DNA of 38,556 nucleotides from an uncultured Eubacteriales bacterium (GTDB lineage Bacteria > Bacillota > Clostridia > Christensenellales > Borkfalkiaceae): positions 1 through 38,556 of the forward strand of contig CATKEF010000059.1 in assembly GCA_949747905.1 (NCBI GenBank), in the 5' to 3' direction. The notes under the pieces are model-generated. The model had not been told where the DNA came from. It saw only the letters and a list, made by a program, of their open reading frames with translations, and searched no databases. Shown here in pieces: positions 1 to 38,556 of the stretch (positions within the stretch are counted from its first letter, which is position 1; the number at the start of each line of letters is the position of its first letter). Position numbers and translations under genes: made by a program.

Positions 1-115
1 CGGTTTAAGTGTTTCCGACATATCGGCTGCTCTCGGCAAATCGCCCAAAAGCGTGAGCAACGCGCTTGCACGCGCAAATATCAAACTTGAAAAATTATAT
101 CGCAAGGAGGATTGA
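1..115 (+). CDS. 3' end of a sigma-70 family sigma factor (SigH-like), partial
   Basis: The frame that begins at base 2 is open to a TGA at 113-115 and gives 37 residues ending in LEKLYRKED. The segment reads as a helix-turn-helix: LSVSDISAALGKSPKSVSNA followed by a basic helix. This pattern matches region 4 of SigH-type sigma factors, which recognises the -35 element. The family call is by eye from one short motif and the N-terminal nine tenths lie outside the window. The dnaX ribosome site (AAGGAGG, 104-110) lies inside the last codons of this gene, so the two genes are probably co-transcribed. Confidence 0.6.
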   Translation, partial: GLSVSDISAALGKSPKSVSNALARANIKLEKLYRKED

Positions 116-1840
116 ATGGCTTATTTGGCGTTTTACAGGACTTTCCGTCCAACGAACTTCGACGAAGTCGTGAGACAGGAACATATCGTCCGTATACTGA
201 AAAATCAGATTGCGACCGATAAAATAGGTCACGCATATCTTTTTTGCGGTCCGCGCGGAACGGGAAAAACCACGCTTGCCAAAATTTTCGCGCGAACGAT
301 AAATTGCGAAAACCCCGTAAACAGCTCGCCTTGCGGTAAATGCTCGGCATGCAAGGCTCTTGCTTCGGGGGGTAATCTCGACATTTACGAAATAGATGCG
401 GCGTCCAATAACGGCGTGGACGAAATGCGCGATTTGAGGGAAAAAGTCCAGTACCCGCCTGTCGCGGGAAAGTATAAAGTCTATATCATAGACGAAGTTC
501 ATATGCTTACGCAATCGGCTTTCAACGCCGTGTTGAAAACGCTCGAAGAACCTCCCCGTCACGCGGTGTTCATTCTTGCCACGACGGAGCCGCAGAAAAT
601 TCCCGCAACGATTCTTTCGCGGTGCATGCGTTTCGATTTCAAACTGCTTCCCCAGAAAGATTTGGAAGAGCTTGTCAAAAGTGTGCTCGTAAAAACCGGA
701 AAAGAGTTCGAGGACGAAGCCGTTTCCGCTATCGCGCGGGCGGGCGCGGGGTCTGCTCGCGACAGTCTTTCGATAGCCGATATGTGCGCTTCTTATTCCC
801 GCGGTAAGCTGACTTATGCCGACGTAAACGCCGTTCTCGGCAGTACCGAGTATGCGAAAGTAGCGGATATATGCGGGGCAATACTGAATGAAGACGCGTC
901 GGACGCCCTTGCGCTTACCGAAGAAATTCTTTCTACGGGTAAAAGTGTGGGTGTGCTGTTAAAGGATATGTTGTCTTTTTTGAACGACTGCACGATAGTC
1001 AAAGTGTGCAGGTCGGCAAGGGAAATTATAAATCTTCCGGACGAAACGTATAAAAAGATTGAGGAAGTTGCGGCGAATGCCGACGGACACAAACTTTTGC
1101 GCGTTACCGAGATTCTTTCCGCGGCGGAAACGGATATGCGCTATTCCACAAGCGGAAGAATAACTCTGGAAACGGCGGTTCTGAAGGGAGCGATGCCCGA
1201 ATCCGATTACAATATAGACGCGCTGATAGGTAAACTTAACGCGTTGGAGAGAAAAATCGGCGAGGGAATAAAGGTCGTTTCGCCCTCCGGACAAAGAACT
1301 TTTGTCAAGCCTTCGGCGACGGCGGAAAACCCCGTGGCAGAGGTGAAAGCCCTTTCGGCGTCCCGTGAAAGCGAAACGGACAAAAAAAGAACGGTTACGA
1401 AACTTTTAAGCGACGATGAGGGTGACAGTCCCTTCGCACCCCCCGCGGAAAACTCCGTGCAGCCTACTTTGTGGGACAACGGCAAGGTGAGCGAGGTTGT
1501 GCCTGCCCCGAAAAGACTTGCGGAAAACGATAAAAACGCAGTTTTCGGTAAATTTATCCGCAGTCTCAGAACTACCCACAGAAACGCGGTTTTGTTTACG
1601 CTTTGTATGGATTTATCGAATTTCTTCCAAGGCGATAAACTCATCCTCGAGACGGACAGCGAAGCCGTTTACAAGGCTTTGTCCCGTGCGGAGAACGCGG
1701 CGTTCGTTGCGGGCGTTTTGCAGGAGTTCGGAGTTACGGAATACGAGCTGAGGATGAAAAAGAAAGCCGAAAGCGGTTTTGAAAAAGCGTTTAACGAATT
1801 GAAACGGAATTTCGACGGAATAGATATAGAAACAAAATAA
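116..1840 (+). CDS. dnaX: DNA polymerase III subunit gamma/tau
   Basis: This is the clamp-loader ATPase of the replicative polymerase, which loads the sliding clamp and tethers the polymerase cores. The 574-residue protein has the Walker A loop GPRGTGKTT (45-53), a four-Cys zinc module (C64, C73, C76, C79), Walker B IIDEVH (124-129), sensor 1 ATT near 156 and an SRC arginine finger near 169. A charged low-complexity linker (about 390-480) leads to the tau-type C-terminal domain. The start is set by AAGGAGG five bases upstream. An A7 run at 1382-1388 lies at codons 423-425, just where E. coli DnaX shifts frame to make gamma; see the findings. ybaB and recR follow, the usual Firmicute order. 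Confidence 0.97.
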   Translation: MAYLAFYRTFRPTNFDEVVRQEHIVRILKNQIATDKIGHAYLFCGPRGTGKTTLAKIFARTINCENPVNSSPCGKCSACKALASGGNLDIYEIDAASNNGVDEMRDLREKVQYPPVAGKYKVYIIDEVHMLTQSAFNAVLKTLEEPPRHAVFILATTEPQKIPATILSRCMRFDFKLLPQKDLEELVKSVLVKTGKEFEDEAVSAIARAGAGSARDSLSIADMCASYSRGKLTYADVNAVLGSTEYAKVADICGAILNEDASDALALTEEILSTGKSVGVLLKDMLSFLNDCTIVKVCRSAREIINLPDETYKKIEEVAANADGHKLLRVTEILSAAETDMRYSTSGRITLETAVLKGAMPESDYNIDALIGKLNALERKIGEGIKVVSPSGQRTFVKPSATAENPVAEVKALSASRESETDKKRTVTKLLSDDEGDSPFAPPAENSVQPTLWDNGKVSEVVPAPKRLAENDKNAVFGKFIRSLRTTHRNAVLFTLCMDLSNFFQGDKLILETDSEAVYKALSRAENAAFVAGVLQEFGVTEYELRMKKKAESGFEKAFNELKRNFDGIDIETK

Positions 1841-1854
1841 TAACGAGGTAAGTT

Positions 1855-2223
1855 ATGGCAGGATTCAAAGGCGGCATGGGCGGTATGGGCGGAATGCAGA
1901 ATCTTATGCGCGAAGCTCAGAAAATGCAGGAGCAGATGCAGGAAGCTGATAAGGAGCTCGAAGAACTGGAAGTTTTAGGACTTTCCGGCGGCGGTGAAGA
2001 GGGCGACGAAACGGTCGTCGTCTATATGAACGGCAAAAAAATCATAAACGGCATAGAATTCGGCAGTAAACTTTCCGGACTCGTTGATATATCGGACGAG
2101 GACGACGTGGAAATGCTCGAAGATTTGATTATGGCGGCAATCAACGACGGATACAGAAAAGCGGACGCTCTGTATGAAGAGAAAATGGGACCTTACGCAA
2201 AAGCGGGTAAGGGACTTTTATAA
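1855..2223 (+). CDS. YbaB/EbfC family nucleoid-associated protein
   Basis: A small DNA-binding protein of 122 residues that forms dimers and is almost always encoded between dnaX and recR. The N-terminus is rich in Met and Gly (GGMGGMGGMQNLMREAQKMQEQ) and runs into the long helix typical of the family. The C-terminal half carries the conserved DEDDVEMLEDLIMAAINDGYRKA-type helix region. The start follows dnaX by 14 bases with an ACGAGGTAAG ribosome site. The exact role in bacteria remains loose; nucleoid association and a helper role near RecR are what the family is known for. Confidence 0.93.
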   Translation: MAGFKGGMGGMGGMQNLMREAQKMQEQMQEADKELEELEVLGLSGGGEEGDETVVVYMNGKKIINGIEFGSKLSGLVDISDEDDVEMLEDLIMAAINDGYRKADALYEEKMGPYAKAGKGLL

Positions 2224-2237
2224 TCGGAGAAAGTTTA

Positions 2238-2828
2238 ATGGACGTATTCATCGAGCCAATTGGCAGACTGATAAACGAGTTTTCCAAGTTGCCCGGCGTT
2301 GGGAAAAAGACCGCGCAGCGCTATGCGTATAAAATCATAAATATGAGCGACGCCGAGGCAAAGACTTTTGCCGAAAGCATACTCGAATGCAAACGCCGCG
2401 TCGGATATTGCAAAATATGCGGCAATTTTACGGAAGAGGACGTTTGCGAGGTTTGCAAACGTCGTCCGAATTCGGTAATTTGCGTGGTAGAGGAACCTAA
2501 AGACGTAATTGCAATTGAAAAATTGCACGAGTATAAAGGCGTTTATCATGTACTTCACGGTGCGCTCAATCCTTCAAGCGGAGTGAGTTTCAGGGATTTG
2601 CGCATAAACGAGCTTCTGTCGCGTATCGACGGTTCGGTCAAAGAAGTTATTATTGCAACAAATTCAGACGTCGAGGGGAACGCCACGGCGGCTTATATAG
2701 CGAACGTATTAAAACCGCTCGGCGTAAAAGTCACCCGTCCCGCGCAAGGTATGTCGGTCGGCGGCGAACTCGAATATACCGACGAGGTCACATTGTCGCG
2801 AGCTTTGTTCGAGAGGAAAGAATTATGA
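2238..2828 (+). CDS. recR: Recombination mediator protein RecR
   Basis: RecR works with RecO (and RecF) to load RecA onto gapped single-stranded DNA. The 196 residues show the helix-hairpin-helix near the N-terminus (KLPGVGKKTAQRYA, 17-30), a four-Cys zinc finger (C58, C61, C70, C73) and a Toprim domain starting at VVEEPKDV (83-90). Length equals the usual ~198. It follows ybaB by 14 bases with a GGAGAAAG ribosome site, and its TGA overlaps the gpsA start in an ATGA junction, so translation is probably coupled. Confidence 0.97.
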   Translation: MDVFIEPIGRLINEFSKLPGVGKKTAQRYAYKIINMSDAEAKTFAESILECKRRVGYCKICGNFTEEDVCEVCKRRPNSVICVVEEPKDVIAIEKLHEYKGVYHVLHGALNPSSGVSFRDLRINELLSRIDGSVKEVIIATNSDVEGNATAAYIANVLKPLGVKVTRPAQGMSVGGELEYTDEVTLSRALFERKEL

Positions 2829-3814
2829 AAATTTCGGTTTTGGGCTGCGGACGTTGGGGCTCGTTTATTGCCTGGTATCAGGCGGTCGTACTTAAAAACG
2901 AGGTTATAAATTGGGGACCCGAGGGCGAATATTCTTACGAAGTTCTCAAAAATACCGGCAAAAACGAATATGTCGAACTGGACGGGTCAATAACATTGAC
3001 TTGCGATTTGGAATATGCGCTTATGAAAAGCGATATTATCGTAATTTCCATTTCGTCGCAGGGACTGCGGGGATTTATGAAGAAAATCACCGCGTTCGAC
3101 GTGAAGGATAAAATTTTCGTTCTATGTATGAAAGGCATCGAGGAGAGTACGGGTAAGCGGCTTTCCGAGATTCTTTTGGAGAACGGCATAGATAAAGACA
3201 AAATAGCTGTATGGGTGGGGCCCGGACATATTCAGGCGTTTACTCAGGGCATACCCAACTGTATGGTCGTCGACAGTTACAGTCCGGAACTTAAAAAGTT
3301 CATAGCCGAAAATTTCAAAAGCAATCTTATACGTTTTTATTACGGAAACGATATCATAGGTACCGAAATCGGCGCGGCTGCCAAAAACGTTCTCGGAATA
3401 GCGGCGGGCGTTCTTGACGGAAGCGGCTACGTGAGTTTAAAAGGTCCGCTTATGGCGCGCGGAGCATACGAGGTCGGAAAGCTGATAAAAGCGCTCGGCG
3501 GCGAGTTTACTTCGGCATACGGGCTTGCGCACCTCGGCGATTACGAAACCACGCTATTTTCCGAATATTCGCACAACCGCCGTTACGGAGAGATGATGGC
3601 TCACGGCGACAGGTTCGGGAAACTTGCAGAGGGCGTTATGACTTCCAAGGCGCTCAAAGAGTTGGGCGACAGATACGGACTGGAACTTCCTATAACCAAC
3701 GCTGTTTACGAAGCGTGCTTTCTTTCCAATCCGTTCACGAGCGGTAACGGCGCGAAGGATTGCATGAACGTTATTTTGAAATTATTCGACAGGGAAACCA
3801 AGAGCGAATTTTGA
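2825..3814 (+). CDS. gpsA: Glycerol-3-phosphate dehydrogenase [NAD(P)+]
   Basis: This enzyme reduces dihydroxyacetone phosphate to sn-glycerol 3-phosphate for phospholipid synthesis. The 329 residues open with an NAD-binding beta strand and glycine-rich turn, VLGCGRWGSF, where most relatives have GAGSWGT. Later come VWVGPGH (family GP(S/N)H/A region) and GAAAKNVLGIAAGVLDG, which holds the catalytic Lys. The protein is near the normal length of ~335. The start overlaps the recR stop by four bases. The cysteine and arginine in the nucleotide loop are less usual but the spacing of glycines is kept. Confidence 0.93.
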   Translation: MKISVLGCGRWGSFIAWYQAVVLKNEVINWGPEGEYSYEVLKNTGKNEYVELDGSITLTCDLEYALMKSDIIVISISSQGLRGFMKKITAFDVKDKIFVLCMKGIEESTGKRLSEILLENGIDKDKIAVWVGPGHIQAFTQGIPNCMVVDSYSPELKKFIAENFKSNLIRFYYGNDIIGTEIGAAAKNVLGIAAGVLDGSGYVSLKGPLMARGAYEVGKLIKALGGEFTSAYGLAHLGDYETTLFSEYSHNRRYGEMMAHGDRFGKLAEGVMTSKALKELGDRYGLELPITNAVYEACFLSNPFTSGNGAKDCMNVILKLFDRETKSEF

Positions 3815-3842
3815 TTGACTGCTACGGGGCGAAAAATAGAAT
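3815..3842 (+). promoter_or_regulatory. Candidate promoter for typA
   Basis: TTGACT at 3815-3820 and TAGAAT at 3837-3842 are 16 bases apart in the 52-base gap between gpsA and typA. The start codon of typA is 25 bases past the -10 box, with AAAGGAC at 3851-3857 as ribosome site. Prediction from consensus match only. Confidence 0.5.
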
Positions 3843-3866
3843 TTAAACTAAAGGACATTATATTAA

Positions 3867-5693
3867 ATGCTGAGAGAAGATTTGAGAAACGTTGCGATAA
3901 TAGCGCACGTCGACCACGGTAAAACAACGCTTGTTGACGCGATGCTTAAACAGAGCCACACTTTCCGCGACAACCAGGCGGTGGAAGAGAGAGTCATGGA
4001 CAGCGGTGATTTGGAGCGCGAACGCGGAATCACCATTCTTGCAAAAAATACTTCGATACATTATAACGGTATAAAAATCAATGTTGTCGATACCCCCGGA
4101 CATGCGGATTTTTCGGGTGAAGTTGAGCGCGTTATGATGATGGTGAACGGCGTTCTCGTGCTCGTGGATGCCGCCGAAGGCCCTATGCCGCAAACGCGTT
4201 TCGTTATGCAGAAGGCGCTGGAAATGGGGCATAGACTGATAATAGTCGTTAACAAAATAGACAGACCCGATGCAAGACTTAACGAAGTGCAGGACGAAAT
4301 TCTCGAACTTTTGTTGGAGTTGGACGCTTCGGACGACCAACTTATGAGTCCCGTTGTCTGGTGCTCGGGCAGAGACGGAACCGCGACTCTCGATTTGAAC
4401 GAGCCAGGGAAAGATTTGACGCCTCTTTTCGAGACGATTATAAATCACATTCAGCCAATGGAAGTGGATACCGAGGGTGCCGCTCAGGTGCTGGTTTCGT
4501 CAATCGATTATAACGATTACGTCGGACGCATAGGTATAGGAAGAATAGAACGCGGCGTTATAAAGCAGGGACAAGCCGTTACGGTGTGCAATTATAATAA
4601 CATTCAGCTTAGATCGCCCGGTAAAATAGTAAACCTTTATCAGATAGAGGGCTTGCAGCGCGCTGCCTGCGAAAGCGCCGGAGCCGGTGACATAGTATGT
4701 TTTTCGGGACTCGAAAAAATCAATATCGGTGACACGGTTTGTTCTACCGAATGCGTCGAACCTCATAAATTCGTAAAAATCACGGAGCCTACTGTCGAGA
4801 TGACGTTCTCGGTGAACGATAGCCCGTTTGCCGGTAAAGAGGGCAAAATGGTGACTACGCGTCATCTTCGCGACAGACTTTTCCGCGAGCTTTTAAAGGA
4901 CGTTTCCCTGCGCGTTGAGGAGACGGGTTCGGCGGACAGCTACCGCGTCTGCGGAAGGGGAGAGATGCATCTTTCCATTCTCATAGAGAATATGCGCCGC
5001 GAAGGATACGAATTTCAGGTTTCCACTCCCCGCGTTATGTACAAGGAAATCGACGGCGTAAAATGCGAGCCTATGGAGAGGCTTATCGTGGACGTTCCCG
5101 ACGACGCTACGGGGTCGGTATTCCAGAGCATGGGAAACCGCAAGGGCGAACTTCTTCATATGAGTGCAATCGGAACGCGCACCCGTTTGGAATTCATAGT
5201 TCCCGCAAGAGGACTTTTCGGCTACAAATCGGAGTTTTTAACTTCCACAAAGGGCGAAGGTGTGATGAACAGCGTATTTTTTGAATATCAGCCGTTCAAG
5301 GGAGAGCTTTCGCGTCGCAGTACGGGTTCTCTTGTGGCGTTCGAAACGGGTGACGCGGTGACTTACGGACTTTTCAACGCTCAGGGCAGAGGCACTTTGT
5401 TCATCGGTGCGGGCACTCCCGTTTACGAGGGAATGGTAATAGGCGAAAGCCCCAAAAACGAGGATATCAACGTAAACGTCTGCAAGACCAAGCATCTTAC
5501 AAATACCCGTTCGAGCGCGAGCGACGACGCTCTGCGGCTTATAACTCCGAAAAAAATGAGTTTGGAGGAATGTCTGGAATTTATAGGCGACGACGAACTT
5601 TTGGAAGTTACTCCGAAGAACATCCGCATAAGGAAAAGAATCCTCGACAGTGAGTTGCGCGCAAAGGCGCGCGCCAAGGAAAAGAAAGGCTGA
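3867..5693 (+). CDS. typA: Ribosome-binding GTPase TypA/BipA
   Basis: A translational GTPase of the EF-G/LepA class that binds ribosomes and helps assembly of the large subunit, notably under cold or stress. The 608 residues match the usual ~610. The G1 loop is AHVDHGKT (13-20), switch II region DTPGHADF, and G4 is NKIDRPDAR. The EF-G-like domain V and the TypA-specific C-terminal domain (GLFGYKSEFLTSTKGEG... to the basic RIRKRILDSELRAKARAKE end) are complete. It appears to be a single-gene unit with its own promoter and the intrinsic terminator at 5852-5878 downstream. Confidence 0.97.
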   Translation: MLREDLRNVAIIAHVDHGKTTLVDAMLKQSHTFRDNQAVEERVMDSGDLERERGITILAKNTSIHYNGIKINVVDTPGHADFSGEVERVMMMVNGVLVLVDAAEGPMPQTRFVMQKALEMGHRLIIVVNKIDRPDARLNEVQDEILELLLELDASDDQLMSPVVWCSGRDGTATLDLNEPGKDLTPLFETIINHIQPMEVDTEGAAQVLVSSIDYNDYVGRIGIGRIERGVIKQGQAVTVCNYNNIQLRSPGKIVNLYQIEGLQRAACESAGAGDIVCFSGLEKINIGDTVCSTECVEPHKFVKITEPTVEMTFSVNDSPFAGKEGKMVTTRHLRDRLFRELLKDVSLRVEETGSADSYRVCGRGEMHLSILIENMRREGYEFQVSTPRVMYKEIDGVKCEPMERLIVDVPDDATGSVFQSMGNRKGELLHMSAIGTRTRLEFIVPARGLFGYKSEFLTSTKGEGVMNSVFFEYQPFKGELSRRSTGSLVAFETGDAVTYGLFNAQGRGTLFIGAGTPVYEGMVIGESPKNEDINVNVCKTKHLTNTRSSASDDALRLITPKKMSLEECLEFIGDDELLEVTPKNIRIRKRILDSELRAKARAKEKKG

Positions 5694-5786
5694 TGTGCCG
5701 TTGCGACAATTTACCGTCGCTTTAAACGTGTGCTCGCGCCCGTAGTCGGTTTCTTGATACCGTTATTGCCGTCTGATTTTGCGCAC

Positions 5787-5816
5787 TTAGTCATCCCGAG
5801 GCTTGACGGGGAATGT
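5787..5816. repeat. Degenerate interspersed repeat head (TCATCCCGAG type)
   Basis: TCATCCCGAGGCTTGACGGG at 5791-5810 matches the left half of the palindromic element that recurs at 13.3-13.7, 18.0, 21.5 and 38.3 kb. Only the head is present here. It lies in the 3' flank of typA, as the other copies lie behind genes. Confidence 0.55.
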
Positions 5817-5822
5817 GCTTTT

Positions 5823-5854
5823 GTCATAATTTTTCAATTTGCAACATATATAAT
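5823..5854 (+). promoter_or_regulatory. Candidate promoter of the yabP operon, overlapping a terminator
   Basis: TATAAT at 5849-5854 is embedded in CATATATAAT, and a TCATAATT-like box lies about 13-14 bases upstream of the CATA. This resembles a sigma-E promoter (about KMATATT, 14 bp, CATACAAT), and yabP-yabQ are known as sigma-E genes in Bacillus subtilis. No good sigma-A -35 is present at 17 bp. The sigma-E reading is an inference. The -10 box overlaps the left arm of the terminator hairpin. Confidence 0.4.
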
Positions 5855-5878
5855 ACCACCTGAGGGTGGTATTTTTTT
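5852..5878 (+). terminator. Intrinsic terminator downstream of typA
   Basis: A nine-base-pair stem AATACCACC (5852-5860) and GGTGGTATT (5865-5873) closes a TGAG tetraloop, followed by a T run to 5878. It stands 13 bases before the yabP start codon and would stop read-through from typA. Confidence 0.85.
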
Positions 5879-5890
5879 ATGGGAGAAGTT

Positions 5891-6145
5891 ATGGAAGAAG
5901 GACATAATTTAACGATAGAACAGTGTAAAAAAGTCAGCGCTACGGCAATAACCGCCGTTGACGCTTTTTCGGCGCAGCAAATTGTTTTGAGCTATTCGGG
6001 CGGCAGAATAATAGTGAGCGGAAGCTCCATGAAAATAGTCAATTTTTCCAAAACGAGCGGGGCGTTCTGCGCCGTCGGAGAAATAAACGGAGTGAGATAT
6101 ACGGGAGGGAAAGGAGGTTCTCTCCGTCAGAAATTGTTCAAATAA
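5891..6145 (+). CDS. yabP: Sporulation protein YabP
   Basis: A small protein needed for normal sporulation in Bacillus, of unknown biochemical action. The 84 residues show the family signature: HNLTIEQCKKVSATAITAVD at the start, then QQIVLSYSGGRIIVSGSSMKIVNFSKTSG, an alternating strand pattern. The ATG at 5891 is preferred over the in-frame ATG at 5879 because GGGAGAAG (5881-5888) serves only the later one and the family starts with a Met-Glu-Glu style N-terminus. It leads a compact operon with yabQ, divIC, ppx and an M50 peptidase, the same neighbourhood (yabP-yabQ-divIC) as in B. subtilis. Confidence 0.85.
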   Translation: MEEGHNLTIEQCKKVSATAITAVDAFSAQQIVLSYSGGRIIVSGSSMKIVNFSKTSGAFCAVGEINGVRYTGGKGGSLRQKLFK

Positions 6146-6152
6146 TTAAAGT

Positions 6153-6683
6153 ATGACGTTTTTCATATTTATGATTTGTCTGTTCTGCGGCGTGTTGAGC
6201 GGGACGGTTTACGACGTTCTCTACATAGCGCGCTGTATTCTTTGCGGTACGGACAAGGAAAATTACACCGTAAAAGACAAAATCTTCATCGCGGCGGCGG
6301 ACGTCATTTACTGTCTGGTTTTCGCTGCGGGATATATTTTTATGTCCGTAATGTTCGATTTCGAAGGTCTGCGTTTTTATATGTTGCTCGGCTGCGCGCT
6401 GGGCGCTTTGATGTATTTAAAAAGTTTTCACGTTATAGTTGCATTTTCCGTAAATAAAGTATATAATAAAATCGCAGTAAAATTAAAATCGAAACTTAAA
6501 TCGGAGAAAAAACTTGAACGAGCAAAAAAGAAACCGCATCGCCGCGGCAATCACCATAAACGTAATATTGCTGATAGCCGTACTCGCAATCGTCGCAGTA
6601 TATCAGCTCGTGGTGATGGCGACGGCGGCAAGGCTGAAAAGCGAGTATATCGCGGAAATTCAAAAATACAAACAACAGACTGA
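6153..6683 (+). CDS. yabQ: Sporulation membrane protein YabQ (3' end doubtful)
   Basis: The N-terminal 100 residues hold three hydrophobic segments (about 1-22, 46-68, 72-100) with the YabQ-like opening GVLSGTVYDVLYIARCI. YabQ is a spore-cortex-related membrane protein. It follows yabP by seven bases. The frame as given runs to 6683, overlapping the next gene by 170 bases, and its last ~55 residues are an Arg/Lys/Gly-rich stretch that looks like an out-of-frame reading of divIC. One extra A in the A6 run at 6507-6512 would instead give 121 residues ending at TGA 6515-6517, which overlaps the divIC TTG start. I believe the shorter form is the biological one, by frameshift or by an indel in this sequence. 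Confidence 0.7.
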   Translation: MTFFIFMICLFCGVLSGTVYDVLYIARCILCGTDKENYTVKDKIFIAAADVIYCLVFAAGYIFMSVMFDFEGLRFYMLLGCALGALMYLKSFHVIVAFSVNKVYNKIAVKLKSKLKSEKKLERAKKKPHRRGNHHKRNIADSRTRNRRSISARGDGDGGKAEKRVYRGNSKIQTTD

Positions 6684-6780
6684 AGAGGCGGAGGACTATC
6701 TCGAATATATCAAATCGGAAGAGTATCTTCGCGATTACGCATTTTACCTCGGTTGGCATTATCGGGATAATTCGAAATGA
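6514..6780 (+). CDS. Septum formation initiator DivIC/FtsB-like protein
   Basis: A bitopic division protein of 88 residues: a short basic N-terminus, one membrane helix (about 11-34, IAAAITINVILLIAVLAIVAVYQ), then a coiled coil (about 36-66, rich in Glu, Lys and Gln) and the short ...SEEYLRDYAFYLGWHYR tail typical of the family, where related proteins have an ExxAR-LG region. Partners would be FtsL and FtsQ/DivIB at the septum. The TTG start at 6514 would be translationally coupled to the restored yabQ stop; no other start in frame leaves the membrane helix intact. Its TGA overlaps the ppx start (ATGA, 6777-6780). Confidence 0.85.
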   Translation: MNEQKRNRIAAAITINVILLIAVLAIVAVYQLVVMATAARLKSEYIAEIQKYKQQTEEAEDYLEYIKSEEYLRDYAFYLGWHYRDNSK

Positions 6781-7643
6781 TTAAATCCGCAATAGACATA
6801 GGTTCAAATTCCGTCCGCCTCGGCACTTTTGCGGACGGAAAAACTTTATATAAACGCCTTGTTACCACGCGTCTCGGAGAGGGCTTGTCTTTCACGGGCG
6901 CGATGAAGCGGGAAAACATAGTATGCACCGCTCGCGCGGTGTGTGATTTTGTACGTACGGCGGAAGACGACGGAGCGGAAAAATTGTATGTTTTCGCGAC
7001 CGCCGCGGTACGTTCTGCTTCCAATCGCGACGAATTTTTATCTCTCGTCCGTACACTTTGCGGCATTGAAATCGATGTAATAAGCGGCGAAACGGAGGCT
7101 GAAATCGCTCTTTTGGGCGCCTTGCCCGACGGCGACGGAGGAATTATAGATTTGGGCGGAGCGAGTACCGAGGTAATTTTAAAGAAAAACGGCGCTCGCG
7201 TCTATGCCCGGAGCGTAGACGTCGGCGCCGTCAGATTATACGACCTTTGCGGTCATGATATTCCAAAACTGGAAAAAATCATTGCGGACAAGCTGAAATT
7301 ATACGGCGGCTTTTCCGCCGCGGACGAAAATATGTACGGCGTGAGCGGTACCGTTGTCACGTTGGCGGCAATGAAGCTCGGTCTTAAAGAATATGACGGA
7401 AACGCCGTACAAAACATCAGACTCTCCGTTTCGGAAGTCGAAAATTACGCATTCGGGCTTCTTTCGACGCCCGTTGAGAGAATATGCGAAATGCTTACAG
7501 TCGATTCGCGCCGCGCGGATATAATCGGCGGCGGGGCTTTGCTTCTGGCGCGACTGATGCAAAATATGAATATAAACGAGCTTACCGTTTCCGACAGGGA
7601 CAATTTAGAGGGTTACATAATTTATCGGGAGGGTGAGTTATGA
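6777..7643 (+). CDS. Ppx/GppA family phosphatase
   Basis: A member of the actin-fold exopolyphosphatase / guanosine pentaphosphate phosphatase family, 288 residues, the length of the single-domain short form (~300) that lacks the C-terminal HD domain. The first phosphate loop reads IDIGSNSVRLG (6-16) and the second IIDLGGASTEV (about 117-127). Substrate (polyphosphate versus pppGpp) cannot be settled from sequence. It overlaps its neighbours by four bases on each side, so it belongs to the yabP operon; ppx-like genes beside divIC are common in Firmicutes. Confidence 0.88.
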   Translation: MIKSAIDIGSNSVRLGTFADGKTLYKRLVTTRLGEGLSFTGAMKRENIVCTARAVCDFVRTAEDDGAEKLYVFATAAVRSASNRDEFLSLVRTLCGIEIDVISGETEAEIALLGALPDGDGGIIDLGGASTEVILKKNGARVYARSVDVGAVRLYDLCGHDIPKLEKIIADKLKLYGGFSAADENMYGVSGTVVTLAAMKLGLKEYDGNAVQNIRLSVSEVENYAFGLLSTPVERICEMLTVDSRRADIIGGGALLLARLMQNMNINELTVSDRDNLEGYIIYREGEL

Positions 7644-8353
7644 AAGTTTTAGCGTCGGTTGCGGCTGTTGTCTGTTCTCTGGCGCTCTCCTGTCTGTACG
7701 GATACATTGTCTGGACGGATTACGGTTTATGGGTGATAGCGGTGTGTGTCGCAATGATTTTGTCTCTGCCGATATCTTCGTTTATTCACGAGCTCGGGCA
7801 TATGTTTTTCGGCGCGCTCTGTAAAATAAAAGCCGTGCCGAAGTTTAGGTGTTTCGGCTCGTCTTTTTGTCGGCTTATTCCCAAAACTTCCCGCAAGCTA
7901 AAAACAAGGGTGATTATTACGTCTTTGGGCGGTTTGTTTTTCAATATTGCCGTGGCGGCGGTATTACACTCTTTGATTTTGTTTGCGCTCGTTCCCTCGT
8001 GGCTTTCGTTTATAATACCGTCTTGCGTTTATCTTGCCGTCCTCAATATTATTCCCGCGGAATTTTATAACGGAAAAACAGATGGCGCGATATGCGTCGA
8101 ATTACTGAATAACACCGATACCGCAAAAGTTATGCTTGCCGTCATGGCGGTGCAGGCGTATGTGCTTAACGGCGTGCCGATAGAAAGGGCAGGCAGAGAA
8201 TTGTTGTTCGATTTACCTGTGATTCGGGAAGACGATATGGCTTTTATTGCCTTATGCGAGCTGAAGAGCGAATATTTCAAAGCCGCGGGCGAAAACGACA
8301 AAGCAGAGGAGTACAGAAAAAGATTCGAACAACTGAAAGAGGAGTATTGTTAA
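7640..8353 (+). CDS. M50-like membrane metallopeptidase
   Basis: A polytopic protein of 237 residues with the zinc motif HELGH at H50-H54 inside a membrane segment and a second motif NGKTDG (N144-D148-G149), which fits the NxxDG of site-2 proteases. There are about four membrane helices (3-22, 28-48, 92-114, 118-140) and a soluble C-terminal region of some 70 residues rich in Glu and Lys (RKRFEQLKEEYC at the end). Site-2 proteases cut membrane-bound substrates; SpoIVFB is a sporulation relative, but this protein is not clearly that orthologue. It closes the operon, with a strong terminator two bases past the stop. Confidence 0.8.
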   Translation: MKVLASVAAVVCSLALSCLYGYIVWTDYGLWVIAVCVAMILSLPISSFIHELGHMFFGALCKIKAVPKFRCFGSSFCRLIPKTSRKLKTRVIITSLGGLFFNIAVAAVLHSLILFALVPSWLSFIIPSCVYLAVLNIIPAEFYNGKTDGAICVELLNNTDTAKVMLAVMAVQAYVLNGVPIERAGRELLFDLPVIREDDMAFIALCELKSEYFKAAGENDKAEEYRKRFEQLKEEYC

Positions 8354-8385
8354 AAAGCGCGCAGCTCAAGCTGCGCGCTTTTTTT
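8352..8385. terminator. Bidirectional intrinsic terminator
   Basis: The hairpin AAGCGCGCAGCT (8355-8366) and AGCTGCGCGCTT (8369-8380) is flanked by an A run on the left (8352-8356) and a T run on the right (to 8385). It therefore works for the M50 gene on the plus strand and for the small zinc-ribbon gene on the minus strand. Confidence 0.9.
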
Positions 8386-8540
8386 CAGCTGATGCGGTAT
8401 AGTTTCCCGAAGCAATGCGGACAGACTCTGCCCCATATCTCCGCTTGTGTTTTGCATACGTGATTTCCGCAGCTTCCGCACTCGAAAAAGTTATCGTAAA
8501 AACTAAAATTTACGGCGTTTCCGCACTTGAATTTTTCCAT
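8385..8540 (-). CDS. Small zinc-ribbon protein, 51 residues
   Basis: The minus strand from ATG (8540) to TGA (8385) reads 51 codons with six Cys: C6, C21 and C24 (ECGSC), C29, C40 and C43 (CPHC). Two CxxC pairs 16 residues apart, each next to Gly, make a zinc ribbon or rubredoxin-like knuckle likely; the end is CPHCFGKLYRIS. I do not recognise a named family. The arrangement of the cysteines, the normal codon use and the fact that the frame ends inside a two-way terminator argue that it is a real gene. There is no clear Shine-Dalgarno site: the 30 bases before the start are nearly pure A/T. A regulator or RNA/DNA-binding role is only a guess. Confidence 0.62.
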   Translation of the reverse strand: MEKFKCGNAVNFSFYDNFFECGSCGNHVCKTQAEIWGRVCPHCFGKLYRIS

Positions 8541-8602
8541 ATTTTTACTATGTGAAAAATTAAAATTTTAATGCGCGAAATTATAATTTTTTCTTTAAAT
8601 TC

Positions 8603-8631
8603 TTGCGTTATTTATTATAATATGGTATAAT
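8603..8631 (+). promoter_or_regulatory. Promoter of gyrB
   Basis: TTGCGT (8603-8608), 17 bases, TATAAT (8626-8631), with an extended -10 TGG directly before it (8623-8625). The gyrB start is 37 bases past the -10 box, with AGAGG as ribosome site. The gap from 8541 to 8668 holds only this promoter and A/T-rich sequence. Confidence 0.8.
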
Positions 8632-8668
8632 AAATAAAAATGAAAAATTTTTTCAAAGAGGTCTTGAA

Positions 8669-10594
8669 ATGGCTGAAATATCAAACAACAATTACGACGC
8701 GAATTCCCTGCGCGCGCTGAAAGGTCTCGAGCCGGTCCGCGAACATCCGGGTATGTATATCGGACCTACGGATGAGAAGGGGTTGCATTGTCTTGTGAGG
8801 GAAGTTATAGACAATTCCATAGACGAAGCGCTTGCAGGATACTGCGATACCATAAACGTAATTATAACCGCGGACGGCTCCTGCTCCGTTAAAGACAACG
8901 GAAGGGGAATCCCCACGGGTATAAACAAAGAGGAGGGTATAAGCGGAGTGGAACTCGCGCTTACCAACCTCAACGCGGGCGGAAAATTCGGCGGCGGAAA
9001 CAAAGCCGGCGGTTATAAAATTTCTTCCGGTCTGCACGGCGTAGGAGTGTCCTGCGTCAACGCGCTTTCTGATACGCTTATTGCGGAGGTCTGCCAGAAC
9101 GGTCATGTTTTTCGTCAGGTTTATCACTGCGGAATTCCCGAAGAGCCTTTAAAAATCGTGGGCGATACGGAAGCCACCGGTACCACGATAACGTTTCATC
9201 CCGACGCGACAATACTCGAAACCGTGGATTTCAACTACGAGACGTTAAAAACGCTTTTGCGCGAGCTTTCCTATCTCAACAAGGGACTTACGCTCACTCT
9301 TTCCGATTACCGCGGAGAAAAAGAACGTCACGACAGTTTCTGTTACGAGGGTGGTGTTGTCCATTTTATAGAGGATATAAATAAGGGTAAAAACGTACTT
9401 TTCGAAAAACCCGTTTATTTCGAAGATTCCGAGGGAGACGACAGATTCCTCGAAATAGCCATTCAGTACAACGACAGCTATTCTGAACAGATTTTTCCTT
9501 TCTCCAATAATATCCGACAGCCTGACGGCGGAACGCATCTGGACGGTTTCAAAGCTGCGCTTACCAAAGTTATCAACGACGCGGGCAGAAAGCTGAACGT
9601 TTTGAAGGAAAACGAAAAACTTTCGGGCGAGGACGTGCGCGAGGGAATCACTGCGGTTGTCTCCGTAAAAATCGCGGACGCTCAGTATGAAAGTCAGACA
9701 AAGTCAAAACTCTGTTCCACGTATGTCAGAGGCTTTGTTCAGAAATCCGTAACCGAAAACTTCGGGACATATCTCGAGGAACATCCCGCTGAGACAAAAG
9801 AGCTGATTATGCGCTGCGTTACTGCTCAGAGGGCGAGGGAAGCGGCAAGGCTTGCAAGAGAGGAAACTCACCGCAAAGGCGTGCTCGAAAGCACGAAACT
9901 TCCCGGAAAACTCGCCGATTGTTCGGATAAGCGCTCCGAGCTTTGCGAAATTTATATAGTCGAGGGCGACAGCGCGGGCGGAACCGCCAAGCAAGGACGC
10001 GACAGACGTTTTCAGGCTATTCTCCCGCTACGCGGTAAAATTCTGAACGTGGAAAAAGTCAGAATCAACCGCGTTTTGGAGAATGAGGAAATTAAAGCAA
10101 TGATTACGGCTTTCGGTTGCGGAATTCAGGAGAATTTCGACGAAAGCAAACTCCGTTACGACAGAATTATAATTATGACCGACGCCGACGTCGATGGTTC
10201 GCACATAAGAATACTGCTTCTTACGTTCTTCTTCCGTTATATGCGTCCGCTTGTCGAAAATGGTCATGTATATGCCGCTCAGCCGCCTTTATATAAAGTC
10301 TCGGGTAAGGGAATACAGGACACCTACCTGTACGATGACAAGGCTTTGGAAGATTTTAAGAATTCCTATGAGGGTAAATTCGAGCTTCAACGTTACAAAG
10401 GCCTCGGCGAGATGAATAAAGAACAGCTTTGGGAGACCACTATGGACCCCGCCCGCCGTACGCTTGTCAGAATAAACGTGGAGGACGCGGTGGAGGCGGA
10501 CAGACTGTTTTCGCTTCTTATGGGCGAACAGCCCGAACTCAGGCGTCAGTTCATAGAAGAAAACGCAAAACTCGTCGCTGAACTCGATATATAA
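8669..10594 (+). CDS. gyrB: DNA gyrase subunit B
   Basis: The ATPase and Toprim subunit of DNA gyrase, which introduces negative supercoils. The 641 residues match the Firmicute length. The GHKL ATPase has EVIDNSIDEALAG (ATP/Mg site), DNGRGIP and GLHGVGVSCVNALS. The Toprim domain carries EGDSAGG and DADVDGSHIRILLL. EGDSAGGTAKQGRDRRFQAI and LRGKILNVEK favour GyrB over ParE. gyrA follows 134 bases on, with no terminator between, so the two are probably one transcript. Confidence 0.96.
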   Translation: MAEISNNNYDANSLRALKGLEPVREHPGMYIGPTDEKGLHCLVREVIDNSIDEALAGYCDTINVIITADGSCSVKDNGRGIPTGINKEEGISGVELALTNLNAGGKFGGGNKAGGYKISSGLHGVGVSCVNALSDTLIAEVCQNGHVFRQVYHCGIPEEPLKIVGDTEATGTTITFHPDATILETVDFNYETLKTLLRELSYLNKGLTLTLSDYRGEKERHDSFCYEGGVVHFIEDINKGKNVLFEKPVYFEDSEGDDRFLEIAIQYNDSYSEQIFPFSNNIRQPDGGTHLDGFKAALTKVINDAGRKLNVLKENEKLSGEDVREGITAVVSVKIADAQYESQTKSKLCSTYVRGFVQKSVTENFGTYLEEHPAETKELIMRCVTAQRAREAARLAREETHRKGVLESTKLPGKLADCSDKRSELCEIYIVEGDSAGGTAKQGRDRRFQAILPLRGKILNVEKVRINRVLENEEIKAMITAFGCGIQENFDESKLRYDRIIIMTDADVDGSHIRILLLTFFFRYMRPLVENGHVYAAQPPLYKVSGKGIQDTYLYDDKALEDFKNSYEGKFELQRYKGLGEMNKEQLWETTMDPARRTLVRINVEDAVEADRLFSLLMGEQPELRRQFIEENAKLVAELDI

Positions 10595-10679
10595 AGGGTT
10601 AGCGGAAAAAATAATCTAACTATTATTTGCGGGGCTTCTTCCGACTTGGGCAAATTTTGCGATTGTCGTATGTTTTACC

Positions 10680-10693
10680 GTAAATTAATTTAC
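10680..10693. promoter_or_regulatory. Perfect 14-bp palindrome between gyrB and gyrA
   Basis: GTAAATTAATTTAC is a perfect inverted repeat 35 bases before the gyrA start. It could be a binding site for a dimeric regulator. Nothing in the window identifies one, and chance in an A/T-rich gap is possible. Confidence 0.3.
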
Positions 10694-10728
10694 AGTCATT
10701 AAAATCAAAAATTCAAGGAAAAAGTAAT

Positions 10729-13281
10729 ATGGCTAAAAAAGAAACAAGCGCCGAACTTACCGAAGAGTTTAAAAGAACTCTCGAAATGACTAAAATGCTC
10801 GACAGAGAGGTCGACGAGGAACTTAAAAAATCTTTTATAGCTTACGCTATGGCAGTAAACGTTTCCCGTGCCATACCGGACGTAAGAGACGGTCTTAAAC
10901 CCGTTCACCGCAGAATTCTTTATTCTATGCACGAACTCGGACTGACTTACGACAAGGCGTTCAGAAAGTGCGCTCGTATTGTCGGTGACTGTCTCGGTAA
11001 ATATCACCCGCACGGCGACAGCTCCGTGTACGACGCGCTCGTAAGGCTTGCGCAGGACTTCTCGATAAATTTCCCGCTCGTGGAAGGTCACGGTAACTTC
11101 GGTTCGGTTGACGGCGACCCCGCGGCGGCGATGAGATATACTGAGGCGAGAATGTCCAAACTCGCTTCCGAGATGTTGCGCGACCTTGACAAGGAGACTG
11201 TTGATTTCTATCCCACGTTCGACGATACGGGAATGCAGCCCTCGGTATTGCCTTCGCGCTTCCCCAATATGCTTGTAAACGGTTCTGACGGCATTGCGGT
11301 CGGCATGGCGACTAATATACCGCCGCACAATCTCTCCGAGGTTATAGACGGCGTTATAGCGCTTATCGATAATCCCGAAATAGACGTGGACGGTCTCATG
11401 GAGTATATAGTTGCTCCCGATTTTCCTACGGGCGCCCTTATTATGGGCAGAAGCGGCATAAAAAAGGCTTACCGTACGGGAAGAGGTAGCATAATAATTC
11501 GTTCCCGCTGCGAAATAGAGGAATATCAGAGCGGAAATCAGACAAGAACGCGCATTATCGTTACGGAAATTCCCTATCAGGTCAACAAGGCAAAGCTGAT
11601 AGAAAATATCGCCGACCTTGTAAAGAACAAGAAAATAGAAGGAATATCCGATATACGCGAAGAGAGCGACCGCGACGGTATGAGAATAGTCGTGGAGGTG
11701 AAGAAAGACGCCAATGCTCAGGTTGTTCTGAATCTTCTCTACAAGCATACCAATCTTCAGGTATCCGACGGTATCATAATGCTTGCGTTGGTTGACGGCA
11801 CGCCCCGCGTGCTTAACCTGAAAGAGTGTCTCTATTATTATCTGGAACATCAGAAAGAGGTTATCGTTCGCCGCACGCGTTTCGATTTGAATAAGACGGA
11901 AGAACGCGCCCATATACTGCGCGGACTCGTAATAGCTCAGGCGAGCATTAACGAGGTTGTAGAGGTCTGTAAGAACGCCAAGGATAAGACGGACTGCGTA
12001 CAGCAGCTAACCGCGAATTTCGAGCTTGACGAAAGACAGGCTACGGCGGTTGCGGAACTCAGACTTTTCAGAATTTCTCACCTCGAAGTCGATAAACTTA
12101 CCGACGAGCTATCGTCGCTGGAAGCGGCGATAGTCGATTTCAAAGACATCCTTGCAAACGAAAGCAGAGTACTCGGAATAATCAAAAACGATTTACTGGA
12201 AATAAAACGCAAATATCCCTCCGAAAGAAGAACGGAAATAGCGATAGATTACAGCGGGGATATCCTCGACGCAGACCTTATCCCCGTGGAGCAGGTTGTC
12301 GTTTCCATGACGCATACAGGATACGTAAAACGTCTCCCCGTGACGGAATACAGGGCGCAGCACCGCGGCGGTATGGGTATAACGGCTCACCGTCCCAAGG
12401 ATGAAGATTTCGTGGAGCGCATGTTCGTTTGCTCATCCCACGACGATTTGCTTCTGTTCTCCGATTTGGGCAAAGTTTACAGGATAAAAGCATTTGAAAT
12501 TCCGGAGGCGGCTCGTACCGCCCGCGGCAGAGCTATTGTGAATCTTGTTCAGATAGCTCAGGATGAAAAAATCACAACAATCATACCCGTGACGGGAACG
12601 GAAGGGTATATCGCTTTTGCAACCCGTATGGGACAAATCAAAAAAACCAAACTGGAAGAGTTCAGCCGTATCAACCGCAACGGTAAGATAGCCATAAAGC
12701 TGAACGAGGGCGACGGACTCATTTCAGTCCAGTTCACGACCGGCGAAAACGAACTTATGCTCGCGTCGCGCAGCGGTAAATGTATCCGCTTCAACGAGAG
12801 CAATGTGCGCGCTATGGGCAGAGATACCGCGGGCGTCAAGGCAATGAAACTCGGAGATGACGACGTACTTGTTGACCTTTTGGTTGTAGATGAAAGTAAG
12901 GATGTTCTCACTGTTACCGCAAACGGTTTCGGAAAGCGCAGCGACCTTGACGATTACAGAATTACAGGTAGAGCAGGCAAGGGTATCAAAGCAGGTACTT
13001 TCAACGAAGTTACGGGCGCGCTCGTCAATCTTAAACAAGTCAACGCCGAAGAGGACGATATAATGCTTATATCCGACGGCGGAACAATTATCAGAATGCA
13101 TTGTTCGTCCATTTCCCGCATAGGAAGAGCCGCTCGCGGCGTAAGGCTTATGAGACTTAAAGACGGAGTTGTTGCAACCGTAGCAGTTACTGAACGCGAC
13201 GACGAAGCTGAGACTGCGGCCCCCGAGGAGGCGACGCCGGAAGATACCGAAGTAACCCTGGAAGAAACAACCGAAGAATAA
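10729..13281 (+). CDS. gyrA: DNA gyrase subunit A
   Basis: The breakage-reunion subunit of gyrase, 850 residues. The catalytic Tyr is Y137 in [12 protein letters not shown]. The quinolone-resistance region reads [10 protein letters not shown] (93-102), with Ser and Asp at the two positions (98, 102) where resistance changes occur, so the sequence looks drug-sensitive there. The C-terminal beta-pinwheel starts near 490. Its GyrA box reads QHRGGMG (about 544-550) rather than QRRGGKG. A 30-residue acidic tail rich in Glu and Thr ends the protein, as in several gyrases where the tail tunes activity. The start uses AAGGAAA ten bases upstream. Confidence 0.95.
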
Positions 13282-13287
13282 TAAAAA

Positions 13288-13316
13288 CCCCCGCGCATCC
13301 GCGCGGGGGTGTTTAA
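13288..13316 (+). terminator. Intrinsic terminator of the gyr operon
   Basis: CCCCCGCGC (13288-13296), loop ATCC, GCGCGGGGG (13301-13309), then TGTTTAAG. The stem is very strong and the T tract short. It lies seven bases past the gyrA stop. Confidence 0.75.
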
Positions 13317-13319
13317 GTT

Positions 13320-13740
13320 ACCGTTGTCGTCCCGAGCAATCGTTATTATCTTTCGCGTTGCCATATGCCCGAAATGTTACTGTTCCGATTTTCTTTTGTC
13401 ATCCCGGAGTACTATTGTATTCCCAAGGTTTAGTCATCCGAGGTTCTTTGTCGTCGAAAGTTTTTTGTATCCCAAGGCTTTTTGTCCTTCCGAGCATTCC
13501 GAGCAATGCGAGGAACCCTTCGGCAAGTCTCAGGGTGACAGTTAAATCGCGCTATTGTCATCCTGAACGTTTTAGTTATCCCGAGCTAAGCGAGGGACCT
13601 GATGTTTCGCTTCGCTCAACATGACATACTTGTTATTTTCGTCATAATGTCATTCTGAGCATAGCGAAGAAGCTGCCGCTTCGGCAAGACTCATGGCGTC
13701 CCTGTTCGTCATTCTGAGCGTAGCGAAGAATCATTACCGA
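13320..13740. repeat. Cluster of degenerate palindromic interspersed repeats
   Basis: This gene-free stretch holds at least seven copies or fragments of one element with a head like TGTCATCCCGAGC or TGTCATTCTGAGC and a tail like CTCAGGGTGACA. Heads can be read near 13325, 13397, 13432, 13484, 13555, 13575, 13648 and 13708. Three units keep both arms: about 13483-13541, 13575-13628 and 13648-13700. The others are heads only. The cores contain (C/T)GAGCGTAGCGAAGAATC-like sequence. The two arms are inverted, so each full unit could fold as a hairpin. Short open frames across it are composed of these repeats and are not genes. Confidence 0.8.
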
Positions 13741-13750
13741 TATTAAATTA

Positions 13751-13787
13751 TAAAAGCGGCGGGGCAATTCTGCTCCCGCCGCTTTTA
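13751..13787. terminator. Bidirectional terminator between gyrA and the P-type ATPase
   Basis: TAAAAGCGGCGGG (13751-13763) pairs with CCCGCCGCTTTTA (13775-13787) around an eleven-base loop. It ends 12 bases from the stop of the ATPase on the minus strand and faces the gyr side as well. The T tracts are interrupted by A, so strength is moderate. Confidence 0.7.
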
Positions 13788-13798
13788 TAAAATCAAAA

Positions 13799-16444
13799 TT
13801 ATCGTTTACGTTTGGTGGACGGCATTATAATGTGCGTAAGCTCCAGAAGCCAGGTCGATACGGGGAACGCCGCTTCTATTACAACCACTATTGTCAGTAT
13901 TTTCGCATAGTCCCAGGACAGCTCGTTCCAATGTTCGTATAAAAGGTTTTCGGTTATAAACGGGACGGAATATGCCGTAACGCATAGTCCGAACACGGCT
14001 GCCGTAAGCACGGCGCGATATACGTTGAAAGGCTGGCAGACTCTGAATACCATAACAAACCCGGAGAACGTCATTGCAATCATGCACATCGCCCGATAAT
14101 GTTCGGTAAATTCAGCAGGGTTGAAAACCTGCGTCAGGTACATGGACATTACGCAGATAATCATCAGTAATGCGCCCGAGACGGCGCCGCTCATAACGTG
14201 CGAGATAAACTTTCCGTGTACACGGTCGTTGTTCGGTTGAAGCGAGAGGAAGAACGAAGGACCTCCGATAATCGCCGTTTCGAGCAGCAACATATTCTGC
14301 GGCATAAACAGGTACGGCGTCTGCATACATATGCAGATTGTTGCGAGAAGAGCTGTAAACAGCGTCTTCATAAGGAACAGCGACGACGAGTTTTTGATGT
14401 TGTTTATAACTCGTCTGCCTTCCGCCACAACTTTGGGCATAGAATTGAAGTTGTTGTCCATCAGTACAAGGTGGCTGACGTTTCTCGCGGCTTCGCTTCC
14501 AGACGCCACGGAAATGGCGCAGTCGGCTTCTTTAAGCGCGAGTATATCGTTTACGCCGTCGCCCGTCATCGCTACGGTGTTGCCTACCGACTTAATAGAG
14601 CGTACAAGCACGGCTTTCTGTTCGGGAGAAACTCTTCCGAATACCGTATACTTGTTTGCGACGTTTTCCACTTCCTTGTCGTTCAGACCTTCCAAAGAAA
14701 TAAATCTGTCCGCATTCTCGATTCCCGCGCGCTTCGCTACCTCCGAAACTGTGACGGGGTTGTCGCCCGAAATTACTTTTACGTTTACGTCGTTTTCTCT
14801 GAACCACTTTATAGTGTCGACTGCGTCCTCGCGCACGTTATCGGCAATGGATATAATTGCGACGGGCTTTAAAAGTGAGGGAACCTTTTCGGAAACTATC
14901 GCGGAAGAGGAATGCGCCAATACCAGAACGCGCAGACCCATCTGGGCGTATTGTTTTACTATTCTTTCCACTTTCGCGGGATAAGGTTTTAAAACGAATT
15001 CGGGCGCGCCCATAACGAATGTGCCCGCGTCGTCAAACGTTACCGCGGAAAGTTTTCTCTTAGATGAGAAAGGAAGAGTAGAGACGGGGCTGAGTTTGTC
15101 GCTGAAACCGAAATGATTATAAAGCGCTATGGAAGTCTGATTGTTGTTGCCGTCAAGTGCGGCAAGCATACTACCCATTATATCGTTGAGGGAGTAATCC
15201 CCGACGGTGTTCAGTATTACCGTGTCGTTCACTTTCATTCTGCCGTCGGTAATTGTTCCCGTTTTGTCCAGACAAAGAACGTTTACGCGCGCAAGCATTT
15301 CAAGTGAATACATATCCTGAACAAGCGTCTGACTTTTTGCAAGTCGCATAATTCCTACCGCGAGCGCAATACTCGTCAGAAGCAACATTCCCGACGGAAT
15401 CATTCCTATTACGACGGCGCACGTTCTCTGAATTGCATAGTTTATATCCTGCGAGAACAGCCAGGGCTCTATACCCTGATAGAGTTTATCCGAGGTATCG
15501 ATGTTGTGAAGTGTGATAAAGAAAGTGCCTATCGCAATGGGTATTATCAAAACGGAGATGCACTTTATTATGAGCTTGGTGGAATTCATAAGCTCGGAAT
15601 TGGGACGCTTGTATTTTTTTGCTTTGGAAGTCAGTTTTTCGAGATAAGTTTCTTTACCGACTTTCTCCACTCTGAATTTTCCGTTTCCGCTGGAAATAAA
15701 ACTGCCAGCGTAAAGCATATCACCGACCGATTTTTTAATGGCTACCGATTCGCCCGTTAAAAGGCTTTCGTTTACTTCCACAGTGCCTTCCGCGAGTATA
15801 CAGTCTGCGGGAACCTGATTTCCGAGTTCGAGAACGAGTACGTCGTCCAAAACGATTTCGTTTACCGGAATTTCAACCGTTTCCCCGTCGCGTATGACTT
15901 TTACGTTGTTACTCGCGAGAATACTCAGTTTGTCTACCGCGAGTTTCGAACGTATCTCCTGAATAATGCCTATTACGATATTCGCGGTGGTAATAACTAT
16001 TACGAGATAACTCGAAAACTGTTTTGTGTTCGCCATTATAAGCGCAATAAACGCAAGTAAACACAAGAGGTTGAAAAACGTACAGATATTTCCTATTATG
16101 ATGCTTGTATAAGAACGCGAATACTGCTTGTTCGTCGTATTGAAAAGGAATTGTTTAAACCGCGTTTCCACCTGCGAAGAGGTGAGACCTCTGTTCAGTT
16201 TCGGCGAAAACCTCTCAACTTTGGTGTTGAGTTCCTTTTGAGGATGTTTTTTGAAATATTTGAACAGTTTTTGTTTGTCGAAGTCCTCGCCGACGGCGTT
16301 TTCGGTCGGTTTTTGGTTTTCTTCGTCGCCAGGGAACAGCGCAATCTGTACCGCTTCTTCCGCGGCGGCTTCCTCTTTCAAAGGTTCTTCCGGCGCGGGG
16401 GACGGGGTATTTTTATCGCTGTGTTTAAAAAAAATTTTACTCAT
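13799..16444 (-). CDS. Cation-translocating P-type ATPase (CtpE-like)
   Basis: A membrane ion pump of 881 residues. The phosphorylation motif is DKTGT (D393), the actuator motif TGES (230-233), and the hinge MTGDGVND near 640. About ten membrane helices are visible in the usual 2-2-6 order. The sequence of helix 4 reads GMIPSGMLLLTSIALAVGIMRLA, with IPSG where calcium and sodium pumps have PEG(L). The overall look is that of the family named cation-transporting ATPase E (CtpE), a calcium-linked pump in mycobacteria; the ion here is not certain. The N-terminal 70 residues are an acidic, Pro- and Glu-rich cytoplasmic extension. It is divergent from serS with its own promoter. Confidence 0.88.
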   Translation of the reverse strand: MSKIFFKHSDKNTPSPAPEEPLKEEAAAEEAVQIALFPGDEENQKPTENAVGEDFDKQKLFKYFKKHPQKELNTKVERFSPKLNRGLTSSQVETRFKQFLFNTTNKQYSRSYTSIIIGNICTFFNLLCLLAFIALIMANTKQFSSYLVIVITTANIVIGIIQEIRSKLAVDKLSILASNNVKVIRDGETVEIPVNEIVLDDVLVLELGNQVPADCILAEGTVEVNESLLTGESVAIKKSVGDMLYAGSFISSGNGKFRVEKVGKETYLEKLTSKAKKYKRPNSELMNSTKLIIKCISVLIIPIAIGTFFITLHNIDTSDKLYQGIEPWLFSQDINYAIQRTCAVVIGMIPSGMLLLTSIALAVGIMRLAKSQTLVQDMYSLEMLARVNVLCLDKTGTITDGRMKVNDTVILNTVGDYSLNDIMGSMLAALDGNNNQTSIALYNHFGFSDKLSPVSTLPFSSKRKLSAVTFDDAGTFVMGAPEFVLKPYPAKVERIVKQYAQMGLRVLVLAHSSSAIVSEKVPSLLKPVAIISIADNVREDAVDTIKWFRENDVNVKVISGDNPVTVSEVAKRAGIENADRFISLEGLNDKEVENVANKYTVFGRVSPEQKAVLVRSIKSVGNTVAMTGDGVNDILALKEADCAISVASGSEAARNVSHLVLMDNNFNSMPKVVAEGRRVINNIKNSSSLFLMKTLFTALLATICICMQTPYLFMPQNMLLLETAIIGGPSFFLSLQPNNDRVHGKFISHVMSGAVSGALLMIICVMSMYLTQVFNPAEFTEHYRAMCMIAMTFSGFVMVFRVCQPFNVYRAVLTAAVFGLCVTAYSVPFITENLLYEHWNELSWDYAKILTIVVVIEAAFPVSTWLLELTHIIMPSTKRKR

Positions 16445-16482
16445 AATTCCGTTCAGCCTGTCAGATAAAATATATCTATTAT

Positions 16483-16511
16483 ATTATAGCACAAAAAATC
16501 TTATTTTTCAA
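16483..16511 (-). promoter_or_regulatory. Promoter of the P-type ATPase
   Basis: On the minus strand TTGAAA (16511-16506), 17 bases, TATAAT (16488-16483). The start codon is 38 bases downstream. It is back to back with the serS promoter. Confidence 0.75.
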
Positions 16512-16530
16512 TATATTAACGACAATTTAA

Positions 16531-16559
16531 TTGCTTTTAAAAATATTTTGAAGTATAAT
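16531..16559 (+). promoter_or_regulatory. Promoter of serS
   Basis: TTGCTT (16531-16536), 17 bases, TATAAT (16554-16559). The start codon follows 28 bases later with AAGGAAAA as ribosome site. The leader is too short for a T-box riboswitch. Confidence 0.78.
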
Positions 16560-16587
16560 TTATTCAAATTATCAAGGAAAAATAACA

Positions 16588-17880
16588 ATGATTGACATTA
16601 ATCTCATAAGGGAAAATCCCGAAGCGGTCAAAGAGAATATAAAAAAGAAATTTCAGGATTCAAAACTTCCGCTTGTCGACGAAATAATTTCTCTCGACAA
16701 AAAAAAGAGAGAGTTGCAGACCGAGGTTGACGGTCTTCGCGCTCAGCGCAATACGCTTGCGAAAAAAATCGGCGCGCTGATGAAAGAGGGCAAGCGAGAG
16801 GAAGCGGAAGAAGTAAAAGCGCTTTCAAAGCGCAATAACGACCGCGTCGCGGAAATAGAGAGCGAAATGTCGCAAGTCGAAGCGGATTTGAAAAAAGATA
16901 TGCTTTCCATTCCGAATATCATTTCAAAGGACGTTCCGATAGGCAGAAGCGACGCGGAAAACGTTCAGGGAAAAGTTTTTCTTAAAGCGGAAGAAAAGCC
17001 ATTCGATGTGCCTTATCATCTCGATATTTTGGAAAAACTGGACGGAATCGACCTTGACAGTGCAAGAAGAACCAGCGGCAACGGCTTTTACTATCTCACT
17101 GGCGATATTGCCCGCCTTCATTCCGCAGTGCTTTCTTATGCGCGTGATTTTATGATTGACAAAGGCTTCACTTATTGTATTCCCCCTTATATGATACGCA
17201 GCGACGTCGTTTCAGGCGTTATGAGTTTCGAGGAAATGGACGGGATGATGTACAAAATAGAGGGCGAAGATTTGTATCTTATCGGTACATCCGAACACTC
17301 TATGATTGGCAGGTTTATGGGAACGGTTATGCCCGAGGACAAACTTCCGCAGACCTTGACATCGTATTCGCCTTGTTTCCGCAAGGAGAAAGGCGCGCAT
17401 GGAATCGAGGAGAGGGGGATTTACCGTATTCACCAGTTCGAAAAGCAGGAAATGATTGTTCTTTGCAAACCGGAGGAGAGTGATTTCTGGTATGAAAAAC
17501 TCTGGAACTATACGGTGGAACTGTTTGTGTCTATGGAGATTCCGGTGCGTCAGCTTCTCTGCTGTTCGGGCGATTTGGCCGACCTCAAATATCAGAGTTG
17601 CGATATAGAGGCGTGGAGCCCCAGACAAAAGAAATATTTCGAGGTGGGAAGCTGTTCCAATCTTACCGACGCTCAGGCTCGTAGACTGGGTATAAGATAC
17701 AAGAACGCCAAGACCGGAAAAAACGAATTCGTTCACACCCTGAACAATACTGTTGTAGCTCCGCCGAGAATGTTGATAGCTTTTCTCGAAAATCATCTGC
17801 GTGAAGACGGCAGCGTATATATCCCTTCCGTACTTCGTCCGTATATGGGCGGTAAATCGGAAATTCAGGTCAAAAAATAA
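16588..17880 (+). CDS. serS: Serine--tRNA ligase
   Basis: Class II synthetase that charges tRNA-Ser and tRNA-Sec with serine. The 430 residues match the usual ~425. The N-terminal arm (about 27-100) is a Lys/Glu-rich antiparallel coiled coil that grips the long variable arm of the tRNA. Motif 2 is visible as PCFRKEKGAHG...RIHQFEKQEM and motif 3 as the segment ending ENHLREDGSVYIPSVLRPYM. The serine-site region TSEHSMIG and the loop DLKYQSCDIEAWSP are present. Single-gene transcription unit with a clean promoter and terminator. Confidence 0.97.
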   Translation: MIDINLIRENPEAVKENIKKKFQDSKLPLVDEIISLDKKKRELQTEVDGLRAQRNTLAKKIGALMKEGKREEAEEVKALSKRNNDRVAEIESEMSQVEADLKKDMLSIPNIISKDVPIGRSDAENVQGKVFLKAEEKPFDVPYHLDILEKLDGIDLDSARRTSGNGFYYLTGDIARLHSAVLSYARDFMIDKGFTYCIPPYMIRSDVVSGVMSFEEMDGMMYKIEGEDLYLIGTSEHSMIGRFMGTVMPEDKLPQTLTSYSPCFRKEKGAHGIEERGIYRIHQFEKQEMIVLCKPEESDFWYEKLWNYTVELFVSMEIPVRQLLCCSGDLADLKYQSCDIEAWSPRQKKYFEVGSCSNLTDAQARRLGIRYKNAKTGKNEFVHTLNNTVVAPPRMLIAFLENHLREDGSVYIPSVLRPYMGGKSEIQVKK

Positions 17881-17881
17881 T

Positions 17882-17916
17882 AAAAAAGCGGCGCATATTT
17901 TACGCCGCTTTTTTTA
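17882..17916. terminator. Intrinsic terminator of serS
   Basis: AAAAAGCGGCG (17883-17893) pairs with CGCCGCTTTTT (17903-17913) around a nine-base A/T loop and is followed by T residues to 17915. The A tract on the left also allows use from the other side. Confidence 0.88.
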
Positions 17917-17984
17917 TTGCAACAAACTCGCTAAGTTTTTAATGCCCTAACGAGGCATTTCTTTTCCGGGGTGTTTTTGCAGGC

Positions 17985-18125
17985 ACGGTTTCAGTCATCC
18001 CGAGCGATAATGTCACCTTGAACGTTTAGTCATCCGAGCTGTTATTTCGTCATCCCGAGCAACGCTCAGGGTGACGGGCAAACCGCGTTATAGTCATTCC
18101 GAGGCGAAGGCGAGGAATCTTTTAA
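17985..18125. repeat. Second cluster of the palindromic interspersed repeats
   Basis: Heads GTCATCCCGAGC or variants can be read near 17995, 18010, 18030, 18048 and 18095. The copy at 18048-18077 is a minimal complete palindrome, CGTCATCCCGAGC, two bases, then GCTCAGGGTGACG. The copy at 18093-18122 keeps the head and the GGAATCTTTT end. The rest of the gap up to 18209 shows no gene. Confidence 0.72.
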
Positions 18126-18209
18126 AAACTGCATTTCAGCCACGCCAAAAGGCAAAAAACATTAAAATATAACCCGCCGCCGCGCTGCATATAATTATTA
18201 TGAACTATT

Positions 18210-18923
18210 TCATACATTGATGTTTTTTCTGAGTTTCAGTGCGGTAATGAAAGAAATTTTGAAATTCTGTTCACGTATCTTTCCCAAATTTCCCGCTCCG
18301 AACCGTTTATCGAGCGCAAGATACAATACGATATTTTCTTTCAGCTTCAAATCGAACTCTTTCAGTTTTTCGGGTTTCAGCTTTTTATCGTAAATTGCGA
18401 GCAGGGCGACGGAGTAGAACAGTACGAGTTTGTCGCAAAGCAGGTCGAATGTAAAAGAGTAAATCTCCTTGGTAAGTTTCGATTTGCCTTTTGCAAATTC
18501 CGTAAGTATTTCTGCAAGTGCGCTTTGCTCTTTTTCGGAGTATTCCCGTTTGACGGGAGTGAAAGAAAAGGGTTGCGTATTGTACCTTTTAATGCTTTTA
18601 GATTGAAAAGCGGCATATGCTTCGGTTGAAAATTTTCCTCCGCATTGTTTTGCCGTAAGGTTTTTAAGAACGGAAGTTTTGAAAAGACTGCTTCCGCGGA
18701 AAACAAGAACGTCGGAGTTGTCCGTAGCAAGATTTTTAAAAATGTCCTCCGTAATGTCGCATGTCAAATCGCCGTCGGCAAGGACGGTATATCTTCCTTT
18801 TGCTTTTTTAAGCGCTTCGGAAAGATTTTTTCCTTCGGTTCCGAGAATCTCGACTTCTTCGGGCACTTCGTCGTCCGTAGTGTCCGCCGAATCGCGCGTT
18901 ATAAATGTAAGAATTTTTTTCAT
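18210..18923 (-). CDS. Protein of unknown function, 237 residues
   Basis: I do not recognise this protein. The N-terminal part reads MKKILTFITRDSADTTDDEV, then about 30 residues on KNLSEALKKAKGRYTVLADGD. The order of strand, Asp-rich turn, helix with AL..A and a G-Y-hydrophobic-ADGD segment is like the nucleotide-binding half of a family 2 glycosyltransferase, where ADGD would be the DxD motif, but most of that fold's usual residues are missing. The C-terminal two thirds are helical and very Lys-rich, with no membrane segment or signal peptide. It has a consensus promoter and no strong ribosome site. A cytoplasmic protein is likely; nothing more can be claimed. Confidence 0.75.
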   Translation of the reverse strand: MKKILTFITRDSADTTDDEVPEEVEILGTEGKNLSEALKKAKGRYTVLADGDLTCDITEDIFKNLATDNSDVLVFRGSSLFKTSVLKNLTAKQCGGKFSTEAYAAFQSKSIKRYNTQPFSFTPVKREYSEKEQSALAEILTEFAKGKSKLTKEIYSFTFDLLCDKLVLFYSVALLAIYDKKLKPEKLKEFDLKLKENIVLYLALDKRFGAGNLGKIREQNFKISFITALKLRKNINV

Positions 18924-18933
18924 AAGCCTTAAA

Positions 18934-18962
18934 ATTATAATATATTATCTTTCAAATGTCAA
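18934..18962 (-). promoter_or_regulatory. Consensus sigma-A promoter for the unknown gene
   Basis: On the minus strand TTGACA (18962-18957), exactly 17 bases, TATAAT (18939-18934): a perfect match at both boxes, the best promoter in the window. The start codon lies only 10 bases past the -10 box, so the 5' leader would be about four bases. Confidence 0.85.
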
Positions 18963-18981
18963 TACCGCACCGACGGTTTGG

Positions 18982-19010
18982 TTGCCCCGTACTTTTAAAT
19001 GTGTTATAAT
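18982..19010 (+). promoter_or_regulatory. Divergent promoter toward the exonuclease gene
   Basis: TTGCCC (18982-18987), 17 bases, TATAAT (19005-19010). It would give a leader of about 140 bases before the exonuclease start. That leader holds short inverted repeats (CTTGCTTGCAAG near 19024 and a GCGCCG/CGGCGC pair) and a second TATAAT at 19135-19140. Confidence 0.6.
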
Positions 19011-19153
19011 ACAAGCGAAAAAACTTGCTTGCAAGGGTTTTCGAGCGCCGTATTCGAACTTTTATCGTTCTTCGCAAGAAAAACAGCGGCGCGCAAGCGG
19101 CGCAAAAAAATCTTTGATTTTTGCATCGCTATGTTATAATAAAAATACCTATT

Positions 19154-20107
19154 ATGAAACTTGTATTTTTCGATATAGAGTGTGCCAGCGTACATAAAAA
19201 CTGCGCGAAAATCTGCGCTTTCGGTTATGTCGTCTGCGACGAAAATTTCAGAATTCTCGAAAAGGAAGATATTCTCATTAACCCCAAAGGCAGATTCGAA
19301 CTTACGGACAGAAAGGGCGAAAAAGGAATAGTGCTTCCCTACGAATACGCCGAATTCAAAAAATACCCTGTTTTTCCGCAGATTTATCCCAGAATAAAGT
19401 CGCTTTTGGAGGATAAAGAGAGCGTGGTATTCGGGCATTCCGTGCTGAACGACGTCAAGTATCTCAATCTTGAAACGCGGCGCTTTAAATTGCCGTCTTT
19501 CGAATTCCGCTTTTCCGACAGTCAGCTTATATATATGACTTTGATTAACGATTTTTCGCATCAGCTCGGACTTGAACATATCGCAAAGGAACTGGGCGTG
19601 GATTTCGTTCCGCATAGGGCTGCGGACGACGCGTACGCAACCATGCGTGTTTTAGAGGCAATGTGCGCTTCGGAAAAATGCGGATATACCGAACTTTTGA
19701 GTTCGCTATGTATGAGCGAGGGAAAGATTGAAAATTACAATATTTCCTGTCCTCAGTCTCGCGGTTTCAGAAAATACGGTGCCGAGAGACTGGCGTTAAA
19801 AGCAGCCAGAGCAAAGGCGCGCACCGATTTTTACAATAATCTTTCGAGAAAGCGTTTTACAAAAGGCGGAAAACTAAAAGGAGCGGTGTTCCAGTTTTCC
19901 AGACCGATTGAGGACAGAGTAGATATTTCCATTTCGCTTGTCAACGGAATTTACGAGCTCGGCGGCAAATATTCCAACGAGACTACGGAGTGCGACTATT
20001 ATGTCTGCGACGAGGGGGATGAAACGGTAAGAACGAAAAGAGCTAAAAGCTCGTCGAAAACGGAAATAATAAACGTACCGAGATTACGGGAGATTCTGAA
20101 TGGTTGA
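19154..20107 (+). CDS. DnaQ-like 3'-5' exonuclease with C-terminal BRCT-like domain
   Basis: The 317-residue protein begins MKLVFFDIECAS, placing the Exo I motif D7-I8-E9 at the very start. Exo II lies in FGHSVLNDVKYL and Exo III in HRAADDAYAT, so the DEDDh active site is complete. Family members degrade DNA or RNA from the 3' end. After about residue 195 a Lys/Arg-rich linker leads to VDISISLVNGIYELGGKYSN...CDYYVCDE...INVPRLREIL, which fits a BRCT fold. ATG 19154 is preferred to the in-frame TTG at 19121 because the latter adds a non-family extension. No ribosome site precedes it; a TATAAT lies at 19135-19140. Its end overlaps the next gene by eight bases. Confidence 0.82.
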   Translation: MKLVFFDIECASVHKNCAKICAFGYVVCDENFRILEKEDILINPKGRFELTDRKGEKGIVLPYEYAEFKKYPVFPQIYPRIKSLLEDKESVVFGHSVLNDVKYLNLETRRFKLPSFEFRFSDSQLIYMTLINDFSHQLGLEHIAKELGVDFVPHRAADDAYATMRVLEAMCASEKCGYTELLSSLCMSEGKIENYNISCPQSRGFRKYGAERLALKAARAKARTDFYNNLSRKRFTKGGKLKGAVFQFSRPIEDRVDISISLVNGIYELGGKYSNETTECDYYVCDEGDETVRTKRAKSSSKTEIINVPRLREILNG

Positions 20108-21404
20108 ATTGCCCGTCGAGTTTACCGAAAGAATGAAAAAAACGCTCGGCGAAGATTTTGAAAAGTTCGAAGATTGCTACAAATTTGGAGCGGTGAGGGG
20201 TATTCGCGTTAATACCTTGAAAATTTCCGCGGAGGACTTTGAAAAAATTACGCCCGTAAAGACGGACGGCGTCGTTCCCTGGGAGCCGAACGGATATTAT
20301 ATCGACAGCGACAATCCGGGGCGTACCGTCCTGCATGCCGCGGGGCTTTATTACGTTCAGGAACCTTCTGCAATGTCAGTTGCTCCGCGACTGGGCGCAG
20401 ACAAGGGCGAACGCGTGCTCGATTTGTGCTCGGCTCCCGGAGGCAAGGGTACGCGACTTGCGGAAGCAATGCGCTGCGAAGGCGTGCTAGTCATGAACGA
20501 AATCGATGCAAAGCGCTGCCGTGCGCTGCGCGCAAACGTTGAAAGGCTGGGCGTAAAAAATGCGGTTACGACCTGCGCCTCGCCCGAGGCTCTGGCTGAA
20601 ATTTTTCCTGCCTATTTCGATAAAATACTTGTCGACGCGCCATGCTCGGGCGAGGGAATGTTCAGAAAAGAGCAAAACGCAATTCCAGAATGGAGCGTCG
20701 AAACGGTAAAAATGTGTGCGAAGCGGCAGGCGCGTATTCTCGATTGCGCTGCGCGCATGCTTTCGGGAGACGGCACGATAGTTTATTCCACGTGTACATT
20801 TTCTGACGAAGAAGACGAGGAGCGGGTTTCGGAATTTTTAAAAAAACATCCCGATTTCGAATTGATTTTACAGGAAAAACTATATCCTCACGAAATACGC
20901 GGCGAAGGTCACTATTACGCTGTTCTGAAAAAACGCGGCGGCGCCGATAATAAAATTCAGCCGTTCAGACCCGTTGTTACGGACGTAAATCTTTTAAAAC
21001 TTTACAGAGTGTTCGAAGAGCGGACATTGAATATAAAATTCGAGAATATAGCGCAGTTCGGTGATAATCTCTATTCTCTGCCGAAAGGAATGCCCGCCGT
21101 TTTCGAAGAGATGCGGAAACGCGGAATAAACTGTCATGCGGGAATTCTTCTCGGAGGTTACAGTAACGACCGTAAAAGGTTCGAGCCGTCGCACTCTCTC
21201 GCAATGTGCCTGAAACTCTGCGAAGCCGCGGGGCTGGAAGTCGACGAAAAAACCGCGTTGGGGTATCTCCGCGGATTTACATTCGAATGCGACGTGAAAG
21301 AAAAGGCGTGGTATACCGTCAATTATAAGGGTTTTCCTGTCGGTTGGTGCAAAGCCGGCGGAGGAGTGGCTAAAAATCATTTGCCCAAAGGACTGAGAAT
21401 TTAA
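20100..21404 (+). CDS. rRNA (cytosine-C5) methyltransferase, RsmF/RsmB NSUN family
   Basis: A SAM-dependent enzyme that methylates C5 of a cytosine in RNA. The 434 residues hold the SAM loop LDLCSAPGGKGT (107-118), the catalytic motif VDAPCSGEGMF (C182) and the second cysteine in STCTF (C232), both needed for the covalent mechanism. The region after 290 contains the extra C-terminal domain of RsmF-type proteins (PUA-like), ending PVGWCKAGGGVAKNHLPKGL, which is typical of RsmF rather than RsmB. The target would be 16S rRNA by family analogy. The start overlaps the exonuclease stop by eight bases, so the two are co-translated. Confidence 0.9.
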   Translation: MVELPVEFTERMKKTLGEDFEKFEDCYKFGAVRGIRVNTLKISAEDFEKITPVKTDGVVPWEPNGYYIDSDNPGRTVLHAAGLYYVQEPSAMSVAPRLGADKGERVLDLCSAPGGKGTRLAEAMRCEGVLVMNEIDAKRCRALRANVERLGVKNAVTTCASPEALAEIFPAYFDKILVDAPCSGEGMFRKEQNAIPEWSVETVKMCAKRQARILDCAARMLSGDGTIVYSTCTFSDEEDEERVSEFLKKHPDFELILQEKLYPHEIRGEGHYYAVLKKRGGADNKIQPFRPVVTDVNLLKLYRVFEERTLNIKFENIAQFGDNLYSLPKGMPAVFEEMRKRGINCHAGILLGGYSNDRKRFEPSHSLAMCLKLCEAAGLEVDEKTALGYLRGFTFECDVKEKAWYTVNYKGFPVGWCKAGGGVAKNHLPKGLRI

Positions 21405-21417
21405 TTTGACAAAAAGT

Positions 21418-21462
21418 ATGCGCGTATTATCTTTTCAAGGATAATACGCGCATTTGGTTTTT
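21418..21462 (+). terminator. Intrinsic terminator after the methyltransferase
   Basis: ATGCGCGTATTATC (21418-21431) pairs with GATAATACGCGCAT (21440-21453) around eight bases and is followed by TTGGTTTTTTG. A 14-bp perfect stem. The next 115 bases show only A/T-rich sequence and a repeat fragment. Confidence 0.85.
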
Positions 21463-21536
21463 GATATTACATTCACTCTGTAATTTTGAGGATATATTTA
21501 CTCATAATGTCTTTTTATTATAGGTTTTATTCGCGA

Positions 21537-21564
21537 TGTCATTTTGAGCGCAGCGAAAAATCTT
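21537..21564. repeat. Single interspersed repeat head
   Basis: TGTCATTTTGAGCGCAGCGA followed by AAAATCTT is one copy of the same element, head and core only, next to the terminator of the surface protein gene. Confidence 0.65.
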
Positions 21565-21565
21565 A

Positions 21566-21605
21566 TAAAAAATTATCCCTCGGACGGCAATTGCCGTCCG
21601 AGGGG
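21566..21605. terminator. Terminator of the surface protein gene
   Basis: A perfect inverted repeat CCTCGGACGGC / GCCGTCCGAGG with an AATT centre (21578-21603). On the minus strand it is followed by GATAATTTTTT, a good U tract. On the plus strand GGTTTATTT follows, which is weaker. Confidence 0.85.
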
Positions 21606-21614
21606 TTTATTTAA

Positions 21615-24600
21615 TTATTCTTCATCCGGTTTTTCGTCTTCGGACGGAACTTCTTCAGATGTTTCTTCGACGGGTTTTTCCGCAGGAATGTCATCCGTGA
21701 CGGGTTCAACCGCTTCCGGTTCCGAATTGTTTTCCGTATTTCCGTCGCTTACTTCGCCGTCCTCGGTTTCGTCGTTTTTAACGAGGTGAAGTTTTTTGAT
21801 ATAACGTTCGCGCTGACGGTAATTGTTCTTTGCGTTTGCATTGCCTGCCGTCATTATCTTACGTCTTCTCAGGAAATCTCTTACAAGAAGAGAGATGAGG
21901 GTAATAAGCAGTGCGACTACGAGAATTATCGAAGAGATGTAAAGTGCAAGTTCGCCTGCGTTTGTTTCGCTTTCTTCGTCGTTGTCTTCTTCGTTGTCAT
22001 CAACGCTGTTCATGCTTACGCTCTGGTCAACAGCGGAATAATCTACGAATACGTTAGCCGAATTCAGTTCTTCATCTTCATATGTGAAGTAAGCGAGTTT
22101 CTCTGCCGAAATATCGTTGGTTACGCTGTAATCGTAGCCCGTTTCGCCCTCTTTTGCGGTTTCGCCGTTGAAAGGAACGTAAGCCGCCGAATCATACAGC
22201 GTGTATGCATAGTAGTTAGCTGTATACTCGGGAATCTTCGCGTTTTCGTATTGAGCCTGGGTGATATCGCCGCTTTCGAGAAGTTTTGCAACAAGCTCTT
22301 CGTAGAATGACACGTTCTCTTCGTTCGAAGAAATTTCGTCGAGCTTGCCCGCGCTTCTGAGAAGGTTCTTGTATGCTCTTATTATCTTGTCGGTATAGTC
22401 TTTGGTGACGGTGGAGTAGTTGCTTTCGCTTACGCTGAACGCGCTGTAGTCAAATGCGACCGCGCCCGTTGCTGCGGAAGATTCTCCCGATTCGCCTCGC
22501 TTGCCGCTCCAAAGTTCTACACGATAATCTTTTGTTTCGCTTCCTGCGTGAATTACGAAGTTTACTGTTTTCCACTTGCCGCCCGTGGGACCGACCTCAA
22601 CCATCATCTCTTCGTTAAGGTTGCTGTTGTTGTGTCTTGCAAGGGTTTTATCGAATTCTTTGACTTCGGTTCCGCGTTCGCCGTCTACAATATAATAATA
22701 TTTGCCGTTGTAGAATTCGTAAACGCGTACGCCCTTGGTATTGCAGAGGAAGTGGTCGGCAACAGTGCTGTGGTTTGCATCGCTGTAATATTTCTTGCCG
22801 TCTACAAGGTCGTCGAAGGAAACGGCGTTTCCGTTTTCGTCGTAGAACTTGTTATGTTCGTATTTGTAATATTTGTACGACATGGTAAGATTATGGATGT
22901 TCGCGTATACGTTTTTGTCTTTATCTTCGTAAAGACCGTCTTTTCTGAGCGTGTACGCGATTTTTTCGCGGTGTTCAGCCGTTGTCCAGTCTGCGTCGTA
23001 TTCTTCGGTAAGCACGTTGCCTTCGTCGTCATACCAGAAAGTATATCGGGGAGTGGAGTATCCGAGAACTTCTCTCGTCTTGGCGTCCACAAGATATACA
23101 TAAGCCGTTGCGCCTTCGCTCACCATTACCCTTACGCTGACGGTAACGTAGCTGTTGGAGCTTACCGTGCTGTCGGCGCCTATAAAGCCGTAGTTCATCG
23201 CTTTCTTTTCGCCGTATTCGCGAAGGTTATTTACGATAATCAAGGGCTGATAGCATTTGTCGCCGAATACCGCGTCCCATTCCTGAACTGCGGCGCCGAA
23301 TGCCGAATAAACGGATGCGAGCACGTCTGCGTTTGTATCTTTATTTATAAGACCTGCGTTTTTGTTGGTGTTTCTTGCGTCGTACTGTTCATCGTAAGGA
23401 TTTGCGGATACGGAAGAGCTTCCGCCGTTTACGCCGTTATAGGATGAGGGATTTGCGAAACCGACTTTTATATTGGATGTGCCGCTTGCCTCGTCGAACT
23501 TATTCTGCGTTTTCTCGCTGTCATCGGTCGTGAACGCATAGGTTTTAAGATAAGTGCCATCGGAAGCTACGTTATAAATCTTTTCGGGAACTTCGAGAGT
23601 CTGTATGTTTGCAATCGCCGCCCAGCCGTAGCTGTAAGCGGAAAGAGCCGTATCTGCAAGAGTGGTGTTTCCGAAGCCGAATTCGAGATTGTACTGTTTT
23701 TCCGTCTTTGTATCGTTCTTTACGAAAAAGAAACACTGCACCCAACCGTTATATGCGTCCTCATCGTCGTCGATTTTGGTTTTGATATTGGTTGTGTCGA
23801 CGGAAATATTGTCCGACTTTTCGTCTCCGTCGATGTCCGTAACTCTGACTGTCGCTGCGGTTCCGCCGTTCAAATCGGAAGTTTTAAGCCAGAACGAAAT
23901 AATTGCATGACCTTCGGCGGGGAGTGTGAATCCGTTGATAACGGAGGTGTATGCCGCGCCGTAAGCGGAAAGCATAACCAACATATTGCTCTCGGCTTCC
24001 GTATAAGTGGGAAGGTTTTTGAAGCTGTTCTCGCCCGTAAGCGCGTTGTTGAGTCTTTCGGCATAATTTCTGCCGTTGAACATATCGGATGTAAACGTAT
24101 CGTTTGCGCCGAATATACCCGCGAGGTCGTTTTGCGTATTGCGGCCGTTATTTTTAAGGTTTGCGGGGAGTGTGCAGTCCGAATAGTCTGCGTCCTTGCG
24201 CGCCAGATTTACGAAATTCGCATCGAGCGTGAGGGAGGAAGCATAGGTGTGTTTGCCGGAATTCTGTTTGGTAAGTCCCGCGGACGCGTTGCCGCCCGTC
24301 GCTCCGTTGAGTGTAAGAGCTTCGTATGTGCTTTCTACGCCGTTTTCCGAAGCGAGGTCAAGGAGGTAGAGGAAATCAAGCGAATTTCTGATTTCGTTCG
24401 CACCGCCGCGTATCGCCTTGTCCGCAATAAATACTTTTTCTTCGTCTTCGCTTGCAAGCGTGCAGGTCGTGTTTTCGAATTTGCCCGCGGTGTTTGCCGC
24501 CGTGAAGCCTTCGAATTTTTCAAGGCTGCTCTTTGTTTCGACAACTACGTCGTCGAAGAATGCGTATCCCGTGCATTTCTCGTTGTTCGTGCTCTGTCCG

Positions 24601-25790
24601 AGACCGAGGTTAAGGGAAATGGTGCTGTCGGCGAAATCGCACGCATTAACGTAAACTGTGTATTTGAGCCAGCCGTTATTCGTGTCGAGCGTGGGATTGT
24701 CGCGCAGAATCTTTTCCGTGTTTATGGCTTTTATTTTGAATGCGTCGAGAGTGCTTCCGCCGACGGTCTGTACAACTTCGATGAACGCGCCTCTGTCCTG
24801 GTCGTCAATCTGATTGTAACCTTTGTCGAATTTCAAATCGGAAGTCTTGACCCAGACGGAAATCTCCGCCGCCGTGTTTGCGGGAAGGGAGACCGTCTGC
24901 GAACTGTAATACTGAGAAATGCCGTTATACTTGCTGTCCGTAGGATAATTGTGAACCATAAGGATGTTCGAGCAAGGTTCTTTCAGTTCGCTGTCGAGGA
25001 AGTAATTGCCGTCGTCGTCCAAATATATTTCACGGGTGCCGAGATAATGCTTTCCGTTTTCCGTCTTATATGTGCCGTAATGCGTTTCTGGATTTTTTAT
25101 AAGCTCTTTTCTTACGGGCTCTTTCAGTTCTTCATCGAAGAAGAATTCGGCTTTTTTCCATTCGTCCTCGGTGGAGTTATCGGAAATATAAACGCGGGTG
25201 GCGTTTTCAATGTTGTAACCGCCGTTTCCGTCGGAGACCGCGTTCATATAATAGTTGCCGTTGTATTTCACTATTCCGAAATAATCGGCGAAACTCTGGT
25301 ATTTGATGTAGCTGTCGGCAACTTCGTCATTCTCCAAAAGCGCGGCGTAAGTATCCTTGTACAGCACGTCGCGTGCGCGCATGCCGTTATAATCGATATA
25401 ATCGTCGTCGCTTGTGCTCAGGTCGGAGTTGTATGCGAGCTTGTCCGCAAGCTCTTTGTCCGCGAGCGCCGCCCAGGCGTTATTATTAGTTGCTATGACG
25501 CCCGATTTAGCATTGGAACTGTCGCCGTTGCGCGTCCAGTTGTCGGCGTCTTTGATAAGATAAATCGCTTTACCTTCTTCGGCTTTCTCTTCGTCGGGAG
25601 TGTTGTAAAACTCGAAATTGCCGTTTTTGAGAACCTGAGTATCGACAGGTTTTTCGGTCGTCGGTTTTTTGTCGTCGTCATCGTTGTCGGCGCAAGCGGC
25701 GGCGAGGCCGGTGCACGTAACGGTCACGGCGCACAGCGCCGCAATCAGAGACTTTCTTGTTTTGCTTTTTTTAGAGTAATTTTTCACCAT
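21615..25790 (-). CDS. Large secreted, membrane-anchored surface protein with three beta-sandwich-like modules
   Basis: A 1391-residue protein with a basic N-terminus, hydrophobic signal segment (13-32) and a possible lipobox ending at C33 (LAAAC), followed by an acidic linker. Three related modules follow. The first (about 52-420) opens LKNGNFEFY; its core AEISVWVKTSDL recurs as AIISFWLKTSDL in the second and VTVSVRVMVSEG in the third, and each ends with a GYAFFDDVVVE-like strand (SYGWAAIANIQTLE, TGAVAFDYSAFSVSE). This resembles carbohydrate-binding jelly rolls (CBM4/9-like). Inserts of YxNGxYY type repeats occur in modules one and three. A membrane helix lies at about 1281-1303 and an acidic 88-residue tail at the end, probably cytoplasmic. 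Ligand and role are unknown. Confidence 0.8.
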   Translation of the reverse strand: MVKNYSKKSKTRKSLIAALCAVTVTCTGLAAACADNDDDDKKPTTEKPVDTQVLKNGNFEFYNTPDEEKAEEGKAIYLIKDADNWTRNGDSSNAKSGVIATNNNAWAALADKELADKLAYNSDLSTSDDDYIDYNGMRARDVLYKDTYAALLENDEVADSYIKYQSFADYFGIVKYNGNYYMNAVSDGNGGYNIENATRVYISDNSTEDEWKKAEFFFDEELKEPVRKELIKNPETHYGTYKTENGKHYLGTREIYLDDDGNYFLDSELKEPCSNILMVHNYPTDSKYNGISQYYSSQTVSLPANTAAEISVWVKTSDLKFDKGYNQIDDQDRGAFIEVVQTVGGSTLDAFKIKAINTEKILRDNPTLDTNNGWLKYTVYVNACDFADSTISLNLGLGQSTNNEKCTGYAFFDDVVVETKSSLEKFEGFTAANTAGKFENTTCTLASEDEEKVFIADKAIRGGANEIRNSLDFLYLLDLASENGVESTYEALTLNGATGGNASAGLTKQNSGKHTYASSLTLDANFVNLARKDADYSDCTLPANLKNNGRNTQNDLAGIFGANDTFTSDMFNGRNYAERLNNALTGENSFKNLPTYTEAESNMLVMLSAYGAAYTSVINGFTLPAEGHAIISFWLKTSDLNGGTAATVRVTDIDGDEKSDNISVDTTNIKTKIDDDEDAYNGWVQCFFFVKNDTKTEKQYNLEFGFGNTTLADTALSAYSYGWAAIANIQTLEVPEKIYNVASDGTYLKTYAFTTDDSEKTQNKFDEASGTSNIKVGFANPSSYNGVNGGSSSVSANPYDEQYDARNTNKNAGLINKDTNADVLASVYSAFGAAVQEWDAVFGDKCYQPLIIVNNLREYGEKKAMNYGFIGADSTVSSNSYVTVSVRVMVSEGATAYVYLVDAKTREVLGYSTPRYTFWYDDEGNVLTEEYDADWTTAEHREKIAYTLRKDGLYEDKDKNVYANIHNLTMSYKYYKYEHNKFYDENGNAVSFDDLVDGKKYYSDANHSTVADHFLCNTKGVRVYEFYNGKYYYIVDGERGTEVKEFDKTLARHNNSNLNEEMMVEVGPTGGKWKTVNFVIHAGSETKDYRVELWSGKRGESGESSAATGAVAFDYSAFSVSESNYSTVTKDYTDKIIRAYKNLLRSAGKLDEISSNEENVSFYEELVAKLLESGDITQAQYENAKIPEYTANYYAYTLYDSAAYVPFNGETAKEGETGYDYSVTNDISAEKLAYFTYEDEELNSANVFVDYSAVDQSVSMNSVDDNEEDNDEESETNAGELALYISSIILVVALLITLISLLVRDFLRRRKIMTAGNANAKNNYRQRERYIKKLHLVKNDETEDGEVSDGNTENNSEPEAVEPVTDDIPAEKPVEETSEEVPSEDEKPDEE

Positions 25791-25810
25791 AAAACACCTG
25801 AGTTTTCCAC

Positions 25811-25827
25811 GGCGCGTTTTTTGCGCC
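25811..25827. promoter_or_regulatory. Hairpin in the leader of the surface protein mRNA
   Basis: GGCGC, seven bases with a T6/A6 run, GCGCC, within the 5' untranslated part of the surface protein transcript, some 20 bases before the start codon. Possibly a leader structure; no known riboswitch is recognised. The ribosome site is CAGGTG. Confidence 0.35.
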
Positions 25828-25881
25828 GCTTTGCTTAGTATTGAGTATCGTACATATACAATTAATATAACGTACTATACT

Positions 25882-25910
25882 ATTTTAATATAATCGCATA
25901 TTTTAATCAA
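25882..25910 (-). promoter_or_regulatory. Promoter of the surface protein gene
   Basis: On the minus strand TTGATT (25910-25905), 17 bases, TAAAAT (25887-25882). Leader of about 85 bases. Very A/T-rich surroundings make other -10 boxes possible. Confidence 0.5.
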
Positions 25911-25982
25911 GCGTTTAAGACTGAATTCGGGTAAAAAAATAATTATTTTTGGTGAAATTGCTTAAACTTAACTGTACAGACT

Positions 25983-26345
25983 ATGAAGGCAAAACAAATT
26001 TCTTTAAAGCGGACGCTCGCGGGACTTCTTACCGGGGCGGTTAACGGGCTTTTCGGTGGCGGAGGAGGTATGGTCGCCGTTCCTCTTCTCAAAAATATGC
26101 TTGGTTACGACGAAAAAAACGCGCACGCTACGGCTATTTTAATCATAGCGCCCGTTTGCGCGGTCAGTGCCGTCACTTATATCGTCAACGGTTATTTTTC
26201 CGCGGACGTGGTTATACCTGCCGCGCTCGGCTCTGTTGCGGGCGGACTGCTCGGAGCCATGGCTTTGGGAAAACTTCCGGAGTTTATCGTGAATATCGTT
26301 TTTATCGCTGTTATGTTCGCGGCGGGACTGAGGCTTTTGTTTTGA
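25983..26345 (+). CDS. TauE/SafE (TSUP) transporter, N-terminal half
   Basis: A 120-residue membrane protein with about four helices. The first contains GLFGGGGGMVAVPLL, the glycine-rich repeat motif that opens each half of TSUP proteins (TauE, SafE, YfcA), which move sulfur-containing or other organic anions across the membrane. A normal TSUP protein has ~250 residues and two such halves; this gene has only the first. The second half is the next gene, overlapping by four bases. There is no clear ribosome site before the ATG. Confidence 0.8.
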   Translation: MKAKQISLKRTLAGLLTGAVNGLFGGGGGMVAVPLLKNMLGYDEKNAHATAILIIAPVCAVSAVTYIVNGYFSADVVIPAALGSVAGGLLGAMALGKLPEFIVNIVFIAVMFAAGLRLLF

Positions 26346-26716
26346 GTTTTATTCTTTATATGCTTGCCGGTTTTTTTTCGGGGTTTCTCGGGGGTATGGG
26401 CATGGGCGGCGGCACCGTGCTTATTCCCGCGCTTACTATATTGCTCGGAGTGGAGCAGCATGTTGCTCAGGCGACGAATTTAATAGCTTTTTTGCCTATG
26501 GCGGCTTTCAGTTTAAAAGTTCATTCGGACAGAGGACTGCTTAAAACGGACGTCGGCGTATGGTGGCTTGTCGCCGCCGATACTTTGTCGTCCGTGCTCG
26601 GCGGCTTTGCCGCCGCGCTGTTGCCTTCGGAAATACTGAGAAAACTTTTCGGTATCTTTCTTGTTTTTCTTGCTGTCAAAGGTCTTGCAACCTTAAAACT
26701 CACTCCTTCGAAATAA
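26342..26716 (+). CDS. TauE/SafE (TSUP) transporter, C-terminal half
   Basis: Starting from TTG 26342, which shares TTGA with the stop of the previous gene, the frame gives 124 residues: LSFILYMLAGFFSGFLGGMG, then GMGGGTVLIPALTILLGVEQ and two to three more helices. This is the second TSUP repeat (GxxGGxGMGGG). A longer open frame in the same phase reaches back to 26156, but that extension only reads the first gene out of frame. The two halves would form one transporter. The last 17 bases overlap the end of the opposite-strand spoVB-like gene. Confidence 0.78.
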   Translation: MSFILYMLAGFFSGFLGGMGMGGGTVLIPALTILLGVEQHVAQATNLIAFLPMAAFSLKVHSDRGLLKTDVGVWWLVAADTLSSVLGGFAAALLPSEILRKLFGIFLVFLAVKGLATLKLTPSK

Positions 26717-28199
26717 GTCTTTTGAAAGGATGCGTGCTGAACATTTCCAGAGCGTAAAGAGCCCCGGCGGTAAACGCGACTAAAACGGGTGCGCAAATAA
26801 GAATCTGTAAAAACGGCGAAAGATATTTTGCGAGAATTCCGTTCAAAAGCCACCCGAACAGGCATGCGACAAGTGTTACTCCTATTCCGCGCAAAGTGTA
26901 TTTTATGTAGCTTATTCCGCTGCACTTTTTGGTCAGAAGCCGCAGATTCAGTACGGAAGTGATTATAAAACTCAGCGAAAGCCCCAGAACATAGGCGTAA
27001 ACGTTCAGATATCTCGTCAGCGCGACAAGGCATATAAGCATCACCGCGGCGCCGATTAAATAGTAGACAAGCGTGCGCTTTTCGTAATTCATGGAATTGA
27101 GCACGGTATTCGTCATCATCGTTATGCATATAGGCAGAACGGTGAAAGAACTTATCGTCACGATTTGCCCGCAAAGTTCGCTGTCGTAAAGGAACACGCT
27201 GATTGCGTTTCCGAGGACGAATAATACGGGTATAATGAGCGTTGCTATGAATATGGACGCTTTTACGGTCTTTTCCACGTCGTAGCGGACGCGTTTTTTG
27301 TTTTTCTTATAAAAATTTTCGGAAAGTTCGGGCGCTACGACTACGGCTATCGAGCCGATAATTGCGGACGGTATGAACAGGGTCGGCACCGCCATGCCCG
27401 CGGCGACGCCGTACATGCTTATTGCCTCAGTGCCGCTCAGTCCGCAGGCGCCGATAAGAAGCGCGGGCAGAATGATTGCAACCGCCGAATTGATGACGGA
27501 CGTCGACGTGCGCATTGCCGTGATAGGGGTAGCGGAAGCAAGAAGCGGTTTGAGCTGTTTTTTCGGGTTGACAAGTTTGCCACCCTTTTTGAAGTACCAG
27601 AAAAGCGATACCGCAAAGGAAAAGATATATGAGATGAGTACGGCAAGCATCGCGCGTTCCGCACCCACAACGGGGTCTGTGACGCCGATAATAAGAATAG
27701 TGCCGGCAATCACCATAACCGCTTCTTCCATAAGTTCTATAACCGAATAGGGGACGAACTGTTTGTTTCCCCAGAACGAACCGCGGATTACCGCGTAGAC
27801 GGATGTTAAAACAAGTCCCGGCAACAATATGGAGAAAATTGGTATGCATCTCTTGTCCGAGAACAGAAACCCGAATATATTTCTGCCGAAGAAAAGCGTA
27901 AGGGCAATGGGAACCGTAACAATCAAAGTGCATATTATTCCCGCGGTGACGGCGGAATGTTTTCCGCTCAAATCGCCTCTTGCGTTGCTTTTTGCCATAA
28001 GTCTGGAAACGGTAACAGGTATGCCGCTGGATGCGGCGGTAAGAAATACGGCGAAAACCGTCAGGCATATTTGATATACGCCGATGCCTTCCGCGCCGAT
28101 TATGCGCGTAAGGAGGATTCTGTATAAAAATCCTATTGTTTTTTCCACGAACGAGAAAGCCGTGACTTGTGCTGCCGATTTATAAATGTTGTTTTTCAT
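26700..28199 (-). CDS. SpoVB/MurJ-like polysaccharide flippase (MOP superfamily)
   Basis: A 499-residue membrane protein with about 14 helices. It opens MKNNIYKSAAQVTAFSFVEK followed by TIGFLYRILLTRIIGAEGIG, the signature of the SpoVB/YtgP subfamily of oligosaccharide flippases, and GIPVTVSRLMAKSNARGD follows. SpoVB is needed for the spore cortex; relatives move lipid-linked wall precursors. Length is near the usual 520. The start at 28199 is preferred: an upstream in-frame extension to 28418 has no family look, and a TAGAAT box (28230-28225) would start the mRNA after those earlier codons. Confidence 0.85.
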   Translation of the reverse strand: MKNNIYKSAAQVTAFSFVEKTIGFLYRILLTRIIGAEGIGVYQICLTVFAVFLTAASSGIPVTVSRLMAKSNARGDLSGKHSAVTAGIICTLIVTVPIALTLFFGRNIFGFLFSDKRCIPIFSILLPGLVLTSVYAVIRGSFWGNKQFVPYSVIELMEEAVMVIAGTILIIGVTDPVVGAERAMLAVLISYIFSFAVSLFWYFKKGGKLVNPKKQLKPLLASATPITAMRTSTSVINSAVAIILPALLIGACGLSGTEAISMYGVAAGMAVPTLFIPSAIIGSIAVVVAPELSENFYKKNKKRVRYDVEKTVKASIFIATLIIPVLFVLGNAISVFLYDSELCGQIVTISSFTVLPICITMMTNTVLNSMNYEKRTLVYYLIGAAVMLICLVALTRYLNVYAYVLGLSLSFIITSVLNLRLLTKKCSGISYIKYTLRGIGVTLVACLFGWLLNGILAKYLSPFLQILICAPVLVAFTAGALYALEMFSTHPFKRLISKE

Positions 28200-28224
28200 A
28201 CTTTCTGATAATTTCCTCTGCATT

Positions 28225-28230
28225 ATTCTA
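28225..28230 (-). promoter_or_regulatory. -10 box for the spoVB-like gene
   Basis: TAGAAT on the minus strand, 25 bases before the ATG at 28199. No -35 of quality is seen at 16-18 bp; another sigma factor may be used. It decides the start codon, since in-frame Met codons at 28223 and further upstream would not be on the mRNA. Confidence 0.4.
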
Positions 28231-28274
28231 CAAATTTTGCAAAGGAAATATGAACGAATCGTCGACGATTTGCG

Positions 28275-28280
28275 TATAAT
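28275..28280 (+). promoter_or_regulatory. -10 box abutting the LysM gene start
   Basis: TATAAT ends seven bases before the ATG. Transcription would begin at or next to the A of the start codon. The -35 region (about 28250) has no good match. Confidence 0.5.
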
Positions 28281-28287
28281 ATACAAA

Positions 28288-28572
28288 ATGTTTACGCTCG
28301 TAACGGCCAAAAGCAAATATTTCAGAATAAAACGCGGACAAAGCGCAGACGAAGTGGAGAGCCGGCTATGCATTCCCGTAGGCGGCGACGCTTTCTGCGG
28401 AAGAATCATAGAAAGCAAGGATAAATTCGACTTTTATATCGCCAAACCTGGCGACAGCTACCGTTCGGTAGCCGAAAAGTCGGGCGTCTCCGAAGCCGAA
28501 CTGAGGGAAATAAACGGAAATAAAATCGTCTATCCCACCGTTAAACTGTTTGTGCCCTGCCGCCGCGCGTGA
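28288..28572 (+). CDS. Small LysM-domain protein, 94 residues
   Basis: The C-terminal half, FYIAKPGDSYRSVAEKSGVSEAELREINGNKIVYPTVKLFVP (about 49-90), is a LysM domain, a fold that binds peptidoglycan or chitin-type glycans. The N-terminal half (FRIKRGQSADEVESRLCIP, 12-30) looks like a second, decayed LysM. There is no signal peptide, as in several spore-coat or forespore LysM proteins. The ATG at 28288 is chosen because TATAAT (28275-28280) lies just seven bases upstream and the longer frame, back to 28186, would overlap the divergent gene's start region. No ribosome site is visible, which points to a leaderless mRNA. Confidence 0.72.
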   Translation: MFTLVTAKSKYFRIKRGQSADEVESRLCIPVGGDAFCGRIIESKDKFDFYIAKPGDSYRSVAEKSGVSEAELREINGNKIVYPTVKLFVPCRRA

Positions 28573-28589
28573 GCATATAATGAAGTAAA

Positions 28590-28617
28590 GTCCCTCGCGC
28601 TTTTTTGCGCGCGGGAC
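28590..28617 (+). terminator. Hairpin between the LysM and SPOCS-like genes
   Basis: GTCCCTCGCGC, six T as loop, GCGCGCGGGAC with one mismatch. The T run is in the loop, not after the stem, so termination is doubtful; it may be a stabilising 3' structure. Confidence 0.35.
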
Positions 28618-28643
28618 GGCAATACAATATGACGGAGGTTTAA

Positions 28644-29297
28644 ATGTCGTTTTTTTCCAACTTTCAATCGGATAAATGCCCCGGAACAATCAGCGGCAAT
28701 CCCTTGAACGGTATGTGCGAAAAAGTCTGTATTCAGGCTCAGAAAATTTTCGACGCCTGCATAAAGCAGATTCAGATTGAAAATTACACGCTTGTTCTCG
28801 AGGACGCCGTTCCCGCTAATCCTACATATCCTTTGACTTTCATAAGCGCGAGGTCGACTTCTTCGACGGGCAACATCACAAGCCTGAATATCGAGAGACT
28901 CGCAGACAAACCCAACTGCGCGAGAGTGCAGGCGACGGTGGGAATACCCGTAGAGGTTCTCTATACCGACGCCAACGGAGTCGAGGGTGTGGCGCAGGCT
29001 ACAATCAGTGTTTCCGAGGATGTTCTTCTGTTTGTTCCGGCTCCTTCGATTATGCCTTACAAGGCGACGGCGGAAGTGTCCGCGGTTTGCGCCGAAGGCA
29101 GATTCGTGGATGGCGGCACGTTCAGTGTAAACGCCTGCATAACGGTAATTCTCAAAATTGCCATAGACGTGGAGATACTCGTTCCCAGCTACGGCTATTG
29201 CGCGATTCCCCCTGCGCAGGATTATTCTCAGGAGGTGTGCGCGGGCTTCTTCGAGCTGCCTTTGTACCCTCAGGGAAGAGCTTGTTCTAAACAGTAA
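28644..29297 (+). CDS. SPOCS-like conserved clostridial protein, 217 residues
   Basis: I recall this as a conserved type in spore-forming Clostridia but know no function. It begins MSFFSNF, then NPLNGMCEKVCIQAQKIFDA, a Cys-containing helix. Two beta-rich parts follow: PTYPLTFISARSTSSTGNIT and VQATVGIPVEVLYTDANGVE...EVSAVCAEGRF...ITVILKIAIDVEILVPSYGY. The second part resembles the SPOCS (DUF3794) fold found in spore-coat and LysM-linked proteins, and a LysM gene stands just upstream. Nine Cys are present, with GYC and EVC in the C-terminal third. No signal peptide. The start has a strong GGAGG six bases upstream. A spore-envelope role is an inference from family resemblance and neighbours. Confidence 0.7.
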   Translation: MSFFSNFQSDKCPGTISGNPLNGMCEKVCIQAQKIFDACIKQIQIENYTLVLEDAVPANPTYPLTFISARSTSSTGNITSLNIERLADKPNCARVQATVGIPVEVLYTDANGVEGVAQATISVSEDVLLFVPAPSIMPYKATAEVSAVCAEGRFVDGGTFSVNACITVILKIAIDVEILVPSYGYCAIPPAQDYSQEVCAGFFELPLYPQGRACSKQ

Positions 29298-29312
29298 AAT
29301 TAACGTTTTTCT

Positions 29313-29352
29313 GCGGCGAAGCGTGTGTTTCGCCGCTTAAATTTTATTTTTT
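29313..29352 (+). terminator. Intrinsic terminator of the SPOCS-like gene
   Basis: GCGGCGAA (29313-29320) pairs with TTCGCCGC (29329-29336) and TTAAATTTTATTTTTT follows. The T tract is broken by A but long. Confidence 0.68.
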
Positions 29353-29444
29353 AAACCGAAATATAGTACTATGTCAGGCATAAATAGCTCAAAATTGTTA
29401 TTAATTTTCAGTTTTATGTTGAAAAATTTAACTTAATTAAACGC

Positions 29445-29473
29445 TTTAAAATGTGCTCTCAAAGTGGTAAAAT
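29445..29473 (+). promoter_or_regulatory. Promoter of the metallophosphoesterase, leaderless type
   Basis: TTTAAA (29445-29450), 17 bases, extended -10 TGGTAAAAT (29465-29473). The ATG at 29480 is six bases past the -10 box. Confidence 0.5.
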
Positions 29474-29479
29474 AAATTT

Positions 29480-30175
29480 ATGAAAGTTTTTTCCGTAAGC
29501 GATTTACACCTTTCCGGACTGACGGACAAGCCAATGGACGTATTCGGTGCGGGGTGGGAAAATCACTTTGAAAAAATTAAAAGCGACTGGGAAAACAAGG
29601 TTTCGGACGAGGACCTTGTTTTAATCTGCGGTGATATAAGCTGGGGCAGAACGTTGGATGAAGGCTTGTACGATTTGCGTTCGCTCTCGGGGCTGAAAGG
29701 AAAAAAAATATTTATAAGAGGGAATCACGATTTCTGGTGGAGCGGCATAACAAAACTTCGCGCCGCCGCGCCCGACGATACTTTTTTCTTTCTTCAGAAC
29801 GACTGTCTGAAATTCGGCGACGTCGTGGTTTGCGGCTCGCGCGGCTGGACATGTCCCGGAAGTTCCGACTACACCGAGGACGATTTGCGTATTTACAAGC
29901 GCGAGGCTGAGCGCTTCGGTTTGTGTTTTAAGGAGGTCGAGAGAGTCCGTGAAGAGGGCGACAGGCTTCTCGTTATGATTCATTATCCGCCTTTTTCTTT
30001 GAAATCGCCTGATACGGATTTTACGAAACTGTTTAGTGAAAAGGGGGCGGACAAAGTTATTTTCGGGCACGTTCACGGAGATAATTATTTCCCTTTCAGA
30101 ACGGTGAAAGACGGGATTGAATATATACTGACATCCTGCGATAAGGTCGGCTTTACCTTGCAGAGAATTTTGTAG
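29480..30175 (+). CDS. Calcineurin-like metallophosphoesterase
   Basis: A soluble 231-residue phosphoesterase with the five metal motifs in order: SDLHL (D8, H10), CGDISWG (D52), RGNHDFWW (N82-H83-D84), MIHYPPF and GHVHGDN. All metal ligands are present, so an active di-metal enzyme is likely; the substrate (nucleotide, phosphoprotein or other phosphoester) cannot be told. GNHDFWW with a tryptophan pair is typical of a clostridial subgroup. No ribosome site is seen before the ATG; a -10 box lies six bases upstream. No terminator separates it from the pyr promoter. Confidence 0.88.
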   Translation: MKVFSVSDLHLSGLTDKPMDVFGAGWENHFEKIKSDWENKVSDEDLVLICGDISWGRTLDEGLYDLRSLSGLKGKKIFIRGNHDFWWSGITKLRAAAPDDTFFFLQNDCLKFGDVVVCGSRGWTCPGSSDYTEDDLRIYKREAERFGLCFKEVERVREEGDRLLVMIHYPPFSLKSPDTDFTKLFSEKGADKVIFGHVHGDNYFPFRTVKDGIEYILTSCDKVGFTLQRIL

Positions 30176-30204
30176 TTCGTTTCGGAATTTTTACGTCTCA
30201 ATGC

Positions 30205-30233
30205 TTTACTTTGTAAAGCGGATATGATATAAT
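30205..30233 (+). promoter_or_regulatory. Promoter of the pyr operon
   Basis: TTTACT (30205-30210), 17 bases, TATAAT (30228-30233) with an extended TGA before it. Transcription should begin near 30238-30240, so the leader to the pyrB start is about 135 bases. An inverted repeat TCGATAT/ATATCGA (30239-30245 / 30256-30262) forms the 5' end of the RNA. Confidence 0.78.
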
Positions 30234-30282
30234 TTCAATCGATATATATTATAACATATCGAAATACAAGGCAGAAATTGAA

Positions 30283-30300
30283 ATGGTTTTTTACTTTTGA
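30283..30300 (+). CDS. Putative pyr leader peptide, five residues (MVFYF)
   Basis: ATG GTT TTT TAC TTT TGA reads M-V-F-Y-F-stop. AAGG at 30268-30271 is an acceptable though distant ribosome site (11 bases). The frame spans the most U-rich part of the leader (10 U in the 12 bases 30287-30298), and its stop codon ends 11 bases before the terminator stem. A ribosome on the stop would cover the left arm. I annotate it because this geometry copies the E. coli pyrBI leader; translation is not shown. Confidence 0.45.
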   Translation: MVFYF

Positions 30301-30311
30301 AAAAAAGTTGT

Positions 30312-30356
30312 GCGGTATCGGCGTCCGGAAATTTACGGCGCTTACCGCTTTTTTTC
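30312..30356 (+). terminator. Attenuator (intrinsic terminator) in the pyr leader
   Basis: Outer stem GCGGTA (30312-30317) with TACCGC (30343-30348); inner stem GCG-CCG (30321-30327, one bulged T) with CGGCGC (30336-30341); loop GAAATTTA; then seven T (30349-30355). It lies 18 bases before the pyrB start and stops the pyr mRNA unless prevented. Just upstream a small hairpin ACTTTT/AAAAGT (30293-30298 / 30303-30308) could pause RNA polymerase. No PyrR-binding consensus (UCCAGAGAGGCU-like) is seen. Confidence 0.82.
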
Positions 30357-30373
30357 TGCCGTAAGGAAATAAT

Positions 30374-31303
30374 ATGCTAAAAAACAAAGATTTACTGGGA
30401 CTTAAGAATCTGTCCGCCGAGGAGATTTGCGAAATTCTCGACGGCGCGGCGCAAGCGAAAGAATTCCTCTTGTCCGGATATAAAAAGTCGGAAACGCTGG
30501 CGGGGAAAGCGTTGGTTACGCTTTTTTACGAGAACAGCACCCGTACGCGCACCTCGTTTGAGCTTGCGGGGAAATATCTCGGCGCAAGCGAAGTTAATAT
30601 TTCGGTGGCTACAAGCTCCGTTCAGAAGGGAGAAACCCTTATTGACACGGGAAAAACGCTTGACGCGATGAAAATAGATTTCGTCGTAATCCGTCACCCT
30701 ATGGCGGGCGCGCCCAAACTGCTCGCCGAAAACGTTGAAGCTAGCGTTATCAATGGCGGCGACGGCATGCACGAGCACCCTACGCAGGCTCTTTTGGATA
30801 TGTTCACGATACGGGAAAAATACGGAAAGTTCAAAGGGCTTAAAGTTGCCGTTCTCGGCGATATAAAGCATAGCCGCGTGGCAATGAGCAATCTTTACGG
30901 ACTGAAAAAACTGGGAGCCGAGGTGTATATGTATGCTCCCGCCACAATGATACCCAAAGACATAGAAAAACTTGGCGCCATAGTGGCTGAAAGCCGCGAA
31001 GAAGCGCTTGACGGCGCGGACGCCGTTATGGGATTGAGAATTCAGCTCGAACGTCAGAACGGCGGTCTGTTTCCGTCTCTTTCGGAGTATTCGAAATTTT
31101 ACGGCGTGAACGAAGCGCTGCTTAAATACGCGAAAAAGGACGCGTTGGTTCTGCATCCCGGTCCCGTTAACAGAGGCGTGGAATTAACGCCCGGGGTAAT
31201 CGACGGGGAGAAAAGTAAAATTCTCGAACAGGTTACGAACGGTTTATGCGTGAGAATGTCGATACTCGGACTTCTTGCGGAGTACAGGGAGAAGAATTTA
31301 TGA
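30374..31303 (+). CDS. pyrB: Aspartate carbamoyltransferase catalytic chain
   Basis: Joins carbamoyl phosphate and aspartate to carbamoyl aspartate, the first committed step of pyrimidine synthesis. The 309 residues match the usual ~308. The carbamoyl-phosphate loop is STRTRTSFELAGKYLGA, the second HPTQALLDMFTI, and the substrate loop HPGPVNRGVEL near 256-266. No pyrI follows, as in most Firmicutes. Ribosome site TAAGGAAAT nine bases upstream. Its stop overlaps the pyrC start (ATGA). Confidence 0.97.
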   Translation: MLKNKDLLGLKNLSAEEICEILDGAAQAKEFLLSGYKKSETLAGKALVTLFYENSTRTRTSFELAGKYLGASEVNISVATSSVQKGETLIDTGKTLDAMKIDFVVIRHPMAGAPKLLAENVEASVINGGDGMHEHPTQALLDMFTIREKYGKFKGLKVAVLGDIKHSRVAMSNLYGLKKLGAEVYMYAPATMIPKDIEKLGAIVAESREEALDGADAVMGLRIQLERQNGGLFPSLSEYSKFYGVNEALLKYAKKDALVLHPGPVNRGVELTPGVIDGEKSKILEQVTNGLCVRMSILGLLAEYREKNL

Positions 31304-32565
31304 AACTTCTTATAAAAAACGGCACGTTAGTGCTTGCCGACAGCTTAAAAAAGTGCGATTTACTGATTGAAAACGGTAAAATTTCAAAAATCGCTTGTTC
31401 AATAGACGAAAAGTGTAAAACAATCGACGCAACCGGTAAACACGTTTTTGCGGGAATAACGGATATGCATGTTCATCTTCGCGAACCCGGGGCGGAGGGG
31501 AAAGAAGATATAGAGAGCGGTTGCCGCGCCGCCGTTGCGGGCGGCGTCACGCGCGTATGCTGTATGCCCAATACAAACCCCGCGTGCGACAATGCCGTTG
31601 TCGTTTCGTATATCATAAATCGCGCCCGGGAAGTCAACCTTTGCAAAGTATGCCCAATCGGTGCGATAACAAAGGGACAGAGCGGCGAAAGTCTTGCCGA
31701 CATAGGCAAAATGAAGAGCGCGGGCGCAGTGGCAATCAGCGACGACGGGGTGTCGGTCATGAATTCTCAGATTATGCGGCTTGCAATGGAGTATGCAAAC
31801 GATTTCGGACTGAAATGTCTTTGCCATTGCGAAGATAAAAATCTCGCCGACGGCGGAGTTGTGAACGAGGGATACAATTCCACTCTGACAGGACTCAAAG
31901 GCATTCCGCGCGCGGCGGAAGATATTATGATTGCGCGGGAAATAGCGCTTTCTGAAAGTCTGGATATACCCGTGCATATCTGTCATGTGTCGACGTACAG
32001 CGGCGTGGAACTTATTAAAAGCGCAAAAGCCCGCGGTCTGAAAGTCACCGCGGAGACGTGTCCGCACTATTTTGTTCTTACGGACGACATAATTACTTCC
32101 TACGATACCAATACGAAAGTAAACCCGCCCGTTAGAGAGGAAAAAGACAGGGCTGCGATAACCGCCGCGCTCAGGGACGGTACGCTTGACTGTATAGTCA
32201 CCGACCACGCGCCTCATTCGATAAAGGATAAGCAGGTTGAATACAATCTCGCGGCTTTCGGAATAAGCGGAATAGAGACGAGTTTTTCGCTGAGCTATAC
32301 GTACCTTGTCAAGACGGGCGTTCTCAATCTTTGCGAACTTTCGGACAGAATGAGCGCCGCGCCCGCCCGTATACTCGGACTGGACGGGGGCAAACTCGAA
32401 GAGGGTGCGGATGCGGATATTTTTATCTTCGATTCGAACGGAAAATACGTTATCGACGGCAATAAATTCATTTCCAAAGGCAAAAATACGCCGTTCAACG
32501 GTTTCGAAGTGTACGGAAAAATCAAATACACTATAGTCGACGGCGAAATTAAATACCAGGATTAA
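31300..32565 (+). CDS. pyrC: Dihydroorotase
   Basis: Cyclises carbamoyl aspartate to dihydroorotate in the cytoplasm. From ATG 31300 the protein has 421 residues, the class I length. Metal-site motifs: DMHVHLREPG, MPNTNP, CHCEDKNL, HICHVST and VTDHAPHS. The start is set by the ATGA overlap with pyrB; an earlier in-frame ATG at 31246 only reads pyrB out of frame. The lysine that becomes carboxylated in many relatives is not at a place I could identify; class I bacterial forms often lack it. Confidence 0.96.
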   Translation: MKLLIKNGTLVLADSLKKCDLLIENGKISKIACSIDEKCKTIDATGKHVFAGITDMHVHLREPGAEGKEDIESGCRAAVAGGVTRVCCMPNTNPACDNAVVVSYIINRAREVNLCKVCPIGAITKGQSGESLADIGKMKSAGAVAISDDGVSVMNSQIMRLAMEYANDFGLKCLCHCEDKNLADGGVVNEGYNSTLTGLKGIPRAAEDIMIAREIALSESLDIPVHICHVSTYSGVELIKSAKARGLKVTAETCPHYFVLTDDIITSYDTNTKVNPPVREEKDRAAITAALRDGTLDCIVTDHAPHSIKDKQVEYNLAAFGISGIETSFSLSYTYLVKTGVLNLCELSDRMSAAPARILGLDGGKLEEGADADIFIFDSNGKYVIDGNKFISKGKNTPFNGFEVYGKIKYTIVDGEIKYQD

Positions 32566-32579
32566 TCAGGAGATTAAAT

Positions 32580-33497
32580 ATGATTGACGGTTTGATTGAG
32601 AAAATCGCAGAAATGCAGAACCCTACGTGCGTCGGGCTCGATACTTCGTTTGCATACCTCCCGGACGATATGAAAAAAGACGTTTCGTCGCCCGAAGGCG
32701 CTTCGGAAATGCTGACGGAATTCAATATGAACATAATCGATAAAATCTGCGACGTCGTTCCCGCGGTTAAGGTACAGATTGCATACTACGAAATGTACGG
32801 CGCGCCGGGGTTGCAGGCTTTCGAATGCACCGTTAAATACGCGCGCGGCAGAGGGATGTACGTTATAGCGGACTGCAAACGCAACGATATAGGTTCGACC
32901 GCGAGCTGTTATTCCGCGGCGTATCTCGGTAAAACGCCCGTAAACGAAACGAAGTTCCGTGCTTTTCCCGCCGATATGCTTACCGTAAACGGTTATCTCG
33001 GCTCGGACGGTATAAAACCCTTCCTCGCCGATATAAAAAACAACGATAAATCCATATTCGTGCTCGTGAAAACCTCCAATCCTTCGAGCGGCGAATTTCA
33101 GAATTTAAAACTTGCCGACGGCAAATTCATTTACGAACAGATGGGCGACCTCGTGGCGGAATGGGGAAAAGACAGCATAGGCAAATACGGATATTCCGAA
33201 GTCGGCGCGGTTGTCGGCGCAACCCATCCCGAGGAGGCGGCAAGACTTCGCAAGCGCCTGCCGAATACGTTCTTTTTAATACCAGGTTACGGCGCGCAGG
33301 GCGGCAGCGCGGATATGCTCAAAGTATGTTTCGACGACCGCGGACTTGGCGGTATAGTAAACTCTTCGAGGGGAATAATCTGCGCTTACAAAGACCCTCG
33401 TTACAAGGGTATGAGTTACTGCGACGCGGCAAGGGCGGCGTGTATGGATATGCAACAGGACCTTGCCGGCACAATAGGAAAAATGAAGCTCGTTTAA
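32580..33497 (+). CDS. pyrF: Orotidine 5'-phosphate decarboxylase (long form)
   Basis: Removes CO2 from OMP to give UMP, the last step of the pathway. The catalytic signature is DCKRNDIGSTA, with the Lys-Asp pair of the long (type 2, ~300-residue) form. GAVVGATHPEEAARLR and IPGYGAQGGS mark the phosphate-binding end. The 305 residues fit. It follows pyrC by 14 bases with a CAGGAGAT ribosome site. Confidence 0.95.
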   Translation: MIDGLIEKIAEMQNPTCVGLDTSFAYLPDDMKKDVSSPEGASEMLTEFNMNIIDKICDVVPAVKVQIAYYEMYGAPGLQAFECTVKYARGRGMYVIADCKRNDIGSTASCYSAAYLGKTPVNETKFRAFPADMLTVNGYLGSDGIKPFLADIKNNDKSIFVLVKTSNPSSGEFQNLKLADGKFIYEQMGDLVAEWGKDSIGKYGYSEVGAVVGATHPEEAARLRKRLPNTFFLIPGYGAQGGSADMLKVCFDDRGLGGIVNSSRGIICAYKDPRYKGMSYCDAARAACMDMQQDLAGTIGKMKLV

Positions 33498-33556
33498 TAT
33501 CGCGCTTTTCCAAAGCCTTACAAATTTGCTTTTCAGTGTTTTATGAAGGTGTACGA

Positions 33557-34318
33557 ATGAAAGATTTAACGGCTATAGTCAAAGGCAACGAAGAAATTGC
33601 CGAGAAAATATATATGCTTACGTTGGAACTCACGGAAGACGTCGGCGCCGTCCGCGGCGGGCAGTTCGTAAATTTGTCCGTGGGTGACGGTTCTATGCTT
33701 TTGCGCCGTCCTCTGGGCGTCTGCAAAACAGACGGCAGATTGCTTTCCGTATGCTATCAGGTAAAAGGCAGGGGGACGGAACGATTGACCGCAGCCAAGG
33801 AGGGTGACGAACTTAAAGTTCTTTTGCCTCTCGGCAACGGTTTTTTGCTCGACAAGTACAAAAACATAGCGGTAATCGGCGGCGGAGTTGGAATTTTTCC
33901 GCTTATAGCAACCATACGCGAGCATTGCGCCGATAAGAATTTTTATTCTTACATAGGTTTCAGAAACAAATCGGCGGTTTGTCTTTTGGACGAGCTCGGT
34001 AAAAGCAAGTCGTTGACCGTGACTACTGACGACGGCAGCTACGGCATAAAAGGCAACGCCGTTTCGGCGTACTTCGAAGACGTAAATAAACCCGCGGCAG
34101 ACGCGATAATAGCCTGCGGTCCGCCAGTTATGTTAAAAGTTTTAAAACGGGAGTTAAAGGAACACGGCGTTAATATACCTTGTTTCGTTTCTCTTGAAGA
34201 GAGAATGGGTTGCGGAGTGGGAGCCTGCCTTGTTTGTGTTTGTAAAAAGACGGACGGCGAGAATGCAAGGGTGTGCAAAGACGGTCCCGTTTTTGACATA
34301 AACGAGGTGGAATTATAA
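33557..34318 (+). CDS. pyrK: Dihydroorotate dehydrogenase B, electron-transfer subunit
   Basis: Passes electrons from dihydroorotate oxidation in PyrD to NAD+. The 253 residues comprise an FAD domain (RRPLGVCK is the flavin motif), an NAD domain (GGGVGIFPLI) and a C-terminal 2Fe-2S site with the cysteines of CGVGACLVCVC and VCKDGPVF. The ATG at 33557 has AAGG seven bases upstream; the open frame reaching back to 33161 is a false extension. It ends DINEVEL. The partner gene pyrD does not follow directly: a small unknown membrane protein intervenes. Confidence 0.93.
   Translation: MKDLTAIVKGNEEIAEKIYMLTLELTEDVGAVRGGQFVNLSVGDGSMLLRRPLGVCKTDGRLLSVCYQVKGRGTERLTAAKEGDELKVLLPLGNGFLLDKYKNIAVIGGGVGIFPLIATIREHCADKNFYSYIGFRNKSAVCLLDELGKSKSLTVTTDDGSYGIKGNAVSAYFEDVNKPAADAIIACGPPVMLKVLKRELKEHGVNIPCFVSLEERMGCGVGACLVCVCKKTDGENARVCKDGPVFDINEVEL
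34295..34318 (+). repeat. Copy 1 of an imperfect direct repeat at the pyrK 3' end
   Basis: The last codons of pyrK (DINEVEL-stop) recur, with changes and one extra base, at 34797-34821 before pyrD. GAGGTGGAATTATA here aligns with GAGGTGAAATTGTA there, 12 of 14 identical. Confidence 0.5.
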
Positions 34319-34813
34319 ATGGAAGTAATTGCAAGAAAACAATTCGGCGTAGGTCTCCAAGGCTTTATATGCATGATTTTAGGATTAGGGCTGGTAGGTT
34401 TAGGCTTCTGGTCAATAATGAGCGAAAATATCGATAAAATGGAACAAGTCGGTTTGTTCTTCGTTTGTTTTCTCTTAGGGTCGGCTGTAAGCATAGGCGG
34501 TTTAATACAATTAATCATAGCATTGATTAGCCCCGGGGAAATTATTACTTATAAAGACGGCAAATTAAGTTTTAAAAAAACAGAGTTTTCTCCGTCGCAA
34601 ATAAAAACTGTAGAATACAAACCTGCGTTTTCAAGATGGCATCTTGCCCGCTGGGGAAGAATTAAGGTGTTTTTATCGGACGGTCAAGTATTATCGAACA
34701 ACTGCGTTGCTCAAATCGAGCAGGTGCACAACAGGCTTATCGAATTAATGACAGAGCATATAAGTAAAGAAAAACAAACTGAATTTCAAGCGGAACGAGA
34801 TAACAAGAGGTGA
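34319..34813 (+). CDS. Unknown two-TM protein inside the pyr operon
   Basis: A 164-residue protein I do not recognise. Two membrane helices (about 13-32, GLQGFICMILGLGLVGLGFW, and 43-68) are followed by a ~95-residue soluble part of strand-like character, GEIITYKDGKLSFKKTEF...RWGRIKVFLSDGQVLS, which may be a PH-like (YcxB-like) domain with a final helix, and a charged tail. The ATG follows the pyrK stop without a gap and uses GAGGTGG inside pyrK. GC is about 39% by hand count against about 50% around it, and Leu is often TTA, so it is probably a recent arrival. It would be expressed with the pyrimidine genes; no link to that pathway can be seen. Confidence 0.8.
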   Translation: MEVIARKQFGVGLQGFICMILGLGLVGLGFWSIMSENIDKMEQVGLFFVCFLLGSAVSIGGLIQLIIALISPGEIITYKDGKLSFKKTEFSPSQIKTVEYKPAFSRWHLARWGRIKVFLSDGQVLSNNCVAQIEQVHNRLIELMTEHISKEKQTEFQAERDNKR

Positions 34814-34821
34814 AATTGTAG
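34797..34821 (+). repeat. Copy 2 of the direct repeat, possible pyrK scar
   Basis: If one A is dropped from the AA at 34805-34806, this stretch reads EITEVKL-stop, against DINEVEL-stop at the real end of pyrK. It contains the pyrD ribosome site GAGG and the stop of the unknown gene. Confidence 0.45.
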
Positions 34822-34824
34822 CTT

Positions 34825-35736
34825 ATGGCTGATTTGAAGATTGAAATTTGCGGAGTAAAGCTGAAAAACCCTGTTATTGCGGCAAGCGGAACTTTTGGAT
34901 TCGGAAGAGAATATAACGAAATTTACGACATTTCCGTTATAGGCGGCGTCAGCAGCAAAGGAATGACGCTTAAACCCCGTCTCGGAAATGCCGTTCCGAG
35001 AATAGCCGAGGGCTACGGAGTAATACTTAACGCCGTCGGACTGCAAAACCCTGGGGTGGAACATTTTATAAAGCACGACCTCTCTTTTCTGAGGGAAAAG
35101 GGTGTTGCGGTCATTGCAAACGTCGCGGGCAGCACTCTTGACGATTACGGAGAAATATGCGCGGCGCTGAACGGGCTTGCGGACTTCGTGGAGCTGAACA
35201 TTTCCTGTCCGAACGTAAAAGCGGGCGGTATGGCGTTCGGAATAAAGCCCGAGAGCATTAACGAGGTCACGCGCGTCGCGAAAAGTTCTCTCACGAAAAC
35301 TCCGCTTATGGTAAAGCTGTCTCCAAACGTAGAGAGTATTACCGCCAACGCGCGTGCTGCGGAAAAAGGCGGTGCGGACTGTATTTCGCTTGTGAACACT
35401 TTTACGGGCATGGTTATCGATTTGGAGAAGCGCAAACCCGTTCTCGCAAATAATACGGGCGGCGTTTCGGGAGCGGGCATTAAGCCGATTGCCGTTAAAA
35501 TGGTTTACGAGGCTTGTCAGGCAGTTGATATCCCCGTTGTCGGCATGGGCGGAATCATGAGCGGCGAGGACGCCGTAGAGTTTATGATGGCGGGCGCAAA
35601 AGCGGTGCAGGTAGGCACTGCGAATTTTGCCGACGCAAACGCGATGCCGAGAATTATTTCGGAAATGAATGCCTGGCTCGACAATCACGGTATAAAATCG
35701 GTAAACGAAATTATCGGTACCGTCAGAATGAATTAA
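34825..35736 (+). CDS. pyrD: Dihydroorotate dehydrogenase B, catalytic subunit
   Basis: Oxidises dihydroorotate to orotate with FMN, coupled to NAD+ through PyrK. The 303 residues match class 1B. ASGTFGFG (FMN site) lies near 19-26, the catalytic cysteine is in ELNISCPNVK, and GMGGIMSGEDAVEFMMAGA forms the phosphate-binding end. The ribosome site AGAGG (34806-34810) is 14 bases from the ATG, longer than for the other genes of the operon, as if the junction had been rearranged. pyrE follows after ten bases. Confidence 0.96.
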   Translation: MADLKIEICGVKLKNPVIAASGTFGFGREYNEIYDISVIGGVSSKGMTLKPRLGNAVPRIAEGYGVILNAVGLQNPGVEHFIKHDLSFLREKGVAVIANVAGSTLDDYGEICAALNGLADFVELNISCPNVKAGGMAFGIKPESINEVTRVAKSSLTKTPLMVKLSPNVESITANARAAEKGGADCISLVNTFTGMVIDLEKRKPVLANNTGGVSGAGIKPIAVKMVYEACQAVDIPVVGMGGIMSGEDAVEFMMAGAKAVQVGTANFADANAMPRIISEMNAWLDNHGIKSVNEIIGTVRMN

Positions 35737-35746
35737 GGAGAAATAT

Positions 35747-36403
35747 ATGAATTACAAACAGCGGTTTATTAAATTTATGGTGGAAAACGGGGTGCTGAAA
35801 TTCGGGGAATTTACGCTCAAAAGCGGAAGAAAAGCTCCTTATTTCATAAACACGGGTAATTACAAGTCGGGCGCTCAGCTTAAAAAACTCGGTGAATACT
35901 ATGCGCAGTGCATAGTCGACAACGGTCTTTCGGCCGATACTCTCGTGGGACCCGCGTACAAGGGAATACCTCTTGCGGTGACCGCCGCGGTTTCTCTCTA
36001 TTCAAACCATAATATAGACGTAAATTACTGTTTTGACAGGAAAGAGGTCAAAGACCACGGCGAAGGAGGGCTTTTCGTCGGGAAACAGCTTTCCGACGGC
36101 GAAAAAGTAATAATTATAGAGGACGTAATGACTTCGGGCAAAGCGCTGAGGGAAACTCTTCCCAAACTTCGCGCGACGGCGAACGTCGAGGTTGCAGGAA
36201 TGGTGATTTCCGTCGACAGAATGGAGCGCGGACTGGAAAGCAGCCTTTCCGCCGTTCAGGAAGTTTATAAAGAGTTCGGCGTTAAGGTTTATTCGATAGT
36301 CACGATGGCAGACATTATCGCCGCTATAGAGGACGGAGTTATAGAAGGTAGTGAATATCTGGATAAAATGAAGGAATACCGTAAACAGTACGGCGTGGAA
36401 TAA
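35747..36403 (+). CDS. pyrE: Orotate phosphoribosyltransferase
   Basis: Transfers phosphoribosyl from PRPP to orotate, giving OMP. The PRPP motif is VIIIEDVMTSGKAL, and LKSGRKAPYFINTG near 24-37 binds substrate. DRKEVKDHGEGG is the mobile catalytic loop with its Lys and His. The 218 residues are normal. It closes the operon. carA, carB and pyrR are absent from the window. Confidence 0.96.
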   Translation: MNYKQRFIKFMVENGVLKFGEFTLKSGRKAPYFINTGNYKSGAQLKKLGEYYAQCIVDNGLSADTLVGPAYKGIPLAVTAAVSLYSNHNIDVNYCFDRKEVKDHGEGGLFVGKQLSDGEKVIIIEDVMTSGKALRETLPKLRATANVEVAGMVISVDRMERGLESSLSAVQEVYKEFGVKVYSIVTMADIIAAIEDGVIEGSEYLDKMKEYRKQYGVE

Positions 36404-36443
36404 AAAAACGGCGGCGGCTTTCAAAAAGCCGCCGCCGTTTTTT
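36403..36443. terminator. Bidirectional terminator after the pyr operon
   Basis: ACGGCGGCGGCTTT (36408-36421) pairs with AAAGCCGCCGCCGT (36425-36438), with A7 on the left and T6 on the right. It serves pyrE and the convergent deacetylase gene, whose stop is at its edge. Confidence 0.92.
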
Positions 36444-37132
36444 CAGAACGTTGCAAAAGCATAGTCGTGAGATTTGTAATATTTTATAATATCGGTAAGC
36501 GCGTCTACGGTAGAGAGCTTGTCGGTCGTGTCGTGCGCCAGAAGAACAACGTAATCGGCGACTATAGGGGTTTCGATTGCGGCTTTGAACAATTGAGCAG
36601 ACGTTGCTCCGTAAAGTTCCGCGTCGCGAGTGGAGGCGTTCCAGTCCACGTATCTCATTCCGCGCTGGGTTACAGCGTTTATCAGTTTATCGGGAAGCCC
36701 GAAACTTCCTCCCGGAAAGCGGTACAAAGTGGAATAACTCCCCGTCACTTCCTTAATTATTTTGTTGCATTTTTCTATATCTTCAACAAGGCTTGCAGGC
36801 GAGGCGTATATATCCTTGTAACGGTGGGAATATGAGTGAACGCCTATGGTATGTCCTTCGTCGAATTCGCGCTTTAAAATGCGTTTGCGGGTTTCTGCGC
36901 TTTTACCGACTATGAAAAAGGTTGCCTTTACGTTTTCTTTTTTCAGAACGTCCAAAATCTTCGGCGTTACTCTGTCGCTCGGACCGTCGTCGAACGTGAG
37001 GTAGATGACCTTTCCGGCTCTGTCGTCGGCAAGGACGACGTTGTTTTTTGCAACAAGCATGCTTCCGTAAAACACTATCAGTATCGCACACATTAAAAGC
37101 GCGGCGCACAATGCTGTAAAGTTCCTGTTCAT
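36443..37132 (-). CDS. Polysaccharide deacetylase (CE4 family), membrane anchored
   Basis: The 229 residues from ATG 37132 start with a membrane anchor (about 4-28, FTALCAALLMCAILIVFYGS) and continue outside the cell. All five CE4 motifs are present: TFDDGPS, HSYSHR, RFPGGSFG, VDWNAST and VLLAHD. It most resembles PdaA-type enzymes that deacetylate muramic acid or GlcNAc in peptidoglycan (cortex or wall). The start is uncertain: the ATG has AAGGG one base upstream, which is too close, while a GTG at 37159 adds nine residues with no ribosome site. A SPOR-like gene lies directly upstream on the same strand. Confidence 0.9.
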   Translation of the reverse strand: MNRNFTALCAALLMCAILIVFYGSMLVAKNNVVLADDRAGKVIYLTFDDGPSDRVTPKILDVLKKENVKATFFIVGKSAETRKRILKREFDEGHTIGVHSYSHRYKDIYASPASLVEDIEKCNKIIKEVTGSYSTLYRFPGGSFGLPDKLINAVTQRGMRYVDWNASTRDAELYGATSAQLFKAAIETPIVADYVVLLAHDTTDKLSTVDALTDIIKYYKSHDYAFATF

Positions 37133-37194
37133 ACCCTTAGAATGTGCAGGAAAGTTCACAAATATTTACAGTTTTACCAAGTAAAGATATAATT

Positions 37195-37866
37195 TCAGTA
37201 CAATTTTATGTTTATTACGGTATCGGCGATGGCAATCTGAAGTTTTCTCAAATCTTTCGAATACACATAGCCTTCGCTTATATCGCCGCAAATTGCGATA
37301 AGTCGCCTTATTTCCGATGAAAAGCAATTGTCGCGGTTTGCATTCAGAAGCCCTTTAAGTCCGCTTTCTATGTCTGAAATCACCGTTTTTGCCCGGGTTT
37401 GGTCGCAATCTCCCAAATCGAGCGAGTTCGCGCACCCGAAGGCAATTACGGAAAGAGAATTCAGAGTGTTGAGATTACCTGTGTAAAGTTCGGCATTTGC
37501 GGATGTGCGCAAAGAATATTCGCCTGTTTCCACGGCGAGAACGGAACATTCGAGGTCGCGTTTTTTTAAACTTTCGCACACGGTTTGGGCGTCTTTTTCT
37601 TCGTAATAGCAAGAAACCGTGATATAAAATTCGTTTCCGCGTTCCAGAATGTATCCCGCGCCTCCGTAATTGGAAACGGCTCCCGAAATCGAACCTGCCG
37701 AAACGGAGTTGTCTTTAATCGCGTAACAAACGAAATAATAACTCGTTTCGAACGTAATCGAGCCTGCCGCGCAAATCGGCACAAGAACGCATATCATAGC
37801 GGTAAGTGCAATTATCGCCGTTACGGATATTAAAAACGGTGAAAGTTTTTTTCCGCGGAAATTCAT
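37195..37866 (-). CDS. Membrane-anchored SPOR-like protein
   Basis: A 223-residue protein with one N-terminal membrane helix (about 10-35) and an extracellular part. Residues 42-112, YYFVCYAIKDNS...SGAVSNYGGAGYILERGNEFYITVSCYYEEKDAQTVCESLKKR, follow the SPOR pattern (strand, helix, strand with G-Y, helix), a fold that binds denuded peptidoglycan glycan strands at division or engulfment sites. The remaining 110 residues are helical and unknown. It precedes the deacetylase by 35-62 bases, so they may share one transcript and a role in the wall. No ribosome site; TATTAT (minus strand, 37877-37872) lies five bases before the ATG. Confidence 0.7.
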   Translation of the reverse strand: MNFRGKKLSPFLISVTAIIALTAMICVLVPICAAGSITFETSYYFVCYAIKDNSVSAGSISGAVSNYGGAGYILERGNEFYITVSCYYEEKDAQTVCESLKKRDLECSVLAVETGEYSLRTSANAELYTGNLNTLNSLSVIAFGCANSLDLGDCDQTRAKTVISDIESGLKGLLNANRDNCFSSEIRRLIAICGDISEGYVYSKDLRKLQIAIADTVINIKLY

Positions 37867-37954
37867 ATTATATAATATTTTGCGCCCGATATAAATATGT
37901 GGAAAAGAGTTTTCTTAAAAATATATGCTACTTTTAAAATCGGCTTAAAAATGC

Positions 37955-37982
37955 TTGCAAAAATTATTTATTTTGATATAAT
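37955..37982 (+). promoter_or_regulatory. Promoter of the tRNA-Thr gene
   Basis: TTGCAA (37955-37960), 16 bases, TATAAT (37977-37982) with extended TGA. The tRNA begins 31 bases later. Confidence 0.72.
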
Positions 37983-38013
37983 AATATAGTCAATTGAAAA
38001 AACACGATGATTT

Positions 38014-38089
38014 GCTACTGTGGCTCAGCTGGTAGAGCAGCTGATTCGTAATCAGCAGGTCGCCGGTTCGAATCCGGCCAGTAGCTCCA
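38014..38089 (+). tRNA. tRNA-Thr (anticodon CGT)
   Basis: Full cloverleaf of 76 bases including an encoded CCA. Acceptor GCTACTG pairs perfectly with CAGTAGC, discriminator T. D stem GCTC/GAGC, anticodon stem GCTGA/TCAGC with loop TTCGTAA (anticodon CGT, reads ACG), T stem GCCGG/CCGGC with loop TTCGAAT. Single-gene unit with promoter and terminator. Confidence 0.97.
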
Positions 38090-38146
38090 AAAAGCCCGCA
38101 TTTTCGAATATTTTTTGCGGAATATTTCGAAAATGCGGGCTTTTTT
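38090..38146 (+). terminator. Terminator of tRNA-Thr
   Basis: A long hairpin: AAAAGCCCGCATTTTCGAA (from 38089) pairs with TTCGAAAATGCGGGCTTTT (about 38126-38144) and T residues follow to 38146. It begins directly at the CCA end. Confidence 0.9.
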
Positions 38147-38177
38147 CTATGCTTTTTTATCGATTTTTTTCTTTTAA

Positions 38178-38197
38178 AAGTGTCAATTAAGTGTCAA
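38178..38197. repeat. Short tandem repeat downstream of the tRNA
   Basis: AAGTGTCAA occurs at 38178-38186 and again at 38189-38197, an 11-base period. On the minus strand an open stretch of 27 codons without a start (38201-38284) ends in TAA just beside it. It may be a remnant of an element inserted next to the tRNA; no family is recognised. Confidence 0.3.
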
Positions 38198-38289
38198 GCG
38201 GCTTAAAAATATCTCGTATTATTACGGATACGCTTTCCAAATACGTGTTCAATCGTCTGTATAAATGTTTTTAGTGTCACTTCAAGTCC

Positions 38290-38515
38290 TCTTTATCATC
38301 CCGAGTTCCCGTTTTGTCCTCCCGAGCGCTCCCTCTTGTCCTCCCGAGCCGTCTCTGTCATCCCGAGGCTTGCCGAGGGACCCTTCGCTTCGCTCAGAGT
38401 GACGGTAGGTAGTCTTCCCAAGCAACGCGAGGGACCAGACATGGAGGGAGGCGCGAAGGTGACATGAGGTTGTAATTTCAAGTCACACTTGTCATTTCGA
38501 GCGTAGCGAGAAATC
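38290..38515. repeat. Third cluster of the palindromic interspersed repeats
   Basis: Heads at about 38295, 38316, 38338, 38357 (TCATCCCGAG or TCCTCCCGAG, spaced 19-22 bases) are followed by one complete unit 38357-38404 with a CTCAGAGTGACG tail, a degenerate middle and a last head TGTCATTTCGAGCGTAGCGA near 38490. The bases 38147-38556 contain no gene that I can support. Confidence 0.75.
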
Positions 38516-38556
38516 AAAAAAAGCGTTTCTTTTCGCTTATGTTCAAAAAACCAATA

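Follow-up and report, generated by a model that had tools for sequence, protein, structure and literature searches.

The pyrB leader within the window (the whole analysed stretch of 38,556 nucleotides) is likely a ribosome-coupled attenuator of the pyrBI kind, and comparison with related leaders makes ribosome-coupled attenuation well supported across the genus as a reading of the sequences. The downstream gene (380 bits against NF002032, cut-off 263) opens an operon on the + strand with the order pyrB-pyrC-pyrF-pyrK, an unnamed gene, then pyrD-pyrE. The gap between pyrK and pyrD (34319-34810) encodes a 164-aa protein that matches no NCBIfam family. Upstream of pyrB an ORF ends at 30175, and the leader region lies between this point and 30374 (Table 1).

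Table 1. Features of the pyrB leader, with positions in the window.
Feature	Position	Strand	Basis and details
Extended -10 promoter	30205..30233	+	-35 TTTACT (30205-30210), 17-nt spacer, TG (30225-30226), -10 TATAAT (30228-30233); direct reading and promoter scan
AT-rich hairpin or palindrome	30240..30261	+	Predicted RNA 5' end; fold
Weak Shine-Dalgarno (AAGG) ahead of the leader ORF	30268..30271	+	Duplex energy for the ATG start, -4.7 kcal/mol
GGCAGAAA, 5' strand of a possible long-range helix	30270..30277	+	Fold; tentative
TTG-initiated 28-codon ORF	30278..30364	+	Rival leader ORF through the terminator; overlaps the ATG ORF in another frame
Five-codon leader ORF, MVFYF-stop	30283..30300	+	ATG GTT TTT TAC TTT TGA; direct reading
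U-rich tract	30287..30298	+	T6 starting 25 nt and T4 starting 17 nt ahead of the stem; T-run positions
Small hairpin	30293..30308	+	ACTTTT-GAAA-AAAAGT, with the leader stop codon inside; present in the MFE fold
Intrinsic terminator	30312..30355	+	GCGGTA (30312-30317) / TACCGC (30343-30348), inner pairs besides, seven T (30349-30355); -19.0 kcal/mol
TTTCTGCC, 3' strand of a possible long-range helix	30353..30360	+	Fold; pairs with 30270-30277
pyrB	30374..31303	+	First gene of the operon; ATG at 30374

Direct reading bore out the coordinates that the initial annotation had given for the promoter, the MVFYF ORF, the small hairpin and the terminator. The promoter scores 10 of 12 positions, plus the TG, and the same extended -10 type precedes 40 + 16 other leaders. 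The leader RNA (30240-30373) folds more stably than its own shuffles (z -3.4). An intrinsic terminator is present between the promoter and pyrB, and a simple terminator scan does not list it. The AT-rich hairpin was not seen by eye in L038, the nearest relative (87% pyrB identity). Among curated RNA families, Rfam matches only a tRNA (38014-38086) in the whole window; on the leader at a relaxed threshold it gives ten matches, none of which reaches the gathering score, and it stays without a match on eight loci of pyrB or pyrR, six of carA and eleven others. No riboswitch or T-box family is matched in these searches.

The leader ORF of the window stops 11 nt before the terminator stem, and its AUG lies 29 nt from the stem. 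The chance level for this single leader was taken from 5000 dinucleotide shuffles, in which an ATG ORF of four or more codons, ending 17 nt or less before the stem or beyond that point, was counted. Such an ORF occurs in 64% of the shuffles when no Shine-Dalgarno sequence is demanded, in 18% when one of -3 or better is required, and in 5.5% at the window's own value of -4.7 or better; a stop ahead of the stem, demanded in addition to the last value, lowers this to 1.6%. Taken alone, the MVFYF ORF appears weakly to modestly beyond chance and is suggestive at best. The spacing between AAGGCAGA and the ATG is similar in the window and in L040, L046, L049 and L054.

The argument for a leader ORF is carried by the pyrB upstream sequences of the genus and of named records near it (L038-L113, not assigned to the genus here). 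From the first locus set 42 of 76 were used (the 34 dropped were mostly below 69% identity, and one was without a pyrB start), and the genus set of 67 was taken without L035, L135, L139 and L151, where the pyrB start is unusable. The resulting 43 + 63 = 106 upstream sequences comprise 70 distinct ones, 57 of which combine a terminator with a promoter of the extended -10 type; these include 16 long leaders that were missed by the first promoter scan and were added using longer upstream sequence. Of the 13 others, six are very short, with a terminator that the script overlooked or a length below the 30-nt cut; two have no terminator, and in five the script found none (L073, L074, L076, L077 and L078).

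An ATG ORF with a Shine-Dalgarno energy of -3 or lower, ending at most 17 nt before the stem or beyond, is present in 35 of the 57 leaders, against 13.9 +- 3.0 in shuffles (maximum 20); the leaders are related to one another, and these counts are not independent. The first 41 leaders taken separately give 30/41 (shuffles 8.4 +- 2.7, maximum 16). The same kind of ORF (at least 4 codons) without the Shine-Dalgarno filter is found in 49 of the 57 (shuffles 33.3 +- 3.1, maximum 42), and 49 also carry one when GTG and TTG starts are allowed and the Shine-Dalgarno is required (shuffles 28.9 +- 3.4, maximum 38). Dropping the Shine-Dalgarno requirement while still counting GTG and TTG starts removes the signal (53/57 against 51.3). 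In 13 of the 16 long leaders a common ATG frame starting with MA has a constant Shine-Dalgarno of -2.9, just beyond the -3 cut. The 49 best ATG ORFs range from 5 to 49 codons (median 20), the window's being the shortest, and their median AUG-to-stem distance is 53 nt; the stop lies ahead of the stem in 23, within the hairpin in 21 and beyond it in 5. The layout of leader ORF and terminator that had been proposed for the window is thus supported by its relatives and is not confined to this stretch; close relatives mostly carry longer versions of it. As a separate observation, the pyrB terminators of L024, L029, L033, L062, L064, L068, L069, L075 and L154 are alike in their inner part, around ACCGTTCGG..CCGYGCGGAA, and in having a tail TTTTTTGTG, a likeness which by eye goes beyond the needs of a stem.

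The close leader pairs that were tried, at pyrB and at carA, show no excess of third-codon-position changes, so that the case for coding by the leader ORFs comes from their layout only; this absence fits peptides whose sequence may not matter. Amino-acid specific attenuation was discarded as a candidate, there being by eye no regulatory codon common to the leader peptides of pyrB and carA. The histidine leader peptides of bacilli are likewise a case of leader peptide attenuation in Firmicutes; their sensor is a series of histidine codons, whereas the window has a pyrimidine operon and shares no regulatory codon by eye (PMC2965389). A pyr leader peptide in Firmicutes is mentioned in none of the titles and abstract openings of the open-access literature searched, a weak result given that most subscription papers lie outside it.

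The closest known system is the E. coli pyrBI leader (pyrL), with which the window shares the layout of a leader ORF with a Shine-Dalgarno sequence (putative in the window), a U-run 25-28 nt before the stem, an intrinsic terminator and pyrB next. There too a promoter precedes the leader. The two also differ: pyrL has 44 codons, against five in the window, its stop lies past the stem rather than before it, its peptide has no evident likeness to MVFYF, and the two organisms belong to the Gammaproteobacteria and the Clostridia, respectively. On balance, these likenesses and the genus-wide recurrence argue that the window region probably is a transcription attenuator working like that of E. coli pyrBI.

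A further ORF, which had escaped the initial annotation, could bring the window closer to pyrL. The TTG frame of 28 codons is open across the terminator, has AAGG six nt upstream and stops 9 nt before pyrB; pyrL likewise crosses its terminator, leaving 3 nt to pyrB, and 5 of the 49 best ATG ORFs extend past the hairpin. That this is the working leader ORF is nevertheless unlikely: its Shine-Dalgarno energy is -3.5, weaker than the -4.7 of the ATG, it is the ATG and not the TTG that keeps the AAGGCAGA spacing of L040, L046, L049 and L054, and ORFs reaching the hairpin are frequent by chance once TTG is allowed. TTG is, moreover, usually a weak start codon. A working TTG frame would be one form of the same mechanism, and its probability overlaps with that of the pyrBI-like attenuator.

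How such an attenuator could work depends on the position of the U-tract. In the pyrBI scheme the ribosome catches up with a polymerase that is paused in the U-tract. The U-rich tract that the initial annotation placed ahead of the terminator stands, as the U-run starts 25 nt before the stem, close to the 28 nt of E. coli pyrBI (MG1655 record), and lies in a region enriched for such runs among the relatives: runs of at least four T starting 20-35 nt before the stem occur in 18 of 41 leaders, against 7.4 +- 2.3 in shuffles (maximum 17), and the three other leader stretches tested show no excess. The catch-up step proposed along with it fares worse. In E. coli 60 nt (88 - 28) separate the A of the AUG from the beginning of the U-run, whereas in the window 4 nt do, and the start codon is not far upstream of the U-tract as it is in pyrBI (4 and 29 nt, to U-run and stem, against 60 and 88). 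Classical catch-up therefore hardly fits the window, where the AUG-to-stem distance is 29 nt instead of the 88 of E. coli. Given the footprints of polymerase and ribosome, a polymerase paused at this U-tract would cover or crowd the start site.

With the ORF shrunk to five codons and the paused polymerase expected to cover the start site, loading of a ribosome is proposed instead of catch-up inside the ORF. Transcription would start near 30240, and with plentiful pyrimidines the terminator would end the transcripts. When UTP is low the polymerase would slow in the U-tract, and the delay would most likely give a ribosome time to load at a site just leaving the polymerase. A ribosome translating the short ORF close behind the polymerase would then block folding of the stem and allow readthrough into the pyr operon. 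We infer UTP as the signal, and also the sign of the response. In an E. coli test system a ribosome at a stop codon near a terminator can repress termination, near completely at short distances and no longer beyond about 27-30 nt (PMC4824070). The effect is sequence dependent there: one series gave a termination of 0.12 at 17 bp, while a different series still terminated at 0.8 with 18 bp. By analogy, the 11 nt between stop and stem in the window would fall within the repression range of that system.

The fold of the leader offers a different explanation, in which a structured RNA, with the helix GGCAGAAA:TTTCTGCC closed round the terminator, responds to a ligand or is bound by a protein. Over the leaders, pairing with the cognate partner is stronger than with permuted partners (59/20000 permutations as low). 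In 38 leaders this holds for the 28 nt ahead of the start codon (11/10000 permutations as low with an 18-nt partner, 289/10000 with a 12-nt one) and for the opening 28 nt of the ORFs (18 and 50 of 10000), and does not hold for the next 28 nt (7804 and 5570). Singly, 9/41 leaders reach 5% of shuffles or less, where about 2 are expected, and in the window 53/2000 shuffles are as low with a 22-nt partner and 1/200 with an 18-nt one. Against such a regulator, Rfam gives no match, several relatives are without the helix, the relatives are not independent, and the corresponding pairing in E. coli stays within shuffles (318/1000 as low). The 3' strand, moreover, is made only after readthrough, past the termination point, and therefore cannot decide termination. 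A sensing RNA of this kind is accordingly quite improbable; a helix that forms at all might, tentatively, close the ribosome site of the leader after readthrough.

The nearest relatives bear on whether the pyrBI-like attenuator is still in use in this particular copy. A quick pyrB tree of 52 rows places the window and L038 (support 92) next to a group of 15 rows (support 83) with leaders of several kinds. By eye, six of them (L044, L048, L051, L055, L056 and L067) are very short and without a proper ORF, L048 having an ATG frame and no Shine-Dalgarno; in L050 a terminator is present without an ORF, L039 and L041 keep a promoter and a short ATG frame without a terminator (by eye), no terminator was found in L073 and L074, and L047, L053, L059 and L060 have leaders with longer ORFs. 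In the six very short leaders the promoter is closely followed by a terminator of the type GGCAAAAAGGCTTTTGCC. Conservation in close relatives, which the initial annotation had put forward as a check, gives a mixed outcome: the U-runs start at the same places in the window and L038, several sisters have no proper ORF, and the 8-codon ATG frame of L038 begins 1 nt past the predicted transcription start and has no Shine-Dalgarno.

Because some sister leaders are without an ORF or a terminator, the window copy may be decaying. Its ORF could then be a remnant or a product of chance, with ribosome coupling lost and the terminator setting a low constant level or answering another signal. The position of the window and L038 beside such a group speaks for this reading, as does the single-case chance of 5.5-18% for the ORF; the ATG spacing and U-run positions that the window has in common with relatives speak against it, and we regard it as rather unlikely. 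The leader may accordingly be an attenuator that is being lost, or the smallest form that still works.

Control of pyr operons in Firmicutes is usually exerted by PyrR, and in Bacillus this occurs by PyrR attenuation, at the same kind of operon and with a terminator ahead of the first gene. In the searches made here the genus differs from Bacillus in showing neither the gene nor a match to its RNA: none of 93 genus genomes, 61 of them at least 90% complete, has a pyrR (NF003549) above the cut-off, the best match in the window's own genome reaching 24.1 bits against a cut-off of 138. The RNA element (RF00515) has no match in the window or the leader; it matches in 21/201 family genomes, 2 of these over the gathering score and none of the 21 in the genus, under strict filters by which weak matches are lost. 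A missing RNA match alone says little, because L156 and L157, pyrR-bearing loci from sister genera, are also without one. The earlier statement that the window has no pyrR gene and no PyrR consensus thus extends to the whole genome and to the 93 genomes of the genus, together with the missing RF00515 match. Across the family sample pyrR is present above the cut-off in 104/201 genomes and 15/18 genera; 67 of the 171 genomes from other genera (G093-G263) are without it at that threshold, and PyrR is therefore patchy in the family. Its prevalence in Firmicutes and its presence in most of the family's genera would favour PyrR-type control through a diverged protein or site, which the empty genus genomes, the low score of the own genome and the matchless RNA searches make highly improbable.

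Within the same genome, the clearest evidence for a leader-ORF attenuator is the carA leader (L164, contig C34). It has a promoter (TTGACT-17-TATAAT), a putative leader ORF of 37 codons (MQMINLSGYIESEFFLLHGGLFSTAETDIFQKLSFVD-stop, Shine-Dalgarno -6.5) and a terminator GACTGATTTA..TAAATCAGTC with a T-rich tail, and the leader stop codon lies within the 5' arm. An ATG ORF of at least 25 codons that ends in frame at the hairpin stop is found in 14 of 15 carA leaders with this hairpin, this one included, against a mean of 0.5 and a maximum of 4 in shuffles. The 15 derive from 31 + 11 = 42 carA loci, 16 of which have the hairpin by a loose pattern, one (L199) being cut by the contig end; the start is wrongly set in L182 and L198, L198 and L209 come from one genome, and L205 and L206 are near copies. 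The one hairpin-bearing leader without the ORF is L200, two of the 14 ORFs (L204 and L209) have no Shine-Dalgarno, and L212 and L228 are ORF-bearing leaders outside this count.

The exact pattern of the hairpin GACTGATTTA..TAAATCAGTC occurs in 33/301 family genomes, every one belonging to this genus. At L213-L227 and L229-L232 it is present without a short ORF, and at the nine of these loci that were inspected it directly follows the end of a gene, as an operon-internal terminator at the stop codon. In relatives with carA in an arginine operon it lies between argB and argD, immediately behind the argB stop (genes confirmed by family search in L213 only). As the same hairpin also sits in arginine operons, carA is no proof of UTP sensing; the signal of the arginine-operon copies could be arginine or carbamoyl phosphate. 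The region upstream of pyrG shows nothing obvious by eye.

Taken together, the two leaders suggest a broader picture, which we put forward tentatively and consider possible rather than probable. A genus of gut Clostridia without PyrR would have ribosome-coupled attenuators at pyrB and carA, independent of the enterobacterial system, and the pyrB version in the window would be an initiation-timed switch: a polymerase starved of UTP would wait in the U-tract while the ribosome site emerges, and whether a single ribosome loads on the five-codon ORF would decide termination.

If true, pyrBI-style control would exist outside the Gammaproteobacteria, in a genus without the usual protein regulator. 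Leader ORFs of 5 to 49 codons, with some leaders having none, would provide a natural series for the limits of transcription-translation coupling. The extent of this coupling in Firmicutes is debated, and a working Firmicute case would be informative.
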